NCBI RefSeq assembly: GCF_003970675.1
Contig: NZ_CP034562.1
Coordinates: 2,170,001-2,234,000, forward strand
Direction of reading: 5' to 3'
DNA from: Flammeovirga pectinis
GTDB lineage: Bacteria; Bacteroidota; Bacteroidia; Cytophagales; Flammeovirgaceae
DNA length: 64,000 nucleotides
In this document: positions 1 through 64,000 of the stretch, in pieces
Layout of the letters: each line of letters begins with the position of its first letter
How positions within the stretch are numbered: the first letter of the stretch is position 1
Program-made: the position numbers and the translations under genes
The notes under the pieces: model-generated
Told to the model about the DNA's origin: nothing
The model's input: only the letters and a program-made list of their open reading frames with translations
Databases searched by the model: none

Positions 1-1
1 T

Positions 2-97
2 GGAGATTATGCTTCGGCAGATAAAGGTTTTGAATCTATGGTTGCTTCTGATGTTATAGAAAGCCTAGGAAAAGCATTTTTTGAGTTATTAAAGTAG
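2..97 (+). CDS. 3' end of an unidentified gene (partial)
   Basis: An open frame runs in from the left edge and ends at a TAG at 95-97, followed at once by a strong terminator. Only 31 residues are visible, acidic and helix-like, with no motif I recognise. The codon use looks normal for the window and the terminator supports a real gene end. No function can be assigned. Confidence 0.55.
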   Translation, partial: GDYASADKGFESMVASDVIESLGKAFFELLK

Positions 98-115
98 AAC
101 ATCAGTTATGAAATT

Positions 116-147
116 AAGAGCGAGTGAAATTAGTTCTTCTCGCTCTT
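116..147 (+). terminator. Intrinsic terminator
   Basis: A perfect 9-bp stem (116-124 with 139-147) has a 14-nt loop and is followed by a T run on the plus strand. It closes the partial gene ending at 97 and lies just past the 3' end of the convergent barrel gene. Confidence 0.8.
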
Positions 148-158
148 TTTTAATGCTT

Positions 159-590
159 TTAAAGTCTAAAACCAATCCCAAAACTTAGTGTAAACATTTT
201 TCTACTAAAATAGTAATCTCCGTTTACTTGTAAACTCATACCATCTTGTAACCCATGAGAATACCCTCCTCCGAGTGCAAAGTCGGTTTGATTAACCAAG
301 ACACCTTTCATACTAAAATGAAATTCTGGCACAATATAAATTCTGTTTCCTAAAATTAGGGAGTGCTTGTCTGTAAGGTACTCGTACCCTGCTGTAAGCG
401 CCATGTTGCCACTCATAAAGAAATTCAGTTCTGCATTTCCATAGAAATACGTTCCTTTATCACCTCCAAAAGTAGGCCCTATACTTCCAGAAAGTTCTAC
501 CCTCCCGTTCCCACTTTTTTGTGACGATTGTGCACTTATAAATTGACTAGTTAAAGCTATTGTTGAAATTAGTAGTAATATTTTTCTCAT
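159..590 (-). CDS. Small outer-membrane beta-barrel protein
   Basis: This 143-residue protein starts with a signal peptide of about 20 residues ending in a SAQ-type cleavage site. The rest alternates polar and hydrophobic residues in short glycine- and aromatic-rich strands, as in small Bacteroidota beta-barrels, and it ends in hydrophobic and basic residues after the last strand. It probably sits in the outer membrane. No family-specific motif is visible and no partner gene adjoins it. The ATG at 590 is well placed for the signal peptide. Confidence 0.6.
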   Translation of the reverse strand: MRKILLLISTIALTSQFISAQSSQKSGNGRVELSGSIGPTFGGDKGTYFYGNAELNFFMSGNMALTAGYEYLTDKHSLILGNRIYIVPEFHFSMKGVLVNQTDFALGGGYSHGLQDGMSLQVNGDYYFSRKMFTLSFGIGFRL

Positions 591-763
591 TGTTGATCGT
601 TAATAGTACATACAAAGCTATACAATCAAAATGTTTGAAAATCTTAAAGATGGTATTGGTTGCAATACATTAACAATCAAAGTAAAGCTGATAGGTATTG
701 TATCAAGTGTTTTTCATAAATTCACCCATCAATTTATTATCACAAATAAACAACTTCCCACTA

Positions 764-2896
764 ATGAAAACTTTTTTAAAAGTAGTCGCTCCAATTATTG
801 GTGCTGCTGCAATTACCTCTTGTGAAGTAAAACCCCCTTCAATGGCGTATCCAGATACAAAACGTGATGTAGTTGTTACTACATATTTCGGAGAAGAAGT
901 TAAAGACCCCTACCGTTGGTTAGAAGATGACAAATCTGAAGAGACCGCAGAATGGGTGAAAGCAGAAAATGATTTAACGCAAAAATACCTAAGTCAAATT
1001 ACGTATAAACAAGGTATTGTTGACCGTTTAACAGAGCTTTGGAACTATGAGAAAATCACAGCTCCGAGAAAGCATGGAGAATGGTTGTATTTCTATAAAA
1101 ATGATGGTTTACAAAATCAATATGTAATTTATAGAAAGAAAGCGAATAGCGATAAAGAAGAGATATTTTTAGATCCAAATACGTTCTCTGAAGATGGAAC
1201 AACTTCTCTTTCTTCAATAAAATTTACTAAAGATGGTAAACTCGCTGCTTACGCAACTTCTGCAGGCGGTTCTGATTGGAGAACAATCCATATTATCTCT
1301 ACTGAAAATGGAAAAGAAGTAGAAGCCCCAATCTTAGATGCTAAATTTACAGGCATATCTTGGAAAGGTAACGAGGGTTTTTATTACAGTAGTTATGATA
1401 AACCAAAAGAGGGTTCTCAGTTATCTGGTATGACACAACATCATAAATTGATGTATCACCAGCTGGGTACTAAACAAGCTACTGATCAGCTTGTTTTTGG
1501 TGGAAAAGAAACTCCAAGAAGATACGTGGGGGGTAATGTTACAGACGATAATAAATACCTTCTTATATCTGCATCGGTAAATACTTCTGGTAATGAGTTG
1601 TACATTCAAGATTTAAGTAAAAAGAATGCACCTATTATTACTATGGTAGACAACTTTGATAATAACTCTTATGTGTTGTATTCTAAAGGCGATCAACTTT
1701 TTATTCAAACGGATTACAATGCTCCAAACCAAAAGGTAGTTACTGTAAATGCTAAAAAACCTGAGTTAGCACATTGGAAAGACCTTATTCCTGAAACAGA
1801 AAATGTACTTTCTGCCTCTACAGCCGGTGGTAAATTATTTGCTAATTATATGGTAGATGCTGTTTCTAAAGTCTATCAATATGATTTGAATGGCAAAAAA
1901 GAAAGAGAAATCAAATTACCTGGCTTTGGCACTGCAAATGGTTTTTACGGAGAAGACGAGGACAAAACTTTGTTCTATTCTTTCACTTCGTATATCTACC
2001 CTTCTACTACTTTTGAATACACAATCAAATCGGGTGAATCAAAAGAATATTTAAAATCTAAAGTAAAATTCAACCCTTCTGAATATACTTCAGAACAAGT
2101 TTTTTATGCATCTAAAGATGGTACAAAAGTACCTATGATCATCACCTATAAAAAAGGTTTAAAGAAAGACGGTACAAACCCAACTATTCTTTATGGATAT
2201 GGTGGATTTAATGTTTCGCTTCAGCCAAGTTTTAATACAGCCAATATTGTTTGGTTAGAAAATGGTGGTATTTACGCTGTTGCTAACTTGCGTGGTGGCG
2301 GTGAATATGGCGAAAAATGGCACACGGCAGGTACAAAAATGCAAAAGCAAAATGTTTTCGATGACTTTATTGCTGCTGCCGAATACCTGAAAAAAGAAAA
2401 GTATACTACTACTGAAAAATTAGCCATTAGAGGTGGTTCTAATGGTGGTTTACTTGTTGGAGCTGTAATGACTCAGCAACCAAATTTAATGCAAGTTGCT
2501 TTCCCTGCTGTTGGTGTTTTAGATATGCTACGCTATAATAAATTTACAGCAGGTGCTGGTTGGGCGTACGATTACGGTACTGCAGAAGACTCTAAAGAAA
2601 TGTTCGAATACCTTAGAGGATACTCTCCATACCACAATGTGAAAAAAGGAACTATTTACCCTGCCACTATGATTACAACCGCTGATCATGACGACAGAGT
2701 TGTCCCTGCACATTCGTTTAAATTTGCCGCTCAGTTACAACATGACGATGGTGGTAATAACCCAATCTTAATTCGTATCGAATCTAATGCCGGACATGGT
2801 GCTGGTAAACCTACAGATATGATTATTGATGGTTATGCCGATCTATTTGCTTTTGCGTGGTTTAATATGGATTTCACCCCTGCCTTAACAAAGTAA
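764..2896 (+). CDS. Prolyl oligopeptidase family (S9A) lipoprotein
   Basis: This is a post-proline endopeptidase of 710 residues, close to the family's usual 690-710. The frame is open further upstream, but I start at ATG 764 because it begins a lipoprotein signal with the lipobox cysteine at residue 20. The N-terminal half is the beta-propeller. The C-terminal alpha/beta-hydrolase domain shows the triad: Ser559 in GGSNGG, Asp643 in DHDDRVVP and His678 in NAGHG. The lipid anchor implies an envelope location, like the secreted enzyme of Elizabethkingia. The gene is monocistronic and ends at a strong terminator. The family call is firm; the substrate (proline-containing oligopeptides) is inferred. 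Confidence 0.93.
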   Translation: MKTFLKVVAPIIGAAAITSCEVKPPSMAYPDTKRDVVVTTYFGEEVKDPYRWLEDDKSEETAEWVKAENDLTQKYLSQITYKQGIVDRLTELWNYEKITAPRKHGEWLYFYKNDGLQNQYVIYRKKANSDKEEIFLDPNTFSEDGTTSLSSIKFTKDGKLAAYATSAGGSDWRTIHIISTENGKEVEAPILDAKFTGISWKGNEGFYYSSYDKPKEGSQLSGMTQHHKLMYHQLGTKQATDQLVFGGKETPRRYVGGNVTDDNKYLLISASVNTSGNELYIQDLSKKNAPIITMVDNFDNNSYVLYSKGDQLFIQTDYNAPNQKVVTVNAKKPELAHWKDLIPETENVLSASTAGGKLFANYMVDAVSKVYQYDLNGKKEREIKLPGFGTANGFYGEDEDKTLFYSFTSYIYPSTTFEYTIKSGESKEYLKSKVKFNPSEYTSEQVFYASKDGTKVPMIITYKKGLKKDGTNPTILYGYGGFNVSLQPSFNTANIVWLENGGIYAVANLRGGGEYGEKWHTAGTKMQKQNVFDDFIAAAEYLKKEKYTTTEKLAIRGGSNGGLLVGAVMTQQPNLMQVAFPAVGVLDMLRYNKFTAGAGWAYDYGTAEDSKEMFEYLRGYSPYHNVKKGTIYPATMITTADHDDRVVPAHSFKFAAQLQHDDGGNNPILIRIESNAGHGAGKPTDMIIDGYADLFAFAWFNMDFTPALTK

Positions 2897-2916
2897 GGCG
2901 TAAACCTATCAATATA

Positions 2917-2956
2917 AAAGACCTCCTTACAACTGAAAAGTTTTAAGGAGGTCTTT
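2917..2956. terminator. Bidirectional terminator
   Basis: A 12-bp perfect stem (2917-2928 with 2945-2956) has T runs on the plus side and A runs before it. It lies between the convergent prolyl oligopeptidase and NADAR-like genes and can serve both. Confidence 0.85.
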
Positions 2957-2983
2957 TTATTTATCAAGAATTAATAAGGCGAA

Positions 2984-3829
2984 CTATTCGTTAAAATCAA
3001 CTGTTTCAATCTCGCCTCCAAATACATTAATATTAAAAGGAGGCGTAACATTTAGAAGATTAAATCTACCCGTTTTTTCAAGTAATTCCAATCTATATTT
3101 ATCACGCAGTCTAGCTATTAATTTGCCAAAAATATTTAGTCCTGTAAGATTTCCATTTCGTTCAATTTTAGTAGACCAAAAAGTATCTGGGTTTCTTAAA
3201 TCAGAAGATACTTGTACAATAGGTGCAAGATTAGCTGCTCCATTTCTAAGTAAAACCCTACCAAATTCCTTACGGTTACTCGCCAATTTCATTACCAAAG
3301 CATACCACATTGCATTCAATATTTCTGTGAGTGCTTCCCAATGTTTTTCTTTATAGGATGAAAAAGGTAAATCTCTCATTTCCCATTCTCTAAGGATATA
3401 AGATGATCTCCAAAAGAAGCGCATTTCTTCTCTTCTCTCTCCAATTTTCTTAGCACTTTCACCTGCCGTTTGATCTAAAATTATTAATTGCTTTTCAACA
3501 ACATCATCCCCTTTTTTAGGGTCTAATTTAATAATCTGATACAAATGTTCAGCAGTTCTAAAGTGAGGGAATTGAGGAACAATGATTGGGTAACCTACTA
3601 CTTCATTAGATAAATGATGTGCTTCATCATGTAAAATATGTAATCGAGAACTATTTTTCTTTACATACATACTCAAGCCCTCATTACTTACTTTTCCTTG
3701 TTTGACTGCATCAAATAAAGGGTTTAAATTAAATACAAAGCACTCCTTCTTATCTAATAAAAAGTCTTTAATTTTATATGTTTCTGATTTACAAAGTGCC
3801 TTTACTTCATCTACCGATAAATAATACAT
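2984..3829 (-). CDS. NADAR-like protein (putative N-glycosidase fold)
   Basis: The protein has 281 residues. The frame extends three codons further to a TTG, but ATG at 3829 is the likely start. Three stretches match the NADAR/YbiA pattern in order: a LSN segment, then FRTAEHLYQ (family: wpS-EHayQ), then near the C-terminus NPDTFW followed by LTGLNIFGKLIARLR (family: D-fWG, G-N-LGk-L-vR). NADAR proteins cleave N-glycosidic bonds in riboflavin intermediates or remove ADP-ribose from nucleobases. The FWS in place of FWG and the extra N-terminal segment of about 70 residues make this divergent. No DarT-like toxin is adjacent. The fold call is moderate and the activity is unproven. Confidence 0.55.
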   Translation of the reverse strand: MYYLSVDEVKALCKSETYKIKDFLLDKKECFVFNLNPLFDAVKQGKVSNEGLSMYVKKNSSRLHILHDEAHHLSNEVVGYPIIVPQFPHFRTAEHLYQIIKLDPKKGDDVVEKQLIILDQTAGESAKKIGERREEMRFFWRSSYILREWEMRDLPFSSYKEKHWEALTEILNAMWYALVMKLASNRKEFGRVLLRNGAANLAPIVQVSSDLRNPDTFWSTKIERNGNLTGLNIFGKLIARLRDKYRLELLEKTGRFNLLNVTPPFNINVFGGEIETVDFNE

Positions 3830-3855
3830 TATTGTCAAATTTTATGGAAAAGAGT

Positions 3856-4245
3856 TTATTGCTGTTTTGTCATTCTATACGATTTCCCTTCATATTTAAA
3901 GAGAATGTGTGTAATGTCCGCTTGTTCTAAATATATTGTCTGATTTACCTGAACTTCACCAATTGTTGTGACAACTTTAAATTCAGCATCGTCTCCTTTC
4001 ATCTGAAAATAATCTCCAATAATAGACGTAATTTCAGGATCGTTGACATTTTTCATTGCATTATGAAACTTAAACTCAATTAAAGTCGCTTTCATGTCAA
4101 TCACACCGTCATTATATAAATAGGTTCCATCTATTAAATTATACCCTTCTGGATTTGGCTTAGGCTCTACGTGTTCTCTATCACAGGATATTATAATGAA
4201 AGGAATTGTTATAAGAAGTAAGCTAAAAACTAAAAACTGTTTCAT
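3856..4245 (-). CDS. Small lipoprotein, unknown function
   Basis: This is a 129-residue protein with a lipoprotein signal and a lipobox cysteine at residue 21. The mature part has about 105 residues, is mostly beta-type and shows no recognised motif. It lies 26 nt upstream of the NADAR-like gene on the same strand, so the two may be co-transcribed. Upstream is the 500-nt region holding the divergent cobalamin riboswitch. Confidence 0.65.
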   Translation of the reverse strand: MKQFLVFSLLLITIPFIIISCDREHVEPKPNPEGYNLIDGTYLYNDGVIDMKATLIEFKFHNAMKNVNDPEITSIIGDYFQMKGDDAEFKVVTTIGEVQVNQTIYLEQADITHILFKYEGKSYRMTKQQ

Positions 4246-4459
4246 ATAAATTAATTAAAATTAGGTCGTACTAGAAATTTCAATTTCTACAATCGTCAAT
4301 AAATCAAAATTGAAACGTGAAGATAATTTTTTAGTTATTCATATAAAAATAGACGTCAAAAAATGCCCTAAAATAGTTGGTTTCTAAGGTGCTACTTTTC
4401 CAAGTTTATTTTAGTGATTGTCGTCAGTGTAACTTATAAAATTATCCATCAAATTTAAG
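4246..4459. other. Intergenic stretch before the cobalamin riboswitch
   Basis: This AT-rich, non-coding region lies between divergent transcripts. It should hold the promoters of the lipoprotein gene (minus) and of the riboswitch-nrdD transcript (plus). I see no unambiguous -33/-7 pair. Confidence 0.5.
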
Positions 4460-4616
4460 TATTCGTGGTTTCAAAATCTTTGAAATAACAGGGAATCTAG
4501 TGTAAATCTAGAACTGTCCTCGCAGCTGTAACTCTTTAAAATGCATTATTAATACCATTGTATAACCGAGAAGGTAATAATGAAAAGAAGAGAAGTCAGA
4601 AGACCTACCAAGAATG
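4460..4616 (+). promoter_or_regulatory. Cobalamin riboswitch upstream of nrdD
   Basis: The conserved core is visible in order: GGGAATctagTG at 4491, the CGCAGCTGTAAC element near 4520-4532, ACCATTG and GAGAAGG near 4554-4574, then the B12 box GTCAGAAGACCTACC around 4595-4609. A P1 helix forms between 4460-4469 and 4607-4616 with one mismatch. About 140 nt separate it from the nrdD start. A small hairpin near 4657-4676 could belong to the expression platform; no clear terminator is visible, so the mechanism is open. It predicts repression of nrdD when adenosylcobalamin is abundant. Confidence 0.9.
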
Positions 4617-4755
4617 CATTTGTAAAACAACTTCGAGTGAAAAGTTGAGTCTTTAAACACCTTGCTACGTGTTTATCTGATAGCCCCACTCCTATAATTA
4701 CAAACTTCAAAACATTGTATTCGCTAGAGTACTTCCTTTAAAAACTTATAACATT

Positions 4756-6600
4756 TTGAAAGTGGTAGAACAAATTGACAGCAAGATTTTAAGATTTGCC
4801 AACGAAGCAATCAACTTAACAAATATTGAAAATGAGAATGCTAATATGCCTGAAGGTGTATTTACGGCAAAATTAACACGTATGTCTTCCGAAGTGGCAA
4901 AAGAATACGCAAAGCAATATTTACTGCCAGAAAAGCATTTAAAGATGCACGAAGAAGGTTGGATTTACATTCACGATTTCAGTTCTTATGCTGTAGGTAT
5001 GCAAAACTGTATGTTTATTGATATTGGAGAAATTCTCAGTAAAGCTATCCATACAACAAATGGAACAATGCGTTCTCCTAAAAGTATTAGAGCGGCATTA
5101 CAGGTTACAGCAGTAGTTTTACAGTGCCAAAGTAATGCACAGTTTGGAGGAATAGCTATTAATGCTTTCGATTTCCATATGGGGAAATTTATAAAGATGA
5201 GTTTCGAGAAACATCAAAAAACTGCTTTAAACTATTCCATATCTAATCCAGATAATTACGCATGGGAACAAACAGAAGAAGAAACTTATCAAGCTTGCGA
5301 AGCCTTTCTTCATAATTTAAATCACTTAGAAAGTAGAGCCGGAAATCAATTGCCTTTTGTATCAATTAATTACGGTTGTGATACATCAAAAGAAGGACAA
5401 TTGTTTATTAAATGTCTTTTAAAAGCTACGCTAGAAGGTATTGGGGAGAAGAAAACAACGCCTATTTTTCCTATTCAGATTTGGCAATATAGAGAAGAAA
5501 ATGGGGGAATTGTAAATGAAGAACTCTTTGCATTAGCCAACGAATGTTCTATAAAAAGAGTCTACCCTAATTATGTAAATACACATAAAGAAATCTATGA
5601 TGTAGTTGATAAAAATGGTAAAATCGATCCAGATTTAATACCTGCCACTATGGGTTGTAGAACTAGATTAGGAAAAAATCAACACGGTTCTAATGGAAAA
5701 TCTGGTAGAGGGAATTTATCTCCTGTTACTATGAATTTACCCAAATATGCTATCGAAACAGGCAATTGGGAAGATTTTAGAGCACTCGTAAAAGAAATGG
5801 CTTATACAGGAATTGACATGATGGAAGTGCGTTTAAGATGGCAACGCAAACAGTTAATGGGTGCAGCTCCTTTTATGTATAAAAATGGAATTTGGAAACA
5901 CAATAAACCCTATGATGAAATGACTAAGATTGGAGACATTCTCTATTCTGGTACATTAGCACTTGGTTTTATTGGTGTAGCAGAAGCTGCGTTACTGCTC
6001 TTTGGAAAACACCATGGAGAATCTAAACAAGTTCAAGATAATATGTTAGGGCTGATAAAAGAGCTTTCTGAATTGTGTGAGGTAGAATCTGAACGAAGAC
6101 GTTTAAACATTTCTTTGTACGCAACACCTGCAGAAAGTTTATGTCACCGTTTTGCGAAACAATTACAAGAGCAATATGGCCGTGTGAAAGGTATTTTTGA
6201 TAAAGAATTTATTACTAACTCATTTCATATTCCCGTTTGGCACAACATCAGTTATGTAGATAAAATTGCTTTAGAAGCACCTTACCATAACTATTGCACA
6301 GGAGGTTCTATCACTTATGTTGAACTAAGGTCTGAAATTATTAAAACGCCTCATCTTTATAAAGATTTAATTAGAGGTGCTATGAATGAAGGGGTATATT
6401 ATTTTGCTACAAATATTCAGAAAGACAGATGTTTAGCCTGTGATCATGAAGGTGTTTTTGCAGATTTAAAATGTGACAACTGTGCATCACAAGATATTAT
6501 CACTCTAAGAAGGGTAACAGGTTACATTACTGGAGCCTATCATAAGGTGTTTAATAACGGAAAAAAGGATGAGGTAAGAAGTAGAGTAAAACATTATTAA
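4756..6600 (+). CDS. nrdD: Anaerobic ribonucleoside-triphosphate reductase (class III)
   Basis: This glycyl-radical enzyme reduces NTPs to dNTPs without oxygen or B12. The frame gives 614 residues. No ATG exists upstream in frame before a stop at 4681, so initiation is at TTG 4756 or GTG 4762. Visible residues (TTG numbering) are Cys85 and Cys301 in MGCRTR for the active site, the zinc site Cys559/562/573/576, and the glycyl radical Gly589 in RVTGY. The usual N-terminal ATP-cone of about 90 residues is absent, so the protein begins at the catalytic core. The activase gene nrdG is not adjacent. A cobalamin riboswitch precedes it, implying use when B12 is scarce. Confidence 0.93.
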   Translation: MKVVEQIDSKILRFANEAINLTNIENENANMPEGVFTAKLTRMSSEVAKEYAKQYLLPEKHLKMHEEGWIYIHDFSSYAVGMQNCMFIDIGEILSKAIHTTNGTMRSPKSIRAALQVTAVVLQCQSNAQFGGIAINAFDFHMGKFIKMSFEKHQKTALNYSISNPDNYAWEQTEEETYQACEAFLHNLNHLESRAGNQLPFVSINYGCDTSKEGQLFIKCLLKATLEGIGEKKTTPIFPIQIWQYREENGGIVNEELFALANECSIKRVYPNYVNTHKEIYDVVDKNGKIDPDLIPATMGCRTRLGKNQHGSNGKSGRGNLSPVTMNLPKYAIETGNWEDFRALVKEMAYTGIDMMEVRLRWQRKQLMGAAPFMYKNGIWKHNKPYDEMTKIGDILYSGTLALGFIGVAEAALLLFGKHHGESKQVQDNMLGLIKELSELCEVESERRRLNISLYATPAESLCHRFAKQLQEQYGRVKGIFDKEFITNSFHIPVWHNISYVDKIALEAPYHNYCTGGSITYVELRSEIIKTPHLYKDLIRGAMNEGVYYFATNIQKDRCLACDHEGVFADLKCDNCASQDIITLRRVTGYITGAYHKVFNNGKKDEVRSRVKHY

Positions 6601-6695
6601 ATATAAAAACTTACAATGTAAACTTTTTTCTAAAAAGTAATGTTTTTGAAGAATACTACCGTTAACTATCCTTAACCGTTAAATCCCTCTTAACT

Positions 6696-7082
6696 ATGAT
6701 TTTAAAACTATTACTTTTTTTACTTTTTGGCTTTTTCATTTCAATAGAAAGATCAAAAGCACAGAAGACAGTACAAAGACCAATTCTAATCACCGAAGAA
6801 TGTGATTTTATCTACCTTTTCTTGAAAACACACAGGAAAGATTGCATTAAAGGAGATTCATTAATTGTTTCTGAAATTTTCAAAGTAGCTAAAAATGAAA
6901 TAAACACTAGAAAATTTAATTTATTAGAAAACTTTGAAGAAGAAGTACAAAATCAAAACAGAAGGTATGTAATTGATCTATCCATCAAAAGTATTCATGG
7001 AATATATCAGACACTAGATTCTGCAATTTTTGAAAGGAATAACCTCATTTTTCCAATTGAAAACAAACTGGTACTGAAATAG
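6696..7082 (+). CDS. Exported protein of unknown function
   Basis: This 128-residue protein has an N-terminal signal peptide (hydrophobic residues 3-16, cleavage likely after SKAQ near residue 22). The mature part is charged, with two cysteines (in EECDF and KDCIK) that could pair in the periplasm. I recognise no family. It lies 95 nt behind nrdD and ends at a strong terminator, so it may be read through from nrdD, though a functional link is not evident. Confidence 0.6.
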   Translation: MILKLLLFLLFGFFISIERSKAQKTVQRPILITEECDFIYLFLKTHRKDCIKGDSLIVSEIFKVAKNEINTRKFNLLENFEEEVQNQNRRYVIDLSIKSIHGIYQTLDSAIFERNNLIFPIENKLVLK

Positions 7083-7085
7083 AAA

Positions 7086-7123
7086 AAAGGGTAGTCAATT
7101 ATTTAAATAATTCACTACCCTTT
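7086..7123. terminator. Bidirectional terminator
   Basis: A 10-bp stem (7086-7095 with 7114-7123) has a palindromic AT-rich loop that extends it, with A and T runs on the two sides. It lies between convergent genes ending at 7082 and 7148. Confidence 0.8.
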
Positions 7124-7147
7124 CTTATTTATATTTTAAAGTAACGA

Positions 7148-7528
7148 TTACATCCACTCTTCGCAGAAGCGTAAGAATTTAACTTTTAATTCGTTATAAA
7201 TTGAGTGAAATTTTGCCATTTCTGAATACATTCCCTCTTGGTCTTCAAATTTAGTTTTTGAAGCTTTGATTGGGTTTTCTTTTTCTGCAGCTACTAACTC
7301 TTCTTCTTGTAATTTAATTTTGTGATTAAGTGTATCAATCACTTCGTTTTGAGCGATAAATTGATTCTTAAATTGAGTAAGCTCTTCTCTAATTTTTTGA
7401 TGATTATTTTTTTTAGTTAATTCTTCAACTCTATCAGCATATAATTTAATTTGTTCTTTATAAAAAGATAATTCTTTAACCCATACTGTATGTTCGAAGT
7501 GTAAAGAAGCTACATTTAAAGTATTCAT
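7148..7528 (-). CDS. Small coiled-coil cytoplasmic protein, unknown function
   Basis: This 126-residue protein has no signal peptide. Residues about 15-85 are charged heptad-like helix (many E/K/Q with leucine or isoleucine at regular spacing), so a coiled coil is likely. The C-terminus ends in an aromatic CEEWM segment. No enzyme motif is visible and it is monocistronic. A structural or adaptor role would be a guess. Confidence 0.6.
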   Translation of the reverse strand: MNTLNVASLHFEHTVWVKELSFYKEQIKLYADRVEELTKKNNHQKIREELTQFKNQFIAQNEVIDTLNHKIKLQEEELVAAEKENPIKASKTKFEDQEGMYSEMAKFHSIYNELKVKFLRFCEEWM

Positions 7529-7673
7529 GATTTTAAAATTTTGATGTTTTTTTAAGATTAATTATGACTGTTTATACTCGTCTTCTCTCAACAATGTTAC
7601 AAAATTCTACCTCAATCCTAGTTTTTGATTATAATTTGAAACTAACTAATCATATTTTGATATTTTCACTAAA

Positions 7674-7704
7674 AAAGCACTAAGAATTGAATTCCTAGTG
7701 CTTT
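7674..7704 (-). terminator. Intrinsic terminator of the thioesterase operon
   Basis: A 15-bp stem with one wobble on the minus strand (7674-7688 with 7690-7704) is followed on the minus strand by a T run at 7671-7676. It lies 24 nt past the thioesterase stop. Confidence 0.8.
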
Positions 7705-7727
7705 AAATATCTTACGTTACAAGTAGA

Positions 7728-8480
7728 TTATTTCCAGTTTGTATGGATAATACATGCTGGTTTCACTCCTTCTTGTTTCATAATACAAGTAATAACTTTA
7801 GTTACACCCTCTTCTTCGGTTACTTCACTTATCACATTTACTTCTTCATCTAAAACTACTTCAGCAACGTAATTTATTTCTACGTCTGTCAGCATTTTTT
7901 CTGTTTTAAAAGTATGCGGTATACTATCAAGCATCCATTCAAAATACTTAATATTATTTACGTGGTTCACAGGATCTAAATCTGAATACATCGCTTTCTT
8001 CTTCAAAGAAAAATCTACTCTTTCAATTCCCTTTAACCGAGATGGTGATGAAATACAAGCAATATCTGACCTTGGTGTAATTCTATCAACAAACTCTTCT
8101 ATTGGCGTTGGTCTACGTTTCTTCATGTCCAAACCAAACCAATTAGAAGTACCTTGAATAATCACGTTTCCTTTTACATCACTGAGCTGAAAATTACGTT
8201 GTGATGAAAACTTTTGAACATCATGTACCCAAGTTTGCATTAATAGCTTCTCTGTCCATTTTGGCCAACGTTCTACATGGTATTTATAACTGCCAAGTAC
8301 CCACGCTTTGCCAATTGCCATCATCTCTCTTAAACCAAACTGTTCTGCATTAGAATGATTTCCTGCTGCTTCCTGAAACAATTCAGAGATAGATGTAGGC
8401 TTTAATGTATAATTTGGACCGATTTGATAAGAAGTAACAATTTGCTCTTCTTCCCAAACACCTTCTTTATTTTCTATCAT
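7728..8480 (-). CDS. Acyl-ACP thioesterase
   Basis: The predicted reaction is hydrolysis of fatty acyl-ACP to free fatty acid, in the cytoplasm. The protein has 250 residues and a double hotdog: domain one about residues 8-130, domain two about 152-250. The domain-two active-site loop reads YSDLDPVNHVNN (165-176). Plant FatA/FatB and most bacterial relatives have D-x-N-x-H there; here it is D169-P-V-N172-H173, so the asparagine is shifted by one. The frame extends to 8519, but only via TTG; ATG 8480 overlaps the stop of the upstream gene by one base (TAATG), which fits coupled translation. Confidence 0.85.
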   Translation of the reverse strand: MIENKEGVWEEEQIVTSYQIGPNYTLKPTSISELFQEAAGNHSNAEQFGLREMMAIGKAWVLGSYKYHVERWPKWTEKLLMQTWVHDVQKFSSQRNFQLSDVKGNVIIQGTSNWFGLDMKKRRPTPIEEFVDRITPRSDIACISSPSRLKGIERVDFSLKKKAMYSDLDPVNHVNNIKYFEWMLDSIPHTFKTEKMLTDVEINYVAEVVLDEEVNVISEVTEEEGVTKVITCIMKQEGVKPACIIHTNWK

Positions 8481-9379
8481 TAATCGTTTGTATCGATAAT
8501 TTCTACCGTAAATGTACAACCAAAAGTTTCTCCTTCTGGTAACCTTTGATTGGCATACTTTTCTTTAAAATCATGACTTTCATCTCTTAAATCAGCCACC
8601 CCGTACCAAGGTTCAATACATACAAAATTAGCGTCTTTACCTACGGGAGTCCATATCCCTAAAAGTGGCCAATTTTTAAAGCCAATTCTTAGCTTTCTAG
8701 ACTCATCTCTTTTAGTGAAAATGTCTAAATATTCTGATTTAAAATGATCAAAAATTAAGGCATCATCTTTAAAAGTATCGTAATGAAGTGGCAATATATT
8801 TTCACCATTCAACGCATTTTCTTTTATTGCTCCACTTCTTAGACCTCCATCCAATAACAATTGTTGAAATTCTTCTTTTTTAGAAAACTCAATAATATAA
8901 TCTTCAAAAGTGGTATCCTTTACAAAATCAGTATTAAAGCCTGGGTGTGCTCCTACAGAAAAATAAATTTCTTCTGTATCTAAATTATCGACTTGATAAG
9001 AAATAGATAATTTATTGTTCTTGATTTCATAAATTGTTCTAAACACGAACTTATAAGGGTATTTCTCCATTGTTGCATGGTTAAAGCGCAACTCAAAAAT
9101 ACATGATAACTCATCTTGCGTTACCAACTTATGTTCCATATCTCTCGCGAACCCATGCTGAGGTAGTTTATAAGTAACCCCATCAACCTCATACATACCA
9201 TCTTCTACTTGACCTACAATTGGGAAAAGTACTGGTGCATGTCTACCCCAAACATTCTTATCTGCTTGCCAAAGATATTCATGCTGGTGTTGTTTGTGAT
9301 AAATTGAATGTAATTCTGCCCCATCTCTTGAAATTTTAACTTGGAGGACTGCGTTTTCTAGTGTAACAATTTTATGCAT
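8480..9379 (-). CDS. Aldose 1-epimerase family protein (LacX-like)
   Basis: This galactose-mutarotase-fold protein has 299 residues from ATG 9379; an ATG at 9400 would add seven residues. I prefer 9379 because family members start with this M-x-x-x-x-L-x-N-x-x-L pattern. GAEL near residue 23, YLWQ-x7-H-P-LFP-VG near 38-57 and the HGFARD motif near 81 match the LacX-like branch. It probably interconverts sugar anomers in the cytoplasm, with unknown substrate. It is the first gene of a two-gene operon with the thioesterase, with a one-base stop/start overlap; why a sugar epimerase is coupled to fatty acid release is unclear. Confidence 0.85.
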   Translation of the reverse strand: MHKIVTLENAVLQVKISRDGAELHSIYHKQHQHEYLWQADKNVWGRHAPVLFPIVGQVEDGMYEVDGVTYKLPQHGFARDMEHKLVTQDELSCIFELRFNHATMEKYPYKFVFRTIYEIKNNKLSISYQVDNLDTEEIYFSVGAHPGFNTDFVKDTTFEDYIIEFSKKEEFQQLLLDGGLRSGAIKENALNGENILPLHYDTFKDDALIFDHFKSEYLDIFTKRDESRKLRIGFKNWPLLGIWTPVGKDANFVCIEPWYGVADLRDESHDFKEKYANQRLPEGETFGCTFTVEIIDTND

Positions 9380-9411
9380 AGAAATAAATAGGTTTTTCAT
9401 TAAAAATAAAA

Positions 9412-9440
9412 TGCCTTAACGTATTGGATACGCTAAGGCA
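9412..9440 (-). terminator. Intrinsic terminator of the DUF1349 gene
   Basis: A 13-bp stem with one wobble (9412-9424 with 9428-9440) has a 3-nt loop and is followed by a T-rich run on the minus strand. It lies between the DUF1349 stop and the epimerase start. Confidence 0.75.
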
Positions 9441-9521
9441 AAATAATAAAAATTTAATGAAGAAAAGATATAATTATCAGGATTTAAATATTTCTTCCAC
9501 AGAAAAAAATAAGAGTTAAAA

Positions 9522-10223
9522 TTAAACCCCTGTTCTAATATTACCAATAGTTCTCTTCTCTAAAGAGTAATAAAGAAAAGAATGTTCTTTAGCAGCTGAT
9601 GCTGGACATTGAGCTTCTAATCCGAAATACACTTTTTCATGCCCTTTCATAGAAACTAAACGAGCCATTTTATAATCAACCCCATCATTCGAGTAGAACA
9701 TTGAGTAAACATCCTCCTTTCTTGTCACTCTTAACCACACATGGTCTATTTTATTCAAAACAGCTCCGTTAGAATCATCAGATAATTCTTTAGTTACAAC
9801 AGAAACAATACTATTCCCTGTTGCATCAGAATTTTCAAACTCGAACTTAATCCAATTTAAAGAATCAAAATAGACCATTACTCCGCAAGCATTCCAAACA
9901 GAAGATAAATCAGGCTTAATTAAAACAGTGGCTACAAAGTCTCCTTCTACTTCATTGTAAAGAAAAGGTGCATTTGAGCTTATTTTATTTGTCTCTGGAT
10001 TATTAAAATAATCTGTATTCTCCCCTGCTTCAATAATTAATTTCTTATCAGAAAAAGTGTGATTTTGAGGTTTGTTCAACCATTTATAAGATTTGATATC
10101 TTGGTGTTTCTCTACATTTAATAGGTTTGTAGATTGATCAATAGCCTTTAGATATTTTTGTGCATTACAAAAAGTGATACTACCAATTAGTAGTACAATA
10201 GCTAGGGTTATTTTTTTGTTCAT
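9522..10223 (-). CDS. DUF1349 family exported protein (ConA-like fold)
   Basis: The protein has 233 residues with a signal peptide ending near residue 21 (FCNAQ). The body resembles DUF1349: a hydrophobic strand followed by CGVMVYFDSLNWIKFEFE, then WLRVTRKEDVYSMFYSNDG, then YFGLEAQCP. The fold is a concanavalin-like beta sandwich often found in proteins handling glycans. No catalytic residues can be named. It stands alone between two terminators. A partial match to the locus's LacI-like operator (AACAGGTTT near 10251) lies upstream, which may be chance. Confidence 0.75.
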   Translation of the reverse strand: MNKKITLAIVLLIGSITFCNAQKYLKAIDQSTNLLNVEKHQDIKSYKWLNKPQNHTFSDKKLIIEAGENTDYFNNPETNKISSNAPFLYNEVEGDFVATVLIKPDLSSVWNACGVMVYFDSLNWIKFEFENSDATGNSIVSVVTKELSDDSNGAVLNKIDHVWLRVTRKEDVYSMFYSNDGVDYKMARLVSMKGHEKVYFGLEAQCPASAAKEHSFLYYSLEKRTIGNIRTGV

Positions 10224-10275
10224 GATGTAAAATTAAAGTTTGGGTCATCAAGAACAGGTTTAACTTTTTGATAAA

Positions 10276-10324
10276 AAAAACACAGTATATAATATTTGGT
10301 AATACTAATATATACTGTGTTTTT
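10276..10324 (-). terminator. Intrinsic terminator of metH
   Basis: A 16-bp near-perfect stem (10276-10291 with 10309-10324) is followed on the minus strand by a T run at 10273-10280. It lies 24 nt past the metH stop. Confidence 0.8.
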
Positions 10325-10347
10325 ATATTTTTAAAAGAATGAATAGA

Positions 10348-13300
10348 CTAGTAACTCAAAATGCTACCTAACCAACGTTCCATAATATGTTCTTCTTTCT
10401 CTACACGTTTAGCATAGTCATCTACTTGATCTTTATTGATCTTTCCAAGACCGAAGTAACGTGAGTTTTCGTTACCAAAATACCAACCACTTACAGATGC
10501 TGCTGGTGTCATTGCGTAGCTTTCTGTTAACTCTACACCAATGTTATTTGTTACATCAAGAAGTTTGAATAATTTATCTTTTTCTGTATGATCTGGACAT
10601 GCAGGGTAACCTGGTGCTGGACGAATACCCTGATATTTTTCATCAATTAATTCTTCATTATCATGAATTTCATCCTTCGCATATCCCCAAATCTCTTTTC
10701 TTACTTTCTTATGCATTAATTCTGTAAATGCTTCAGCCAATCTATCGGCTAGTGCTTTTACCATAATACTATTGTAATCATCATGATCTGCTTCAAACTT
10801 TTCTACTAAAGCGTCAATACCGATACCTGCTGTTACTGCAAAAGCGCCAACATAATCTTTTCTGCCTGACTCTACAGGAGCTACAAAATCACTCAAACAG
10901 AAGTTTGGTTTACCTGTTGCTTTTTTGTTTTGTTGTCTAAGATGACATAAAGTACCTGTTTGCTTCTCTCTATTTTCTCTATAGAAAGTTGAATGATGGT
11001 GCTCAGCATCTGGCAATTCTACATCTTCTTCTTTAAAATCATAAAGAGCAATATCATCATCGTTAATGCTATTCGCAGGGAAGAAACCTACTACAGCATT
11101 AGCTTGTAATAACTTATTGTCTACAATCTCTTTTAAAAGTGCTTTGGCATCTTTAAATAAATCCGTTGCTTCTTTACCTACAACTTCATCCGTTAAAATA
11201 GCTGGAAAACGACCTGCTAACTCCCATGTTTGGAAGAATGGTGTCCAGTCGATATAGGTTGCAATTTCTTCTAAATCATACGCTTCGAATTTCTTAACGC
11301 CTAGGAAAGATGGTTTTGTAATTGGCGTAGTTTTCCAATCAATATCCACTTTATTCTTACGAGCATCAGCTATAGAAATTAATTTCTTTGCAGATTGACG
11401 TTTGGCATGAGAAATTCTTAATGCAGCATACTCATCTTTAAATTCTTGAATTACCTCTTCTCTGTATTCTTTATTTTCTGATACATAAGCAGAAGCAATA
11501 GGAACAGATTTAGAAGCATCTAAAACATGAACTACAGAACCCGAATATTTAGGATCTATTTTAACAGCTGTATGAATTCTTGAAGTTGTTGCTCCACCAA
11601 TCATTACAGGGAAGTTTAGACCTCTACGCTCTAACTCATCTGCTACATAAACCATTTCATCTAATGAAGGTGTGATTAGACCACTTAGTCCAATTACATC
11701 TACATTTTCTTCTTCTGCTGTTCTGATAATTTTATCTAGAGGAACCATCACCCCTAAATCAATAATTTCGAAGTTGTTACACGCCAAAACTACTGATACA
11801 ATATTTTTACCAATATCATGTACATCACCTTTTACGGTGGCCATCAAGATTTTACCAGATGATGACGATACTGATGCATTCGGATTATTTTTCTTTTCTT
11901 CTTCAATGTAAGGAATAAGTATGGCAACCGCCTTTTTCATTACACGAGCAGATTTTACTACTTGAGGAAGGAACATCTTACCTTCTCCAAATAAATCACC
12001 TACTATGTTCATTCCATCCATTAAAGGACCCTCAATTACTTCAATCGCTCTATCAAATTTCTGACGAGCTTCTTCTACATCTTCATCAATAAATTCTACA
12101 ATACCTTTTACTAGTGCATGAGAAAGACGTTTAGCTACTGGATTTTCTCTCCAAGTAAGATCAACTTCTTTTTTCTTTCCTTTTGATTTAACCGTTTCAG
12201 CAAAATCTACTAAGCGTTCTGTAGCATCATCTCTTCTATTTAAAAGAACATCTTCTACATACTCTAACAAATCTTTTGGTATTTCTTGATATACCTCAAT
12301 CATACCTGCATTTACAATACCCATGTCCATACCTGCTTTACAAGCGTGGTATAAAAAGGCAGAGTGCATTGCTTCACGCACACCATTGTTTCCTCTAAAA
12401 GAGAAAGAGATATTAGAAACACCCCCACTTACTAAAGCATAAGGTAAGTTTTCTTTTATCCAACGTGTTCCCTCAATAAAATCAACTGCATAGTTATTGT
12501 GTTCTTCAATACCTGTTGCAACTGCAAGAATGTTTGGGTCAAAAATAATGTCTTGTGGAGGGAAGCCTATCTTATTTACTAAAATATCGTAAGAGCGACT
12601 ACAGATTTCTTTTCTTCTCTCGAAGTTATCTGCTTGCCCATTCTCATCAAAAGCCATTACTACAACTGCAGCTCCGTACTTTTTAATAAGTGTTGCCTTA
12701 TATATAAAGTCCTCTTCTCCTTCTTTTAAAGAGATCGAATTAACAATACCTTTTCCTTGTAACGTTTTTAAACCTGCCTCAATGATATTCCATTTAGAAG
12801 AATCAACCATTACAGGAAGTTTGGCAATATCTGGCTCTGCTGCAATTAGATTTAAGAAACGTGTCATACATGCTTCTGAATCTAACATACCTTCGTCCAT
12901 ATTGACGTCGATAACTTGTGCTCCACCTTCTACTTGATGACGAGCTACTTCTACAGCAGCTTCAAAATCACCATTTTCGATTAAACGACGGAATTTTGCA
13001 GAACCTGTTACGTTTGCTCTCTCTCCTACATTTACAAAAATGCTCTCTGGCTTAATTGTAATCGGTTCTAAACCACTTAAACGTAAGTAAGGTTCATGAA
13101 CAGGAAGTGCTCTTACACTTGCTTTTTTAAATGTGTTCGCAATACCTTCAATATGATCTGGAGTTGTTCCACAACACCCACCAATAATATTTACTAACCC
13201 ATCAAAAGATTCTAAAATAGCACTCATCTCATCAGAAGTCTGATCGTATTCTCCAAATTCGTTTGGAAGACCGGCATTCGGATAAGCAGAAACATTAATG

Positions 13301-14154
13301 TCTGCAACACGAGATAATTCTTGAATATATGGACGTAGTAAATCAGCTCCTAAAGCACAGTTTAAACCTACACTAAATAAATCTGCGTGGCATATAGAGT
13401 TCCAGAATGCCTCAACTACTTGTCCTGATAACGTTCTACCCGATGCATCTGTAATTGTACCAGAAACCATCAATGGTAAACGTTCTCCTTTATAATTGTT
13501 TGGGAATTCTGCTTCTCTGCCCTTTGGTGCAGCAGAAATAACTTTTCCTTCTTCAAAATCTGTGAAATATTTGTCTGCAGCAAATAAAGCCGCTTTACAG
13601 TTTAATGTATCAAAAACTGTTTCAATCAAGATGGTATCAGCTCCACCTTCTGCTAAGCCTTGTACTTGTAAATAGTAAGCTTCAACAAGATCATCAAAAG
13701 TTACGGCTCTATATCCCGGATCATTTACATCTGGAGAAATAGAAGCTGTTCTGTTTGTTGGTCCAACTGCCCCTGCAACAAATCTTGGCTTATGAGGTTC
13801 CGCTGCTGTAAACTCTGCTGCTGCCTCTTTTGCCAATTTAGAAGATGCATAATTTAGTTCGTAAACCTCTGACTCCATTTGGTAATCTGCCATTGCAATG
13901 GTAGTACCGGAGAAAGTATTCGTTTCTACTATATCTGAACCCGCTTTAAAATATTGACGATGAATATCTCTAATAATCTCAGGTTGCGTAATAGATAACA
14001 TATCATTGTTACCTTTTACATCACAAGTGTGCTCTTTATAACGCTCACCTCTATAATCTTCTTCACCTAATTTATGACGTTGGATCATGGTACCCATAGC
14101 ACCATCTAAGATCAACACACGTTCTTTAGCGATCTTCTTTAGTTGTTCTGACAT
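10348..14154 (-). CDS. metH: Cobalamin-dependent methionine synthase
   Basis: The enzyme transfers a methyl group from 5-methyltetrahydrofolate through cobalamin to homocysteine. The protein has 1268 residues (E. coli about 1227) with all four modules: the homocysteine domain with zinc cysteines in GLNCALG (about 265) and [10 protein letters not shown] (about 330); the pterin-binding domain with [11 protein letters not shown]; the B12 domain with GDVHDIGKN, cobalt-ligand His779; and the C-terminal reactivation domain with [12 protein letters not shown]. It is full length and monocistronic. A SAM-type riboswitch leads the transcript, so expression should fall when S-adenosylmethionine is high. 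It depends on the same B12 pool that represses the two reductase operons in this window. Confidence 0.97.
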
Positions 14155-14258
14155 CTTACTATTTGAAAGTTACGTTTCACCTACTCCTTACTTAATACAT
14201 AAGGAGATAAAAACGTGCTTAATTTCTGAGACAATTCATCCTAAAAACGAATGTTACA
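14155..14258 (-). promoter_or_regulatory. metH leader between aptamer and start codon
   Basis: About 100 nt separate the SAM aptamer from the metH ATG. The segment holds a 7-bp hairpin (14184-14190 with 14200-14206) whose 3' arm carries a purine-rich GGAG reading toward metH on the minus strand. It may be the expression platform, acting by masking the start region. I see no classical terminator with a T run. Confidence 0.4.
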
Positions 14259-14364
14259 GCTCATCTTTCTCGGACACTTCCGAAGCGGGATTTGGCACCT
14301 TTCGTTGGGAACAACGGTTGCCATGACATCTACGAGCCCGTTCTCTCTGTCATTCTTGATAAGC
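14259..14364 (-). promoter_or_regulatory. SAM riboswitch (SAM-I clan) upstream of metH
   Basis: On the minus strand the aptamer starts GCTTATCAAGA (from 14364), continues with GGCAACC near its middle, AAGGTGCCAAATCCCGC and finally AGATGAGC (ending 14259). P1 is seven perfect or wobble pairs, 14358-14364 with 14259-14265. These are the hallmarks of S-box/SAM-I type aptamers. The P2/P3 junction differs from the Bacillus consensus, so a variant of the clan is possible. Confidence 0.87.
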
Positions 14365-14526
14365 ACGTCGCAAGATAGTTACAAATTGTAATAATTCATG
14401 GTTTTCTATGGATTTTTAAAGCATATAGCGCTGATTTACCGATTATTTTTAATTATTTCTAATTTTTTTTGAAACGTAAATTATCCAACTATTTAAATGT
14501 ATTTGATACAATTTATAACTTCCAGA

Positions 14527-14607
14527 AACAGGTTGCGCAACAGGTTGTTAAACAATAGTAGCGTATTCACAAGTTCGTTAACCTCTATCAGAAACCGGTT
14601 GAAATAG
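14527..14607 (+). promoter_or_regulatory. Three operator-like motifs upstream of susC
   Basis: AACAGGTTG occurs at 14527-14535 and again at 14539-14547, with the palindrome GTTGCGCAAC spanning them. AACCGGTTGAAATAG is at 14593-14607, centred on the palindrome AACCGGTT. Nearly the same 15-mer recurs upstream of the phosphatase-like gene at 20824-20838. The pattern resembles LacI-family operators, but no lacI gene is in the window. Confidence 0.5.
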
Positions 14608-14689
14608 TACTTTTCTTCTCATACCCATTACCTATAGATATACAACATCTTAAAGTGCAATTTTTACATGTATTCTTGTCAATTCTTCA

Positions 14690-14721
14690 TTTGCATATAC
14701 CCTTATTTAGTAATAGAATTG
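14690..14721 (+). promoter_or_regulatory. Candidate Bacteroidota-type promoter of susCD
   Basis: TTTG at 14690-14693 and TAGAATTG at 14714-14721 are separated by 20 nt. This fits the Bacteroidota consensus TTTG - N19-21 - TAnnTTTG with one mismatch. It would give a leader of about 125 nt before the susC ATG. Confidence 0.45.
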
Positions 14722-14854
14722 TACTGACAAACTATAGTAACTAGCTCGAGCTCTCTAATAATTATAATTACTATCGCTATACAAAAAGTCTAACTAAATA
14801 TTCACTGACAATGAAATGAAAGCAACTATTCATTGCCGAAAAACTACATAACTA

Positions 14855-17782
14855 ATGAGAAAAAGATTACAATTTTTTTGTTTCTTCACTGTCCTTGTAT
14901 TGCTAAATTTATTTGATACGTATGCACAAGACCGTAACATAAGTGGTGTAATACTCGATGAAACAAACCAACCTATGCCGGGGGTAAATATTATTATCAA
15001 GGGCACTTCATCTGGTACAACATCTAACTTTGACGGTAAATTTGCCTTATCTCTCCCTGCATCTGCAGAGGTTATACAAATTACCTACATTGGTTATTTT
15101 GATAAAGAAATTACAATTGGAAACAAGTCTGCTTTCGAAATCAAAATGGACGTAGACGCTGAACAACTGGAAGAAGTTGTGGTTGTTGGCTACGGTCAAA
15201 TGGATAAAAAAGATGTCACTGGTGCAATGTCTTCTATTAAATCAGAAGATTTTAACCAAGGTGTTGTTGCCTCTCCAGACCAATTGATTCAAGGTAAGAT
15301 TGCAGGTGTACAAATGACTCCTTCTTCTGGAGAACCGGGTGCAGGTGTAAATATTCGAGTGCGTGGTGGTACTTCTCTTACTGCATCAAATGAACCACTT
15401 TACGTGATAGATGGCTTTCCGATAGATAATACTGCTTCAGATCCGGGTACGGCTGGAGTTTATTCGGCTTCGGCTTCAAAAAATCCTTTAGCATCTATCA
15501 ATCCTAATGATATCGCATCATTTGATGTATTAAAAGATGCTTCTGCAACAGCTATATATGGTGCTCGTGGTGCTAATGGTGTAATTATCATCACTACTAA
15601 AAAAGGAAAAGAAGGTATTGCGAAAGTAGATTATGACGCTTACGTTGGTGTATCTACTATTGCTAAAAAGGTAGGTGTACTTTCTGCTAGCGAGTACAGA
15701 GCGGCAACAGCTGCTGAAGGTGCAAACCCTTTAGATTTAGACGCAAATACAGATTGGCAAGATGCTATGACTAGAGAGGCAATTACTCAAAATCATAACC
15801 TTGGTGTATCTGGAGGTAATAAAAATACACAATACAGGTTCTCGGTTAATTACTTAAACCAAGAAGGTATTATGGTCAATTCGGGTATGGAAAGAATTGG
15901 AGGCAGAATGAATATCACTCAAAAATTAGCCGATAAAGTTACTTTAGGAGCTAATATGATGGGGTCATTCACTAAAAACAATAACCTTCCATACGGTGTT
16001 GGTGGTGCATTAGATGGAGGGGTAATTAATAACATGTTACGCATGTCGCCCCTCTTACCAACAGACTTTTCTTCTTCTAATCAACTAGAAAAGAATCCGT
16101 ATACAATGGCCACTTCTGTAAGAGATTTCACCAATACACAAAGAGTTTTAGGTAATGTATTTATTGAAGCTCAGCTAATTGAAGGCTTAACAGGTAAAAT
16201 TAATTTAGGTGGAGATATTACTTCTGCTAAAAGAACAGCTTACTTACCAGGTTCAATTGAATGGGTTGGTAAAGGAAATGGATCTGCTGATGTAAGAAAT
16301 AACTTCTTGCATAACGTACTCCTTGAAGGTACTTTAAACTATACTAAATCTTTTGGCGATTTTAAGTTAAATGCTTTAGCTGGTTATACTTTCCAAGAAT
16401 TTGGACGTGAATATAATGGTGCAAATGCTACTGGTTTTGACATTGATGAAACTGCAGAACACAACTTAAATGCAGCAAATGGTGCTGTATTAGTAGATTC
16501 TTACAAAGAGTCTAGCAAGTTAATTTCTTGGTTAGGTAGAGCAAATATGAGTTTTAAAGACAAATATGTTGTTACTGCAACTGTAAGAGCAGATGGTTCT
16601 TCTAGATTTGGTGCTAATAATAAATGGGGAGTGTTCCCTTCAGTTTCTGCTGCATGGAGAATTGCCGAAGAAGATTTCTTGAAAAATAGTGATGTTGTAA
16701 GCGATTTAAAATTACGTGCAGGTTGGGGTGTTACGGGTTCTCAAGAAATTGGTAACTACCGTTCTTTACCTACGCTATCAGGTGATAAAGGGTATAGTGC
16801 AGTAGGTATTGGTTCTGGGGTAACATATAATAATTATGCTAATCCAGATTTGCAATGGGAAGAAACTCGCCAGTTAAACTTTGGTGTAGACTACGAGTTC
16901 TTTAATGGTATTCTTTATGGTTCTGTAGATTTCTATCAGAAAAACACAAGCAACTTATTGTTAGAATTACAAGCTCCTCAACCAGCTCCAGTAGATGTTT
17001 ATCTTCAGAATGTTGGTGAGCTTAATAACCAAGGTGTTGAATTTGCTTTAAATACAGTAAATATCTCGAAAGATAAATTTACATGGACGACAGGTATTGT
17101 TGCTGCTTACAATGAGAACGAAGTAAAAAACATTGGTGATTATGACGAAATTCTAACAGGCGCTGTTGGAGGTCGTGGTCAAGTAGGTCAGTTCTCTCAA
17201 GTAATTAAGCCCGGTTTACCTTATGGTACTTTTTATGGTCCGGTTTATCAAGGTCTTGATGAGAGTGGAAATGCAATTGTTTCTGAAGAAAGTGAAGTGT
17301 TAGGACAAGCTGTTCCATCTTGGACACTAGGTTTCAATAACACCTTCAATTATGGCAACTGGGATTTAAATGTATTCTTTAATGGTGCATTTGGTCATCA
17401 AGTATTTAACAATACGGCCTTAGAATTTTCTTCTACAAATGACTTATATGGCGAAGGAAGTACATATAATGTAATGAAAAATGCTGTAGATGAAGGTATT
17501 CGCCAAACTGGATACAATTCTAAATTTATCGAAGATGCTTCTTTCTTTAGGTTATCTAATATGACATTAGGTTATACTTTCAACATGAACAAAGTAAAGC
17601 ATATCAGAAATATTAGAGTTTACGCTTCTGGTCAAAATCTATTTGTGATTACTGATTATTCTGGATACGATCCTGAGGTAAATGCTCCTGCAGGTGGTAA
17701 TCAAGTTCCTCCTATTGGAATTGATTATAACAACTACCCTGCTGCTAGAACTTTCATGGGTGGTGTATCAATTGGTTTCTAG
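14855..17782 (+). CDS. SusC/RagA family TonB-dependent receptor
   Basis: This outer-membrane importer of glycan or peptide ligands pairs with the SusD protein downstream. It has 975 residues. A signal peptide ends at about residue 24 (DTYAQ), a carboxypeptidase-regulatory-like domain covers about 25-110 (ISGVILDETNQPMPGVNI), the plug about 115-230 (DVLKDASATAIYGARGANGVI), and the remainder is the 22-strand barrel ending in an aromatic residue. No sigma/anti-sigma pair or hybrid two-component gene adjoins; operator-like motifs upstream suggest repressor control. No glycoside hydrolase is nearby, so the substrate cannot be guessed. Confidence 0.95.
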   Translation: MRKRLQFFCFFTVLVLLNLFDTYAQDRNISGVILDETNQPMPGVNIIIKGTSSGTTSNFDGKFALSLPASAEVIQITYIGYFDKEITIGNKSAFEIKMDVDAEQLEEVVVVGYGQMDKKDVTGAMSSIKSEDFNQGVVASPDQLIQGKIAGVQMTPSSGEPGAGVNIRVRGGTSLTASNEPLYVIDGFPIDNTASDPGTAGVYSASASKNPLASINPNDIASFDVLKDASATAIYGARGANGVIIITTKKGKEGIAKVDYDAYVGVSTIAKKVGVLSASEYRAATAAEGANPLDLDANTDWQDAMTREAITQNHNLGVSGGNKNTQYRFSVNYLNQEGIMVNSGMERIGGRMNITQKLADKVTLGANMMGSFTKNNNLPYGVGGALDGGVINNMLRMSPLLPTDFSSSNQLEKNPYTMATSVRDFTNTQRVLGNVFIEAQLIEGLTGKINLGGDITSAKRTAYLPGSIEWVGKGNGSADVRNNFLHNVLLEGTLNYTKSFGDFKLNALAGYTFQEFGREYNGANATGFDIDETAEHNLNAANGAVLVDSYKESSKLISWLGRANMSFKDKYVVTATVRADGSSRFGANNKWGVFPSVSAAWRIAEEDFLKNSDVVSDLKLRAGWGVTGSQEIGNYRSLPTLSGDKGYSAVGIGSGVTYNNYANPDLQWEETRQLNFGVDYEFFNGILYGSVDFYQKNTSNLLLELQAPQPAPVDVYLQNVGELNNQGVEFALNTVNISKDKFTWTTGIVAAYNENEVKNIGDYDEILTGAVGGRGQVGQFSQVIKPGLPYGTFYGPVYQGLDESGNAIVSEESEVLGQAVPSWTLGFNNTFNYGNWDLNVFFNGAFGHQVFNNTALEFSSTNDLYGEGSTYNVMKNAVDEGIRQTGYNSKFIEDASFFRLSNMTLGYTFNMNKVKHIRNIRVYASGQNLFVITDYSGYDPEVNAPAGGNQVPPIGIDYNNYPAARTFMGGVSIGF

Positions 17783-17811
17783 AACTACTTTACTTCATCT
17801 AATCACAAACT

Positions 17812-17842
17812 AATTATTTGATGGTAAATCGATCAAATAATT
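17812..17842 (+). promoter_or_regulatory. Intercistronic hairpin between susC and susD
   Basis: A perfect 11-bp stem (17812-17822 with 17832-17842) with a 9-nt loop sits 16 nt before the susD ATG. It lacks a T run, so it is more likely an mRNA-processing or stabilising element that sets the SusC:SusD ratio than a terminator. Confidence 0.5.
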
Positions 17843-17858
17843 CCAAAAAGAAATAAAA

Positions 17859-19496
17859 ATGCTAAGAAATAAATTAATAGCTGCATTGGCTGTAGGTGCT
17901 TTATTTTCATCTACATCATGTACAAATTTAGACGAAAAATTATACAGCTCTGTAACAGACGAGTACTTTCAAGATCCTGAAAACTTGCCCTCTGCAGTTG
18001 CTCCCGTTTATGCATCACTTAGAGGATTTTATCACCATGAAAACTATTGGGGATTTTCTCAAGTATGTTCTGACGAAACTTTAGTACCTACTAGAGGCGG
18101 TGACTGGTATGACGGTGGAAAGTGGCTGCAGTTAAACGCACATACTTGGAACGAAAACCACCCTCATTTACCTGGTTTATGGAATACTCCTTATACGGGT
18201 ATAGCAAGAGCTAATGGTTTGATTGAATCATTAACTGGTTTTGAACAAACGGAAGAAATTGCTCAAACTACAAGCGAGGTTCGCTTTTTAAGAGCTTTCT
18301 ACTATTTTTCATTAATGGATATGTTTGGTAATGTGCCGTTGGTACTTACTACTAAACATAATGGAGATACTCCTGCAAGTACTCGCCCAGAAGTAACACA
18401 ATTTATTATTGATGAGTTAGAAGAAATTAAGGATAGCCTTTCTGATTCTCCAAGTTATGGACGTATTGGTCAGGGTGCTGCTTATGCTCTTCTTGCTAAG
18501 ATTTACTTAAACGCAGGCGTGTATTTACAAGATGGTACAAAAGTAATTGATCCATCAGAAGCACAACTCAATAAAGTAATTGAGTATAGCCAAAAAGTAG
18601 AAGGAATGGGTTATGCTGTCTATTCAGAGTACTTAGAAACTTTTAAATTGGGCAACGAAGAAAGTAATACAGATTATATTTTCTCTATTACATATACTGC
18701 AGACGATCCTCTTGGAAACCACGGTAATAGTTGGGGAGTACATTATTTAACACACAAAGTAAAAGGTGTTGAATGGGGAGTTCCTTCAAAATGGAATGGC
18801 TTTTCTATGATGACTGATCGTTATGAATCTTTTGATGCTCAAGACAATAGACGTGATCAATTCTATACAGAATTTGAGACAGAAGCAGGTGATATAATTC
18901 AGCATGAGCACGAATTACCACTCTTTGATGCCAATAAAACACAAGGTGTCCGATTAATGAAATGGGAGCCTGATTTAGGTTCAATTGGTGTTACTTGGGG
19001 CGGATGGTCTGGAAATGACTTCCCATTAATTCGTTATGCTGACGTTTTATTAATGCACGCAGAAGCTCTTGGTAGAAAAGGAGACCACGCTGGTGCTTTA
19101 GCAATGGTAAATAAATTAAGAACAGAAGGAAATCGTTTTGATAGCTCGTCTCCAATTGCTAATGCAACAGATCATTATAATCAATTATTAAGTGATGGAA
19201 AAGTAAGCTCTTCTATCGATTTTATATTGCTTGAACGTGGATGGGAATTATGCTGGGAAGGTGTACGTAGACAAGACCTTATCAGACATGGAAAATATCT
19301 TGAAGTTTGGCAAAATAAACAAATGGAAAATGATGCCGATGCATTTGAATTGAGAACAGATGCAGATGGTAATGAATATACTTTCTGGTTACCAAGTAAA
19401 GGTAAAGTAAGTGATGGAACACATAGGTTATTATTTCCTATACCTCCTACTCAAGTTGCTGCAAACCCTAACTTAAATCAGAATGCAGGTTACTAA
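17859..19496 (+). CDS. SusD/RagB family surface lipoprotein
   Basis: This ligand-binding lipoprotein caps the SusC barrel. It has 545 residues with a lipoprotein signal and lipobox cysteine at residue 21. The N-terminal SusD-like segment has the typical ENLPSAVAPVYASLRGFY; the central helical repeats include VRFLRAFYYFSLMDMFGNVPLV; near the C-terminus are LLERGWELCWEGVRRQDLIRHGKY and the closing FPIPPTQVAANPNLNQN signature. It lies 76 nt after susC and ends at a terminator, so the operon is just these two genes. Confidence 0.95.
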   Translation: MLRNKLIAALAVGALFSSTSCTNLDEKLYSSVTDEYFQDPENLPSAVAPVYASLRGFYHHENYWGFSQVCSDETLVPTRGGDWYDGGKWLQLNAHTWNENHPHLPGLWNTPYTGIARANGLIESLTGFEQTEEIAQTTSEVRFLRAFYYFSLMDMFGNVPLVLTTKHNGDTPASTRPEVTQFIIDELEEIKDSLSDSPSYGRIGQGAAYALLAKIYLNAGVYLQDGTKVIDPSEAQLNKVIEYSQKVEGMGYAVYSEYLETFKLGNEESNTDYIFSITYTADDPLGNHGNSWGVHYLTHKVKGVEWGVPSKWNGFSMMTDRYESFDAQDNRRDQFYTEFETEAGDIIQHEHELPLFDANKTQGVRLMKWEPDLGSIGVTWGGWSGNDFPLIRYADVLLMHAEALGRKGDHAGALAMVNKLRTEGNRFDSSSPIANATDHYNQLLSDGKVSSSIDFILLERGWELCWEGVRRQDLIRHGKYLEVWQNKQMENDADAFELRTDADGNEYTFWLPSKGKVSDGTHRLLFPIPPTQVAANPNLNQNAGY

Positions 19497-19570
19497 GTTG
19501 TTTTCATAACTAGAGATTATATTTCATTCGTTTTTGACATCAGCTATTAGCTAAACCCTTTTACTAACTT

Positions 19571-19599
19571 AAGCCTACCTCTATTTTTGAGGTAGGCTT
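19571..19599. terminator. Terminator between susD and the phosphatase-like pseudogene
   Basis: An 11-bp perfect stem (19571-19581 with 19589-19599) with a T-rich loop ends the susCD operon and could also serve the convergent gene ending at 19607. Confidence 0.75.
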
Positions 19600-19606
19600 T
19601 CTAGTT

Positions 19607-20640
19607 TTATAACTTTATTATAAACTCTCCTAAAACCGCTTTATGATCTGTAGGCCATACTCCTTTTGGTTCTTGAAATACATCTTTAGAGGTTTCATCA
19701 ATTACTTTGCTGTAAGCTACTGACTGTTTAGGACCAACTATAAAAATATCTTTTAAAGAAATTGATGCACTTGGTTTATAGAAAATAAAATCAATTCGAT
19801 CTCTTTCATCCGATTCTGGAGCCCATACAACTCTCTCTACAGATAAATCAGCATTATAACAAGGAAAAGTAAACCCAGGATGTGTTATTGGATTTGGATA
19901 TATTTCACGATAAGCATCAATAAAGTTATCTTCTTCTAACATTGTTGTCGATGTCCAAGGAATAACTACCCCGTTGTGCTCATATAAATCTTTATTCTCC
20001 TCTACCCAATCTCTATGCGACGCCTCATTAAAGTCACCTGCAAGTACTACAATTCGTCCTAGCGCTTCTTCTATCTTAGCATCTGCAATACGATTGCCTC
20101 TATACGTTTAGACTTTAAGTTATCGGCTAGTAACAAATTAATATCTGTAACGGGTTTATCTAAATGCTTCCAAGTACTCCCATCGTACCCTCTAGGTAAA
20201 TATATTGCACAGTTTCTATAATCCAAATGAGCAGAATAAAAGGCAATTTCTTTTTGCCCAACTTTTATTATTGCTTTAGTTACTGATCCTCGATCATCAA
20301 CTACAGGATAAAAAGCCTCCTGATTAAGAATTGGATATTTTGAAAGGATACCGGAATCCTGACTACTATCAGAATAAAAAGTAAACCCTCTCTCTTTTAG
20401 ATCTTCTACTAAGCGTTTTGCTAAAGATTTTTGCTCATAGTTTCTGACCTCACTAAGTGCAATAACATCTGCATTAGTATGAATAATTTCGTCCAAAATT
20501 GCCACATATCCATTGGGTACTATTGTTCCTTCCTGCCAAATATTAAACTGAAGTACACGTAAAGATAGCTCCTCTTGCTTTGTACAATTGATGAATAAAA
20601 AAGGAATAATCAATAGAATTGACCACTTAAAATTTGTCAT
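19607..20640 (-). pseudogene. Endonuclease/exonuclease/phosphatase family lipoprotein, frameshifted
   Basis: Two frames form one protein. Frame one (20640 down to the stop at 20071) holds a lipoprotein signal (lipobox Cys19) and the N-terminal EEP half: LRVLQFNIWQ, ADVIALSEVRN and FYSAHLDYR. Frame two, open from about 20107 down to 19607, continues with GRIVVLAGDFNEASHRDW, DRIDFIFYK and the final WPTDHKAVLGEF. These are the family's metal and phosphate motifs in order. The shift lies between 20074 and 20107. The intact protein would have about 340 residues and act as a phosphodiesterase or sugar-phosphate/lipid phosphatase in the envelope. It is either a true frameshift mutation or a base error. 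Confidence 0.85.
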
Positions 20641-21113
20641 AATTGTTAGTTTTTGATTGATAAACTTAGGTTTTAAAAAAAAGTTAATTTTTTTTCAATT
20701 CATTAAAAAATAGAATTGTACAATATTAAAGCGTAAAAGGAACATTTACAAGTTTATTCTCTTCGTGTTTGCAACCGATTGCAATGAAAAAAATGATGAA
20801 AAAACATGATTTAATAGCACCGTAACCGATTGAAATAGCATTAATCACACCTCACTACAACACATTGAAATAATACAATTTCACACATTTTTAGCTTTTG
20901 ATTAATATTTGTAAAATTAACTTTTCATTTGTACAATTGCAGTACAATAAAAATGAAAAAAGAGGCCTTATCTTATCATATATGATATATATAGGGCAAT
21001 ACAAATTATTTAACAAAAGCACCTCGCTCTCAATTTTTAAGGTGTAATCTATAGTATGAAAATGATTTAATAGTAATTAATGGAAGAAAAACATTAAATA
21101 CTTCAATAAAAAT
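20641..21113. other. Gene-poor region upstream of the phosphatase-like pseudogene
   Basis: No convincing open frame is present. The part next to 20640 holds the pseudogene's control region, including two LacI-like operator motifs at 20770-20838. The rest is very AT-rich and includes a short ATCATATATGAT palindrome near 20977. Confidence 0.5.
20770..20838 (-). promoter_or_regulatory. Two operator-like motifs upstream of the phosphatase-like gene
   Basis: TGCAACCGATTGCA at 20770-20783 is an inverted repeat (TGCAA / TTGCA around CCGA). AACCGATTGAAATAG at 20824-20838 differs by one base from the site upstream of susC. They lie 130-200 nt upstream of the start at 20640. A shared LacI-type regulator of susCD and this gene is inferred. 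Confidence 0.5.
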
Positions 21114-21397
21114 ATATGGCGGGAACAACCGTAAAGTGTCTGTCTATCACTTTACAATAAAGTCAGAGGGATCTAAAAAATCTCTCTGACCTTCCCTAAC
21201 ACAATTCCATTTAGGATCTTATTATAAGTAGCATATTAGTTATAATTGAAAACACTTTCTAACCAATGAAAGCAGGAGTATATTTTAATATCTCCGACTC
21301 TTCTTGTTCTTAACAGAACTGTTCAATGTTATTATAAACATTGATATAATTAATTTGGCTCATTTATGAGCGCGGGGACACTCTCCCGCCATACTTA
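21114..21397. other. Hairpin-rich element closed by a 10-bp inverted repeat
   Basis: TATGGCGGGA near 21115-21124 is the exact reverse complement of TCCCGCCATA near 21384-21393. Between them lie several hairpins: 21131-21155 (8-bp stem), 21162-21190 (10-bp stem with one wobble), about 21275-21295 (9 bp with a bulge), about 21305-21318 (5 bp), about 21323-21342 (7 bp) and about 21358-21371 (5 bp). No open frame is present. It could be a structured non-coding RNA or a non-autonomous mobile element, because TA dinucleotides flank the repeat. I saw no motif of tmRNA, RNase P RNA, 6S RNA or a known riboswitch. Confidence 0.4.
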
Positions 21398-21399
21398 TA

Positions 21400-21443
21400 G
21401 ACAAGCCCTCCTCTTGCTATTTTAGCATCCGGAGGGTCTTGTC
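21400..21443 (+). other. Strong hairpin downstream of the structured element
   Basis: GACAAGCCCTCC and GGAGGGTCTTGTC pair with one bulge around an inner TGCTA/TAGCA hairpin. There is no T run on either side, so it is not a classical terminator. It may form the 3' part of the same unit as the element just upstream. Confidence 0.45.
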
Positions 21444-21520
21444 AAGAAATTAACTCTCCCCTTAATTATCAAAGTCTAAGCGATAGAAGAATTATTTGAT
21501 ATAAGCGATAATTATCAAAT

Positions 21521-21585
21521 AAAAAAGCTGTTAAGTATGAATTACTTCATTACTTAACAGCTTTACTTTTATAATAGTATTTCTT
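21521..21585 (-). repeat. 65-nt repeat, copy 1 (contains a terminator)
   Basis: It matches 28454-28519 over 65 positions with one indel and one substitution, in the same orientation. It lies 141 nt past the stop of the giant subtilase. The two copies bracket that gene. Confidence 0.9.
21524..21564 (-). terminator. Intrinsic terminator of the giant subtilase gene
   Basis: A 14-bp stem (21524-21537 with 21551-21564), extended by inner TGAA/TTCA pairs, is followed on the minus strand by a T run. It is identical to the nrdA terminator. Confidence 0.85.
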
Positions 21586-21726
21586 TCTAGAATGATAGTC
21601 TTAAAAAAATAAGAATCCTGAGTAATAACTAAGTATTGTAATACAAAGTATCACTCAAGATCTTTTTATTTAATGATTAACTATATTAAAGTAAAATTTG
21701 AAATCCCCACTAATTATCTAATATAT

Positions 21727-24700
21727 TTATTGAATAGTAAGTCGTTTCGTTAAAGTTTTTCCATCTTCTGATGTAATACTTATAATATAAATACCACTAA
21801 CAAGATTTGAAACATCGACCATATGTTTAAAAGTTCCTTGAGGTACATTTCCCCAACTTTTAGTAAATAGTTTCTTACCTGATAAATCTGTTACATTCAA
21901 ATAAATTGATGTAGGTTGATCTACTTCTACTAAAATAGTAGTAATAGTAGTTGCTGGATTTGGATACAGTTTTACTCCTGTTGAAGAACTACTTATCAGA
22001 TTACTAATTATGTCCTTATTTACTATAATTTCTAAGGTTACTTCTAAATCTAATTTTCCATCCGAAACAATAAGTGGTAATGAAGTTGTACCTTCTTCTA
22101 TACCAAAAATCATAAGGTGTTGATCATTAGTGATAAATGCATCTACTTTAGTTAAATCAAAACTTCCAAGTGAATAAACTAATGAATCTCCATTTATATC
22201 AGATATATGATTATTTAAATCAAAAATAACATACTCATCAATCATTAATACTACTTCAGTAAATTTTTGAGAAATTTCAGGTGAATAATTTTTCCCAGTT
22301 ACCTCTACTTCAAACTCTAAAGTCGAAGTATCTCCATCAACTGTTAAGAATACTGTATAAGTTTGTATTCCTACATTTTCACCGATAATAATAACGTTTG
22401 TCTGGTCCTCAATAATAAAAGATGCATTTTCAACTTCAGCAGAAGTCAATCCTATACCAATCTCAACATTTCCTTCATAAGTAAAGTGCTGTGATAGATC
22501 ATAATTGATGGAATCTTCATATTGAACCTCCGTACTTATTAAAGTATCTAAAATAAGCAGAGAACTTTTCACATGATAAGGATAAGTTAAACTTGCTAAA
22601 AAAGTTCCATTTGTTGCCAAAATAGTAACTTCGATATCACCTTGACTTATTCCATAAATATTTAAGAGATTATCTTCTTCAGAGAAAGCAACAACCCCAA
22701 TAGTATCAAAACTATAAGAATATTCAAGACCCTCAATATTTGTAATCAATGTATCTAAACTAATTGAATATGTTTCACCAATAAAAATTTTATTTATCTC
22801 ATTATCTGGTAAAACTTTTATTGGAACAGGCAAAATAGACTCATCCCCTCCATTTGAAGCTACTACATAAAGAGTGTCAAGTCCTGTTTCTGAAGAGGTG
22901 ATCGTTATCAAGCCCTCATCATCAATTTCAGCTATTAAAATAGAATTCTCTTTTTCCTGTAATGAGTAGGTTATAGTAGTTTCACTTGTTAAACTAAAAT
23001 GATCTGAAACTAAATACTTTAAATTAGAATTCAAATTAAACCTCAGTTCAGAGATGCTATCAAGAATTGCTGGCGGATTAAAATCAGGTACTGATACAAT
23101 GACAGGAAAGTTAACTTCTATTGTCCCTAGAATATCAGAAATTTTTATATTCAAATCAACTACCCCTGGGTTTTTACCAAATATAACAAGTTGATTATTA
23201 TTCTCGATTGATGATTCAACGACATTTTCTTTATCCAAATCAATTTGATACTCTATTGTATCAAGATTAATATCATAAAAATGTTGAGTTAGATCTATAA
23301 CTTTAAAGTTATTTTTCTCAATTACTAGTTCTTCTATAGGACGTACTAATTCAGGTAAACTGTTATCATAACTTCTTCCACTTAATTGAATAATATTAGA
23401 AACATTCTCAAAATGAATAAGTAAATCACCTTCAAAAAGAACAACTCCTTCTATTAGAGGCTGGAATATTACGTTCAATAATATACTGTCTTGAGGTTGT
23501 AATAATCCAATTTGAGAGTTAACTGTATAAGCATCATTTGTGATAGAAATAGAATCAACATAAATCGATACTGCCGAATTGTTTACAATATATAATTCTT
23601 CAGTTTTATTGTAACCATTAGCTACGCTATCAAATTCTATTTTATTAGCTGATGCATCCAAATCTACGATTGATATAAGAGCTGGTATTTCTCTATGAGG
23701 TTGAAGTTGATCATTACTATTAATTTCAATATCATATAAATAATCCCCTGCTCTCATTCCATTAGTATCTTTTGTAAAATTAATGATTTGAGAATCTCCT
23801 GGAGCTAATTTACCTTCAGAAACATCAAAACTAACACCTCCTTGATTCTGAAAAGCAATCCAACCAAATTGATAATCACTCCCTAAGTCATCACCCAAAA
23901 TAATTGAATTTCCAGATTGAAGATCAAGCTGTCTAAAGTTAAAAAAGTAATTATCATAATCAAAAGAAGCCATTACCATTCTATCGTTTGCTGCATCCCA
24001 ACCTAAACCAGAACCAAAATTTGAAATGAATCCAATATATCCAACTTCTTCAACATTGGCACCTGATGTATCAATTTTTAATAATGTATTATTAAAAACA
24101 TCTATACCATATAAGTTACTTTGTCCATCAAATGAGAGACTTATCATATATAAGTCAGATATTCCAAAAGTACCTATTTCTGTAAGTGAAAAATTCTCTA
24201 AGTTAAATAAAAACAATTTTGAGCCAGTACAGATATATAGTTCGTCACTATTAACATCATAAGCAGCTCCATTTATATTATTAATATCTAAAACTCCTTG
24301 TTCAGAAACTTCTTCAGTTACAGGATCAATGATATAAAACGCTCCAGAAATATCAAACTCAATAAACTTATCTAATGAAGATATATATTCTCCAGCTCCT
24401 ACAAAATCATATTTCATTGGTCCAAACAAATATTTGGTCAAACTAGAGGTATCCTCGGGTAATATAGAAGCATACCCTGAAGAACCTTCAAAGTGATCAT
24501 ATAAATAGCCGAATGCTGCTTGATCTTGTATTTCGAAATAGCGTTTTAAATTATTTGACCTAAAATCTTCTCTCCTAAATTGTTCTGGTATAATACCATT
24601 ATGTGGAATCCCTTTTCTTAAAAGTTGTTTAGGACGAACAGCTTTTGGTAAACTAAGCGAAGTTGATAAATCACTCCTACGTTGCCTTACACTAATGTTA

Positions 24701-27700
24701 TAAGATACTGTATCTTCACCATCATTAGTTAAAGTAAAAGGTTGAGTTACTTCACTATCCCTTAATACAACAACTGAAAGTGAATCTTCCTGATGATTTA
24801 ACACTAAATGTGGGTATGCATTCCAAATAGTATAATCCAAATCAATATTTATTATTTGATTTGTTGATTCATTAGTTGAAAAATTAATCGTTTCTGAATA
24901 TTCATTTTTTTCAAGTGTTGAAAAACTAAAAGCTAAAGCCATACTATCCTTAGGCGCTATAGTTAAACTCGAATTTTCAAGTAAGATAGATGATGAACTA
25001 GATGTAATATCATTTATTTCTAAAGGTAAGTAGCCATCATTATATAGCATTAAAGTATCGTGTTTGATAGTATCAATATAAGAAACTAATGAAAAGGAAG
25101 AATCCGTATATGTCAATATAGGACCCCCATATTGTACTTCAATAAATATTTCGTCAATAGGTGTTGCTGGATCATTTGTTTGTATCAAAACTCGAGCTTG
25201 TATAGAACTTCCTTCTTTATAAGTCTTTTCAGCATTATAATTAATTTGGATTAGTTCAGAAGTTTGACCTGCTAAATCACCAATTCTTGGAGTAATACTT
25301 TCAATAAAGGAATTTCGATTAATTTCAATAGCTAATGAATCCTGTAAGTAATTCGTATTATATGCTATTGTCATTCCTTCAGTCCCTCCTAGTTTTTGCA
25401 TGCCAACAGAATAAGAAGTTTCCTGTGTTTCTTTGTATTGATACTTTATATTACCATTCTTATTTAATATAACCTCGAATTCTACTCCTAAGTTAAGGTT
25501 ATTATAATAATACCCTTGATATTGAATCACCACATAATTATTAAATTCTTTCACATAAATAGCATTCATTACTAGGTCTCTCCAATATGGTGCAATTATG
25601 TTTGATCCGATTTCATAATTTGGTAGTTCAGAATAGCTAAATGATACAAATTGATTGATAAAACTAATAGTACCATTCGTAGATATTTCCATTTTATTAT
25701 AATGGTTATCGTAAAATCCGAAAGAAAAAGCATCAAATATATATGTATAATAAGTATCATCATTACTAGGAAATACCGTTGCTTCAGGATCATTTGCTAA
25801 ATCTATCCAATCATATACTACAGAATTTGACTCCTCACTATCAATCCAAGTGTATTCTGATTCAGTATCATTACCAAATCCATATACTACTTGATGGCCT
25901 TGAATTTTACTTTCTTCTCCCTTCTTTAAATTTTCATTTAAATACTGAGAGGCTAAAAGTGGTACTTCACTATTAATTAAACTATCTTCGATAGCATAAG
26001 TAAGGGTGTCATTTCCATCATTAATTAGATCAAAAGTTATAGAGTCTTTAACAGGGGTTAAATGTTGTATTATTATAGAATCTGGAACTACAATTGTTGG
26101 AGGTGTAGTTCCGTTCCCTAATCCTATTAAATCTACACTATAGTTGGAAATATTTGGGTCATTAGTAGTCATAGTCAATACAGTAGAACGATCACCATCA
26201 GAAATTGGATTAAATTCAACCTCCAAAAATCCATTCTGGTATGGGCCTACTATTAATGTATCAGAATGGATAATATAATCAGGTAATACTGTTTCAAAAT
26301 CTGTAATAGTTAAGTAAGAGTATGTTCTATTCACAAATTCCAAATATTGTGTATTTCCATAACCTAGATATAGAGAACCAAAATGTAATGAAGAACCAGC
26401 AACCATTTGAGGTGCTGTCACCACATCTACTTCCCACTTTAATACTTTAGTTTTTGAGTCATTTACCCTTACTATTATATCTAAATCATAATTCCCAGTT
26501 GTTAATCCTGTTCCATCTAAAATTACATCAACTGATTCTGACTCATTTGGCTGTAATACAATAAGCTCTGAACCTATAGACGCATAACTTTCTGAAGTTG
26601 TAAAAGCTAAAGTCAATGTGGTATCCATTTGATTGGTAATATCAATTGTTTGTGTTATGCTCCCTTCTTGATTTAATATCAATAATGTATCTAATGGTGT
26701 AATTTGATAATATACAGGCATAGCTTCAACTGCTAAATGTGCATTGAGTAATCCTGAACCCATTTTACCTAGGTATTGAGATGGTAAGTTATCTAAAGGA
26801 TCGGTTGAGGATTCTAATAATTCCCTAAGATCTTCATTTGTGATTGTTGCTGTTAAATTAGATAATGCCAATGCAGCAATTCCTGAAACATGAGGGCATG
26901 CCATTGAAGTACCTTGATAAAAGCCATATAAATTATTAGGCAAAGTACTTAATACTCCTTCTTCTTCCCTATTGGTTTCTCCACCTGGAGCCGAAACATC
27001 TACCCAATCACCATAATTACTATACCAAGACTTTTGGTTGTTATGATTTGTAGCTCCTACTGCTACAACGGGTTCATAATACCCTGGATAGTAATCTAAA
27101 TCTGAATCATTATTACCCGCTGCAAAAAAAACGATCCCTCCTTGCATTGGGCTACCTTCGTATTGTCCTGCTTCTGCAATAAAATAATCTATTGCATCAA
27201 GTATCTCTTGATCTGCATAACCAGGACTTGTATATCCCCAACTGTTTTGAGCTATTAGTGCTCCATTATCAGCTGCATATACAAATGCTTGGGCAAATCC
27301 ACCACTACTATTAGGACTGAAAACTTCACAAGACATTAGCCTTACACCACCAGAAGCTTCATTTCCTCCTGCTACACCTGCAACACCAATTCCATTATTA
27401 TTACTGGCTGAAATTGTACCACCTACATGAGTTCCATGATTGTCTGGATCAATACTATCATTTCCATCAGCAAAATTATAACCATAGATATCGTCTATAT
27501 ATCCATTATTATCATCATCTATTCCATTATCAGGTATTTCACCTGAATTTATCCACATGTTATCTTCTAAATCCAAATGTGAGTAATCTATACCTCCATC
27601 CATGACTGCCACAATAACTTGATCAGATCCCATTGTTGTCTCCCAAGCTTCAAGCAAACTAATATCAGCTCCTAATGTCCCATTAGTTTGACCAGTATTA

Positions 27701-28218
27701 TTGTAATGCCACTGCTCATTAAGAAGTGGATCATCCGTATTCATACGTTTTAATAATTTTTCAGGATCAATGATTTTCGGTTGCTCATTAGGCCTAGAGA
27801 GTTGATGAACACACTTGGTAATCTCAAAACCGTCATAGCTTTTAAAAGCATTTGCTACTTCTGATGGATCTTGATTGCCACTATAAACAAATTCATACCA
27901 AAGATGTAATCCATACTTTCTGTGTCTTTCCTCTAATTTTGGTGAATATGGAAATACTCTATTTACTTGAAGAACATGAAAGTCAGCGCAGATTTCATCA
28001 AGTAAAATTTCTCCCATTTGTAATGTCCCATCAGACATTCTAGACTGTTTTAATGCCAAGAAAGAACTCTCTACATTTGTTTTTAATTTCACCCTAATAA
28101 CTTGGGGTACAATATCTTTTTTTGTTATACCTTGAGCAGATACTGTTTGCTTTAACATTATGACTCCTAAGAGAATAATAGTTAGTATAAAAAAAGTACG
28201 GGAAGATTGAAGTTTCAT
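21727..28218 (-). CDS. Secreted subtilisin-like (S8) protease, giant, with T9SS sorting domain
   Basis: This 2163-residue surface or extracellular serine protease has a signal peptide (1-29, SAQG), a propeptide to about 160, and an S8 catalytic domain (about 195-490) with Asp207 (VAVMDGG), His261 (NHGTHVGG), oxyanion Asn369 (FFAAGNN) and Ser438 (GTSMACPHVSG). A long array of beta-sandwich segments follows, of ASH/choice-of-anchor-D and Ig-like type, with repeated DGDTLTY-like and VSDG-like phrases. The last 80 residues are a type A T9SS domain starting KLYPNPATT and ending KRLTIQ. The triad is intact. It is monocistronic, lying between nrdA and a copy of the nrdA terminator. Confidence 0.95.
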   Translation of the reverse strand: MKLQSSRTFFILTIILLGVIMLKQTVSAQGITKKDIVPQVIRVKLKTNVESSFLALKQSRMSDGTLQMGEILLDEICADFHVLQVNRVFPYSPKLEERHRKYGLHLWYEFVYSGNQDPSEVANAFKSYDGFEITKCVHQLSRPNEQPKIIDPEKLLKRMNTDDPLLNEQWHYNNTGQTNGTLGADISLLEAWETTMGSDQVIVAVMDGGIDYSHLDLEDNMWINSGEIPDNGIDDDNNGYIDDIYGYNFADGNDSIDPDNHGTHVGGTISASNNNGIGVAGVAGGNEASGGVRLMSCEVFSPNSSGGFAQAFVYAADNGALIAQNSWGYTSPGYADQEILDAIDYFIAEAGQYEGSPMQGGIVFFAAGNNDSDLDYYPGYYEPVVAVGATNHNNQKSWYSNYGDWVDVSAPGGETNREEEGVLSTLPNNLYGFYQGTSMACPHVSGIAALALSNLTATITNEDLRELLESSTDPLDNLPSQYLGKMGSGLLNAHLAVEAMPVYYQITPLDTLLILNQEGSITQTIDITNQMDTTLTLAFTTSESYASIGSELIVLQPNESESVDVILDGTGLTTGNYDLDIIVRVNDSKTKVLKWEVDVVTAPQMVAGSSLHFGSLYLGYGNTQYLEFVNRTYSYLTITDFETVLPDYIIHSDTLIVGPYQNGFLEVEFNPISDGDRSTVLTMTTNDPNISNYSVDLIGLGNGTTPPTIVVPDSIIIQHLTPVKDSITFDLINDGNDTLTYAIEDSLINSEVPLLASQYLNENLKKGEESKIQGHQVVYGFGNDTESEYTWIDSEESNSVVYDWIDLANDPEATVFPSNDDTYYTYIFDAFSFGFYDNHYNKMEISTNGTISFINQFVSFSYSELPNYEIGSNIIAPYWRDLVMNAIYVKEFNNYVVIQYQGYYYNNLNLGVEFEVILNKNGNIKYQYKETQETSYSVGMQKLGGTEGMTIAYNTNYLQDSLAIEINRNSFIESITPRIGDLAGQTSELIQINYNAEKTYKEGSSIQARVLIQTNDPATPIDEIFIEVQYGGPILTYTDSSFSLVSYIDTIKHDTLMLYNDGYLPLEINDITSSSSSILLENSSLTIAPKDSMALAFSFSTLEKNEYSETINFSTNESTNQIINIDLDYTIWNAYPHLVLNHQEDSLSVVVLRDSEVTQPFTLTNDGEDTVSYNISVRQRRSDLSTSLSLPKAVRPKQLLRKGIPHNGIIPEQFRREDFRSNNLKRYFEIQDQAAFGYLYDHFEGSSGYASILPEDTSSLTKYLFGPMKYDFVGAGEYISSLDKFIEFDISGAFYIIDPVTEEVSEQGVLDINNINGAAYDVNSDELYICTGSKLFLFNLENFSLTEIGTFGISDLYMISLSFDGQSNLYGIDVFNNTLLKIDTSGANVEEVGYIGFISNFGSGLGWDAANDRMVMASFDYDNYFFNFRQLDLQSGNSIILGDDLGSDYQFGWIAFQNQGGVSFDVSEGKLAPGDSQIINFTKDTNGMRAGDYLYDIEINSNDQLQPHREIPALISIVDLDASANKIEFDSVANGYNKTEELYIVNNSAVSIYVDSISITNDAYTVNSQIGLLQPQDSILLNVIFQPLIEGVVLFEGDLLIHFENVSNIIQLSGRSYDNSLPELVRPIEELVIEKNNFKVIDLTQHFYDINLDTIEYQIDLDKENVVESSIENNNQLVIFGKNPGVVDLNIKISDILGTIEVNFPVIVSVPDFNPPAILDSISELRFNLNSNLKYLVSDHFSLTSETTITYSLQEKENSILIAEIDDEGLITITSSETGLDTLYVVASNGGDESILPVPIKVLPDNEINKIFIGETYSISLDTLITNIEGLEYSYSFDTIGVVAFSEEDNLLNIYGISQGDIEVTILATNGTFLASLTYPYHVKSSLLILDTLISTEVQYEDSINYDLSQHFTYEGNVEIGIGLTSAEVENASFIIEDQTNVIIIGENVGIQTYTVFLTVDGDTSTLEFEVEVTGKNYSPEISQKFTEVVLMIDEYVIFDLNNHISDINGDSLVYSLGSFDLTKVDAFITNDQHLMIFGIEEGTTSLPLIVSDGKLDLEVTLEIIVNKDIISNLISSSSTGVKLYPNPATTITTILVEVDQPTSIYLNVTDLSGKKLFTKSWGNVPQGTFKHMVDVSNLVSGIYIISITSEDGKTLTKRLTIQ

Positions 28219-28453
28219 TAGTGATAATTATAGCATTAGAAATATTGTTTTTAGTTTATTAGATATAATGAAGATTTAGTAACAAATACCATCTGTTAAT
28301 CAATTATGATTAATTACAAATATTTAATGATATACAGCAATATGGCTTTAGTCGTTAGTTGTTTGCTATTGTAATCTCTTATTTATAAATAAAAAACGTC
28401 TCAAAAGTATTAATAATAATATAACTTAACAAGTTTAATATTTCTACTTAACA
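28219..28453 (-). other. Intergenic promoter region of the subtilase
   Basis: This AT-rich stretch between the subtilase start and the nrdA terminator repeat should hold the subtilase promoter on the minus strand. I see no good TTTG / TAnnTTTG pair and no structured RNA. Confidence 0.4.
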
Positions 28454-28519
28454 AAAAAAGCTGTTAAGTATGAATTACTTCATTACTTAACAGCTTTACT
28501 TTTTATAATTGTATTTCTT
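28454..28519 (-). repeat. 65-nt repeat, copy 2 (contains the nrdA terminator)
   Basis: This is the direct partner of 21521-21585 and ends 8 nt before the nrdA stop codon. It has one extra T and one substitution compared with copy 1. Confidence 0.9.
28457..28497 (-). terminator. Intrinsic terminator of nrdBA
   Basis: The 14-bp stem is the same as at 21524-21564 and is followed by a run of seven T on the minus strand. It lies about 30 nt past the nrdA stop. Confidence 0.85.
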
Positions 28520-28527
28520 AGTTATTT

Positions 28528-30216
28528 CTAACCTTCACAAGAAACACATGTATCTTGAGTTACATTCATTTGTGTTCTCAATATACTCTCGCTTCTTTGG
28601 TAATATAAAGTCTTCACTCCTAAAGCGTGCGCTTCTAACATTACTGAATTTATATCTTTTACAGATGTTGTTGGAGGGAAATTAAGATTTAAACTCTGAG
28701 ATTGATCTAAGAATGTTTGTCTTAATGCCGCTTGACGTACAATTTGCATCTGATTAATTTCCTTGAATGTTAGGAACAGTTCTTTTTCTTCTGCAGTTAA
28801 ACCACCAATATTCTGTACTGAACCTCCATCTGCTAGAATTTGTTTCCATACATCAGATGTATTCAATCCTTTTTCATCAAGTAATTCTTCTAATTGCTTG
28901 TTTTTACGTGTAAATGCTCCTTTTGCAGAGTCCATTACATAATAATTACTAGCAATTGGTTCAATACCTGTACTGTACCCTCCTGCAATCAATGCATTAG
29001 ATGTAGTTGGAGCAACAGTTAATAGTGTTGTATTTCTTCTACCAGTATCCATCATTACTTTAGGTTCGCCGTAAGCTACTGCTAACTTTTCTGATGCTCT
29101 AATAGATTGTTCTTTAATTTGTTTGAAGATGATTCTTGTCCAAGAATCTGCTGCAATACCTACAAAAGGAATCTTTTTCTTTTGTAAGAAACTATGCCAA
29201 CCTAATACTCCAAGACCTAAAGCTCTATGGTTTTTAGCAAAATTAACTGCTCTTTCCATGTGCTCAATTCCTGTTGCTTTTTCTATAAATTCTTCCATTA
29301 CTGCATCTAAGAAGAAAGTTGCTGTCTCTACTAAGTCAGTATCTTTCCACTCATCATAACGCACTAAATTTAGAGACGATAAACAACATACAAACGATTC
29401 ATCTTCGCTTGAAGGTAACATAATTTCAGAACATAAATTTGAAGCTTTAATCTCCATATTCTGATCTTTGTACCATCTTGGACGCTGATTATTTGCATTG
29501 TCTTTGTAAAGAATATAAGGGATACCTTTTTCTATACGCGACTTTAAAACTTTTGCCCAAACTTCACGGCTTCTTCTATCACCTTCCCTAACTTTTTGAA
29601 TAAAATTATCGGAAACAGAAACGCCCATAAATATATTTTGAATTGATTTCCCGACATCTTTAATTGTCAAAAATTCATCAATATCTGCGTGTTCAACATC
29701 TAAATATGCAGCAAGCATACCTCTTCGAGTATTCCCTTGGTTTGTTCCGTTGATTACAGAATCAAACATTTCTAAGAAAGGATATACACCATTACTTGTT
29801 CCGTTGTTAGTAATTTCTGCACCACGAGGACGAACATCTGATACGTTAATTGAAGTACCTCCTCCAATCTTTGACATCATCATCACTTCTGCTAAAGTAG
29901 AACCAATACCTGCAATACTATCTGGTACATAACTACCAAAACAACTAATTGGCAAACCTCTTTCTGTGCCCATGTTAGACCACACAGGAGAAGCAGGACA
30001 TAAATAGTTATTCCATATAGCATCAAAGAATCTCTTCTCGAAATCAGGACGTTTTAATTTAGCTGCAGCAGATTTAGAAATACGTGTAACAGCATCTCGT
30101 ACTGTTTCACCTTCTAATAAATAACCGTTTTTTAGTGTTTGCAAGCCTTCGCTTGTCATCCATTTTGGGTGAGGATCTAATTGTGAAACTTCCGGTGCAG
30201 TGTTAATTTCTGACAT
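28528..30216 (-). CDS. nrdA: Class I ribonucleotide reductase, alpha (large) subunit
   Basis: The catalytic subunit reduces ribonucleoside diphosphates to dNDPs aerobically. At 562 residues it is short for NrdA because no N-terminal ATP-cone is present. Visible residues are Cys92 (PISCFGS) and Cys277 or Cys278 (FVCCLSSLNL) as the redox pair, N260-x-C262-x-E264 (NLCSEI) as the radical site and general base, and C-terminal Cys557-x-x-Cys560 for re-reduction. It lies 103 nt after nrdB on the same transcript, behind a cobalamin riboswitch. Because the beta subunit also lacks a cone, overall activity is probably not controlled by dATP through that domain. Confidence 0.95.
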   Translation of the reverse strand: MSEINTAPEVSQLDPHPKWMTSEGLQTLKNGYLLEGETVRDAVTRISKSAAAKLKRPDFEKRFFDAIWNNYLCPASPVWSNMGTERGLPISCFGSYVPDSIAGIGSTLAEVMMMSKIGGGTSINVSDVRPRGAEITNNGTSNGVYPFLEMFDSVINGTNQGNTRRGMLAAYLDVEHADIDEFLTIKDVGKSIQNIFMGVSVSDNFIQKVREGDRRSREVWAKVLKSRIEKGIPYILYKDNANNQRPRWYKDQNMEIKASNLCSEIMLPSSEDESFVCCLSSLNLVRYDEWKDTDLVETATFFLDAVMEEFIEKATGIEHMERAVNFAKNHRALGLGVLGWHSFLQKKKIPFVGIAADSWTRIIFKQIKEQSIRASEKLAVAYGEPKVMMDTGRRNTTLLTVAPTTSNALIAGGYSTGIEPIASNYYVMDSAKGAFTRKNKQLEELLDEKGLNTSDVWKQILADGGSVQNIGGLTAEEKELFLTFKEINQMQIVRQAALRQTFLDQSQSLNLNFPPTTSVKDINSVMLEAHALGVKTLYYQRSESILRTQMNVTQDTCVSCEG

Positions 30217-30319
30217 AAGTTGTGGAACTGAGGTGGTGATTTATTTGGTGTAAGTCCCCCTTATCATTTATAACTAAAGGAATTAAAAATGATAAGAGGA
30301 TATATAGAGAAAATTTCTA

Positions 30320-31297
30320 TTAAAATAAGTCGTCTGCTGTTACAGATTGTGACTTTTTAGTATATTCTGTTGGTCTAACTGCGAAGAAATCATCATGAGC
30401 ATGACCAAATACTTCTTCATCAAACCATTGCATTTCTTTAAGTACTTCTTGATCTACTTCAAAGATTGCTTTTAATCCAATTTCAGTTAAACTTTTATTT
30501 AACCTATCGCGCATAAAGTGAATTAATTGATTAACCGGTAAGAAAGGCATTTCTCCTTTTTCAAAAATCCCAGTCAATAAACGAACTTCAACGTCATGTG
30601 ATATTTTTGCAGCTTCATAAATACTTTCTTGCAACTCTGTAGTATTTAACTCAGGGTATTCTGCAATTAATGTATTATATAACCACATTCCTGCACGAGC
30701 GTGTGAATTTTCGTCTTTTGCACTCCACTTAATAATGTTACCAATTCCTTTTAGTTCGTTTTTGAACTTTTTAAAGGATAGTAAAATTGCAAATTGAGAA
30801 AATAGATTTACGTTTTCCGTAAAACAAGAAAATATTGCGATGCTTTGTAATAATGCAGTTGGCGTTGGTTTACCTGTTTCATCAACAGTTACTTTAGAAA
30901 GCATTTCTAAACGCTCCATTGCCGTCTCATCCTCAAGGAATTCCTCGAAATTATCAAGATCTAGAAGTTCATTTAAACGAGCATATGCCGATGCGTGTCT
31001 TGCTTCATTTTCAGCAAAAGTAATTGCCATAGCAGCAATTTCAGGCTTAGGAATATATTGTCCTACAACACCCCAAAAATCGTCTTGAACATTTGTTTCA
31101 GTTTGAGCAAATGTTTTTAAAATATTTCCAATAACTTCTCTTTCATGTTCTGAAAGGTTTGTTTTGAATTGTTGAATATCCGCATCAAAATTTACTTCTG
31201 AATGTATCCAGAATGTTTGATGAATTGCATCTATAAATTCTTGTGCTTTTGGGTATTCAAAAGGTTTGTAAGCAACTCGTTTATCTAATAAACTCAT
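30320..31297 (-). CDS. nrdB: Class I ribonucleotide reductase, beta (radical) subunit
   Basis: This 325-residue ferritin-like subunit houses the dimetal site. Ligands by pattern are Glu67 (where E. coli has Asp84), Glu98 and His101 (ENEARH), Glu161, Glu196 and His199 (KDENSH). A tyrosine, Tyr105, stands at the usual radical position four residues after His101. The spacing from ligand one to ligand two (31) equals that of E. coli, so the Asp-to-Glu change looks real. Glu at the first position together with a conserved Tyr recalls the dimanganese class Id enzymes described from Flavobacterium johnsoniae; this subclass call is inference. It is the first gene after the riboswitch. Confidence 0.93.
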   Translation of the reverse strand: MSLLDKRVAYKPFEYPKAQEFIDAIHQTFWIHSEVNFDADIQQFKTNLSEHEREVIGNILKTFAQTETNVQDDFWGVVGQYIPKPEIAAMAITFAENEARHASAYARLNELLDLDNFEEFLEDETAMERLEMLSKVTVDETGKPTPTALLQSIAIFSCFTENVNLFSQFAILLSFKKFKNELKGIGNIIKWSAKDENSHARAGMWLYNTLIAEYPELNTTELQESIYEAAKISHDVEVRLLTGIFEKGEMPFLPVNQLIHFMRDRLNKSLTEIGLKAIFEVDQEVLKEMQWFDEEVFGHAHDDFFAVRPTEYTKKSQSVTADDLF

Positions 31298-31470
31298 AAA
31301 AATTAAAGTTTTTCATTTATTACAACACAGGTGATTGTTCACCTCACACAATAAAAATCTTGCTGTTGTTCACAACGCAAAGGTCTGTAGACAATAGTAA
31401 TATGTATAATTGTTATTCAGACGATTTGTTTTGGCTTTTCTTATTTTTCCCGAAGAAAATGTTCAGCACA

Positions 31471-31646
31471 CGATGGCAGGTCTTCTGGCTCAGCATTACT
31501 TGCTTATCCTTCCCATAATCATCTATGTATAGTGGATATAGTTTAAACAAGTTCTCATGCTTTACAGCTGCGGGGTCAGCATAGGATTTTCACCTAATTC
31601 CCTTTTCACCTCACATAAAAATTAAATCTTATGTTCAGCACCATCG
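31471..31646 (-). promoter_or_regulatory. Cobalamin riboswitch upstream of nrdBA
   Basis: On the minus strand the order is GGGAATTAGGTGAAAATCC, GACCCCGCAGCTGTAA, CCACT, GGGAAGGAT, then GAGCCAGAAGACCTGCC, the canonical cobalamin aptamer with its B12 box. P1 is 31641-31646 with 31471-31476. It lies about 170 nt upstream of the nrdB start. This is the cleaner match of the two cobalamin aptamers in the window. Confidence 0.95.
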
Positions 31647-32119
31647 TTCTAACAAATAAATAGTGTTTTTGGCAGTTTTGCAAGGAATTGAAGGGATGAT
31701 TTATCAAAAAAAAAATAAAAAACTTTTCTCCTAATTTACTTGACTGAATGAAAAATAGGCGCTATGTGAAGATGAACAGCACACGTTAATAAATTGCACT
31801 ATTCCAATATTTCGACAAACAACCTAAATATTGAGATTAAAAGAAATTTTGTAATACTAGCATTAAATTTCTTTAAAAAAAGTTACCTAAAAACTTGCGC
31901 TTTTACCATTGTAACTAATAACGGCTATATACATCTACCCAAAGTAGAATTTTCTACTTTTTTTAAGCCTACTCTACCTATTAAGCAAAGTGCAAAAATT
32001 AATTATTATTCTACAAGACTATGAAACTACATTTACAACTATTGTAAATTTCTTACAAAGTGAGATTCGAGGTTGATTTTTAATAAAATTAGAATACCAC
32101 ACATTTTTCTTAGAAAATT
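31647..32119. other. Intergenic region upstream of the nrdBA riboswitch
   Basis: About 470 nt of AT-rich DNA should contain the nrdBA promoter (minus strand). A 76-codon open frame at 31794-32024 has no family resemblance and looks like chance. No structured RNA was recognised. Confidence 0.5.
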
Positions 32120-32159
32120 AAAAAGGGCAACTTTTCAGATAGAAAAGTTGCCCTTTTTA
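32120..32159 (-). terminator. Terminator of the DUF748 operon
   Basis: A stem of about 17 bp (AAAAAGGGCAACTTTTC with its complement) has a 6-nt loop, with T runs on both strands. It lies 16 nt past the DUF748 stop. Confidence 0.85.
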
Positions 32160-32174
32160 AAAACTTTATATTTT

Positions 32175-34412
32175 TTACATATCCTCAATCGAATATTCAA
32201 GATCAAATAAAGGAAGACTCCCAACATTACTCCCTTCGGTTTCTTTTGCCGTTTCAATAGTTACAGCACCCTTTATTTCTGGAAGTTCATCTGCAATATA
32301 ATCTACCAAAATTCTTTGACGAGTTGCTAGTATTCTTTCCTCTAAAGAATCTGCTTTATCTTCTCCTACAAATAACCAACAAACTTCTTCTATACTAGAT
32401 GTAGAATCGACTGTTACCATAGTAGAATCCATCCTTGCATAAAGGTTATTCATAAGATATGTTCTGAAATCAATTGGGTCTGTAGCTACCTGCTTAATCG
32501 AACTAGTACTTGTTGCAATAGAATACTGATCTTCAGCATATCCTTTTACTAAATTTTCTTTCTCGTTATGACGATCTACAAATTGAACAAGTTTAACTTT
32601 AAGGTCAGGTTTTTTATCATATACTTTTTTAATAGTCTTAAGCTGTTTTATGTGCTTAGATGTAAGTAGAGTATCAGTATAATGTTTGAACTTAATATCT
32701 TTAAGGTCGTCTTCATCAACTTTAAAAATTCCTGCTAGTGCCTTAAAAGGTGCTGCAATCACCTTATTACACACATTTTTAACTACCTGCCAAATAATTC
32801 GTCCAACTCTAAATTTAGGATCATCTAAAGAGCCCTTAACGGGTACATCTAAAATAATGTCTCCATTTTTATCTTTCAATAAGAATACTGCAAACCTTAG
32901 AGGTAAACCGTAAGCATAAGATCCATCAGCTTTTCGTCCTAATTCAAAATCCTCAATTTTGATTTTATTCTCACTTACAAGGTTATTTTCTTTAATATCT
33001 GTATGACCATAATACGTCATTGCTCCTTTAAATATTGGGTAACCTGTATAGATGTTAGAGAAGAAACTAAAATCTTGAATTTGAAAATTCTCAATTACAT
33101 AATCTATGGTTACATTATAGAAGTTATTTGGTTCTATGCTTAAATCGGCTTTTAATTTACCTCTTTTATTTAAAGTACCAGTTGAATGAAATGCCCATAC
33201 CTTTTCTTCAGAACCTAGAACACCATTAAATACATTTACATCAGAAACTGCGTATTTATATTCTTTTCTTGGTATGCGCTGATCTCTATAAAGCATCTCT
33301 CCACCAATAATTGCGATAGAATCAATATGGTATTTTAATTCTGGCAAATCCTCTCCTATTGCAACAGTTCCCGTTTCTTCTACTTCAACCTCTTGCGTTT
33401 CTTCATCTAATTTAAAAAATTGAAACAGGTTATTTGTATTTTCATGTAAATCAAAGCGCATGTAAGGATGCTCCATTTTTAACAGTTCAAACTGAAAGTC
33501 ATTATTTGCAACATCAATTGATCTAAAAATAGATAATGCTCTATCAACAGCAAACACCTTTTGAGATAACGTATCTAATATTACAAGACTATCAATACTT
33601 GCTTCTCCTTTAACCAGTACATCTGTAACATGATCTGCATCTCCAACAATATTTAAAGTAGCATTAGCATATCCATCTATTGATTTCAGCTCCAAATAAT
33701 CGTTTAAATAATTTGTTAGTTTATTGATTCTTAATTGCTGTAAATCAAAATCTAGTTCATACTCGTTAGTCTTGATATTATAATCTGCTTTGAAAGCGAA
33801 AGAACCTCCATTATCCAAATCAAAACCAAAATCAACTAGTGTTTGATCGTTAGACCAAGTAATTTCTGGAATACCAATACCCACCCCTTTAAGGTTAAAT
33901 GTTTCGTTTTTTGCTAAATCTTCAAATTCAACATAACCATCATCAATAGAAATATTTCTGATGGTATATCCTATAAATGGCTCTTCTTCGTCTGTAATAA
34001 CGGGTTCTTCAATAACAATAGAGTCTGTTGTAGCGTAACGTTCAATTAGATCATCAAAATTAAATGATTCGTTATTTTGAATTACTTTTCCATAGGGGTG
34101 AACTAATTTAAGTTCTGTAAGTAGAAGTTCTCTTTTTATTAAATCTGTTAATTCAACATCAAGGTATAGTGAGTCTAAACCAATAAACTTTGTGGTATCA
34201 TCAGCTTCAAATAATCTAAAATTAGAAATTGATAACTCCCCTGTAAATATATTAAGGTCAAGTAGTTCTATAGTACTTTGCCTTCCTATTAATTCTTTAC
34301 TGTTTTTATTGAAATAATCTAGCCCTAAACTAGGTATTACGTAGCGTAATAAAACAAAAAGTACGAGTAGTATTGCTCCAGTTATTAATGGAGTTTTGAA
34401 ACGTTTGTTCAT
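32175..34412 (-). CDS. DUF748 (AsmA-like) envelope protein
   Basis: This 745-residue protein has one N-terminal membrane anchor (about residues 9-28) and then a long periplasmic part. It begins with the AsmA/DUF748 pattern: TIELLDLNIFTGELSISNFRL, then SLYLDVELTDLIKRELLL and KLVHPYGKV. Repeating beta segments follow to about residue 560. The C-terminal part, with KQLKTIKKVYDKKPDLKVKL, fits the conserved C-terminal module of DUF748 proteins. Relatives are envelope proteins related to AsmA/TamB lipid-bridge proteins. It lies 66 nt downstream of an Omp85-type barrel on the same strand, suggesting a TamA/TamB-like pairing. Confidence 0.8.
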   Translation of the reverse strand: MNKRFKTPLITGAILLVLFVLLRYVIPSLGLDYFNKNSKELIGRQSTIELLDLNIFTGELSISNFRLFEADDTTKFIGLDSLYLDVELTDLIKRELLLTELKLVHPYGKVIQNNESFNFDDLIERYATTDSIVIEEPVITDEEEPFIGYTIRNISIDDGYVEFEDLAKNETFNLKGVGIGIPEITWSNDQTLVDFGFDLDNGGSFAFKADYNIKTNEYELDFDLQQLRINKLTNYLNDYLELKSIDGYANATLNIVGDADHVTDVLVKGEASIDSLVILDTLSQKVFAVDRALSIFRSIDVANNDFQFELLKMEHPYMRFDLHENTNNLFQFFKLDEETQEVEVEETGTVAIGEDLPELKYHIDSIAIIGGEMLYRDQRIPRKEYKYAVSDVNVFNGVLGSEEKVWAFHSTGTLNKRGKLKADLSIEPNNFYNVTIDYVIENFQIQDFSFFSNIYTGYPIFKGAMTYYGHTDIKENNLVSENKIKIEDFELGRKADGSYAYGLPLRFAVFLLKDKNGDIILDVPVKGSLDDPKFRVGRIIWQVVKNVCNKVIAAPFKALAGIFKVDEDDLKDIKFKHYTDTLLTSKHIKQLKTIKKVYDKKPDLKVKLVQFVDRHNEKENLVKGYAEDQYSIATSTSSIKQVATDPIDFRTYLMNNLYARMDSTMVTVDSTSSIEEVCWLFVGEDKADSLEERILATRQRILVDYIADELPEIKGAVTIETAKETEGSNVGSLPLFDLEYSIEDM

Positions 34413-34478
34413 GAACGGAAGTGGTTAATAAAGTTTCCACAAAATTAACACATTTTCCCATAGTAAGTTAATAAATAT

Positions 34479-35606
34479 TTAAAAAGCTTCACCAAATGTA
34501 AGATATAACCCAGAACTACCATCTGGGCCTACTCCATAGTCAGCTCTAAGTGTTGCTCGATCCTCTTTATTAATTGTTAACCGAAAACCTGCTCCTCCAG
34601 CAACCTTTAATTTTCGAACATCAAAATCATTCCATTCGTTCATTACTTCTGCCGTTGAAATAAAGGCTGTCATCCCTAACCTCCAAAATAAATGCTGACG
34701 AATTTCTGCTTGAGCAGCAACCATGTGGTTATCTCTATATCTTCCCTCATAGATTCCCCTCATCATGTTTAAACCACCCATTAAAGATATTTCTCTAAAT
34801 GGAGTATCTCCGTATGTCTGATTTACAATTCCTTGAAAAGCCAATACCGTTTTAGCCTCTTTTTCTCTACCCAAATCATAGTATTTACGCATATCTAGTT
34901 TTATGCTTGTAAATTTATAATCGCTACCTAACCAAGTTGGATAAAATGCAGCTCTAAATTCTATAAAATATCCTGTAGAGGGCACTAGAACTATATCTCT
35001 TGTATCCCATTTATATACTAATCCTAAACCCGAATTTACACCACCTTCATAGCCAGGAATTTCTTCTAAAGTTCCAGTACCATCTTCTCTTGGTGCTACA
35101 CTAATATCCCAAAAATTGGCATATCTATACTGAAGACCAACGAACATATTCTCTTTAATTTTCCTTAGTAATTGCTGACGAAAATCAAACTTTGACCAGT
35201 CCATTAATTGTTCGTTAGACGATGGTGTATCGTTACCAATACCATAATATTTTTCAGGATATTTGGCATATTCCCAAGTTCCTTCTAAGAGCCAATCTTC
35301 ATTATTTGTAAAAATTGTATGTTCTAATTTTAAACGCATCTGATTTTCCAATGTATAGAAACCAATAAACGTTGCATTAGATGGACGTGTAGCAAAACTT
35401 GCTTTTCCTGGTTTAAATTGAAAAACACTTACTACACCAAATTCCCAACTTGTTTCTTGAGCATATGCTGGATACGGGAAACCTGTAAATTTTCTTTTAT
35501 ATAATGTGTCTATTTCAGAAGATAAATCATCTCCTTGGGCAAAAACCTGTTGATTAAAAAATAATAGCACACTTGTTAGTAGAATTAATATCTGTGTATT
35601 TCTCAT
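34479..35606 (-). CDS. Omp85-type outer-membrane barrel protein
   Basis: The protein has 375 residues with a signal peptide ending near residue 24 (VFAQG). It is almost all barrel: long amphipathic strands, and near residue 280 the Omp85 signature LMGGLNMMRGIYEGRYRD (consensus GG...RG(Y/F)). No POTRA domain is visible in the short N-terminal part, so it belongs to the barrel-only surface-antigen group. It is the promoter-proximal gene before DUF748, which argues for a shared envelope task such as lipid or protein traffic. It is not BamA itself, which would be about 800 residues with five POTRA domains. Confidence 0.82.
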   Translation of the reverse strand: MRNTQILILLTSVLLFFNQQVFAQGDDLSSEIDTLYKRKFTGFPYPAYAQETSWEFGVVSVFQFKPGKASFATRPSNATFIGFYTLENQMRLKLEHTIFTNNEDWLLEGTWEYAKYPEKYYGIGNDTPSSNEQLMDWSKFDFRQQLLRKIKENMFVGLQYRYANFWDISVAPREDGTGTLEEIPGYEGGVNSGLGLVYKWDTRDIVLVPSTGYFIEFRAAFYPTWLGSDYKFTSIKLDMRKYYDLGREKEAKTVLAFQGIVNQTYGDTPFREISLMGGLNMMRGIYEGRYRDNHMVAAQAEIRQHLFWRLGMTAFISTAEVMNEWNDFDVRKLKVAGGAGFRLTINKEDRATLRADYGVGPDGSSGLYLTFGEAF

Positions 35607-35692
35607 TTGCTTTTCTATTGATAATACAACAAAGGTAACTTAAAATAATTGGGCTTTACTTAAAAAGGTTGTATTTGATTTACATAAAAAAA

Positions 35693-35736
35693 ACACGCTA
35701 CAGAAGGCAGTAATAATCTACTGAACTATAGCGTGT
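35693..35736 (-). terminator. Intrinsic terminator of the DUF5009 operon
   Basis: An ACACGCTAcAG / CTaTAGCGTGT stem contains an inner GCAGTA/TACTG hairpin, followed by a T-rich run on the minus strand. It lies 24 nt past the DUF5009 stop. Confidence 0.7.
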
Positions 35737-35759
35737 CTTAAAATAATTTTTGATTTATA

Positions 35760-36863
35760 TCAGACCTTTATAACGATGTTCTTTCTATATAAAATCAATA
35801 TTGGAATTGATAATAAAAGAACATAGCTAATTGCGTATACTAAAGAGCATAGTTCTGCAGGTAAACCCGTACTTAAAATTGCAGTAAAAACATGACCTTT
35901 AATAGATTCTTCTCCTATCGTTATTACACCTAAAAGTCTTGCAAACATTTCTGCTAAAACATAAGCAGCCATTGGGTTTAAACCAAAAGCTTTCGCAACA
36001 AGAACTTTATCACGTGCTATCTTTTTAACATCAAAAAGCCAATAAGAAAGACCTAAGAATATAGCTCCAAGTCCACCTGTAAATAACACATATGATGAAG
36101 TCCAAAGACTTTTATTAATCGGAAAAAGAGGATGCCATACCAATCCTAAAACCATTACAATTGTACCATAAAAAACAAGTTTTCTAACGACTACCAGTCC
36201 TCTATTTTGTTTTACTAAAATACCCGAAAACAATCCCAAAATTGCTGTACAAATAGCGGGTAGTGTAGAAACTAACCCTTCTGGGTCCCATGTTTTTGTA
36301 CCAGACCACATATGCCCGTTGAGTACTAAATTATCTATATATGCAGAAATAACACCATTTGGGTTATTAAGATCTACAGCTTCTAAACCCGGTACAGGAA
36401 CAAGAGCCATAACTGCCCAATAGCCAAATAATATTAATAAAAAGACTCCTAAAATCTTTTCTTTAGGAAGATAAAGAAATAATGCTGAGGTAATTATAAA
36501 TACAATTCCTATACGTTGTAATACCCCTGGCACTCGCATTTCTCCAAAATTAAAAAATGGAAATAAGCCTAAGAATAAACCAATTGCAATTAATTTAAAA
36601 CCACGCCAAACTGCTTTTTTCATAACAGTAGGACGTTTTTCTGGGTCATCTTTCACTTTCATCATCGAAAAGCTAATTGAAACTCCAACTATAAATAAAA
36701 AGAAAGGAAATACTAGATCGGTTGGTGTACACCCATGCCACGATGCATGTTGAAAAGGTGCATAAATAGATGACCAACTCCCTGGATTATTAACCAAGAT
36801 CATTAGTATAACAGTAAGTCCTCGAAAAATATCAAGAGATAATATTCGTTCTGAAGTTTTCAT
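35760..36863 (-). CDS. DUF5009 / heparan-alpha-glucosaminide N-acetyltransferase-like membrane protein
   Basis: This integral membrane protein has 367 residues and about ten predicted transmembrane segments. The N-terminus, SLDIFRGLTVILMILVNNPGSW followed by WHGCTPTDLVFPFFLFIVG, is diagnostic of the family that includes human HGSNAT and bacterial NagX; the histidine in this loop is the proposed acetyl carrier. It probably transfers acetyl groups to amino sugars across the inner membrane. The sodium symporter just upstream supports amino-sugar uptake, as do the NamZ/NagZ genes 10 kb away. Substrate is inferred. Confidence 0.85.
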   Translation of the reverse strand: MKTSERILSLDIFRGLTVILMILVNNPGSWSSIYAPFQHASWHGCTPTDLVFPFFLFIVGVSISFSMMKVKDDPEKRPTVMKKAVWRGFKLIAIGLFLGLFPFFNFGEMRVPGVLQRIGIVFIITSALFLYLPKEKILGVFLLILFGYWAVMALVPVPGLEAVDLNNPNGVISAYIDNLVLNGHMWSGTKTWDPEGLVSTLPAICTAILGLFSGILVKQNRGLVVVRKLVFYGTIVMVLGLVWHPLFPINKSLWTSSYVLFTGGLGAIFLGLSYWLFDVKKIARDKVLVAKAFGLNPMAAYVLAEMFARLLGVITIGEESIKGHVFTAILSTGLPAELCSLVYAISYVLLLSIPILILYRKNIVIKV

Positions 36864-36927
36864 AAAATGTGTTGTTAGTATGAACTATAAATATCAAATG
36901 CTCTGTATATTTCAGCAACATTTTTAG

Positions 36928-36975
36928 ACGAGTAGCTTAAATCTGCATATTAACTACATTAATTACACTACTCGT
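36928..36975 (-). other. Hairpin between symporter and DUF5009 genes
   Basis: A perfect 8-bp stem (36928-36935 with 36968-36975) has a 32-nt loop. No T run follows closely, so it may reduce rather than stop transcription between the two genes. Confidence 0.35.
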
Positions 36976-36987
36976 AAATAATCACCC

Positions 36988-38433
36988 TTATTTTTTTGAT
37001 ATTAATGTTAAACCCAACATAGTAAATCCAGCATTTACTAATAATATTTCGAACCCAAATTGATACCCAAATAATAATTCAGTCGAGTAGATATTTAGAA
37101 TATAAGATAACACTGGCGATAAAAGACAAACAATTAAAACATACTTATCGTTTATTTTTTTCTTTGTGAAAATCCCAAAAACAAACAACCCTAATAATGG
37201 ACCGTAAGTATACCCTGCCGCTTTAAAAACAGAAGAAACTACACTATCATCATTTAGCAACCTAAACCCAACTATTACAAGAAATAATATAAATGAGAAC
37301 ATCACATGCACCAATTTTCTTTTTCTATTTTTTATTGATGCATCCTCCTCTTCATTTAAATTTAAAAAATCTATACAGAATGCTGTTGTTAAAGCCGTTA
37401 ATGCCGAATCTGCACTAGAAAAAGCAGCAGCTATAATTCCTAATAAAAATACAATTGCCGTAAACAAGCCAAAATGATGTAAGGCCAACATTGGATATAA
37501 TTCATCTGATCTAGTAGGCAAAGGGATTGCATTGTATGCCGCAAATTCGTAAAGCAAAACTCCTAAAAACAAGAAGATTACCGTTGCAATAAAAAATGCT
37601 AAGGCAAACCACAATACATTTTTTTGTGCCTCGCCTACATTTTTACATGTAAGGTTTTTCTGCATAATATTTTGATCTAAACCGTTCATAGAAATGGTAA
37701 TGAAAATACCTGCCAAGAATTGTTTCCAAAAGAAATTACCTGCTTTCCAATCCCAAACAAATATATCCGACATTTTACTTTCGTAAACGGTAGAAACCAT
37801 ACTATCAACAGACATATTTAGTGAATTATAAATAGTATAAATCGTCCAGACTGCTGCCAGTAATAAAAAGGTAGTTTGTAAAGTATCTGTCCATACAATA
37901 GTTTTTATTCCACCTTTAAAAGTATACAGCCAAATTAAAAGTATAGTTACTAATACAGCTACCCAAAAAGGGATATTATATGCATCAAAAAACGCTAACT
38001 GCAATACTAATGCAGCTAAGTACAATCTAAAAGAAGCACCTATTGTTTGTGATAGCATAAAAAAGAAGGAACCCGTTTTATAGCTCTTCACTCCAAACCT
38101 ATCCTTTAGGTATTCATAAATTGATATTAATTTTTTGCTATAAAACAAAGGAATCAATACATAAGCAATTACTACATACCCAACCATATTACCCATCATG
38201 AATTGAAGGTAACTCCACCCAGAAGTTGCTACTGTTCCGGGAACTGAAATAAAGGTAACTCCAGATAAAGTTGCTCCTACCATTCCATAAGCAACCAAAT
38301 ACCATTTAGAAGATCTATTTGCTATAAAAAATGATTCCGATTGCCCCTCTCCTGACACAGAAGTCAATTTAGATATGAGCATTAAAAAGCCGAAGTACAA
38401 AAGAATAACTAACGCTACTGTAGTTGCTAACAT
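36988..38433 (-). CDS. Sodium:solute symporter family transporter
   Basis: This inner-membrane Na+-coupled importer has 481 residues and about 13 transmembrane segments. SSS hallmarks are visible: the N-terminal YFGFLMLI helix, SESFFIANRSSKWYLVAYGMVGATLSGVTFISVPG, then GLDQNIMQKNLTCKN in the middle and GIIAAAFSSADSALTALTT in the second half, the sodium-site helix. Sugars or amino sugars are likely substrates given its operon with a DUF5009 acetyltransferase-like protein. It is divergent from the sigma factor gene at 38593. Confidence 0.92.
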   Translation of the reverse strand: MLATTVALVILLYFGFLMLISKLTSVSGEGQSESFFIANRSSKWYLVAYGMVGATLSGVTFISVPGTVATSGWSYLQFMMGNMVGYVVIAYVLIPLFYSKKLISIYEYLKDRFGVKSYKTGSFFFMLSQTIGASFRLYLAALVLQLAFFDAYNIPFWVAVLVTILLIWLYTFKGGIKTIVWTDTLQTTFLLLAAVWTIYTIYNSLNMSVDSMVSTVYESKMSDIFVWDWKAGNFFWKQFLAGIFITISMNGLDQNIMQKNLTCKNVGEAQKNVLWFALAFFIATVIFLFLGVLLYEFAAYNAIPLPTRSDELYPMLALHHFGLFTAIVFLLGIIAAAFSSADSALTALTTAFCIDFLNLNEEEDASIKNRKRKLVHVMFSFILFLVIVGFRLLNDDSVVSSVFKAAGYTYGPLLGLFVFGIFTKKKINDKYVLIVCLLSPVLSYILNIYSTELLFGYQFGFEILLVNAGFTMLGLTLISKK

Positions 38434-38592
38434 AGATAAAAAATATTGTTCTTAATTTAATAAGATGAATATAGACAAAAATAGAGAGTTGTGTAGTCCA
38501 ATACTTAACTTGTCTTTTCAGAAAAATGAAAAAAAATTAATTGGAGTGTAATAAATTGATGAACGAAGCCACTAATAAAAATAAAAAGTATC

Positions 38593-39084
38593 GTGAGCAG
38601 TGATTTCTATACTACATTCATTCAACCTCATAGCGGGATAATTATTAAAATATGCCGAGCATATACAAATACACAAGAAGATTTCGAAGATTATTATCAA
38701 GAAGTCTGCTTACAAGTATGGAAAAGTAAAGACAACTTTAATCAAGAAGCCGATTGGTCTACTTGGGTATATAGAATAGCCTTGAATGTAAATTTGACTT
38801 TACTCAAAAAAAAGAAAAACAATAGCCAGAATTTTGCTAGCGATTACCTTCCAATAGAAATGCAAGAAGATAGTAAAGCATTTGTTGACGAAGATCTCGA
38901 GTTACTTTACGATGCTATTAGAAAACTATCCGAAATAGATAGAGCAGTTATTCTACTTTATTTAGAAGAAAAGTCTTACAAAGAAATTGCTGAAACATTT
39001 AATGCTACATCAAATAACATTGGGGTACGCATAAAAAGAATTAAAGAACGCTTAAAAAAATTATTAGATGGAAAAGTCAATTGA
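38593..39084 (+). CDS. ECF-type sigma factor
   Basis: This RNA polymerase sigma factor of the extracytoplasmic-function type has 163 residues and starts with GTG at 38593. Region 2 is at about 10-75 (DFEDYYQEVCLQVWKS, WSTWVYRIALN) and region 4 at about 105-160 (LSEIDRAVILLYLEEKSYKEIAETF then NNIGVRIKRIKERLKK). The next gene overlaps it by 17 nt and encodes a membrane protein, the usual place for an anti-sigma factor. The regulon is unknown; the exported protein at 39750 is a candidate member. Confidence 0.92.
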   Translation: MSSDFYTTFIQPHSGIIIKICRAYTNTQEDFEDYYQEVCLQVWKSKDNFNQEADWSTWVYRIALNVNLTLLKKKKNNSQNFASDYLPIEMQEDSKAFVDEDLELLYDAIRKLSEIDRAVILLYLEEKSYKEIAETFNATSNNIGVRIKRIKERLKKLLDGKVN

Positions 39085-39703
39085 ATCAATATGGAAAAAT
39101 GGATTTCTAAATCAAGAGGCATTAGTTGCCCCAAAAATCAATGCTCTCTATGAAAAGAAATCAATTAATTTTGTCGATAAATTTATTCGTGATTTTAAAA
39201 TCAACTTATGGGCAATACTATTTTTCACAATCGTGCCTATAACAATTGGAGTTGTTGGTAATGTATTAATTCCGTGTTTACTCATTAATTTACAATTATG
39301 GTATGCTGTATATTATGGCAAAAAAAAGCTCGATACTCTAAAATCTCTAGAAAAAACAACTTCTAGTTTTGTTTACATTAAGCAATTTGATGAATGGTTA
39401 AAAAACACCATTAAGGGATATACCAATATTTATAGATTCATGTACCCGATGATATTCATTCTCTCTACCATCATTGTCTGGGAAACTATTTTTAAACAAG
39501 AAGTTATTGATAATTTCGATGCTTCTGAATTATTTATGGGCTTACCTATAAATGGAATGCTACTTGTTGGTATTGGAGCCATAATTATTTCTTTATCGGC
39601 TAAAAAGCTTTATAAAATAGACATGGATTTAGTATATAAATCTCAGTTTAAGAAGTTGGAAGAAATGATCTTAGAGATGGAAGAGTTAAGAAATGAAGAA
39701 TAA
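39068..39703 (+). CDS. Membrane protein, putative anti-sigma factor
   Basis: This 211-residue protein has four predicted transmembrane segments in two pairs (about 45-85 and 123-180), a cytoplasmic N-terminus of about 40 residues and a charged C-terminal helix. It has no zinc-binding HxxxCxxC motif and does not match FecR or RskA. The 17-nt overlap with the sigma gene implies coupled translation and a stoichiometric partner, so I infer an anti-sigma role; homology alone does not show it. Confidence 0.7.
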   Translation: MEKSIESIWKNGFLNQEALVAPKINALYEKKSINFVDKFIRDFKINLWAILFFTIVPITIGVVGNVLIPCLLINLQLWYAVYYGKKKLDTLKSLEKTTSSFVYIKQFDEWLKNTIKGYTNIYRFMYPMIFILSTIIVWETIFKQEVIDNFDASELFMGLPINGMLLVGIGAIIISLSAKKLYKIDMDLVYKSQFKKLEEMILEMEELRNEE

Positions 39704-39749
39704 TTTTTTAAATTGAACTATCGTTCCCAATAAATTAAACATATAACTA

Positions 39750-40448
39750 ATGAGACCTCTTTATTTCTTCATTTTTGCTGTAATTATTTCAGCACCTAAA
39801 ATAGTATTTGCTCAAATTACAACTAATACTAATTTATATGAATTAGTAGACCCAAACCAACAAAACGTTGATCTTTTGTATGGTAAAAAAACGCAAACTT
39901 TTAAAGGCTCACCATTTTATATTGACGAATGGGAAGTTGGCCATGTCACTTTAATTGATGGCAGTAGTTTTACTAATGTTCTTATAAAGTTTAATGTCTA
40001 TTCTAATGAACTTTGGTCTATGAAAGACGAAAAGAATGTAATAGTTGTTAACAAAAAAGAGGTGCGCTCTTTCGGTTGGAAAAGTGAGAATGAAGGTGAA
40101 TTACTTTTTGAGCAAATAAAAATAGAGAATAAAAAACAGTATGCTGAAGTTATCTTCAAGGATGATAAATTTCAACTTTATAAAATTAGAAAGAAGAAAT
40201 TCAATAAGAAGGATGACAGCACAAGTAATTCCTATTCTGAAGCAAAAGATGAATTTGCTTGGCAAAAACCACAGTTATTCCTAGTATCTGATGGTAAGGT
40301 GAAGCAAGTATCCTCAAAAGAAAAAGAATTCTATGCTATTTTTGGAGACAAAAAATCCGAAGTTCATAAGTTCGCAAAATCAAATAAACTAAAGACAAAA
40401 AATAAAAGTGATTTAGAAGAAATATTTGCTTTCTATAGAACTTTATAA
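39750..40448 (+). CDS. Exported protein of unknown function
   Basis: This 232-residue protein has a signal peptide (cleavage near residue 22, VFAQ). The mature region is beta-rich with a lysine-rich C-terminal third and no recognised domain. It is the third gene of the sigma-factor unit, 46 nt after the membrane protein, and ends at a terminator. It may be the sensed or regulated envelope component. Confidence 0.65.
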   Translation: MRPLYFFIFAVIISAPKIVFAQITTNTNLYELVDPNQQNVDLLYGKKTQTFKGSPFYIDEWEVGHVTLIDGSSFTNVLIKFNVYSNELWSMKDEKNVIVVNKKEVRSFGWKSENEGELLFEQIKIENKKQYAEVIFKDDKFQLYKIRKKKFNKKDDSTSNSYSEAKDEFAWQKPQLFLVSDGKVKQVSSKEKEFYAIFGDKKSEVHKFAKSNKLKTKNKSDLEEIFAFYRTL

Positions 40449-40452
40449 AAGT

Positions 40453-40491
40453 AAAAAGCCACTCTTAACACAAAGTTAAAAGTGGCTTTTT
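40453..40491. terminator. Bidirectional terminator
   Basis: A 17-bp stem with one mismatch (40453-40469 with 40475-40491) has a 5-nt loop, with A and T runs on the two sides. It serves both the sigma unit (plus) and the GGGtGRT gene (minus). Confidence 0.88.
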
Positions 40492-40513
40492 TGTTAAATT
40501 ATTTTATAATCAG

Positions 40514-41524
40514 CTAAACTAACTCAGCTGATAAAGCTTCTTGTAAAGCTACTGCTACTGCAACAGATGCACCTACCATTGGGTTGTTACCCATACCAAT
40601 AAGTCCCATCATTTCTACGTGAGCAGGAACAGAAGATGAACCTGCAAACTGTGCATCAGAGTGCATTCTACCCATTGTATCCGTCATACCGTAAGAAGCA
40701 GGTCCTGCACCAACATTATCTGGATGAAGTGTACGACCAGTACCACCACCAGATGCTACAGAGAAGTATTTTTTACCTTCTTCTAATCTTTCTTTTTTAT
40801 AAGTACCTGCTACTGGGTGTTGAAAACGTGTTGGATTTGTTGAATTACCTGTAATAGAAACATCAACATCTTCTAAATGCATAATTGAAACGCCTTCACG
40901 TACATCATCTGCACCATAACATTTTACTGTTCCTCTTGGTCCTTTAGAAAAACGACGCTCCTCTAGAATATTTAAATCACCCGTTTCATAATCATACTGT
41001 GTTTTAACGTATGTAAAACCGTTTATTCTTGAGATTAAGTAAGCAGCATCTTTTCCTAAACCATTCAAGATTACTCTTAAAGGATTAGTTCTTACTTTAT
41101 TTGCTGATAATGCAATTTTAATTGCTCCTTCAGCCGCTGCAAAAGACTCATGACCTGCTAAGAACGCAAAGCAATTTGTATCTTCATGTAACAATCTTGC
41201 AGCAAGATTACCATGTCCTATACCCACTTTTCTTTGGTCTGCTACAGAACCTGGTATACAGAAAGCCTGTATGCCTTCACCTAGAACTGCTGCAATATCA
41301 CTTGCTTGAGTTAAACCTTTTTTTAATGCGATTGCCGCACCTAATATATATGCCCATTTAGCATTTTCGAAAGCAATTGGTTGAGTTTCTGTTACAATAT
41401 TGTATACATCAACACCATGCTCTTCTACGTATTTTCTTGTTTCTTCTAAAGATTCAAAATCGTATTCTTTAAGAACTTTTTCAATTTTGTCAATTCTTCT
41501 TTCGTATCCTTCAAATAAAGCCAT
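40514..41524 (-). CDS. GGGtGRT family protein
   Basis: This 336-residue cytoplasmic protein belongs to a conserved family named for its motif, seen here as GGGTGRT at 259-265 and followed by LHPDNVGAGPASYGMTDTMGRMHSD. The N-terminal third is helical. The central region is rich in glycine and has FLAGHESFAAAEGA at about 121-134. The biochemical role is not established to my knowledge. The gene regularly follows an iron-sulfur scaffold-like partner, as it does here 48 nt downstream, so an iron-sulfur-linked task is inferred. Confidence 0.88.
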   Translation of the reverse strand: MALFEGYERRIDKIEKVLKEYDFESLEETRKYVEEHGVDVYNIVTETQPIAFENAKWAYILGAAIALKKGLTQASDIAAVLGEGIQAFCIPGSVADQRKVGIGHGNLAARLLHEDTNCFAFLAGHESFAAAEGAIKIALSANKVRTNPLRVILNGLGKDAAYLISRINGFTYVKTQYDYETGDLNILEERRFSKGPRGTVKCYGADDVREGVSIMHLEDVDVSITGNSTNPTRFQHPVAGTYKKERLEEGKKYFSVASGGGTGRTLHPDNVGAGPASYGMTDTMGRMHSDAQFAGSSSVPAHVEMMGLIGMGNNPMVGASVAVAVALQEALSAELV

Positions 41525-41572
41525 GATTGTAATTTTTTAATGTGGTAAAATAAATTTTAATAAAAGGGATTC

Positions 41573-42271
41573 TTATTGATGACGTGGGTCGATATATCTT
41601 TCGGCCTCATCGAAACGTCCATAATTGCCTTTCGCTTTTTCCATTGCTTCATTGGCGTCAATTCCTTTTTGGATCATCTCCATCATTTTACCTAAGTGAA
41701 CAAATTCATATCCGATCACTTCATCATTATCATCAATTGCTAATCTTGTGACATAACCTTCGGCTACTTCTAAATATCTTACGCCTTTAGCTCTAGTACC
41801 ATAAGTAGTACCAACTTGGCTTCTTAATCCTTTTCCTAAATCTTCAAGTCCTGCTCCAATTGGCAAGCCACCTTCAGAAAAAGCTGATTGTGTTCTACCG
41901 TAAACAAATTGAGAGAAAATCTCTTTCATTGCTACATTAATAGCATCACAAACAAGATCAGTATTTAAAGCTTCCATAATTGTTTTACCTGGCAAAATTT
42001 CTGATGCCATAGCTGCAGAATGTGTCATTCCTGTACAACCTACTGTTTCAATTAAAGCTTCTTCAATAATTCCATTTTTAACATTAATAGTTAACTTAGA
42101 TGCCCCTTGTTGAGGTGCACAAGTACCAACACCATGAGACAAACCAGAAATATCGTAAACGTCTTTTGCGTGAACCATTTTACCTTCAACTGGAATTGGT
42201 GCATTTCTATGTGCATTACCCCCCATTTGCGTCAACGGACACATGCCCTGAATTTCTGCTGTATAATTCAT
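41573..42271 (-). CDS. NifU-like iron-sulfur scaffold partner of GGGtGRT
   Basis: This 232-residue protein has an IscU/NifU-type core. Candidate cluster cysteines are Cys51 (GTCAPQQG), Cys79 (VGCTGMTHSAAMASEIL) and Cys107 (LVCDAIN), spaced roughly as in NifU N-terminal domains; Cys11 adds a fourth. The N-terminal 40 residues and the C-terminal 100 residues are extra compared with IscU. It is first in the operon with the GGGtGRT gene. It differs from the general suf genes at 54-56 kb, suggesting a dedicated system. Confidence 0.85.
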   Translation of the reverse strand: MNYTAEIQGMCPLTQMGGNAHRNAPIPVEGKMVHAKDVYDISGLSHGVGTCAPQQGASKLTINVKNGIIEEALIETVGCTGMTHSAAMASEILPGKTIMEALNTDLVCDAINVAMKEIFSQFVYGRTQSAFSEGGLPIGAGLEDLGKGLRSQVGTTYGTRAKGVRYLEVAEGYVTRLAIDDNDEVIGYEFVHLGKMMEMIQKGIDANEAMEKAKGNYGRFDEAERYIDPRHQ

Positions 42272-42432
42272 GATGATGTATTTTTTATAATGTTATAATT
42301 TTCTTTGTATGGTAGATTATACGGCCATTATAAAAATTGATCTATCATTTTTTGTTAACAACAGTCAAATAAATTGTCATATTTTAATACTGATTTAAAA
42401 TAGGTTAAAATGATATTTTTCAATGATAAATA

Positions 42433-44526
42433 TTATTCCAAACTCATTCCAAAAACTAAAATATCATCAATCTGTTCGATCTTTCCATTATTAGTCCATT
42501 TGTTCAATTCACTATATAATATCTTCTCTTGTTGTATATGATTGTATTTTGAGATCTCCAATAATAAATTTTTGAATTTCTTGGGCATAAATTTCTTTCC
42601 ATTAGCTCCAAACTGATCTTGATACCCATCAGAATACATATACATAGTAATTGGAGAATCTTTATATGAAATCGTTTGATCATTAAACGGATCATCTAAA
42701 AAATTAAGATTTCCTCCAATAGAATTTCTTGAACCTTTAAATACTTTTAATTCATTTTCTTGAATTACAACAAGTGGATTTTTTGCTCCCGAGTATTCAA
42801 TTTCTTTTTTCTTTTCATCAATTACACAAACAACTGCATCCATACCATCATTCAAATGAGATGACTTTTGATTTAGTGCATATCTTATTTCCTGATCTAG
42901 TTGTTCTAGTATAACAGATGGTTTAATATCTTCTAAAGTAGATACAATCGTTTCTATTTTCTGAATGGCTAGAATACTCATTAAAGCACCAGGAACACCG
43001 TGCCCTGTACAATCGCCAACAATAACTATTGTTTTATCACGAACTCGTTTAAACCAATAGAAATCTCCAGAAACTGTATCTCTTGGTATATGTAAAACTG
43101 AAAAATCGTTTACATATTTTCCAATATTTTTTATTGTTGGCAATGAAGCATCCTGAATCCTTTTTGCATAATTAATACTTGATTTAATATTATCATGCTG
43201 TTTACCTAAACGAGAATTCATTTCTGACAATGTCTCATTCTGTATTTCAACCTCTTCCTTCGCTTCCAATAAATCCTTTGTTCTTCTAGACACTTCATTT
43301 TCAAGCATCACATTTTGCTCCATCATTAACTTTCTCACCTTCGCTTGTGAGTCTGTAATTTTAGCTCCTAAACTTAAAGAAAATATCATTTGCTCTAAAC
43401 CAGAACCTATAAGTAAGGCCGATACATTTTTATACCCAAAAAGAACAGGAAGTAGATCAAAAGTTTGAAAGATGTGTAATGTTATAAACACGAAGTTTAT
43501 GAGAATGCCATAATAAAAGAACTTTGCCGTTATACTAAATGATTTTTCTCTCTTAGCTATATAAATCAAAGGCAAATACGTTGCATTTATTAGAATTGTA
43601 CCTAATGGAGTGATTACAAAGTACCATTCAAAATAGACGAATACATTCAAGATCATAAGGCCAACAATCACAATATTTAAAATTGTATATAAATTGCTGT
43701 ACTTACTTTTTACGTTCAAAATATACTGCCCAAAAATTAAAAACAAAGCCGCAGAAGTAAACCCTGACCAATGAATTATTTGTTGGAAATATTCTGCATT
43801 TTCTAAATGAAAAATAATCTTACCAGAAAAACAATAATTAAATATTAGTACGGCTGTAGCATGCAATGCATAATAAATATAACCTTTATCTTTCACCATA
43901 AAGTAAAGACAAAAGTTATATAAAATCATTAAAGAAACTGCTCCAATAAATAAATATAGAATTAAATCTAAAGAATTTATTTTCTGATCTATTTTGGCTG
44001 TTTTTTCTAAAATAAGATCTTTAGGGACGGCTTGAAACTCAAAAAATGGTTTATCATCATTATTGCATTTCAAATAGTAGTGTGCAATGTTTTTATCTTC
44101 TAATGAGATCGGAAAATAAGAGTATCCTCTATATATTTTTTTCTTTAACTCATTATCATAAAGTATTCCTCCTTCACCAACTTTCTCAAAAGTCTTATTA
44201 TCAAATGATCTATAGAGTTCTAAATGATCAAAACGACTATATACTAATTGTAGTAGTAGTGGATCTTCAGAATATTTTTCTACATCAAATTTTATCCAAT
44301 ACTGTGATTCTCCAGGTTTCACTTTGCTAAAAGAGTAGCGTTCGAAAGAAGATGTATGCTGTATAACGTTTAATAATTGATCTTCTTCAGATTCATACAT
44401 CAAAAAATCACTATAGCTAAACAATGGCTTATCATTATTTTTAGCAATAGAGTCCTCAACCCTTTCGAATGAAATTAAAAGGAAAATTATAATTAAGTAA
44501 ATTGAATAATTCAATGTATTTCTCAT
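42433..44526 (-). CDS. 7TMR-DISM sensor with SpoIIE-type PP2C phosphatase
   Basis: This 697-residue membrane protein has a periplasmic 7TMR-DISMED2-like domain (about 25-185), seven transmembrane helices (about 187-395), a coiled coil (about 395-450) and a SpoIIE phosphatase domain (455-697). Metal-site residues are present: Asp488 in SGDFYW and Asp505 in VGDCTGHGVPGA, then DGMDAVVC and the C-terminal YSDGYQDQFG. It should dephosphorylate an anti-sigma-factor antagonist or similar target in response to an external ligand. Its start overlaps the stop of the terpene-cyclase-like gene by 4 nt (ATGA), so it belongs to that operon. Confidence 0.9.
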   Translation of the reverse strand: MRNTLNYSIYLIIIFLLISFERVEDSIAKNNDKPLFSYSDFLMYESEEDQLLNVIQHTSSFERYSFSKVKPGESQYWIKFDVEKYSEDPLLLQLVYSRFDHLELYRSFDNKTFEKVGEGGILYDNELKKKIYRGYSYFPISLEDKNIAHYYLKCNNDDKPFFEFQAVPKDLILEKTAKIDQKINSLDLILYLFIGAVSLMILYNFCLYFMVKDKGYIYYALHATAVLIFNYCFSGKIIFHLENAEYFQQIIHWSGFTSAALFLIFGQYILNVKSKYSNLYTILNIVIVGLMILNVFVYFEWYFVITPLGTILINATYLPLIYIAKREKSFSITAKFFYYGILINFVFITLHIFQTFDLLPVLFGYKNVSALLIGSGLEQMIFSLSLGAKITDSQAKVRKLMMEQNVMLENEVSRRTKDLLEAKEEVEIQNETLSEMNSRLGKQHDNIKSSINYAKRIQDASLPTIKNIGKYVNDFSVLHIPRDTVSGDFYWFKRVRDKTIVIVGDCTGHGVPGALMSILAIQKIETIVSTLEDIKPSVILEQLDQEIRYALNQKSSHLNDGMDAVVCVIDEKKKEIEYSGAKNPLVVIQENELKVFKGSRNSIGGNLNFLDDPFNDQTISYKDSPITMYMYSDGYQDQFGANGKKFMPKKFKNLLLEISKYNHIQQEKILYSELNKWTNNGKIEQIDDILVFGMSLE

Positions 44527-45242
44527 ACCCCTACTTCTTCTTCAACTTCAATTTTTGCTTTACTCAAAATTTCTTCTTTTTTCCATTCAATAATCTTATC
44601 CTTATTTAATGTCAGCCAACCATAAAACATATCAAGAGCGAATGTTATAGCGGCAATAATAACCACAAATTGGGAAGATTGATCTCCTAAAAAAATAGCG
44701 ACACCTACAAATACAGTCCCAAAACCTTTCCACATCGCAATAGAAAAACTTAATGCCTTTTCTTCAGGATGAGCAAGTATTAAAAAGATAAATAACGTAG
44801 ACATGATAATATTTAAAATATATCCTGTACCAGCACCAATATCGTCTCCATATTGCATTACAAAACCATAAATTATTAAACCCCACAGAAAAAATCCTAC
44901 AGATGTTACCCAATTAAAGTTCTTGAATATAAAAGGTACTCTCACTTGTTTTCTACCGTATTTATGTAAGTAAAAAAGCATAATTACATCAGTGATTAGC
45001 CACAGACGTATACCCCAAACAAAGAGTAATCCCAAATTGGTTGTAAAAACAGTACTGAATAATAATTCCCAAGCAACATTTGCAACTGCTGCCTCTATTG
45101 GAATACCAAAAAATTTATATTTGATAGCGTTATAAATAACTAATATGTACGTTACCGCCCAAAAAATAGCATCTAGAAAAAATAAAACTTGCTGCGTAAC
45201 TGTATAATCTGAAAGATTAATATATTCCTTAATAAAATCCAT
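44523..45242 (-). CDS. PaxB/Pyr4-like integral membrane terpene cyclase homologue
   Basis: This 239-residue protein has seven predicted transmembrane segments. The pattern FWAVTYILVIYNAIKYKFFG then NVAWELL with Glu59, and late FALDMFYGW with Asp204, parallels fungal Pyr4/PaxB cyclases (GW-I-Y-GMI-S-K-TYGM, NIAWE, D-YG), where Glu63 and Asp218 are the proposed acid residues. Lengths agree (about 240). If active it would cyclise a prenyl chain by protonation in the membrane. It sits between an MpaB-like oxygenase and a SpoIIE phosphatase in one operon. The resemblance is from memory of the family; the activity is inference. Confidence 0.55.
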   Translation of the reverse strand: MDFIKEYINLSDYTVTQQVLFFLDAIFWAVTYILVIYNAIKYKFFGIPIEAAVANVAWELLFSTVFTTNLGLLFVWGIRLWLITDVIMLFYLHKYGRKQVRVPFIFKNFNWVTSVGFFLWGLIIYGFVMQYGDDIGAGTGYILNIIMSTLFIFLILAHPEEKALSFSIAMWKGFGTVFVGVAIFLGDQSSQFVVIIAAITFALDMFYGWLTLNKDKIIEWKKEEILSKAKIEVEEEVGV

Positions 45243-45251
45243 TTCGTTAGT

Positions 45252-46478
45252 TTAGTTATGTTTTTGTAAGCTTAATCTAAAATTAAAAAGTGATGGAGAA
45301 GAAATGATTTCTTTCCATGTTGGTTGATTATCAATTTTCCATTTCTTTCTTAAAGATGGTGGTATTGTAAATTCAACAGATTGTCCTTTATAAAAGTAAT
45401 TAAGTACACCTTGTAGTATAAGCATGTTAAACCTTTCTGATATAGCACAAATAAGCTTTGATTCATCTTTTTGATGATCCGCTATTTGAAATACTTTACA
45501 GACGGCTTTAATTACTAAAGTAGATTTTGCAGAACTATGTTTATCTAACCCTACAACATCAGCTAAATCATCACCTAATAAAAACCTCATAAAAGCTTCG
45601 GGAAAACCATCAAATTCTTCTCCTGGTATTACAGCTTTTAGAAACTCTACACAAGCTTCAGTAAGTTTATGACCAGCTTCTGAAGGTGCTTTTTGCTCGT
45701 CTAAAATTTTCTTACCTAATATTTCTCCTTCTTCAAATGTGGCTGGGATTATATCTGGGTGTACACCTAAAACCTTACCTACAACTGTCCATGTATATAA
45801 GTATGCTTTTTTCTCTTCGTCAGATACTGTTACACCTAATTTTTCTAAACCTTGTATTGGAAAAACTGAAAAAGAAAGAAGTGTTCCCAACATATCTTCT
45901 TGATTAATTGGCTCTCCTAATTTTTCTGTATCCCAAACGTGATGATTATGTCCTTTTTTATGATTTTTCTGTAAATAATAACGGATTGCTGCATGCATTA
46001 ATCGCACTTTTTGTGCACTTATAATTCCTTTAGACGACTTATTTAAACCACCTTCAGACATTACATTAATTACAAACTGAGCAGTTTCCATTAATCTTTT
46101 AGTAAATGGTGCTAATCCTTGGTTTTTAGACGCCATAAACTGCCCTGTTCTGTACACTACTTCTGCACCATTTGCACAAGCATAGGTAGCAGGTAATGAT
46201 TTACACAACAACATTGCTGATAAACCTGGGCCATGTTTTTCAAAAAAATCTTGACCTTGTTTTATAAGGTCATCATCTAAATCATGAATAAACTTTTGAG
46301 ATTCCATGAAATAGTTTTGTAAAGAGATGTTCTTTATTTCTGGAATTTCTTTGCTACTAATTAATTCTACAAGGATCTGATTTACTCTATCAATCCCTTC
46401 TTCTTCAATAATTAATCGTATTGTTTCATCTGCTAACGGGTCTTTCTGGAGTCTAAGATCCATATCAACATTATTCAT
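45252..46478 (-). CDS. MpaB / DUF2236 family oxygenase
   Basis: The protein has 408 residues from ATG 46478; the frame reaches 46505 only through TTG. The core (about 85-260) matches the MpaB/latex-clearing DUF2236 family: CKSLPATYACANGAEVVYRTGQF, KRLMETAQFV, then VRLMHAAIRYYL with the conserved histidine, LGTLLSFSVFPIQGLEKLGV and YLYTWTVVGKVLGV. Relatives bind haem and cleave or oxidise isoprenoid chains (rubber, the farnesyl tail in mycophenolic acid). No signal peptide is visible. It is followed after 9 nt by the terpene-cyclase-like gene, a telling pairing. Confidence 0.78.
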   Translation of the reverse strand: MNNVDMDLRLQKDPLADETIRLIIEEEGIDRVNQILVELISSKEIPEIKNISLQNYFMESQKFIHDLDDDLIKQGQDFFEKHGPGLSAMLLCKSLPATYACANGAEVVYRTGQFMASKNQGLAPFTKRLMETAQFVINVMSEGGLNKSSKGIISAQKVRLMHAAIRYYLQKNHKKGHNHHVWDTEKLGEPINQEDMLGTLLSFSVFPIQGLEKLGVTVSDEEKKAYLYTWTVVGKVLGVHPDIIPATFEEGEILGKKILDEQKAPSEAGHKLTEACVEFLKAVIPGEEFDGFPEAFMRFLLGDDLADVVGLDKHSSAKSTLVIKAVCKVFQIADHQKDESKLICAISERFNMLILQGVLNYFYKGQSVEFTIPPSLRKKWKIDNQPTWKEIISSPSLFNFRLSLQKHN

Positions 46479-46592
46479 AGTAAAAGTTAGTATTTTGTTT
46501 AGCAAAAAAATAAGAGAGTCATAGTTGGCTGTAACAATAGCTCGCTTAAATATAAATTAGTTGTTTGATTAAATCTAATATTTCTGTAAATA

Positions 46593-47777
46593 TCAATTGT
46601 ATATAAGATATTTTGCTCTCATTTGTTTATACTTTTGAAGCTCTGATTCCCAAGATTTTTTAATCTGATCTTCACTTTGTCCTTCTTCAATAGCTAATCG
46701 TAACGCATCTGTACCTGATAATAGATCCATCCATTTCTTCTTAGTTATTACAGATTTACCTTCATACTTTTTATATAAATTATACCAATTAACAATATAT
46801 TCTAATTGTAATCCTCCTTTCTCTTCAGTTCTTAAATCTTCTCCATAACATAACTCCCCTTTCAATACAGGGTTTGAAGCAGCTCCTTCTATAGACCTTG
46901 GTGTAAAGGTAAATACACCTAAACTATCATTAGGATAACCTATTACCTGGAAAGGGAAATCTGTTCCTCTACCAATACTAACAGGTGTTGCTTCGAAAAA
47001 ACATAAAGAGGGGTATAATTTGATAGATTGATCGTTAGGTAAATTTGGTGATGGTTTGATTGGAAGGCTGTAAGTCATTTCATGATTATAATTCTTCACT
47101 TTAATCACTTCTATATCACAAATATTTTTATTTCTCAACCATCTCTCACCATTAATCATTTGAGCAAGTTCTCCTACCGTTAAACCATGAAGAATTGGAA
47201 TAGCATGCATACCAACAAAAGAAGTAAATTCCTTTTTTAGAACAGGCCCATCAATATACATACCGTTTGGATTTGGCCTATCTAAAATAATGAGCTTTTT
47301 ATTGGCTTCTGCACAAGCTTCCATCATATAATGCATAGAACTTATGTACGTATAAAAACGACAACCAACATCTTGAATATCAAAAATTACAACATCTACT
47401 TCTTTCAACAACTCTGGAGATGGACGTTTATTCTTTCCATATATTGAATAAATTTTTATGCCTGTTTTTTCATCCACACCATCTTTAACATGTGCACCGG
47501 CATCTGCTTTTCCTCTAAAACCATGTTCAGGAGCAAAAATCATTTTTATATCTACGCCTAAGTTTACTAATGAATCCACTAAATAAGTTGAACCAATTGT
47601 GGAAGTCTGATTAACAAGTACTCCAACTTTTTTATCTTTCAATAAGGTTAGATAATCTTCAGTTTGAGCCGCTCCAACAATAATTTCTTTAGGCTCTCCT
47701 TTATTTTTATCAGTTTTATCAGTTGATGTACACGATAGTAATGCCCAAACAACACAAAGCAGTATAGTTCTAATCAT
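46593..47777 (-). CDS. namZ: DUF1343 lipoprotein, NamZ-like exo-N-acetylmuramidase
   Basis: This 394-residue protein has a lipobox cysteine at residue 16. DUF1343 signatures are clear: KVGVLVNQTS, FAPEHGFRGKADAGAHVKDG (with the conserved PEHG acid), VVIFDIQDVGCRFYTYISS, ILDRPNPNG and LSIGRGTDFPFQ-like VSIGRGTDFPFQ. The characterised member from B. subtilis (NamZ/YbbC) removes terminal MurNAc from peptidoglycan fragments. It overlaps the NagZ-like gene by 8 nt, the same pairing as ybbC-nagZ in Bacillus. The location is probably the periplasm. The enzyme call by family is good; the specificity is inferred. Confidence 0.88.
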   Translation of the reverse strand: MIRTILLCVVWALLSCTSTDKTDKNKGEPKEIIVGAAQTEDYLTLLKDKKVGVLVNQTSTIGSTYLVDSLVNLGVDIKMIFAPEHGFRGKADAGAHVKDGVDEKTGIKIYSIYGKNKRPSPELLKEVDVVIFDIQDVGCRFYTYISSMHYMMEACAEANKKLIILDRPNPNGMYIDGPVLKKEFTSFVGMHAIPILHGLTVGELAQMINGERWLRNKNICDIEVIKVKNYNHEMTYSLPIKPSPNLPNDQSIKLYPSLCFFEATPVSIGRGTDFPFQVIGYPNDSLGVFTFTPRSIEGAASNPVLKGELCYGEDLRTEEKGGLQLEYIVNWYNLYKKYEGKSVITKKKWMDLLSGTDALRLAIEEGQSEDQIKKSWESELQKYKQMRAKYLIYN

Positions 47778-49620
47778 TTTGTTTATTAATTTTTGGTACT
47801 TCCTGTACGTTTAATTCTTCTGAATTTATTTTTTGAACATTATGATCATCGAAAGATTTTAAACCTATTCCTTCTTTAAATCTTTGATCTATGGTAACAG
47901 GCAATGTTCCTTTTGGAAGAATATCACCTAGAATTACTTTTGTAACCGATTTTCTTAATGCTTTATTATTCTGATAGGTAAGTATTAATCCTGAATTATT
48001 TTCAATATCCTTAAACGTTCTTAAAGTATAAGCATTTCCTAAAAACACTACAATTTGATTTTGCCATTTATTTGTGATATCAAAATATTTTAAAGTTGAA
48101 TAAGTCACACCATAAGGATATTTCATAGTTGCCGTTGGTTTATGGTTTGTTAATTCAACAGCAATATCTTTTACTTTCTGACTCATATAAAGACCTCCAA
48201 CTTGAGTAACAATTACATCGTATTTTTGTAATGCTTTTGTTAATTGAATAACCTGACTTTCACTTGCATACTTAGACAAGAAATAACTCTTAACATCTAC
48301 CCCTTTTGCAATTAATCCTTTAGGTAATTCTTTGTAATCTGCTCCTATATTTACAATGGCTACTCTTCCACTATTTGTACTCAATGGTAAAAGTTGTTTT
48401 TTGTTTTCTAGTAGAGTGACTGCCTCATCAGAAATTTCTTGAATTAACTGTTGAGCTTCTAAAGGATGTAAATCTTCATCTAAATGAGATAATAGTAACC
48501 TTTTTTGTTTGTCAGCACCTACCCACCTTTTCATTAATAACATCCTGTAGCCTTTTTCATCTATTTGATGCCAAGACAAGTTTCCTTTATCAATCTGTAA
48601 TTTCACTTCTTTTATTGCTTTGTCAATATGATTAGTAAATTCAATCACATCATTACCTGCAACCAATGCTTCTGCATCTGCTTTTCCATACCCTTTGTAC
48701 TGCTTTGTTATAGCATCCATTAAAATCCCATCAGTAAAAATAAGGCCATTAAAACCCAATGAATCTCTTAAGATTTCTTGTATAATTTTATGGGATAAAG
48801 AAGAGGTTTTATCATCCCAAACGGGTACTTGTAAATGTGCAGACATTACTCCTCCAACACCTGCTTCTATTAATTTAGAAAACGGGTATAATTCTAATGA
48901 ATCTAACCTTTTTATAGAATGAGGAATAATAGGTAAATCTTTGTGTGAATCAACATTTGTATCACCATGACCAGGGAAATGCTTGGCTACAGAAACAACA
49001 TTATTATCTTGAAGCCCTCTCATATATTGAATAGACTTTCTCGCTACTTTTTCTTTATTTTCTCCAAAAGAACGGTAATTAATAACTGGATTCAGAGGGT
49101 TGTTATTTAGATCTGCAACAGGTCCGTAACTGACTTTAACTCCTACTCTTTTCAATTGAGTAGAAATTTGTTCTGCCATTCTATATATTAATTCATCGTT
49201 TTCAATTGCACCTAATGTCATAGCATAAGGATAAGATATACCATCTTTAGGTAACCTCATTCCTAATCCCCATTCTGCATCTAAAGTATAAATTAAAGGC
49301 GTTTTGGCTACAGTATTTAATCTATTTATTGCATTTACTTGGTCTTCTGCTCTACCTTTAAAAAAGATTACTCCACCAACATTATATTTTCTTACAAGCA
49401 TGCTTACTTCATTATAACTTTTTGGTGTGTAAAAAGGAACAATAAATAATTGAGCAATTTTTTCGTTATCAGAGAAAGCGTTCCAAACAGAGTCAACCCA
49501 AACAAGGTCTTCTTTAGAAGCATCAAAATACTTAGGGTATACATCATTTTGAGCATTCACATTAATGAAATAATGCATCAAAATAAATAAAAATGTAATT
49601 CTTTTAAGGAATTTGTACAT
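47770..49620 (-). CDS. nagZ: Glycoside hydrolase family 3, NagZ-like beta-N-acetylglucosaminidase
   Basis: This 616-residue protein has an N-terminal signal peptide (cleavage near residue 23, VNAQ). The GH3 barrel (about 30-380) has the NagZ motif KHFPGHGDTNVDSHKDLP (213-230), with the Asp224/His226 acid-base dyad, and nucleophile Asp297 in FTDGILM. A C-terminal alpha/beta domain (about 390-600) is present, as in the longer Gram-positive NagZ. It should release GlcNAc from GlcNAc-MurNAc chains in the periplasm, alternating with NamZ. The gene is divergent from the barrel gene at 49714. Confidence 0.92.
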   Translation of the reverse strand: MYKFLKRITFLFILMHYFINVNAQNDVYPKYFDASKEDLVWVDSVWNAFSDNEKIAQLFIVPFYTPKSYNEVSMLVRKYNVGGVIFFKGRAEDQVNAINRLNTVAKTPLIYTLDAEWGLGMRLPKDGISYPYAMTLGAIENDELIYRMAEQISTQLKRVGVKVSYGPVADLNNNPLNPVINYRSFGENKEKVARKSIQYMRGLQDNNVVSVAKHFPGHGDTNVDSHKDLPIIPHSIKRLDSLELYPFSKLIEAGVGGVMSAHLQVPVWDDKTSSLSHKIIQEILRDSLGFNGLIFTDGILMDAITKQYKGYGKADAEALVAGNDVIEFTNHIDKAIKEVKLQIDKGNLSWHQIDEKGYRMLLMKRWVGADKQKRLLLSHLDEDLHPLEAQQLIQEISDEAVTLLENKKQLLPLSTNSGRVAIVNIGADYKELPKGLIAKGVDVKSYFLSKYASESQVIQLTKALQKYDVIVTQVGGLYMSQKVKDIAVELTNHKPTATMKYPYGVTYSTLKYFDITNKWQNQIVVFLGNAYTLRTFKDIENNSGLILTYQNNKALRKSVTKVILGDILPKGTLPVTIDQRFKEGIGLKSFDDHNVQKINSEELNVQEVPKINKQND

Positions 49621-49713
49621 GCTTATAAAATTGTGGCCGATTTTTGTTAGGTTAAAAACGAAAATACTAACTCATTCTTCAAATCAATCTATTCTTTAGA
49701 ATATTTTTTATTT

Positions 49714-50658
49714 ATGACAGTAAAAAAACTACTAATACTGCTTTTTTTAATTACAACATCAAATAGTTTCATTAATGCACAAGGGTGTAGTGATGCAGGT
49801 ATTTGTACTACTGGAGCTTTAAATCCAGATTCCGATCGATTAAAATTTAATAAAGTTGATAATAAATTCACTTTAAGCTATCAAACCTATTGGCAAAGTT
49901 ATAAAGAAAAAGCCTTTGATTATGGTATTAGCTTTAGTGTAGATTATAAGATTAACAGTAAAAGTTCTCTTCAAATAAAATCATTATATGCTTTCAGAGA
50001 AGGACCTTTAACAACTACTCAAGGAATTAGTGATATCACTCTTTCTTATTCTTATTTAGTAAAGCAATGGGACAATTGGAATTTATCGGCTGTTTTGGGT
50101 ACTAAAATTCCAACTTCAGATGCTTCTTCTACTTTTGAGGGCAAACCTATTCCAATGTTTTACGAACCATCTCTAGGCACATACGATGGCCTTTTTGGTG
50201 TAGCACTTAATTCTAAAGCTTGGCATCTTTCTTTTGGTATACAGCAACCTTTAACAACGCTTGAAAATCACGAGTATGACCCTGAATATTATAAAAATGA
50301 ACCAAATTACGAGTTTATGAAGAAGTGGTATACTTCTTCCAGACATCTTGATAGAAAATACGATGTCTCTGGAAGACTTAAATATACACTACGTACTTCT
50401 AAATGGTCTTTTGCTCCAAGTGTTTTAGCAATTTACAAGCATGACAGAACATATATTGAAAGTCTTGAAGATGGTGATTATTTGTTAGATGGCTCTCAAG
50501 GGCTAGTTGTAAACACAGTTGTTGAGGGATCTTATAATTTCTCTCCTCATTTAACATTATCTGCTATTGCAGCATATGCAGCTAAACAACGCGCCTTTAA
50601 TCCTGATGGATTAGCGAGAGACTATGTTATAAATCTAATTATTAAACACCAATTCTAG
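49714..50658 (+). CDS. Outer-membrane beta-barrel protein with cysteine-containing N-terminus
   Basis: This 314-residue protein has a signal peptide ending near residue 22 (INAQ), followed by GCSDAGICTTGAL with two cysteines 6 apart, a short N-terminal plug-like segment. The rest is 12-14 amphipathic strands with many aromatics and a terminal Phe, a typical outer-membrane barrel of the channel or transporter kind. It lies 10 nt before the TPR-CHAT gene, so the two are surely co-transcribed. Function unknown; it might anchor or export for the CHAT protein. Confidence 0.75.
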   Translation: MTVKKLLILLFLITTSNSFINAQGCSDAGICTTGALNPDSDRLKFNKVDNKFTLSYQTYWQSYKEKAFDYGISFSVDYKINSKSSLQIKSLYAFREGPLTTTQGISDITLSYSYLVKQWDNWNLSAVLGTKIPTSDASSTFEGKPIPMFYEPSLGTYDGLFGVALNSKAWHLSFGIQQPLTTLENHEYDPEYYKNEPNYEFMKKWYTSSRHLDRKYDVSGRLKYTLRTSKWSFAPSVLAIYKHDRTYIESLEDGDYLLDGSQGLVVNTVVEGSYNFSPHLTLSAIAAYAAKQRAFNPDGLARDYVINLIIKHQF

Positions 50659-50668
50659 AGATACTACT

Positions 50669-53365
50669 ATGTACAAAAGCTATATAACAATACTGTTACT
50701 TTATTTTTTATCCTCTTTATGTAGTAACGCACAAAATATTTCATACGACAGTGCTGAAATTGCTTATGACTTTGGAAACCTTGACATTGCTGAGCAACAG
50801 TTACTATCACTTATAAAAAATGATGATGATAAAAATATCTTAAATAGAAGTGCTGCTTTAATTGGAAAAGTATACGGCCAAAAAGGGTTATATACCAAAG
50901 CCAATGAGTATCTAGATAATACTAACCTTGATAAAGCATTATTAAGTTATGCTGAAGTATTAAATACGAAAGGATATTTAGCACAACAACAAGGTTACCC
51001 CACTGCTGCTTTAAATTATTTAAATGATGCTTTTAATCTTACTGAAAAAGATGAAAACTCCATATATAAATCAAAAGTTCTAATTGAAACGCTTTCTTTA
51101 ATAGCCATTTCTAATTGGCAACTTGGAGCTCAAGAAGATGCTATTGATTATGGTAAAAAAGCACTCAATATCAGTAATAAAATTCATGACAAAATTGATA
51201 TTGCAAATTGCCATATAAACCTAGGATTATTATATAGCAAAACAGACACCTATAAGGCTCAATATTATTATGAGAAAGCTCTAGAAGATTATACTATCAT
51301 TTTCCCAAATGAAAACCACCCTGCTATAGCTTCTATATACATTAATTTAGGTATTACTTTCGAGAAAAATTATTTTACTGATAAAGCAATTACCTCATTT
51401 GAAAAAGCTGCTTCTATTTGGGAGAAAACTTACGGTAGTGACCACCCCAATGTTGCTTTTGCATATACTTACATTGCTAATGCTTATTTAAAAAAGAACC
51501 AAGGTGATTTGGCTAATGAATTTTATGATTTTGCACTTACTCAATACCAAGGTGTATTTGGAGAGAAGCACCCAGAAATTGCAAATATTTATATCAAATT
51601 AGGAGAGATTGCATTCAAAAGTGACAAGACTCAAAAAGCATTAGATTTTTATCAGAAAGCACTTATTGCTAATAATAAAGATTTTAATGATGTCGCTATT
51701 TATTCAACTCCAAAAGTTAACAACTACCTAAATCCTTTTACTAATATCGTTGCCTTACAGAAAAAAGCATTTGCCTTAAAAAAGAGGCACTATCAAAAAA
51801 CATTAAAAAGACAAGACCTTGTTTGTGGGTACAATAGCCTATACCTAGCTCATAAAATTATAGAAAATGTTAGAGCAGGTCAGAAAAATAAAGAAGACAA
51901 AATACAACTGAGTGCTATCACAAACGATGTTTATTCTGATGGTATTCAAATTTGCATTGCATTATCAGAAGCCTCTATTTCTTCACAAATATGGATAGAA
52001 AATGCTTTTCAATTTGTAGAATGGAGTAAATCAGCATCATTATTAGAGGCAATTCAAGAAACAAACGCTAAGTCTTTTGCTGGTATTCCTGATAAGCTGA
52101 TTATAAAAGAAGAAAATATTCAAGAAGAAATTCATTCAATAGAACAGGCACTTATAAAAAGTGATAAAGTTGAAAAAAGAGACCTTCTAGAAAGTCAATT
52201 ATTTGACAAAGAAAAAGAACTAGAAAACCACATCAAATTATTAGAAAATGAATATCCTAAATACTTTGATTTAAAATACAACCACACCTCTTTTGGCTAT
52301 AAAGATGTAAAAGAAAAATTGGCTGAAAATGAGGCTATCATTAGTTACTTCATTTCAGAAAAAGATGAAAATCTATATATTTTTGTTGCCACTTCATCTA
52401 AGTTAAAAATCTATCAAGAAAAATTCACTCAAGAATTACAAGATGAAATTATCAGTTTAGAAACAGGCTTAAAATTTAATTTTGATGAGATTGTTTTTAT
52501 GTCCTCAAAATATTTATCTGATATCTTATTCCCTTTCATCTTACCAAAAAAAATTAACCATTTGATTTTTTTACTTGATGGTAGAATTAATAACATTCCA
52601 ATGGATGTTCTTTTTTCTGAAGTTGTAGAAAATGAAATGTTAAAGCCAGCTGACTATCCTTTCTTAACAAAGAAGTATGCCATATCTTATAACTATTCTT
52701 CTACCCTAGCTTTAAATATTAAGTTTATTGATAAAAACGAAACAATGAATATTGCCTGTTTTGCTCCTATTTTTTTTAGAGACTCAACAGGTTCAGATAA
52801 TTTCAATCAGCTAGATGGAACTTTATCTGAGGTAAGAGAAATTGATAGAGTTTTTAAAGAGAAAAACTGGCTTTCATCATCATATTTATATGATAAAGCA
52901 AAAAAATCAATTCTTAAATCTGAAAAAATTAAAGATTATACACACTTACATTTTGCTACACACGGGCTAGTTGATGAAGAGCACCCTAATCAGTCTTTCA
53001 TTTATTTAGTAAACGAGAAAAAATCTGAAGGTTTATTGTACGCATCCGAGATTTACAACTTAGAGTTCAATGCAGATTTAGTCACACTTTCCGCTTGTGA
53101 AACAGGCTTAGGTAAGCTTTCTAAAGGAGAAGGTTTAATTGGATTATCTAGGTCTTTAAAATACGCAGGAGTTGATAATACTATTGTTTCTTTATGGACT
53201 GTAGATGACATTTCAACGGCACTTCTAATGCAATACTTCTATAAAGAGTTAACAATAGAATATAATCTACCATTGGCTTTACAAAAAGCAAAAATTAGAT
53301 TAATCAAAGAAGGTTTATACACCAGTCCATATTATTGGTCATCATTCTCATTAATAGGTCGTTAA
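50669..53365 (+). CDS. Exported TPR-CHAT protein (caspase-like fold)
   Basis: This 898-residue protein has a signal peptide (1-22, SNAQ), TPR repeats from about 30 to 345 (for example HPAIASIYINLGITFEK, HPNVAFAYTYIANAYLKK, HPEIANIYIKLGEIAFK), a helical linker with coiled coil (about 470-520) and a C-terminal CHAT domain (about 545-898). The catalytic dyad is present: His765 in HFATHG and Cys810 in LSACETGLG. CHAT domains are clan CD proteases related to separase and caspases. Exported TPR-CHAT proteins are common in Bacteroidota but few are characterised. Its close partner is the barrel gene upstream. Confidence 0.92.
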   Translation: MYKSYITILLLYFLSSLCSNAQNISYDSAEIAYDFGNLDIAEQQLLSLIKNDDDKNILNRSAALIGKVYGQKGLYTKANEYLDNTNLDKALLSYAEVLNTKGYLAQQQGYPTAALNYLNDAFNLTEKDENSIYKSKVLIETLSLIAISNWQLGAQEDAIDYGKKALNISNKIHDKIDIANCHINLGLLYSKTDTYKAQYYYEKALEDYTIIFPNENHPAIASIYINLGITFEKNYFTDKAITSFEKAASIWEKTYGSDHPNVAFAYTYIANAYLKKNQGDLANEFYDFALTQYQGVFGEKHPEIANIYIKLGEIAFKSDKTQKALDFYQKALIANNKDFNDVAIYSTPKVNNYLNPFTNIVALQKKAFALKKRHYQKTLKRQDLVCGYNSLYLAHKIIENVRAGQKNKEDKIQLSAITNDVYSDGIQICIALSEASISSQIWIENAFQFVEWSKSASLLEAIQETNAKSFAGIPDKLIIKEENIQEEIHSIEQALIKSDKVEKRDLLESQLFDKEKELENHIKLLENEYPKYFDLKYNHTSFGYKDVKEKLAENEAIISYFISEKDENLYIFVATSSKLKIYQEKFTQELQDEIISLETGLKFNFDEIVFMSSKYLSDILFPFILPKKINHLIFLLDGRINNIPMDVLFSEVVENEMLKPADYPFLTKKYAISYNYSSTLALNIKFIDKNETMNIACFAPIFFRDSTGSDNFNQLDGTLSEVREIDRVFKEKNWLSSSYLYDKAKKSILKSEKIKDYTHLHFATHGLVDEEHPNQSFIYLVNEKKSEGLLYASEIYNLEFNADLVTLSACETGLGKLSKGEGLIGLSRSLKYAGVDNTIVSLWTVDDISTALLMQYFYKELTIEYNLPLALQKAKIRLIKEGLYTSPYYWSSFSLIGR

Positions 53366-53446
53366 CTGAACTCGAATAGTATTTTTTCTGTTTTTACTGT
53401 AGACCATTCTTTTATCCCAAACTCTTAGAGAAAGATCTATTACAAT

Positions 53447-54160
53447 ATGAAAAAAACTACCGTTTTAGTAATTGACGACGAAAAAAACCTTTTAGATAGT
53501 ATTGTAGACCTTTTAGAGATAAATGACTTTACTGTATTAGCTGCCGATAGTGGAAAAAAAGCATTAGAAATAATTGATAATAAACTCCCTGATATCATTT
53601 TATGTGATATTATGATGCCAGCTATGAATGGATACTTATTTCTAAAAGAACTAAGAAAAAATCCATTAGCAGTTGGAATTCCTTTTATATTTTTATCTGC
53701 TAAAAGTGATAAAAAAGATATTAGAAAAGGAATGAATTTATCTGCAGATGATTACCTCACAAAACCATTTACTCAAGCAGAACTTTTAGAGAGTATCCGT
53801 GCAAGAATAAATAGAATTGAAGTTTTAAAAAGTGAGATAATGATGTTTATGAAAAACATTAATATCAATCTGGTAAAAACTGGGTTAGATGCTTACAGTG
53901 AAGGACAAGATGCTAATAACGAGATGGAAGCTTTACGATCACTCCTACAAACGCAAAACAAAGCAATTGAAAAGTATTGCTATTTAAATAGTCATAAAGT
54001 TAGAGGACCATTATGCAGAATTATGGGTTTGTTAGAACTTTTTAATGATGCAAACGAGGAAATGAATAAGGAAATTCTCTCTCATTTAAAAACTAGTGCT
54101 AAAGATTTAGACCAAATAACAAAAGAGATTACCTATGCAATTTCTTCCATGAGTGCATAA
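53447..54160 (+). CDS. Response regulator with orphan histidine-kinase dimerisation domain
   Basis: The protein has 237 residues. The receiver domain (1-122) has Asp10/Asp11, phospho-acceptor Asp54, Ser84 and Lys106. After a coiled linker comes a DHp-like helix pair with an H-box, YCYLNSHKVRGPLCRIMGLLEL, His183. The ATPase domain (N, G1, G2 boxes) is missing: the protein stops after the second helix and a terminator follows. Such REC-DHp proteins may act as phosphotransfer hubs, or bind a separate kinase. It is 81 nt behind the CHAT gene on the same strand. Confidence 0.87.
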   Translation: MKKTTVLVIDDEKNLLDSIVDLLEINDFTVLAADSGKKALEIIDNKLPDIILCDIMMPAMNGYLFLKELRKNPLAVGIPFIFLSAKSDKKDIRKGMNLSADDYLTKPFTQAELLESIRARINRIEVLKSEIMMFMKNININLVKTGLDAYSEGQDANNEMEALRSLLQTQNKAIEKYCYLNSHKVRGPLCRIMGLLELFNDANEEMNKEILSHLKTSAKDLDQITKEITYAISSMSA

Positions 54161-54161
54161 A

Positions 54162-54197
54162 AAAAGCCTTTGAATAAAATTTTACTCAAAGGCTTTT
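54162..54197. terminator. Bidirectional terminator
   Basis: A 12-bp stem (54162-54173 with 54186-54197) has A and T runs on the two sides. It lies between the convergent REC-DHp and sufD genes and is directly attached to both ends. Confidence 0.85.
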
Positions 54198-54216
54198 CAT
54201 ATTTCAAATCAATAGA

Positions 54217-55512
54217 TTAATCCAAAGGATAACCCATCTCATTAGCTACAATTCTTTCAACAATTGAACGAACACTATTGTTAGAGATTTTTTCAATAAC
54301 ATCTCCAGCAAATGCATACGTCAATAATGCTCTTGCTTTATCTTCAGGTATACCACGTGCTCTTAGATAGAACATTGGCTCTTCATCTAAAGCTCCAACA
54401 GTACAACCGTGAGAACAGCTTACATCATCTGCCCAAATTTCTAATTGTGGTTTTGTGTTCACAACAGCATCAGGAGACAATAAGATGTTTTTGTTAGATT
54501 GGAAAGCATTTGTTTTCTGAGCATCCTCACGAACAAATATTTTACCATTAAAAACAGCTTTAGATTTTTCACTTAAAATCCCTTTGTATAACTCATTACT
54601 GTATGAGTTTGGCATTTTATGATCAACAACTGTATGGTTATCAACAAGTGTTTTACCTTTTAAAAGATATAAACCTGTCATTAAACCCTCACAATGCTGT
54701 CCTAGTGCAATATTTAAGTTATTTCTAACCAATTGACCACCAGTAGTAATTGTAATATTGTGATAAACACTATTATCAGCTTGTTTTGCTTCAGTTAAAG
54801 TCACAAGGTTTGTGCTATCTTCTTCATCTTGTAATTTTACATGATTAAGAATAGCTCGCTCCGCAACATTAATTTCAGATACACTGTTAATCAAAACGTT
54901 TTGATTTCCAATTACAGCATTTCTTTCAATAATACTAACTTGAGCACCTTCTTCTAAAACTGCTAACAACCTTGGCTGAACAGCTGTATCCTCTCCTACT
55001 ATTACATTTAAAATAGTAACAGGTGTTTCAGATAAAGCATTTCTTTTTGCGTAAACAAATACACCATCAGTAATAGCTGCAGTATTTACACCTACAAATG
55101 GTAAATCTGAATCTGCATACTTACCTAAATGCGCAGTTACCAAATCGGTATGCTCAATTAATGCCTTTGCTAATGGTGCTACAATAACTTTATCTGTAGA
55201 AGTATACTTTGATAAGTTATTATTAAAAATACCATTTACAAAAACTAAAACATCAGTTCCATCAATAAGATACTTTTCAATATCCTCTGCAGTTACAGAT
55301 GCACTTACAGCAAAATTAAAAGTAGAAGAAACTAATTTCTTTAAATTAGTGTACTTCCATTCTTCATGGTTGATTGAAGGAAAATCCGTAGAAGCAAATT
55401 TTTCTGCAGCAGCTGTTCTTAATTCAACTAATGCAGGTACAGCTTCTATTGTATCTTCTATATATGCTAAAGCATTATTTTTTAATGCTCCATTTTCGAT
55501 TACTATACTCAT
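54217..55512 (-). CDS. sufD: Fe-S cluster assembly protein SufD
   Basis: This 431-residue scaffold partner of SufB/SufC is usual in length. The N-terminal helical part has SINHEEWKYTNLKKL, a central beta-helix follows, and the C-terminal signature is TKPQLEIWADDVSCSHGCTVGALDEEPMFYLRARGIPEDKARALL, with the conserved SHG histidine and cysteine. It lies 15 nt after sufC. The sufB gene, normally adjacent, is not on this stretch. Confidence 0.96.
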   Translation of the reverse strand: MSIVIENGALKNNALAYIEDTIEAVPALVELRTAAAEKFASTDFPSINHEEWKYTNLKKLVSSTFNFAVSASVTAEDIEKYLIDGTDVLVFVNGIFNNNLSKYTSTDKVIVAPLAKALIEHTDLVTAHLGKYADSDLPFVGVNTAAITDGVFVYAKRNALSETPVTILNVIVGEDTAVQPRLLAVLEEGAQVSIIERNAVIGNQNVLINSVSEINVAERAILNHVKLQDEEDSTNLVTLTEAKQADNSVYHNITITTGGQLVRNNLNIALGQHCEGLMTGLYLLKGKTLVDNHTVVDHKMPNSYSNELYKGILSEKSKAVFNGKIFVREDAQKTNAFQSNKNILLSPDAVVNTKPQLEIWADDVSCSHGCTVGALDEEPMFYLRARGIPEDKARALLTYAFAGDVIEKISNNSVRSIVERIVANEMGYPLD

Positions 55513-55527
55513 ATCTAAAAGTTGGGT

Positions 55528-56286
55528 TTAGTTTTGACCTTCAACTTCTTGAATGATCCAATCGTATCCTTTTTCCTCAAGTTCTAAAGCTAATTCTTTA
55601 GTACCAGATTTTACAATCTTACCTTTGTAAAGAACATGTACAAAATCAGGAACGATATAGTCTAAAAGTCTTTGGTAGTGAGTTACTACAACAAAAGATC
55701 TTTTACCATCACGTAAACTATTTACACCGTTGGCTACAATTCTTAATGCATCAATATCTAATCCCGAATCAGTTTCATCAAGAATAGCTAATTTTGGATC
55801 AAGCATTGCCATGTGGAAAATTTCGTTTCTTTTCTTTTCACCACCAGAGAAACCTTCATTTAAAGATCTACTCATTAATGATTTATCGATAGAAACAATT
55901 TTCATTTTTTCTTTCATTTCTTTCATGAAGTTCGCAGCGTTGTAAGGTTCCATACCTCTTGCTTTACGTACTTCATTTACTGCAGTTCTCAAGAAATTAG
56001 TATTACTAACACCTGGAATTTCTACAGGGTATTGAAATGCTAAAAATAAACCTTTTTGAGCTCTAACCTCTGGAGATAATTCCAATAAGTCTACACCGTC
56101 AAAGTCTACCTCTCCACCTTCTACCTCATAATCTTCTTTTCCTGCAAGAACAGAAGCTAAAGTACTTTTTCCAGATCCGTTTGGACCCATGATAGCATGA
56201 ACTTCACCTTCTTTAATCTCTAAATTGATTCCTCTAAGAATCTCTTTGTCTTCAATTGAAGCCTTTAGATCTTTGATCTTAAGCAT
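55528..56286 (-). CDS. sufC: Fe-S cluster assembly ATPase SufC
   Basis: This 252-residue ABC-type ATPase of the SUF complex is cytoplasmic. Walker A is GPNGSGKST (about 35-43), the Q-loop lies in FLAFQYPVEIPG, the signature is GFSGGEKKRNE, Walker B is LAILDETDSGLD and the switch histidine is in VVTHYQRLL. It is the first gene of a sufC-sufD pair with about 380 nt of non-coding DNA upstream. Confidence 0.97.
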   Translation of the reverse strand: MLKIKDLKASIEDKEILRGINLEIKEGEVHAIMGPNGSGKSTLASVLAGKEDYEVEGGEVDFDGVDLLELSPEVRAQKGLFLAFQYPVEIPGVSNTNFLRTAVNEVRKARGMEPYNAANFMKEMKEKMKIVSIDKSLMSRSLNEGFSGGEKKRNEIFHMAMLDPKLAILDETDSGLDIDALRIVANGVNSLRDGKRSFVVVTHYQRLLDYIVPDFVHVLYKGKIVKSGTKELALELEEKGYDWIIQEVEGQN

Positions 56287-56663
56287 TTTATCTATAATTT
56301 ATTTTAAGAAAATTCGTTTATTTAGATTAGTCTCGTTGATAATATTGATAAAACAGATAAAAATCACACACTCTAATCAACCGCGAATTTATTTAGAATT
56401 TTTTTAAATAGGAACATATTTTCAAAATATCCTCGTTTATTTGTGAAAAAGACATGAAAAAAGGCATTGTCATTGACAATACCTTTAGTCCATTAAATAT
56501 GAAAATGAAAAAAGATAATTCTTTATTTGAGGTAACAAGAAAATGATCAACATCATTTTTTATCTTATTACTTATCGTAAAGTTAATAGATTTCATTAAT
56601 TTTGGAGATATAAATCATCTTTTTAAGAAAACTATTCAAATAACATAAAATTTAACATCAGTA
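56287..56663. other. Divergent intergenic region sufC / maoC-like
   Basis: This AT-rich region of 377 nt should hold promoters for both transcripts. It contains the terminator-like hairpin at 56461-56484. A minus-strand frame at 56393-56596 (67 codons) crosses it and looks like chance. Confidence 0.5.
56461..56484 (-). terminator. Terminator-like hairpin in the sufC leader
   Basis: AAGGCATTGTC and GACAATACCTT pair with one mismatch around a 3-nt loop; on the minus strand six T follow. No gene ends here on that strand, so it might be an attenuator in a long sufC leader or the end of a small RNA. Confidence 0.45.
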
Positions 56664-57071
56664 ATGATTTCATTAGAAGATAATTATCAAACAAATTTTA
56701 GCTTTACTCAAGAGCAAGTAAATGCATTTGCAGAACTTACTGGAGATACAAACCCAATTCATATAGATGAAGAGTTTGCATCAAAAACTCCTTTTAAGAA
56801 ACCTATAATGCATGGCTTTTTATCTGCATCAATATTTTCTAGAGTTTTAGGTACTGAATTCCCAGGTAATGGCTCAGTATATTTATCGCAAACAATGAAT
56901 TTTTTAAGACCAATGTTTGTAGACGAGGAATACCAAGCTACTTTTACTGTGACAGATATTGATTCGAAAAGAAAAACTGCAATAATCAAAACAGAAATTA
57001 TTGCCTTATCTAATAAAAAAATCACTGTTAAAGGTGAAGCTAAATTAATGCACAAAACATTAATTGACTAA
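56664..57071 (+). CDS. MaoC-like (R)-specific enoyl-CoA hydratase
   Basis: This 135-residue single hotdog protein has the hydratase-2 motif AELTGDTNPIHIDEEFA (about 25-41) carrying the catalytic Asp and His, then GFLSASIFSRVLGTEFPG. It should hydrate trans-2-enoyl-CoA or a related thioester in the cytoplasm. It is the first gene of a plus-strand run reaching 61716. The substrate and pathway are not shown by the neighbours. Confidence 0.9.
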   Translation: MISLEDNYQTNFSFTQEQVNAFAELTGDTNPIHIDEEFASKTPFKKPIMHGFLSASIFSRVLGTEFPGNGSVYLSQTMNFLRPMFVDEEYQATFTVTDIDSKRKTAIIKTEIIALSNKKITVKGEAKLMHKTLID

Positions 57072-57135
57072 ACAAAACAATACGATTAAAGCATCGTTTT
57101 TATTGAAATGTTATTATAACTATTACATTTTTCTT

Positions 57136-58032
57136 ATGCCTAAAAAAAATAGCTTGACAGATTCTACTCTTTTTATGATGTTCTCATATAAAGGGTATTT
57201 GATTCGTAAGTTATCGTCTGACTTACTTTGGATAACAATTCCTTCTACAATACTTTGTGCTATCCACGAATACAAACACCTAGATATAGGAATGAACTTT
57301 TCATTACCTGGCTTAATGGGTGCAATCTTAGGTATCCTTTTAGTTTTCAGGAACAACACAGCTTATGATCGTTGGTGGGAAGCTAGAAAGGTACTTGGTG
57401 GTTTAGTAAACACATCTCGAAACTTTGCTTTACAAGTAAATTCAATGGTTCCTGATGGAAAAATAAAAGATGAACTACAAAACTTAATTGGTGCTTTCCC
57501 TTATGCACTAAAAGAACATTTAAGGGAAGGGGTTGTTTTTAGTGATTTTAGTTTTATTGGAGATGCAATGACTGAAAAACTAAAAAGTTGGGACCACATT
57601 CCTGTCGCAATAAATAACTTAATTCAAGAACGCCTTAAAATGGTGCTTAACTCAGGAGGAATTACTGATTTTCAATTTTTGAAATTAATAGAAAACTCTG
57701 ATGAATTAATTGATATAATGGGAAAATGTGAGCGTATAAAAAACACGCCGATGCCAGAATCTCATACTTATTTACTGAAAGTTTATATTTGGGTTTATGC
57801 TATCATTATTCCTTTTGGTCTTATAGATACTTTAGGATGGTGGACAATTTTAGCAGTAGTTATGGTTTATTATGTTGCTATGAGTATTGTAACTATCTCT
57901 GAAGAAATAGAAGAGCCATTTGGTATAGATCCGAATGACTTACCGGTTGATAAAATCTGTAACACAATTTACAACAACATCCAGGAGGTTAAGACTAAGT
58001 CTACTCCATATTCTAACTACAATAATGTCTAA
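57136..58032 (+). CDS. Bestrophin-family (UPF0187) channel protein
   Basis: This 298-residue membrane protein has bestrophin-like signatures: a first helix around SDLLWITIPSTILCAIHEY, then GILLVFRNNTAYDRWWEARKVLGGLVNTSRNFA, diagnostic of the family, and C-terminal helices about 215-265 ending in EEPFGIDPNDLP. Bacterial members form pentameric ion channels. The frame reaches 57064 through TTG, but ATG 57136 is the sensible start since the extra residues lack family similarity. It overlaps the next gene by 8 nt. Confidence 0.9.
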   Translation: MPKKNSLTDSTLFMMFSYKGYLIRKLSSDLLWITIPSTILCAIHEYKHLDIGMNFSLPGLMGAILGILLVFRNNTAYDRWWEARKVLGGLVNTSRNFALQVNSMVPDGKIKDELQNLIGAFPYALKEHLREGVVFSDFSFIGDAMTEKLKSWDHIPVAINNLIQERLKMVLNSGGITDFQFLKLIENSDELIDIMGKCERIKNTPMPESHTYLLKVYIWVYAIIIPFGLIDTLGWWTILAVVMVYYVAMSIVTISEEIEEPFGIDPNDLPVDKICNTIYNNIQEVKTKSTPYSNYNNV

Positions 58033-58372
58033 AATATATTATTTATCTACTTGCAGTACTTGTAAAAGAATAATTGAAGAAATTGGTAAAGAAAAATTTG
58101 ATCAGTTTCAGGATATTAAAACAGAACAAATTACTGAAGAGCAAATAGATGAGATGAAAGCTTTATCAGGCTCTTATGAAGCCTTATTTAGTAGAAGATC
58201 TAGACAATTCCGTCCAATGGGATTGCATGAAAAGCAATTATCTGAAGATGATTACAAATCGTTAATACTAAAAGAGTACTCTTTTCTAAAAAGACCTGTT
58301 ATTTTAGCAAATGATAATATATTTGTAGGTAATAGTAAAAAGGAAATTGAACGTGCAATAGCTGCACTATAA
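58025..58372 (+). CDS. ArsC/Spx family thioredoxin-fold protein
   Basis: The protein has 115 residues from ATG 58025; the longer frame upstream only shadows the bestrophin gene. N-terminal YYLSTCSTCKRI holds the CxxC pair (Cys10/Cys13); the middle DIKTEQITEEQIDEM and the C-terminal FLKRPVILANDNIFVG, with the RP arginine-proline, fit arsenate reductase-like proteins. No arsenic genes are near, so a general redox or Spx-like role is possible. It is coupled by overlap to the channel gene and followed after 5 nt by ruvX. Confidence 0.88.
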   Translation: MSKIYYLSTCSTCKRIIEEIGKEKFDQFQDIKTEQITEEQIDEMKALSGSYEALFSRRSRQFRPMGLHEKQLSEDDYKSLILKEYSFLKRPVILANDNIFVGNSKKEIERAIAAL

Positions 58373-58377
58373 TAAAC

Positions 58378-58791
58378 ATGGGAAGAATTTTAGCCATAGA
58401 TTTTGGCACAAAAAGAACAGGTTTCGCAGTCACAGATCCTCTAAAGATCATCGCATCTTCATTGGATACTGCTCAAACAAATGTAGCGATGCAATTTGTA
58501 AAAGATTATGTTGCTAAAGAAGATGTTGAGCGTTTTGTTATTGGGCTACCTGTTGGTTTAGACGGTTTAGAAACCGACAATACAAAACCTACAAAATCTT
58601 TTGCAAAAAAATTAGAAAAGAATTTCCCATCTATTCCGCTTACTTTTATTGATGAGCGTTTCACTTCAAAAATGGCTGAAGCTTCTATGATTGCAGGTGG
58701 AATGAAGAAAAAAGATAGAAGAGTAAAAGGTAATGTAGACAAAATAAGTGCTGCAATTATTTTACAATCTTATCTTGATCAAAACTTTTAG
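58378..58791 (+). CDS. ruvX: Putative Holliday junction resolvase / pre-16S rRNA nuclease YqgF
   Basis: This 137-residue RNase H-like protein has the first catalytic acid in LAIDFGTKRTGFAV (about 5-18), the second in FIDERFTS (about 86-93) and the third in KGNVDKISAAIIL (about 120-132). E. coli YqgF matures the 16S rRNA 5' end. Typical length. Its place between redox and deformylase genes is common in Bacteroidota. Confidence 0.95.
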   Translation: MGRILAIDFGTKRTGFAVTDPLKIIASSLDTAQTNVAMQFVKDYVAKEDVERFVIGLPVGLDGLETDNTKPTKSFAKKLEKNFPSIPLTFIDERFTSKMAEASMIAGGMKKKDRRVKGNVDKISAAIILQSYLDQNF

Positions 58792-58825
58792 AAAAGAATT
58801 ACATACTTTTAAAATAAAAAAATAA

Positions 58826-59392
58826 ATGATTTATCCAGTTGTAGCATATGGCGACCCTATTCTTAGAAAAGTCGCTAGGGACTTCTCAGAAGAAGAGCTG
58901 AAAGATGTAAAAACTCTTGCTGCCGATATGTTTGAAACAATGGAAGGTGCTAGCGGAGTTGGTTTAGCTGGTCCACAAATTGGGATTGCCAAAAGAATTT
59001 TTGTGATCGATTCAAATTTAATGATAGATGAAGAAAGTGAAGGTGAAGAGAAAGGGCTAAGATCTGCTTTTATTAACGCTAAAATCATCGAAGAATTTGG
59101 TGAAGAATTTGGATTTGACGAAGGGTGTTTAAGTATTCCTGGAATTAACGGTGAAGTTGTTCGAAAAGAAAGTATTAAAATCAAATACTTAGACGAAGAG
59201 CTTAACGAAAAAGAAGAAGTCTTTACAGGAATGACTGCTCGTGTTATTCAACATGAATATGATCACATTGAAGGTAAATTATTTACTGATTATCTATCTC
59301 CAATAAAGAAAAGATTAATCAAAAGTAAATTAAATAATATCACTAAAGGAAAAGCTAATCATTCATATCGAATGAGATTTCCAAAAAAATAG
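58826..59392 (+). CDS. def: Peptide deformylase
   Basis: This 188-residue enzyme removes the formyl group from nascent proteins in the cytoplasm. All three motifs are present: GVGLAGPQ (44-51), EGCLS (99-103) with metal ligand Cys101, and QHEYDH (142-147) with His143, Glu144 and His147. It lies 34 nt after ruvX and ends at a terminator. Confidence 0.97.
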   Translation: MIYPVVAYGDPILRKVARDFSEEELKDVKTLAADMFETMEGASGVGLAGPQIGIAKRIFVIDSNLMIDEESEGEEKGLRSAFINAKIIEEFGEEFGFDEGCLSIPGINGEVVRKESIKIKYLDEELNEKEEVFTGMTARVIQHEYDHIEGKLFTDYLSPIKKRLIKSKLNNITKGKANHSYRMRFPKK

Positions 59393-59401
59393 TTATATTT
59401 C

Positions 59402-59423
59402 AAGCCATCTGAAAAGATGGCTT
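59402..59423 (+). terminator. Intrinsic terminator of the ruvX-def unit
   Basis: A 9-bp stem (59402-59410 with 59415-59423) has a GAAA tetraloop and is followed by a T run. It lies 9 nt past the def stop. Confidence 0.85.
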
Positions 59424-59456
59424 TTTTTATCACTATTCGTAAATAGTATTTTTTAG

Positions 59457-59939
59457 ATGAGAAGATTAATCCACATAATACTACCATTTATCTTATTTAT
59501 AAGTTGTAGTTCTAACAATGAAATCAATTGGGCCTCTCCTACTAGTTTAGACCAAGATTTTATGAATAGAATTAATGACCATAGAGAAGAAATCAATTTA
59601 ACGGAATTAAAGTTTAATCCTATATTTTTTGAACAGGCTAAAAGATTTGCATCTGAATTAGCGGATAATCCTGGTTTGCGTGAGCAAATATCTAAAGATG
59701 ATCAAATAATAAATAGATATACAAGTGTTATCAAGGCTCAAACTGGAGCAAATGCAAGAGGTTGTACTGGTTTTAGTGCGTCGAGTAATTTAGATCCTAA
59801 TGAAGTCGTTAAAATAATGACTCAAACATGTCGGTCTACTATTGATGACAGAAATGCGAACGCTATTGGAGGTGCTGTCTTTCAGAACTCTAATAATGGA
59901 GATTACTTTTATGTAACTTTTATTGGAAAGGTAGATTAA
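59457..59939 (+). CDS. Lipoprotein, possibly CAP/SCP-like
   Basis: This 160-residue protein has a lipobox cysteine at residue 17. FMNRINDHREEINLTELKFNPIFFEQAKRFASELADN resembles the first helix of CAP/SCP domains (N-x-hR-x-x-x-g-L..A..A..~A), and the end, GGAVFQNSNNGDYFYVTFIG, resembles the closing CAP strands. The usual catalytic-like histidines are not obvious. It is 17 nt after the T run of the def terminator. Confidence 0.6.
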   Translation: MRRLIHIILPFILFISCSSNNEINWASPTSLDQDFMNRINDHREEINLTELKFNPIFFEQAKRFASELADNPGLREQISKDDQIINRYTSVIKAQTGANARGCTGFSASSNLDPNEVVKIMTQTCRSTIDDRNANAIGGAVFQNSNNGDYFYVTFIGKVD

Positions 59940-59944
59940 TAAAC

Positions 59945-60736
59945 ATGAGACATCAAGAACAATTAAAAATAGCACTGGTACAAACATCTATATATTGGAT
60001 GAACCCTACGGCGAATATGGCCGAATTAGAGGAGAAGTTATCAGAGATTGAAAATGATAATGTTGATCTTGTGGTTTTGCCTGAATTATTTACAACTGGT
60101 TTTCATCCATCTGCAGCAGAACTATCAGAACCAATTGGTTTAACTACTACTAAATGGTTGCTACAACAAGCAAAGCGTCTTGATGCTGCTATTATTGGTA
60201 GTTACCCTGTTAGACAGGATCGTCAAATTTTTAACCGACTACTTTTTGTAAAGCCAGACGGTACGCTATCTCATTATGACAAAAGGCACCTATTTAAAAT
60301 GGGTTCTGAACATATGACATTCACTCCAGGAAACTTTCAATTAATTGAAGAATGGAAAGGTTGGAGAATTAATCCTATTATTTGTTATGATTTAAGATTT
60401 CCTCTTTGGTGTAGAAATACAAATAATGATTATGATATTTTATTATGTATTGGTAATTGGCCTAAAGCAAGAATTTCTGCTTGGCAGACTTTATTAAATG
60501 CAAGAGGGCTAGAAAATTTAAGTTTTAGTATAGGTGTTAATCGAATTGGAACTGATCAAAATGGAATTGATTACAATGGGTTTACTGTAGCTTATACTCC
60601 AAAAGGAGAACTACTTAATGTTCCGAATGAAGAGGATGAAATTAAAATTGTCACTTTAGACTATAATGAAGTACAGAGTATTCGAGAAAAATTTCCTGCT
60701 CATTTAGATGCTGATCACTTCAATCTTCATTTATAA
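59945..60736 (+). CDS. Omega-amidase, carbon-nitrogen hydrolase family (YafV-like)
   Basis: This 263-residue nitrilase-superfamily enzyme has the triad Glu47 (LPELFTTGF), Lys113 (YDKRHLFKMG) and Cys147 (NPIICYDLRFPLWCRN). The GSEHMTFTPG loop and the length match YafV/Nit2 omega-amidases, which hydrolyse alpha-ketoglutaramate in glutamine or methionine salvage. It starts 5 nt after the lipoprotein stop and is followed after 5 nt by an exchanger gene. Confidence 0.92.
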   Translation: MRHQEQLKIALVQTSIYWMNPTANMAELEEKLSEIENDNVDLVVLPELFTTGFHPSAAELSEPIGLTTTKWLLQQAKRLDAAIIGSYPVRQDRQIFNRLLFVKPDGTLSHYDKRHLFKMGSEHMTFTPGNFQLIEEWKGWRINPIICYDLRFPLWCRNTNNDYDILLCIGNWPKARISAWQTLLNARGLENLSFSIGVNRIGTDQNGIDYNGFTVAYTPKGELLNVPNEEDEIKIVTLDYNEVQSIREKFPAHLDADHFNLHL

Positions 60737-60741
60737 TTTCA

Positions 60742-61716
60742 ATGGATGTATTTTTTCATATTCTTATAAGTTTAATAGGTATTCTCCTTATGCGACAAGG
60801 AGCATTAATGTTAACTAAAGGAGCTACTGTTTTATCTGCAAAAACCAATTTCTCTGGAGTACACATAGGCTTAACATTAGTAGCTTTCGGTACTTCTATT
60901 CCAGAAATATCTGTAGCATTTATTTCAAGCTATAAAGGTGCTGAAACATTAGCTTTTGGAACAATTATAGGAAGTAATACTTTTAATATTGTATTTGGAT
61001 TAGGTATATCTGCCCTTTTTGTAAATATTAGAGTTATCGCTAAAAACATCTATAGAGACACTCTATTTGCAGTTCTTAGTGGTTGTTTATTATTTTTATT
61101 ACTCAATAAAAAGCTATTTTTTAATGCTCCAGAGAATACATTATCCTCCCTCGATAGTATTTTCTTAATTGGCTTATTCATTACTTATTATCTCATTATT
61201 TTTGGTAGTTCAAAAAATAAAAAAGAGATTTTAATGATTAAAAGAATTCCTAAAGATATTCTTTCACACCATTTTATTGTTAGAGATATTATCATTGGGT
61301 TTCTAATTATTGCTGGAGGAGCTTATATCTCTGTTGTAGAAGCTCTATTACTAAGTGAATATACAGACCTTAATCCGAGGTTCATTGGTGTTAGTATAAT
61401 GGCTGTGTGTACCTCTTTACCCGAAATTACTACAACTCTCTCTGCATTAAAAAGTAAGAGACACGATATAGCAATTGGTAATATAATGGGTTCTTATATT
61501 ATAAATTTTTTAATTGCTCCCTCATTATTAACAATTAAGGGTACAACCTTTTACGATTATACCCTTAATTATGATTTGATCTTTGCGATACTTATATGTC
61601 TTTTAGCAGGAGTTTTATCTTTCTCAAGTAGATATTTGAGATTGAATAAGGCAACAGCTATTATGATGCTTTTCTTAGGAGTTGTATATTATATAACAAC
61701 CTATTTAAGAGGTTAA
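60742..61716 (+). CDS. CaCA-family sodium/calcium exchanger
   Basis: This 324-residue inner-membrane protein has about ten transmembrane segments in two inverted halves. The alpha-repeats are visible: LVAFGTSIPEISVAF with GTIIGSNTFNIVFGLG in the first half and MAVCTSLPEITTTLSALKSKRHDIAIGNIMGSYIINF in the second. It exports Ca2+ or a related cation in exchange for Na+ or H+. Its stop abuts the stop of the convergent DUF4290 gene with no gap. Confidence 0.92.
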   Translation: MDVFFHILISLIGILLMRQGALMLTKGATVLSAKTNFSGVHIGLTLVAFGTSIPEISVAFISSYKGAETLAFGTIIGSNTFNIVFGLGISALFVNIRVIAKNIYRDTLFAVLSGCLLFLLLNKKLFFNAPENTLSSLDSIFLIGLFITYYLIIFGSSKNKKEILMIKRIPKDILSHHFIVRDIIIGFLIIAGGAYISVVEALLLSEYTDLNPRFIGVSIMAVCTSLPEITTTLSALKSKRHDIAIGNIMGSYIINFLIAPSLLTIKGTTFYDYTLNYDLIFAILICLLAGVLSFSSRYLRLNKATAIMMLFLGVVYYITTYLRG

Positions 61717-62430
61717 CTACTTCCTTCTTTTCTTTCTTCTATTATTATTATGATTGTTGTTACTGTTATTAATAGAACGGTTAGAATTTTTTGAGCGATT
61801 TGAATGACTGCTACTGGTATTACCTTGCATATTTCCTTTATTATTTCCAGAAGAAGGAGGTAATTTCACATTTTTGAAACATTCAGGATACTTTTCTTTA
61901 ATCTCCCGCATGTTGATTTGGCCTTTAGCCAAAGTATTCAACGTATTAATAATAACTTCATCCTCTATCTGATCATTTACTTGAGCAGAATAGAATGATT
62001 TCATAAGGTGAACAATCTTTGTAAAAGCAATTTCTTTTGCTTCTTGTTCTACTTGTTCTAATGCACTTTGAACCATTAAATCAAGGTTTTTCCCAAAGTG
62101 TTTAAAACGAATATGAGTTTGATTATACTCCACCTTACGAGGTTTTTTAAACATCATATTTTCAGTAGGTGAAGGATAAGGAGAATCAATTTCTAATTCA
62201 AAATCCGACATTACTTGAAGGTGATCCCAAATTCTTTGCTGACTATCATCTAGTTGCTTTTGAATTGGATGTAATTGCTTCATCAATGCTATTAAAGTAT
62301 AAGCATATTGAGTTCGTAAAGCCTTATCATCTAAAGATGAAATAAACTTTACAAGTTGTTCAATATTTCTACCATACTCTTTTAGAATGATATCTGTTCT
62401 TCCTGTATTGTACGTATATTCGTCGCGCAT
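61717..62430 (-). CDS. DUF4290 family protein
   Basis: The protein has 237 residues from ATG 62430; the frame extends four codons to a TTG. It starts YTYNTGRTDIILKEYGRNIEQLV, the DUF4290 hallmark, and is helical to about 190. The last 45 residues are a low-complexity tail rich in Asn, Ser, Arg and Lys. Function unknown; the family is restricted mainly to Bacteroidota. It is followed by no visible terminator, since the exchanger gene abuts. Confidence 0.88.
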   Translation of the reverse strand: MRDEYTYNTGRTDIILKEYGRNIEQLVKFISSLDDKALRTQYAYTLIALMKQLHPIQKQLDDSQQRIWDHLQVMSDFELEIDSPYPSPTENMMFKKPRKVEYNQTHIRFKHFGKNLDLMVQSALEQVEQEAKEIAFTKIVHLMKSFYSAQVNDQIEDEVIINTLNTLAKGQINMREIKEKYPECFKNVKLPPSSGNNKGNMQGNTSSSHSNRSKNSNRSINNSNNNHNNNRRKKRRK

Positions 62431-62446
62431 ATTAAAAATCAAAACA

Positions 62447-62481
62447 CAGTAGTTATTAATTGTAGAAATTAATAACTACTG
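62447..62481 (-). terminator. Terminator of glmS
   Basis: A perfect 15-bp stem (62447-62461 with 62467-62481) has a 5-nt loop and is followed on the minus strand by a T-rich segment. It lies 11 nt past the glmS stop. Confidence 0.75.
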
Positions 62482-62491
62482 ATATATATTA

Positions 62492-64000
62492 TTATTCTAC
62501 TGTAACTGATTTAGCCAAGTTCCTTGGTTGATCTACATTACAACCTCTCATCACAGCAATGTGGTAAGAAAGTAATTGTAACGGCACACAAGAAATCATA
62601 GGCATTAATACTTCATGAGTATCAGGAACTTCAATTACATGGTCAACCATGTTTGGAATTAAAGCATCTCCTTCTGTTACGATAGCTATAACTCGTCCAC
62701 TACGAGCCTTTACTTCTTGAAGGTTAGAAACCACTTTATCATAAGAACTGTCTCTAGTTGCAATTACAACTACAGGCATTTCTTCATCAATTAAAGCAAT
62801 AGGACCATGTTTCATTTCTGCAGCTGGGTAACCTTCTGCATGAATATATGATATCTCTTTTAGTTTCAGTGCACCTTCTAGTGCAACAGGGAAATTAAAT
62901 CCTCTACCTAAATATAAGAAGTTTTTAGCATCTTTATACAATGCTGACATTTCTTTTATTTTAGCATCTGTCTTTAAAACAGCTTCAATCTTAGCCGGGA
63001 TATTTTCAAATTCAACTAAAAGGTCATGTAACTGAGCTTCTGTTAAAGATCCTTTTTCTTTTGCTAACATTAATGCCATTGTTGTCAAAACAGTCAACTG
63101 AGCAGTAAATGCTTTTGTACTTGCAACACCAATCTCTGGTCCAGCATGCGTATAAGCTCCCTCATGAGAGTTTCTTGCAATCGAAGACCCAACTACATTA
63201 CAAACACCAATAACAGTTGCTCCTTTAGATTCTGCTAAAGACATAGCTGCTAATGTATCTGCTGTTTCACCAGATTGAGAAATTGCAATCATAACATCGC
63301 CTTTTCCAATAATTGGATTTCTATATCTAAATTCAGAAGCGTACTCCACCTCTACAGGTATACGTACTAATTCTTCGATGATATATTCTGCAACTAAGCC
63401 AGCGTGCCATGAAGTACCACAAGCAACAATGATAATACGGTTAGCATTTAATAAATCCTCAAAATGATTATAAATACCACCAAGTTTAACATGGTTGTCT
63501 TTTGCAATTACTCGTCCTCGAAGACAGTCTGCAACAGATTTTGGTTGTTCCATGATCTCCTTCATCATGAAGTGATCATAACCACCTTTCTCAATTGCTT
63601 CTAATTCTAATTCTAATGTTTGAAGATATGGAGTTTGTACTTCATTCTTAACATCAGTAATTATCATCTCACCATCTTTTAAAAGAACTACCTCCTCATC
63701 TTTGATATACACAACATCTTTTGTGTATTCAATAATTGGAGTAGCATCAGATGCTAAGAAAAATTCGTTCTCCCCAACGCCAATAACTAGTGGACTACCT
63801 TTACGGGCAGCAACTAATTGACCTGGGTTATCCTTACTAGTGATAACAATAGCATACGCACCAATTACTTCATTTAATGCTAAACGTACTGCTTCATCTA
63901 AAGGACAATTATTATCTTTCTGAACTTGTTCAATAAAGTGAATAAATACTTCCGTATCCGTATCACTATGAAAAACATGTCCTCTTTCAATTAATGTTTC
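62492..64000 (-). CDS. glmS: Glutamine-fructose-6-phosphate aminotransferase (5' end outside window)
   Basis: The enzyme makes glucosamine-6-phosphate for the cell wall. The open frame runs to the right edge: 502 residues are visible of about 610, missing roughly the first 110 with the catalytic N-terminal cysteine. The remaining glutaminase part has HSDTDTEVFIHFIE. Two SIS domains follow: CGTSWHAGLVAEY, SQSGETADTLAAM, THAGPEIGVASTKAFTAQ, then GRGFNFPVALEGALKLKEISYIHAEGY and AEMKHGPIALI, ending in the conserved LAKSVTVE. The truncation is only the window edge. Confidence 0.97.
   Translation of the reverse strand, partial: ETLIERGHVFHSDTDTEVFIHFIEQVQKDNNCPLDEAVRLALNEVIGAYAIVITSKDNPGQLVAARKGSPLVIGVGENEFFLASDATPIIEYTKDVVYIKDEEVVLLKDGEMIITDVKNEVQTPYLQTLELELEAIEKGGYDHFMMKEIMEQPKSVADCLRGRVIAKDNHVKLGGIYNHFEDLLNANRIIIVACGTSWHAGLVAEYIIEELVRIPVEVEYASEFRYRNPIIGKGDVMIAISQSGETADTLAAMSLAESKGATVIGVCNVVGSSIARNSHEGAYTHAGPEIGVASTKAFTAQLTVLTTMALMLAKEKGSLTEAQLHDLLVEFENIPAKIEAVLKTDAKIKEMSALYKDAKNFLYLGRGFNFPVALEGALKLKEISYIHAEGYPAAEMKHGPIALIDEEMPVVVIATRDSSYDKVVSNLQEVKARSGRVIAIVTEGDALIPNMVDHVIEVPDTHEVLMPMISCVPLQLLSYHIAVMRGCNVDQPRNLAKSVTVE

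Follow-up and report, generated by a model that had tools for sequence, protein, structure and literature searches.

Three minus-strand ORFs spanning positions 42433-46478 of the window (the whole stretch of 64,000 nucleotides of Flammeovirga pectinis DNA that was analysed) represent, judged from their sequences, one local version of a conserved cassette with three slots. The slots hold a predicted isoprenoid-type oxidase, a putative polytopic membrane enzyme and a sensor with an exchangeable output. Our best reading, held with slightly less than even confidence, is that the cassette may both make and sense an oxidised, cyclised isoprenoid. As the papers cited below present them, the Pyr4-type cyclases so far characterised belong to natural-product pathways, whereas here a whole clade is tied to signal transduction.

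The gene trio and its two predicted enzymes

The three genes are as follows.

45252-46478, minus strand: slot 1, MPAB/Lcp-type gene, 408 aa from ATG
44523-45242, minus strand: slot 2, Pyr4-like gene, 239 aa
42433-44526, minus strand: slot 3, SpoIIE sensor gene, 697 aa

On the minus strand the order is MPAB, Pyr4-like and SpoIIE, with a gap of 9 nt followed by an overlap of 4 nt. The ORFs, order, gap and overlap of the initial annotation were all recovered, and its family calls were right for all three genes, each being above the curated Pfam cut-off. An alternative mechanical TTG start for the MPAB gene at 46505 would give 417 aa. A promoter scan found sites to be no commoner than in shuffled sequences (22 compared with a mean of 27.2). 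Members of the same genus and of other families also have the trio, the check that the initial annotation had proposed, and it is evidently more than a chance association for that reason.

The slot 1 protein matches PF09995 with 70.3 bits (curated cut-off 23), and is the sole MPAB match of the genome. It can be aligned with 5o1m, a rubber oxygenase of known structure (E = 8e-18), and the alignment includes the VRLMHAAIR motif that had been noticed earlier in the 408-aa protein. The following residues are equivalent to those of Lcp K30, whose roles are taken from the active-site description in PMC5522427.

45981-46004, minus strand: RLMHAAIR, containing R159, H162 and R166, equivalents of Lcp K30 R195, H198 and R202
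46083-46097, minus strand: R128, E131 and T132, equivalents of Lcp R164, K167 and T168

The residue alignment comprises 24 MPAB rows (23 distinct), one match of 250 aa or less having been left out. R159, H162 and R166 are invariant, and the R128 and T132 positions are Arg and Thr in 24/24 rows. In these five equivalents the proteins are like the MPAB/Lcp family (LcpK30, MpaB, Nro1). They are unlike it at the distal haem ligand, Lys167 of LcpK30 (Lys71 is inferred in Nro1). This is Glu131 in the window protein, and across the alignment the position is Glu in 21/24 rows and Leu, Gln and Ala in the other three, with no Lys. We do not claim the putative oxygenase as an Lcp, and loss of the Lys ligand was counted against the signal reading. 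The protein also differs from the family in having a cyclase homologue and a sensor as its partners, and in the lack of the export signal of the secreted Lcp rubber oxygenase. By hydropathy the window protein has no hydrophobic segment, at the N-terminus or elsewhere, while the MPAB proteins of one subgroup have a short N-terminal anchor. Catabolism of rubber or other exogenous isoprenoids was rejected as a first choice, given the missing export signal and the presence of a sensor in the cassette.

In other lineages the oxidase adjoining Pyr4 is an HpnE/carotene-desaturase-like flavoenzyme, termed FADox. It is like the HpnE, zeta-carotene desaturase and phytoene desaturase flavoenzymes in its Pfam Amino_oxidase match and its best NCBIfam models. 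HpnE is the best model in all four FADox proteins scanned, and zeta-carotene and phytoene desaturase rank lower. It is unlike them in that all scores lie far under the equivalog cut-offs, and in occurring together with a sensor and either Pyr4 or DUF6989. Since MPAB/Lcp and FADox both come from families with isoprenoid-acting members, they were counted in favour of an isoprenoid cassette.

The slot 2 protein scores 59.6 bits with PF25129 (curated cut-off 27) and is the genome's sole Pyr4 match. Its 239 aa contain seven hydrophobic segments (Kyte-Doolittle); DmtA1 is described with seven TM helices in the account of PMC6173783. Its key residues are given here, where the DmtA1 equivalences were placed by spacing and not by alignment of the DmtA1 sequence.

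45066-45080, minus strand: N55-V-A-W-E59, matching N56/E60 of DmtA1
44988-44990, minus strand: D85, an acidic residue invariant in 74/74 rows (53 + 21)
44622-44633, minus strand: D204-x-x-Y207 (in LDMFYG), matching D214/Y217 of DmtA1

The E60A/Q variants of DmtA1 are described as inactive (PMC6173783). Within the 53 rows of the cassette clade defined below, N55 is kept in 52, position 207 is always Tyr (42) or Phe (11), and D204 is kept in 50 with Asn in the other three. E59 is present in 53/53, and the conservation of Glu59 and Asp204 that the initial annotation had set as a test is therefore borne out in the relatives. The protein is like the Pyr4-like cyclases Pyr4, PaxB, XiaE/XiaH, DmtA1 and ZigF in its PF25129 profile, its size, its seven hydrophobic segments and its N-x3-E and D-x2-Y residues. 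The characterised enzymes sit, in the descriptions available to us, in prenyltransferase-containing natural-product clusters; here there is a sensor instead. As had been remarked for the adjacent genes, no prenyltransferase was found, nor any other terpenoid Pfam domain, in the 27 scanned of the 32 window ORFs of 120 aa or more, and the prenyltransferase with nearby core biosynthetic genes that marks a meroterpenoid cluster is absent from them. A 2026 survey of bacterial Pyr4-like members kept 264 of 1107 sequences, according to its selection procedure those near terpenoid genes (PMC13307353), and sensor cassettes may have been filtered out of it for that reason.

Recurrence of the cassette and exchange of its parts

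In a tree of Pyr4-like proteins the 53 cassette-clade rows, all from Bacteroidota, are split from 21 others with support of 100/99. There were 79 loci with neighbourhoods, six of which were dropped before the tree was made: L095 as a duplicate of L059, and L099, L100 and L184-L186 as split, fused or fragmentary. Eight further matches in the phylum, all of family f37, were left out, so the 21-row clade is undersampled. Six loci of named relatives come from one scan of genome contigs. Viral contigs gave no Pyr4 relatives; plasmids gave three distant matches (Nostoc twice, Streptomyces once), with no cassette seen in their annotated surroundings.

MPAB or FADox adjoins Pyr4 in 48/53 cassette-clade rows (44 directly upstream and 4 downstream), a signalling gene comes after Pyr4 in 43 (strictly next by profile in 39), and both are present in 40. 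In the other clade the oxidase and a same-strand signalling gene are each found in 0/21 rows. In a background of 20 stretches from six of the cassette genomes, set at round coordinates and not drawn at random, a signalling gene follows 5/323 genes and MPAB or FADox precedes none of the 323; profile-labelled ORFs win conflicts in the cassette gene calling and have no such priority in the background. Counted by genus, with the named contigs L096-L098 each taken as its own genus, the full triad is found in 27/33, the signalling gene in 29 and the oxidase in 30. L159, with MPAB two genes upstream, is outside the 48 rows and inside the 27 and 30 genera. Fisher tests on these counts take related rows as independent, and their values were set aside as probabilities. 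The genome samples overlap between searches. Enzymes and sensor are kept together across lineages (40/53 rows, 27/33 genera), in the manner of a synthase-receptor cassette.

Where the signalling gene is not strictly next, it lies one gene later in three loci, with SpoIIE after a P450 gene (L062) or the sensor after the flavoenzyme (L074 and L077), and in L057 it is split into two ORFs and was labelled SpoIIE by hand. No signalling gene is in place in 10/53 rows, which were counted against the signal reading. These are L066, L068-L070 (one genus), L067, L075 and L076, together with L080, where a kinase gene is convergent, and L059 and L094, which are at contig ends.

The output types across the cassettes are SpoIIE, histidine kinase, nucleotide cyclase and Ser/Thr kinase. 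The fewest changes on the tree are 12 for the output and three for the oxidase. The sensor's membership of the unit, as originally proposed, is supported; the accompanying description as a terpenoid or quinone-tail modification unit is incomplete, and underplayed the signalling side. Given that lineages exchange the oxidase, the output and even the content of the Pyr4 slot while the layout remains constant, synthesis and sensing is at least as likely as a tailoring pathway with a regulator.

The sensors

The window sensor has three domains above the Pfam cut-offs.

44053-44313, minus strand: 7TMR-DISMED2 extracytoplasmic domain (PF07696, residues 72-158; 27.1 bits, cut-off 22)
43363-43968, minus strand: 7TMR-DISM_7TM domain (PF07695, residues 187-388; 74.8 bits, cut-off 29)
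42451-43038, minus strand: SpoIIE (PP2C-type) phosphatase domain (PF07228, residues 497-692; 52.7 bits, cut-off 25)

The SpoIIE region also matches SiaA, under the equivalog cut-off. The genome has about 25 SpoIIE-type proteins, this one included (26 matches, two being parts of one frame), and two or more of its other proteins match the window protein across the sensor region. In its domains it is like other 7TMR-DISM receptors and SpoIIE phosphatases; it is unlike them in that its gene is linked to those of an isoprenoid-type oxidase and of a homologue of membrane cyclases. We know of no ligand for any of the cassette sensors; this, the many SpoIIE proteins and the other matches to the sensor region weigh against the signal reading.

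A 6-TM sensor domain that has no Pfam name is common to partners of the histidine kinase, SpoIIE and cyclase types (best group-profile pairings 97.5 to 99.8%). Neither a 6-TM nor a 7TMR domain was recognised with Pfam in the two Ser/Thr-kinase partners scanned, a further point against that reading. A search of 390 genomes with the 6-TM profile A3, scoring eight first-look candidates per genome, gave 17 matches at E <= 1e-30, all in Pyr4 cassettes. Six of these 17 come from genomes without a row in the profile, and three of the six share a genus with a contributing genome. In a second search all candidates were scored. Three observations were also counted against the signal reading: 5/14 cassette genomes of this second search are without a strong 6-TM match, the window sensor is a 7TMR-DISM and not the recurrent 6-TM domain, and for 6-TM relatives without Pyr4 neither MPAB nor FADox adjoins in 8/15 regions read. 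In the other seven of the 15 one of the oxidases is still upstream, and in five of those seven the place of Pyr4 is taken by DUF6989, which in one case is fused to FADox. DUF6989 thereby gains a functional context, as a stand-in for a terpene cyclase; we found no mention of it by name in the literature searched. A DUF6989 search matched 2/148 genomes, the known DUF6989 cassette genomes not being among them, and so gives no firm rate. The Lipocone superfamily was considered as a home for the membrane proteins and rejected, the available text of its paper having no mention of Pyr4, MpaB, DUF2236, SpoIIE or terpenes.

A proposed mechanism and its alternatives

Sequence comparison shows the families, the conserved residues, the layout of the operon, its recurrence and the exchange of oxidase, membrane enzyme and output. 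From these we infer catalysis, a substrate and a product, and further that the sensor responds to this product. In the proposed mechanism the MPAB/Lcp-family protein, a cytosolic haem oxygenase, would act at the inner membrane and oxidise or cleave an alkene in a housekeeping polyprenyl compound. Next, using the Glu59/Asp204 pair, the Pyr4-type protein would protonate an alkene or oxygen function and cyclise the chain. This would yield an oxidised cyclic isoprenoid, soluble in the membrane, to be perceived by the third protein, here the 7TMR-DISM receptor, which would then set the activity of its own SpoIIE phosphatase.

In CqsA-CqsS and RpfF-RpfC the gene for an autoinducer synthase adjoins that for a membrane sensor kinase. 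The cassette is like these in placing small-lipid synthase genes beside a polytopic membrane sensor; it is unlike them in its enzymes and chemistry, and in an output domain that varies between lineages. It is possible, and we put it forward quite tentatively, that this is a bacterial terpenoid-hormone system, in which an oxidised, cyclised isoprenoid made by many Cytophagales and other Bacteroidota would signal within or between cells, one operon encoding both its synthesis and its perception. Synthesis would then fall to the oxidase and a Pyr4- or DUF6989-type enzyme, and perception to a 6-TM or 7-TM receptor, with the output (phosphatase, kinase, nucleotide cyclase or Ser/Thr kinase) exchanged at least 12 times on our tree. 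The swapping of sensor output across lineages suggests that a terpene-like signal may be both produced and perceived by these bacteria themselves. Bacterial messengers would gain a new chemical class if the product is the signal. The tie between the clade and signalling gives a testable guess at what is detected by some 7TMR-DISM sensors and some of the unnamed 6-TM type.

Adjacency alone cannot separate a product that is sensed from a sensor that controls the enzymes. The operon might make a functional membrane isoprenoid (quinone-, carotenoid- or hopanoid-like) that is not a signal, with the third gene sensing membrane state, oxygen or light and adjusting the pathway. We regard this as doubtful. 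A regulator cotranscribed with its enzymes is a common arrangement, and C30/C40 substrates would be at hand, with a phytoene/squalene-synthase-type gene in 45/48 cassette genomes (cassette genomes only were counted). Two of the three genomes without one are only 82-84% complete, but G256 is a complete genome having a cassette-clade Pyr4 and a sensor-cyclase with no phytoene/squalene-synthase match, which speaks against this reading. As a substrate indicator this gene was discarded, being too widespread among cassette genomes to discriminate. Regulation of the enzymes by the sensor also predicts what is seen in L168 and L170 (one genus), where a receiver-LytTR DNA-binding regulator follows the kinase; this slightly lowered our confidence in the signal reading. 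Elsewhere, however, the outputs are SpoIIE, nucleotide cyclases, and kinases with single-domain receivers or receiver-cyclases; none of these acts at a local promoter, which argues against it. Beyond the signalling gene there are 57 same-strand genes in 42 loci, of which at least 16 have a receiver domain and at least four a nucleotide-cyclase domain; LytTR is found in 2 of the 57, among the matches listed (commonest 25 of 96 families). These counts were taken in favour of the signal reading. L168 and L170 also have Asn at the D204 position.

It is improbable that the Pyr4-like (or DUF6989) protein is no enzyme and instead binds a ligand or chromophore as a subunit of the sensor, with the oxidase supplying an isoprenoid cofactor. 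The protein is polytopic, its gene is usually next to the sensor (39/53 rows), and DUF6989, another small membrane family, can replace it; but the near-invariance of the DmtA1-relevant residues N55, E59, D204 and Y/F207 speaks for an enzyme, D204N in three rows being the weak point of that argument.

It is similarly improbable that an ordinary cluster for meroterpenoids or terpenoids, or a unit that breaks down environmental isoprenoids, lies beside a signalling gene by accident: known bacterial Pyr4-like enzymes do work in such clusters, as those reports describe them (PMC13307353, PMC6173783), and our set includes relatives of this kind, L076 accompanied by a TPP enzyme and L079 by an AMP-binding enzyme, but the scanned window ORFs hold no prenyltransferase or terpenoid domain, hydropathy reveals no export signal in MPAB, and a signalling gene is in the cassette of 29/33 genera compared with 5/323 background genes.

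The three genes of the window

The initial annotation had described an operon joining an MpaB-like oxygenase, a Pyr4/PaxB-like membrane cyclase homologue and a SpoIIE sensor. Three open reading frames are indeed present in that order on the minus strand, separated by a gap of 9 nt and an overlap of 4 nt, and each matches its Pfam family above the curated cut-off.

Genes of the window cassette
45252-46478, minus strand: MPAB-family oxidase
44523-45242, minus strand: Pyr4-like membrane protein
42433-44526, minus strand: 7TMR-DISM/SpoIIE sensor

The 6.68-Mb genome has a single MPAB match and a single Pyr4 match, namely these two genes. A solved rubber oxygenase is a sequence relative of the MPAB protein (E 8e-18), which lacks a hydrophobic segment by hydropathy; one MPAB subgroup elsewhere has a short N-terminal anchor. 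The Pyr4-like protein gave no relative at useful E-values among solved structures. As had been noted, no prenyltransferase is adjacent: of the 32 reading frames of at least 120 aa between 26 and 63.9 kb, 27 were scanned and contained neither a prenyltransferase nor any other terpenoid domain.

Immediately upstream of the cassette, a NamZ exo-muramidase gene shares 8 nt with a gene of glycoside hydrolase family 3 (46593-49620); the two are likely to be a muropeptide-recycling pair. Downstream, a gene for a GGGtGRT protein adjoins a NifU_N-like gene (40514-42271). Both pairs are retained at the related loci L055 and L056. Further away (50669-53365) is an 898-aa TPR-CHAT protein with a caspase-like domain, preceded by a 314-aa protein with no Pfam match.

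A recurring cassette in Bacteroidota

Pyr4-like genes occur in 54 of 390 genomes sampled from the same order. Two samples from the phylum, of 395 and 390 genomes, each had 24 genomes with such a gene. Neighbourhoods were examined at 79 loci, leaving out eight phylum matches that all belong to one family. In a tree of 74 Pyr4-like sequences, 53 including that of the window split from the other 21 with support of 100/99. In this clade a slot-1 oxidase adjoins Pyr4 in 48 of 53 cases (MPAB directly upstream in 20, the flavoenzyme FADox directly upstream in 24, and a long flavoenzyme downstream in 4). A signalling gene follows Pyr4 in 43 (histidine kinase in 22, SpoIIE in 13, nucleotide cyclase in 3 and multi-domain Ser/Thr kinase types in 5), or in 39 under the strict rule used for the background, i.e. 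the next gene on the same strand, assigned by profile. Oxidase and signalling gene occur together in 40 of the 53, and the full trio is conserved in 27 of 33 genera, counting locus L159 where MPAB lies two genes upstream of Pyr4. None of the 21 other sequences has either neighbor. For the background, 20 stretches from six cassette genomes were used; a signalling gene came next for 5 of 323 genes, and MPAB or FADox preceded none of the 323. Intergenic gaps within the cassettes are often short or overlapping.

The larger finding is a recurring cassette of oxidase, terpene-cyclase-family protein and sensor with exchangeable parts. The MPAB-Pyr4 pair may also reach outside Bacteroidota, because L099, a Leptospiraceae MAG contig of 3.1 kb, carries both; there the Pyr4-like gene next to MPAB is broken into two reading frames, and the contig stops at this point.

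The acidic pair claimed for the window protein is well conserved. In the alignment of all 74 sequences, positions equivalent to N56, E60, D214 and Y217 of the characterised cyclase DmtA1 were placed by spacing. Within the clade E59 is present in 53/53 and N55 in 52/53, D204 is kept in 50/53 with Asn in the other three, and position 207 is Tyr or Phe in 53/53. In DmtA1 itself, E60A and E60Q abolish function, D214A nearly does so, and N56A and Y217A are poor (PMC6173783). Across 24 MPAB sequences the equivalents of R164, T168, R195, H198 and R202 of the rubber oxygenase Lcp are invariant, and at the Lys167 position 21 have Glu and none has Lys; the roles of the Lcp residues are as assigned in PMC5522427.

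Exchange within the slots

The families in each slot are swapped for others with like roles, while the layout of oxidase, membrane enzyme and sensor stays. On the Pyr4 tree, in which some forks are unresolved, the output, scored in seven states, needs at least 12 changes and the oxidase at least 3.

The one FADox protein scanned against Pfam matches Amino_oxidase. Against NCBIfam, HpnE ranked first in all four scanned, followed by zeta-carotene and phytoene desaturases, all far under cut-off. The cassette at L062 additionally has a P450. Judged by such matches, the exchangeable slot-1 enzymes belong to families with isoprenoid-oxidising members. Epoxidation by a flavoenzyme or P450 followed by Pyr4-type cyclisation is known logic in meroterpenoid pathways (PMC13307353).

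An N-terminal 6-TM domain that bears a Gly-Gly motif and is not named in Pfam is common to the histidine-kinase, SpoIIE and nucleotide-cyclase partners (alignment A3, including L165 at 9562-10986, L097, L155, L060, L092 and others). When group profiles of these sensors were compared, the best pairings were 97.5 to 99.8% and the weakest 85 and 91%; the L061/L154, L091 and 7TMR groups reached at most 88% against any other group. In the window lineage a 7TMR-DISM sensor replaces the 6-TM domain, and likewise at L055-L058, L074, L077, L168 and L170.

With all candidates scored in 14 cassette genomes, the A3 profile gave a single match in nine, each the cassette gene and each a contributor to the model; the other five gave none (G568) or weak matches elsewhere only. 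In the 390 genomes of the order there were 58 places at E <= 1e-12. All 17 at E <= 1e-30 sit in Pyr4 cassettes, as do three weaker ones; six of the 17 come from genomes without a sequence in the profile, although for three of the six it includes a sequence of the same genus. The remaining 38 places have no adjoining Pyr4 match. A tandem array of four 6-TM-sensor/SpoIIE genes without Pyr4 was seen at L217:6642-13602.

Fifteen regions with A3 places were examined. MPAB or FADox lies upstream in seven, excluding L212 where a flavoprotein is upstream of the 6-TM sensor, and DUF6989 takes the Pyr4 position in five of the seven. DUF6989 (PF22497) membrane proteins lie between MPAB or FADox and the 6-TM sensor at L208, L210, L215, L219 and L221; at L219 FADox and DUF6989 are fused into one 884-aa protein. 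At L159 MPAB, DUF6989 and Pyr4 are consecutive. We did not find DUF6989 named in the literature searched.

A proposed molecule linking the slots

A constant layout with exchanged slots is expected if a molecule links them, whereby slots 1 and 2 would make the molecule and slot 3 would read it. From the enzyme families we infer that it would be an oxidised cyclic isoprenoid. The initial interpretation of the trio, a terpenoid or quinone-tail modification unit with a dedicated sensor, is supported in part, and the underlying observation is confirmed.

The weaker step is to take the molecule for a signal and not for an end product whose synthesis is regulated. Among 57 same-strand genes after the signalling gene at 42 loci, 16 have a receiver domain and 4 a nucleotide-cyclase domain, and those checked singly were lone receivers or receiver-cyclases, which favors a signal. 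However, in one genus a receiver-LytTR DNA-binding regulator follows the 7TMR histidine kinase (L168:6232-6987 and L170:5975-6730), and there Asn replaces D204 in the Pyr4-like proteins. Moreover, 10 of the 53 clade members have no signalling neighbor, and the window sensor is one among about 25 SpoIIE-type proteins in its genome. These points count against a signal, and adjacency itself fits a sensed molecule and a controlled synthesis alike. A signal remains the reading that we prefer, at this lesser strength.

We found no description of the arrangement in literature on Pyr4, Lcp/DUF2236/MpaB, terpene cyclases or terpenoids with sensor kinases, 7TMR-DISM/SpoIIE or DUF6989, a coverage mostly outside subscription papers and preprints.

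Several cassettes have individual features. Histidine-kinase cassettes at L158 and L162 (by Pfam) and at L169, L097 and L078 (by reading and a cyclase profile) come with two further genes, one for a single-domain receiver and one for a receiver-nucleotide-cyclase. At L092:7050-11241 a plant-hormone-conjugase-like GH3 protein (PF03321), Pyr4-like protein and 6-TM sensor-cyclase are consecutive, in a genome with no phytoene/squalene-synthase match. At L076:9219-12601 genes for a TPP enzyme and for a 304-aa protein lacking a Pfam match come after the Pyr4-like gene, an arrangement resembling a natural-product cluster. An AMP-binding enzyme precedes Pyr4 at L079, and at L091 the MPAB-Pyr4 pair is surrounded by six SpoIIE genes.
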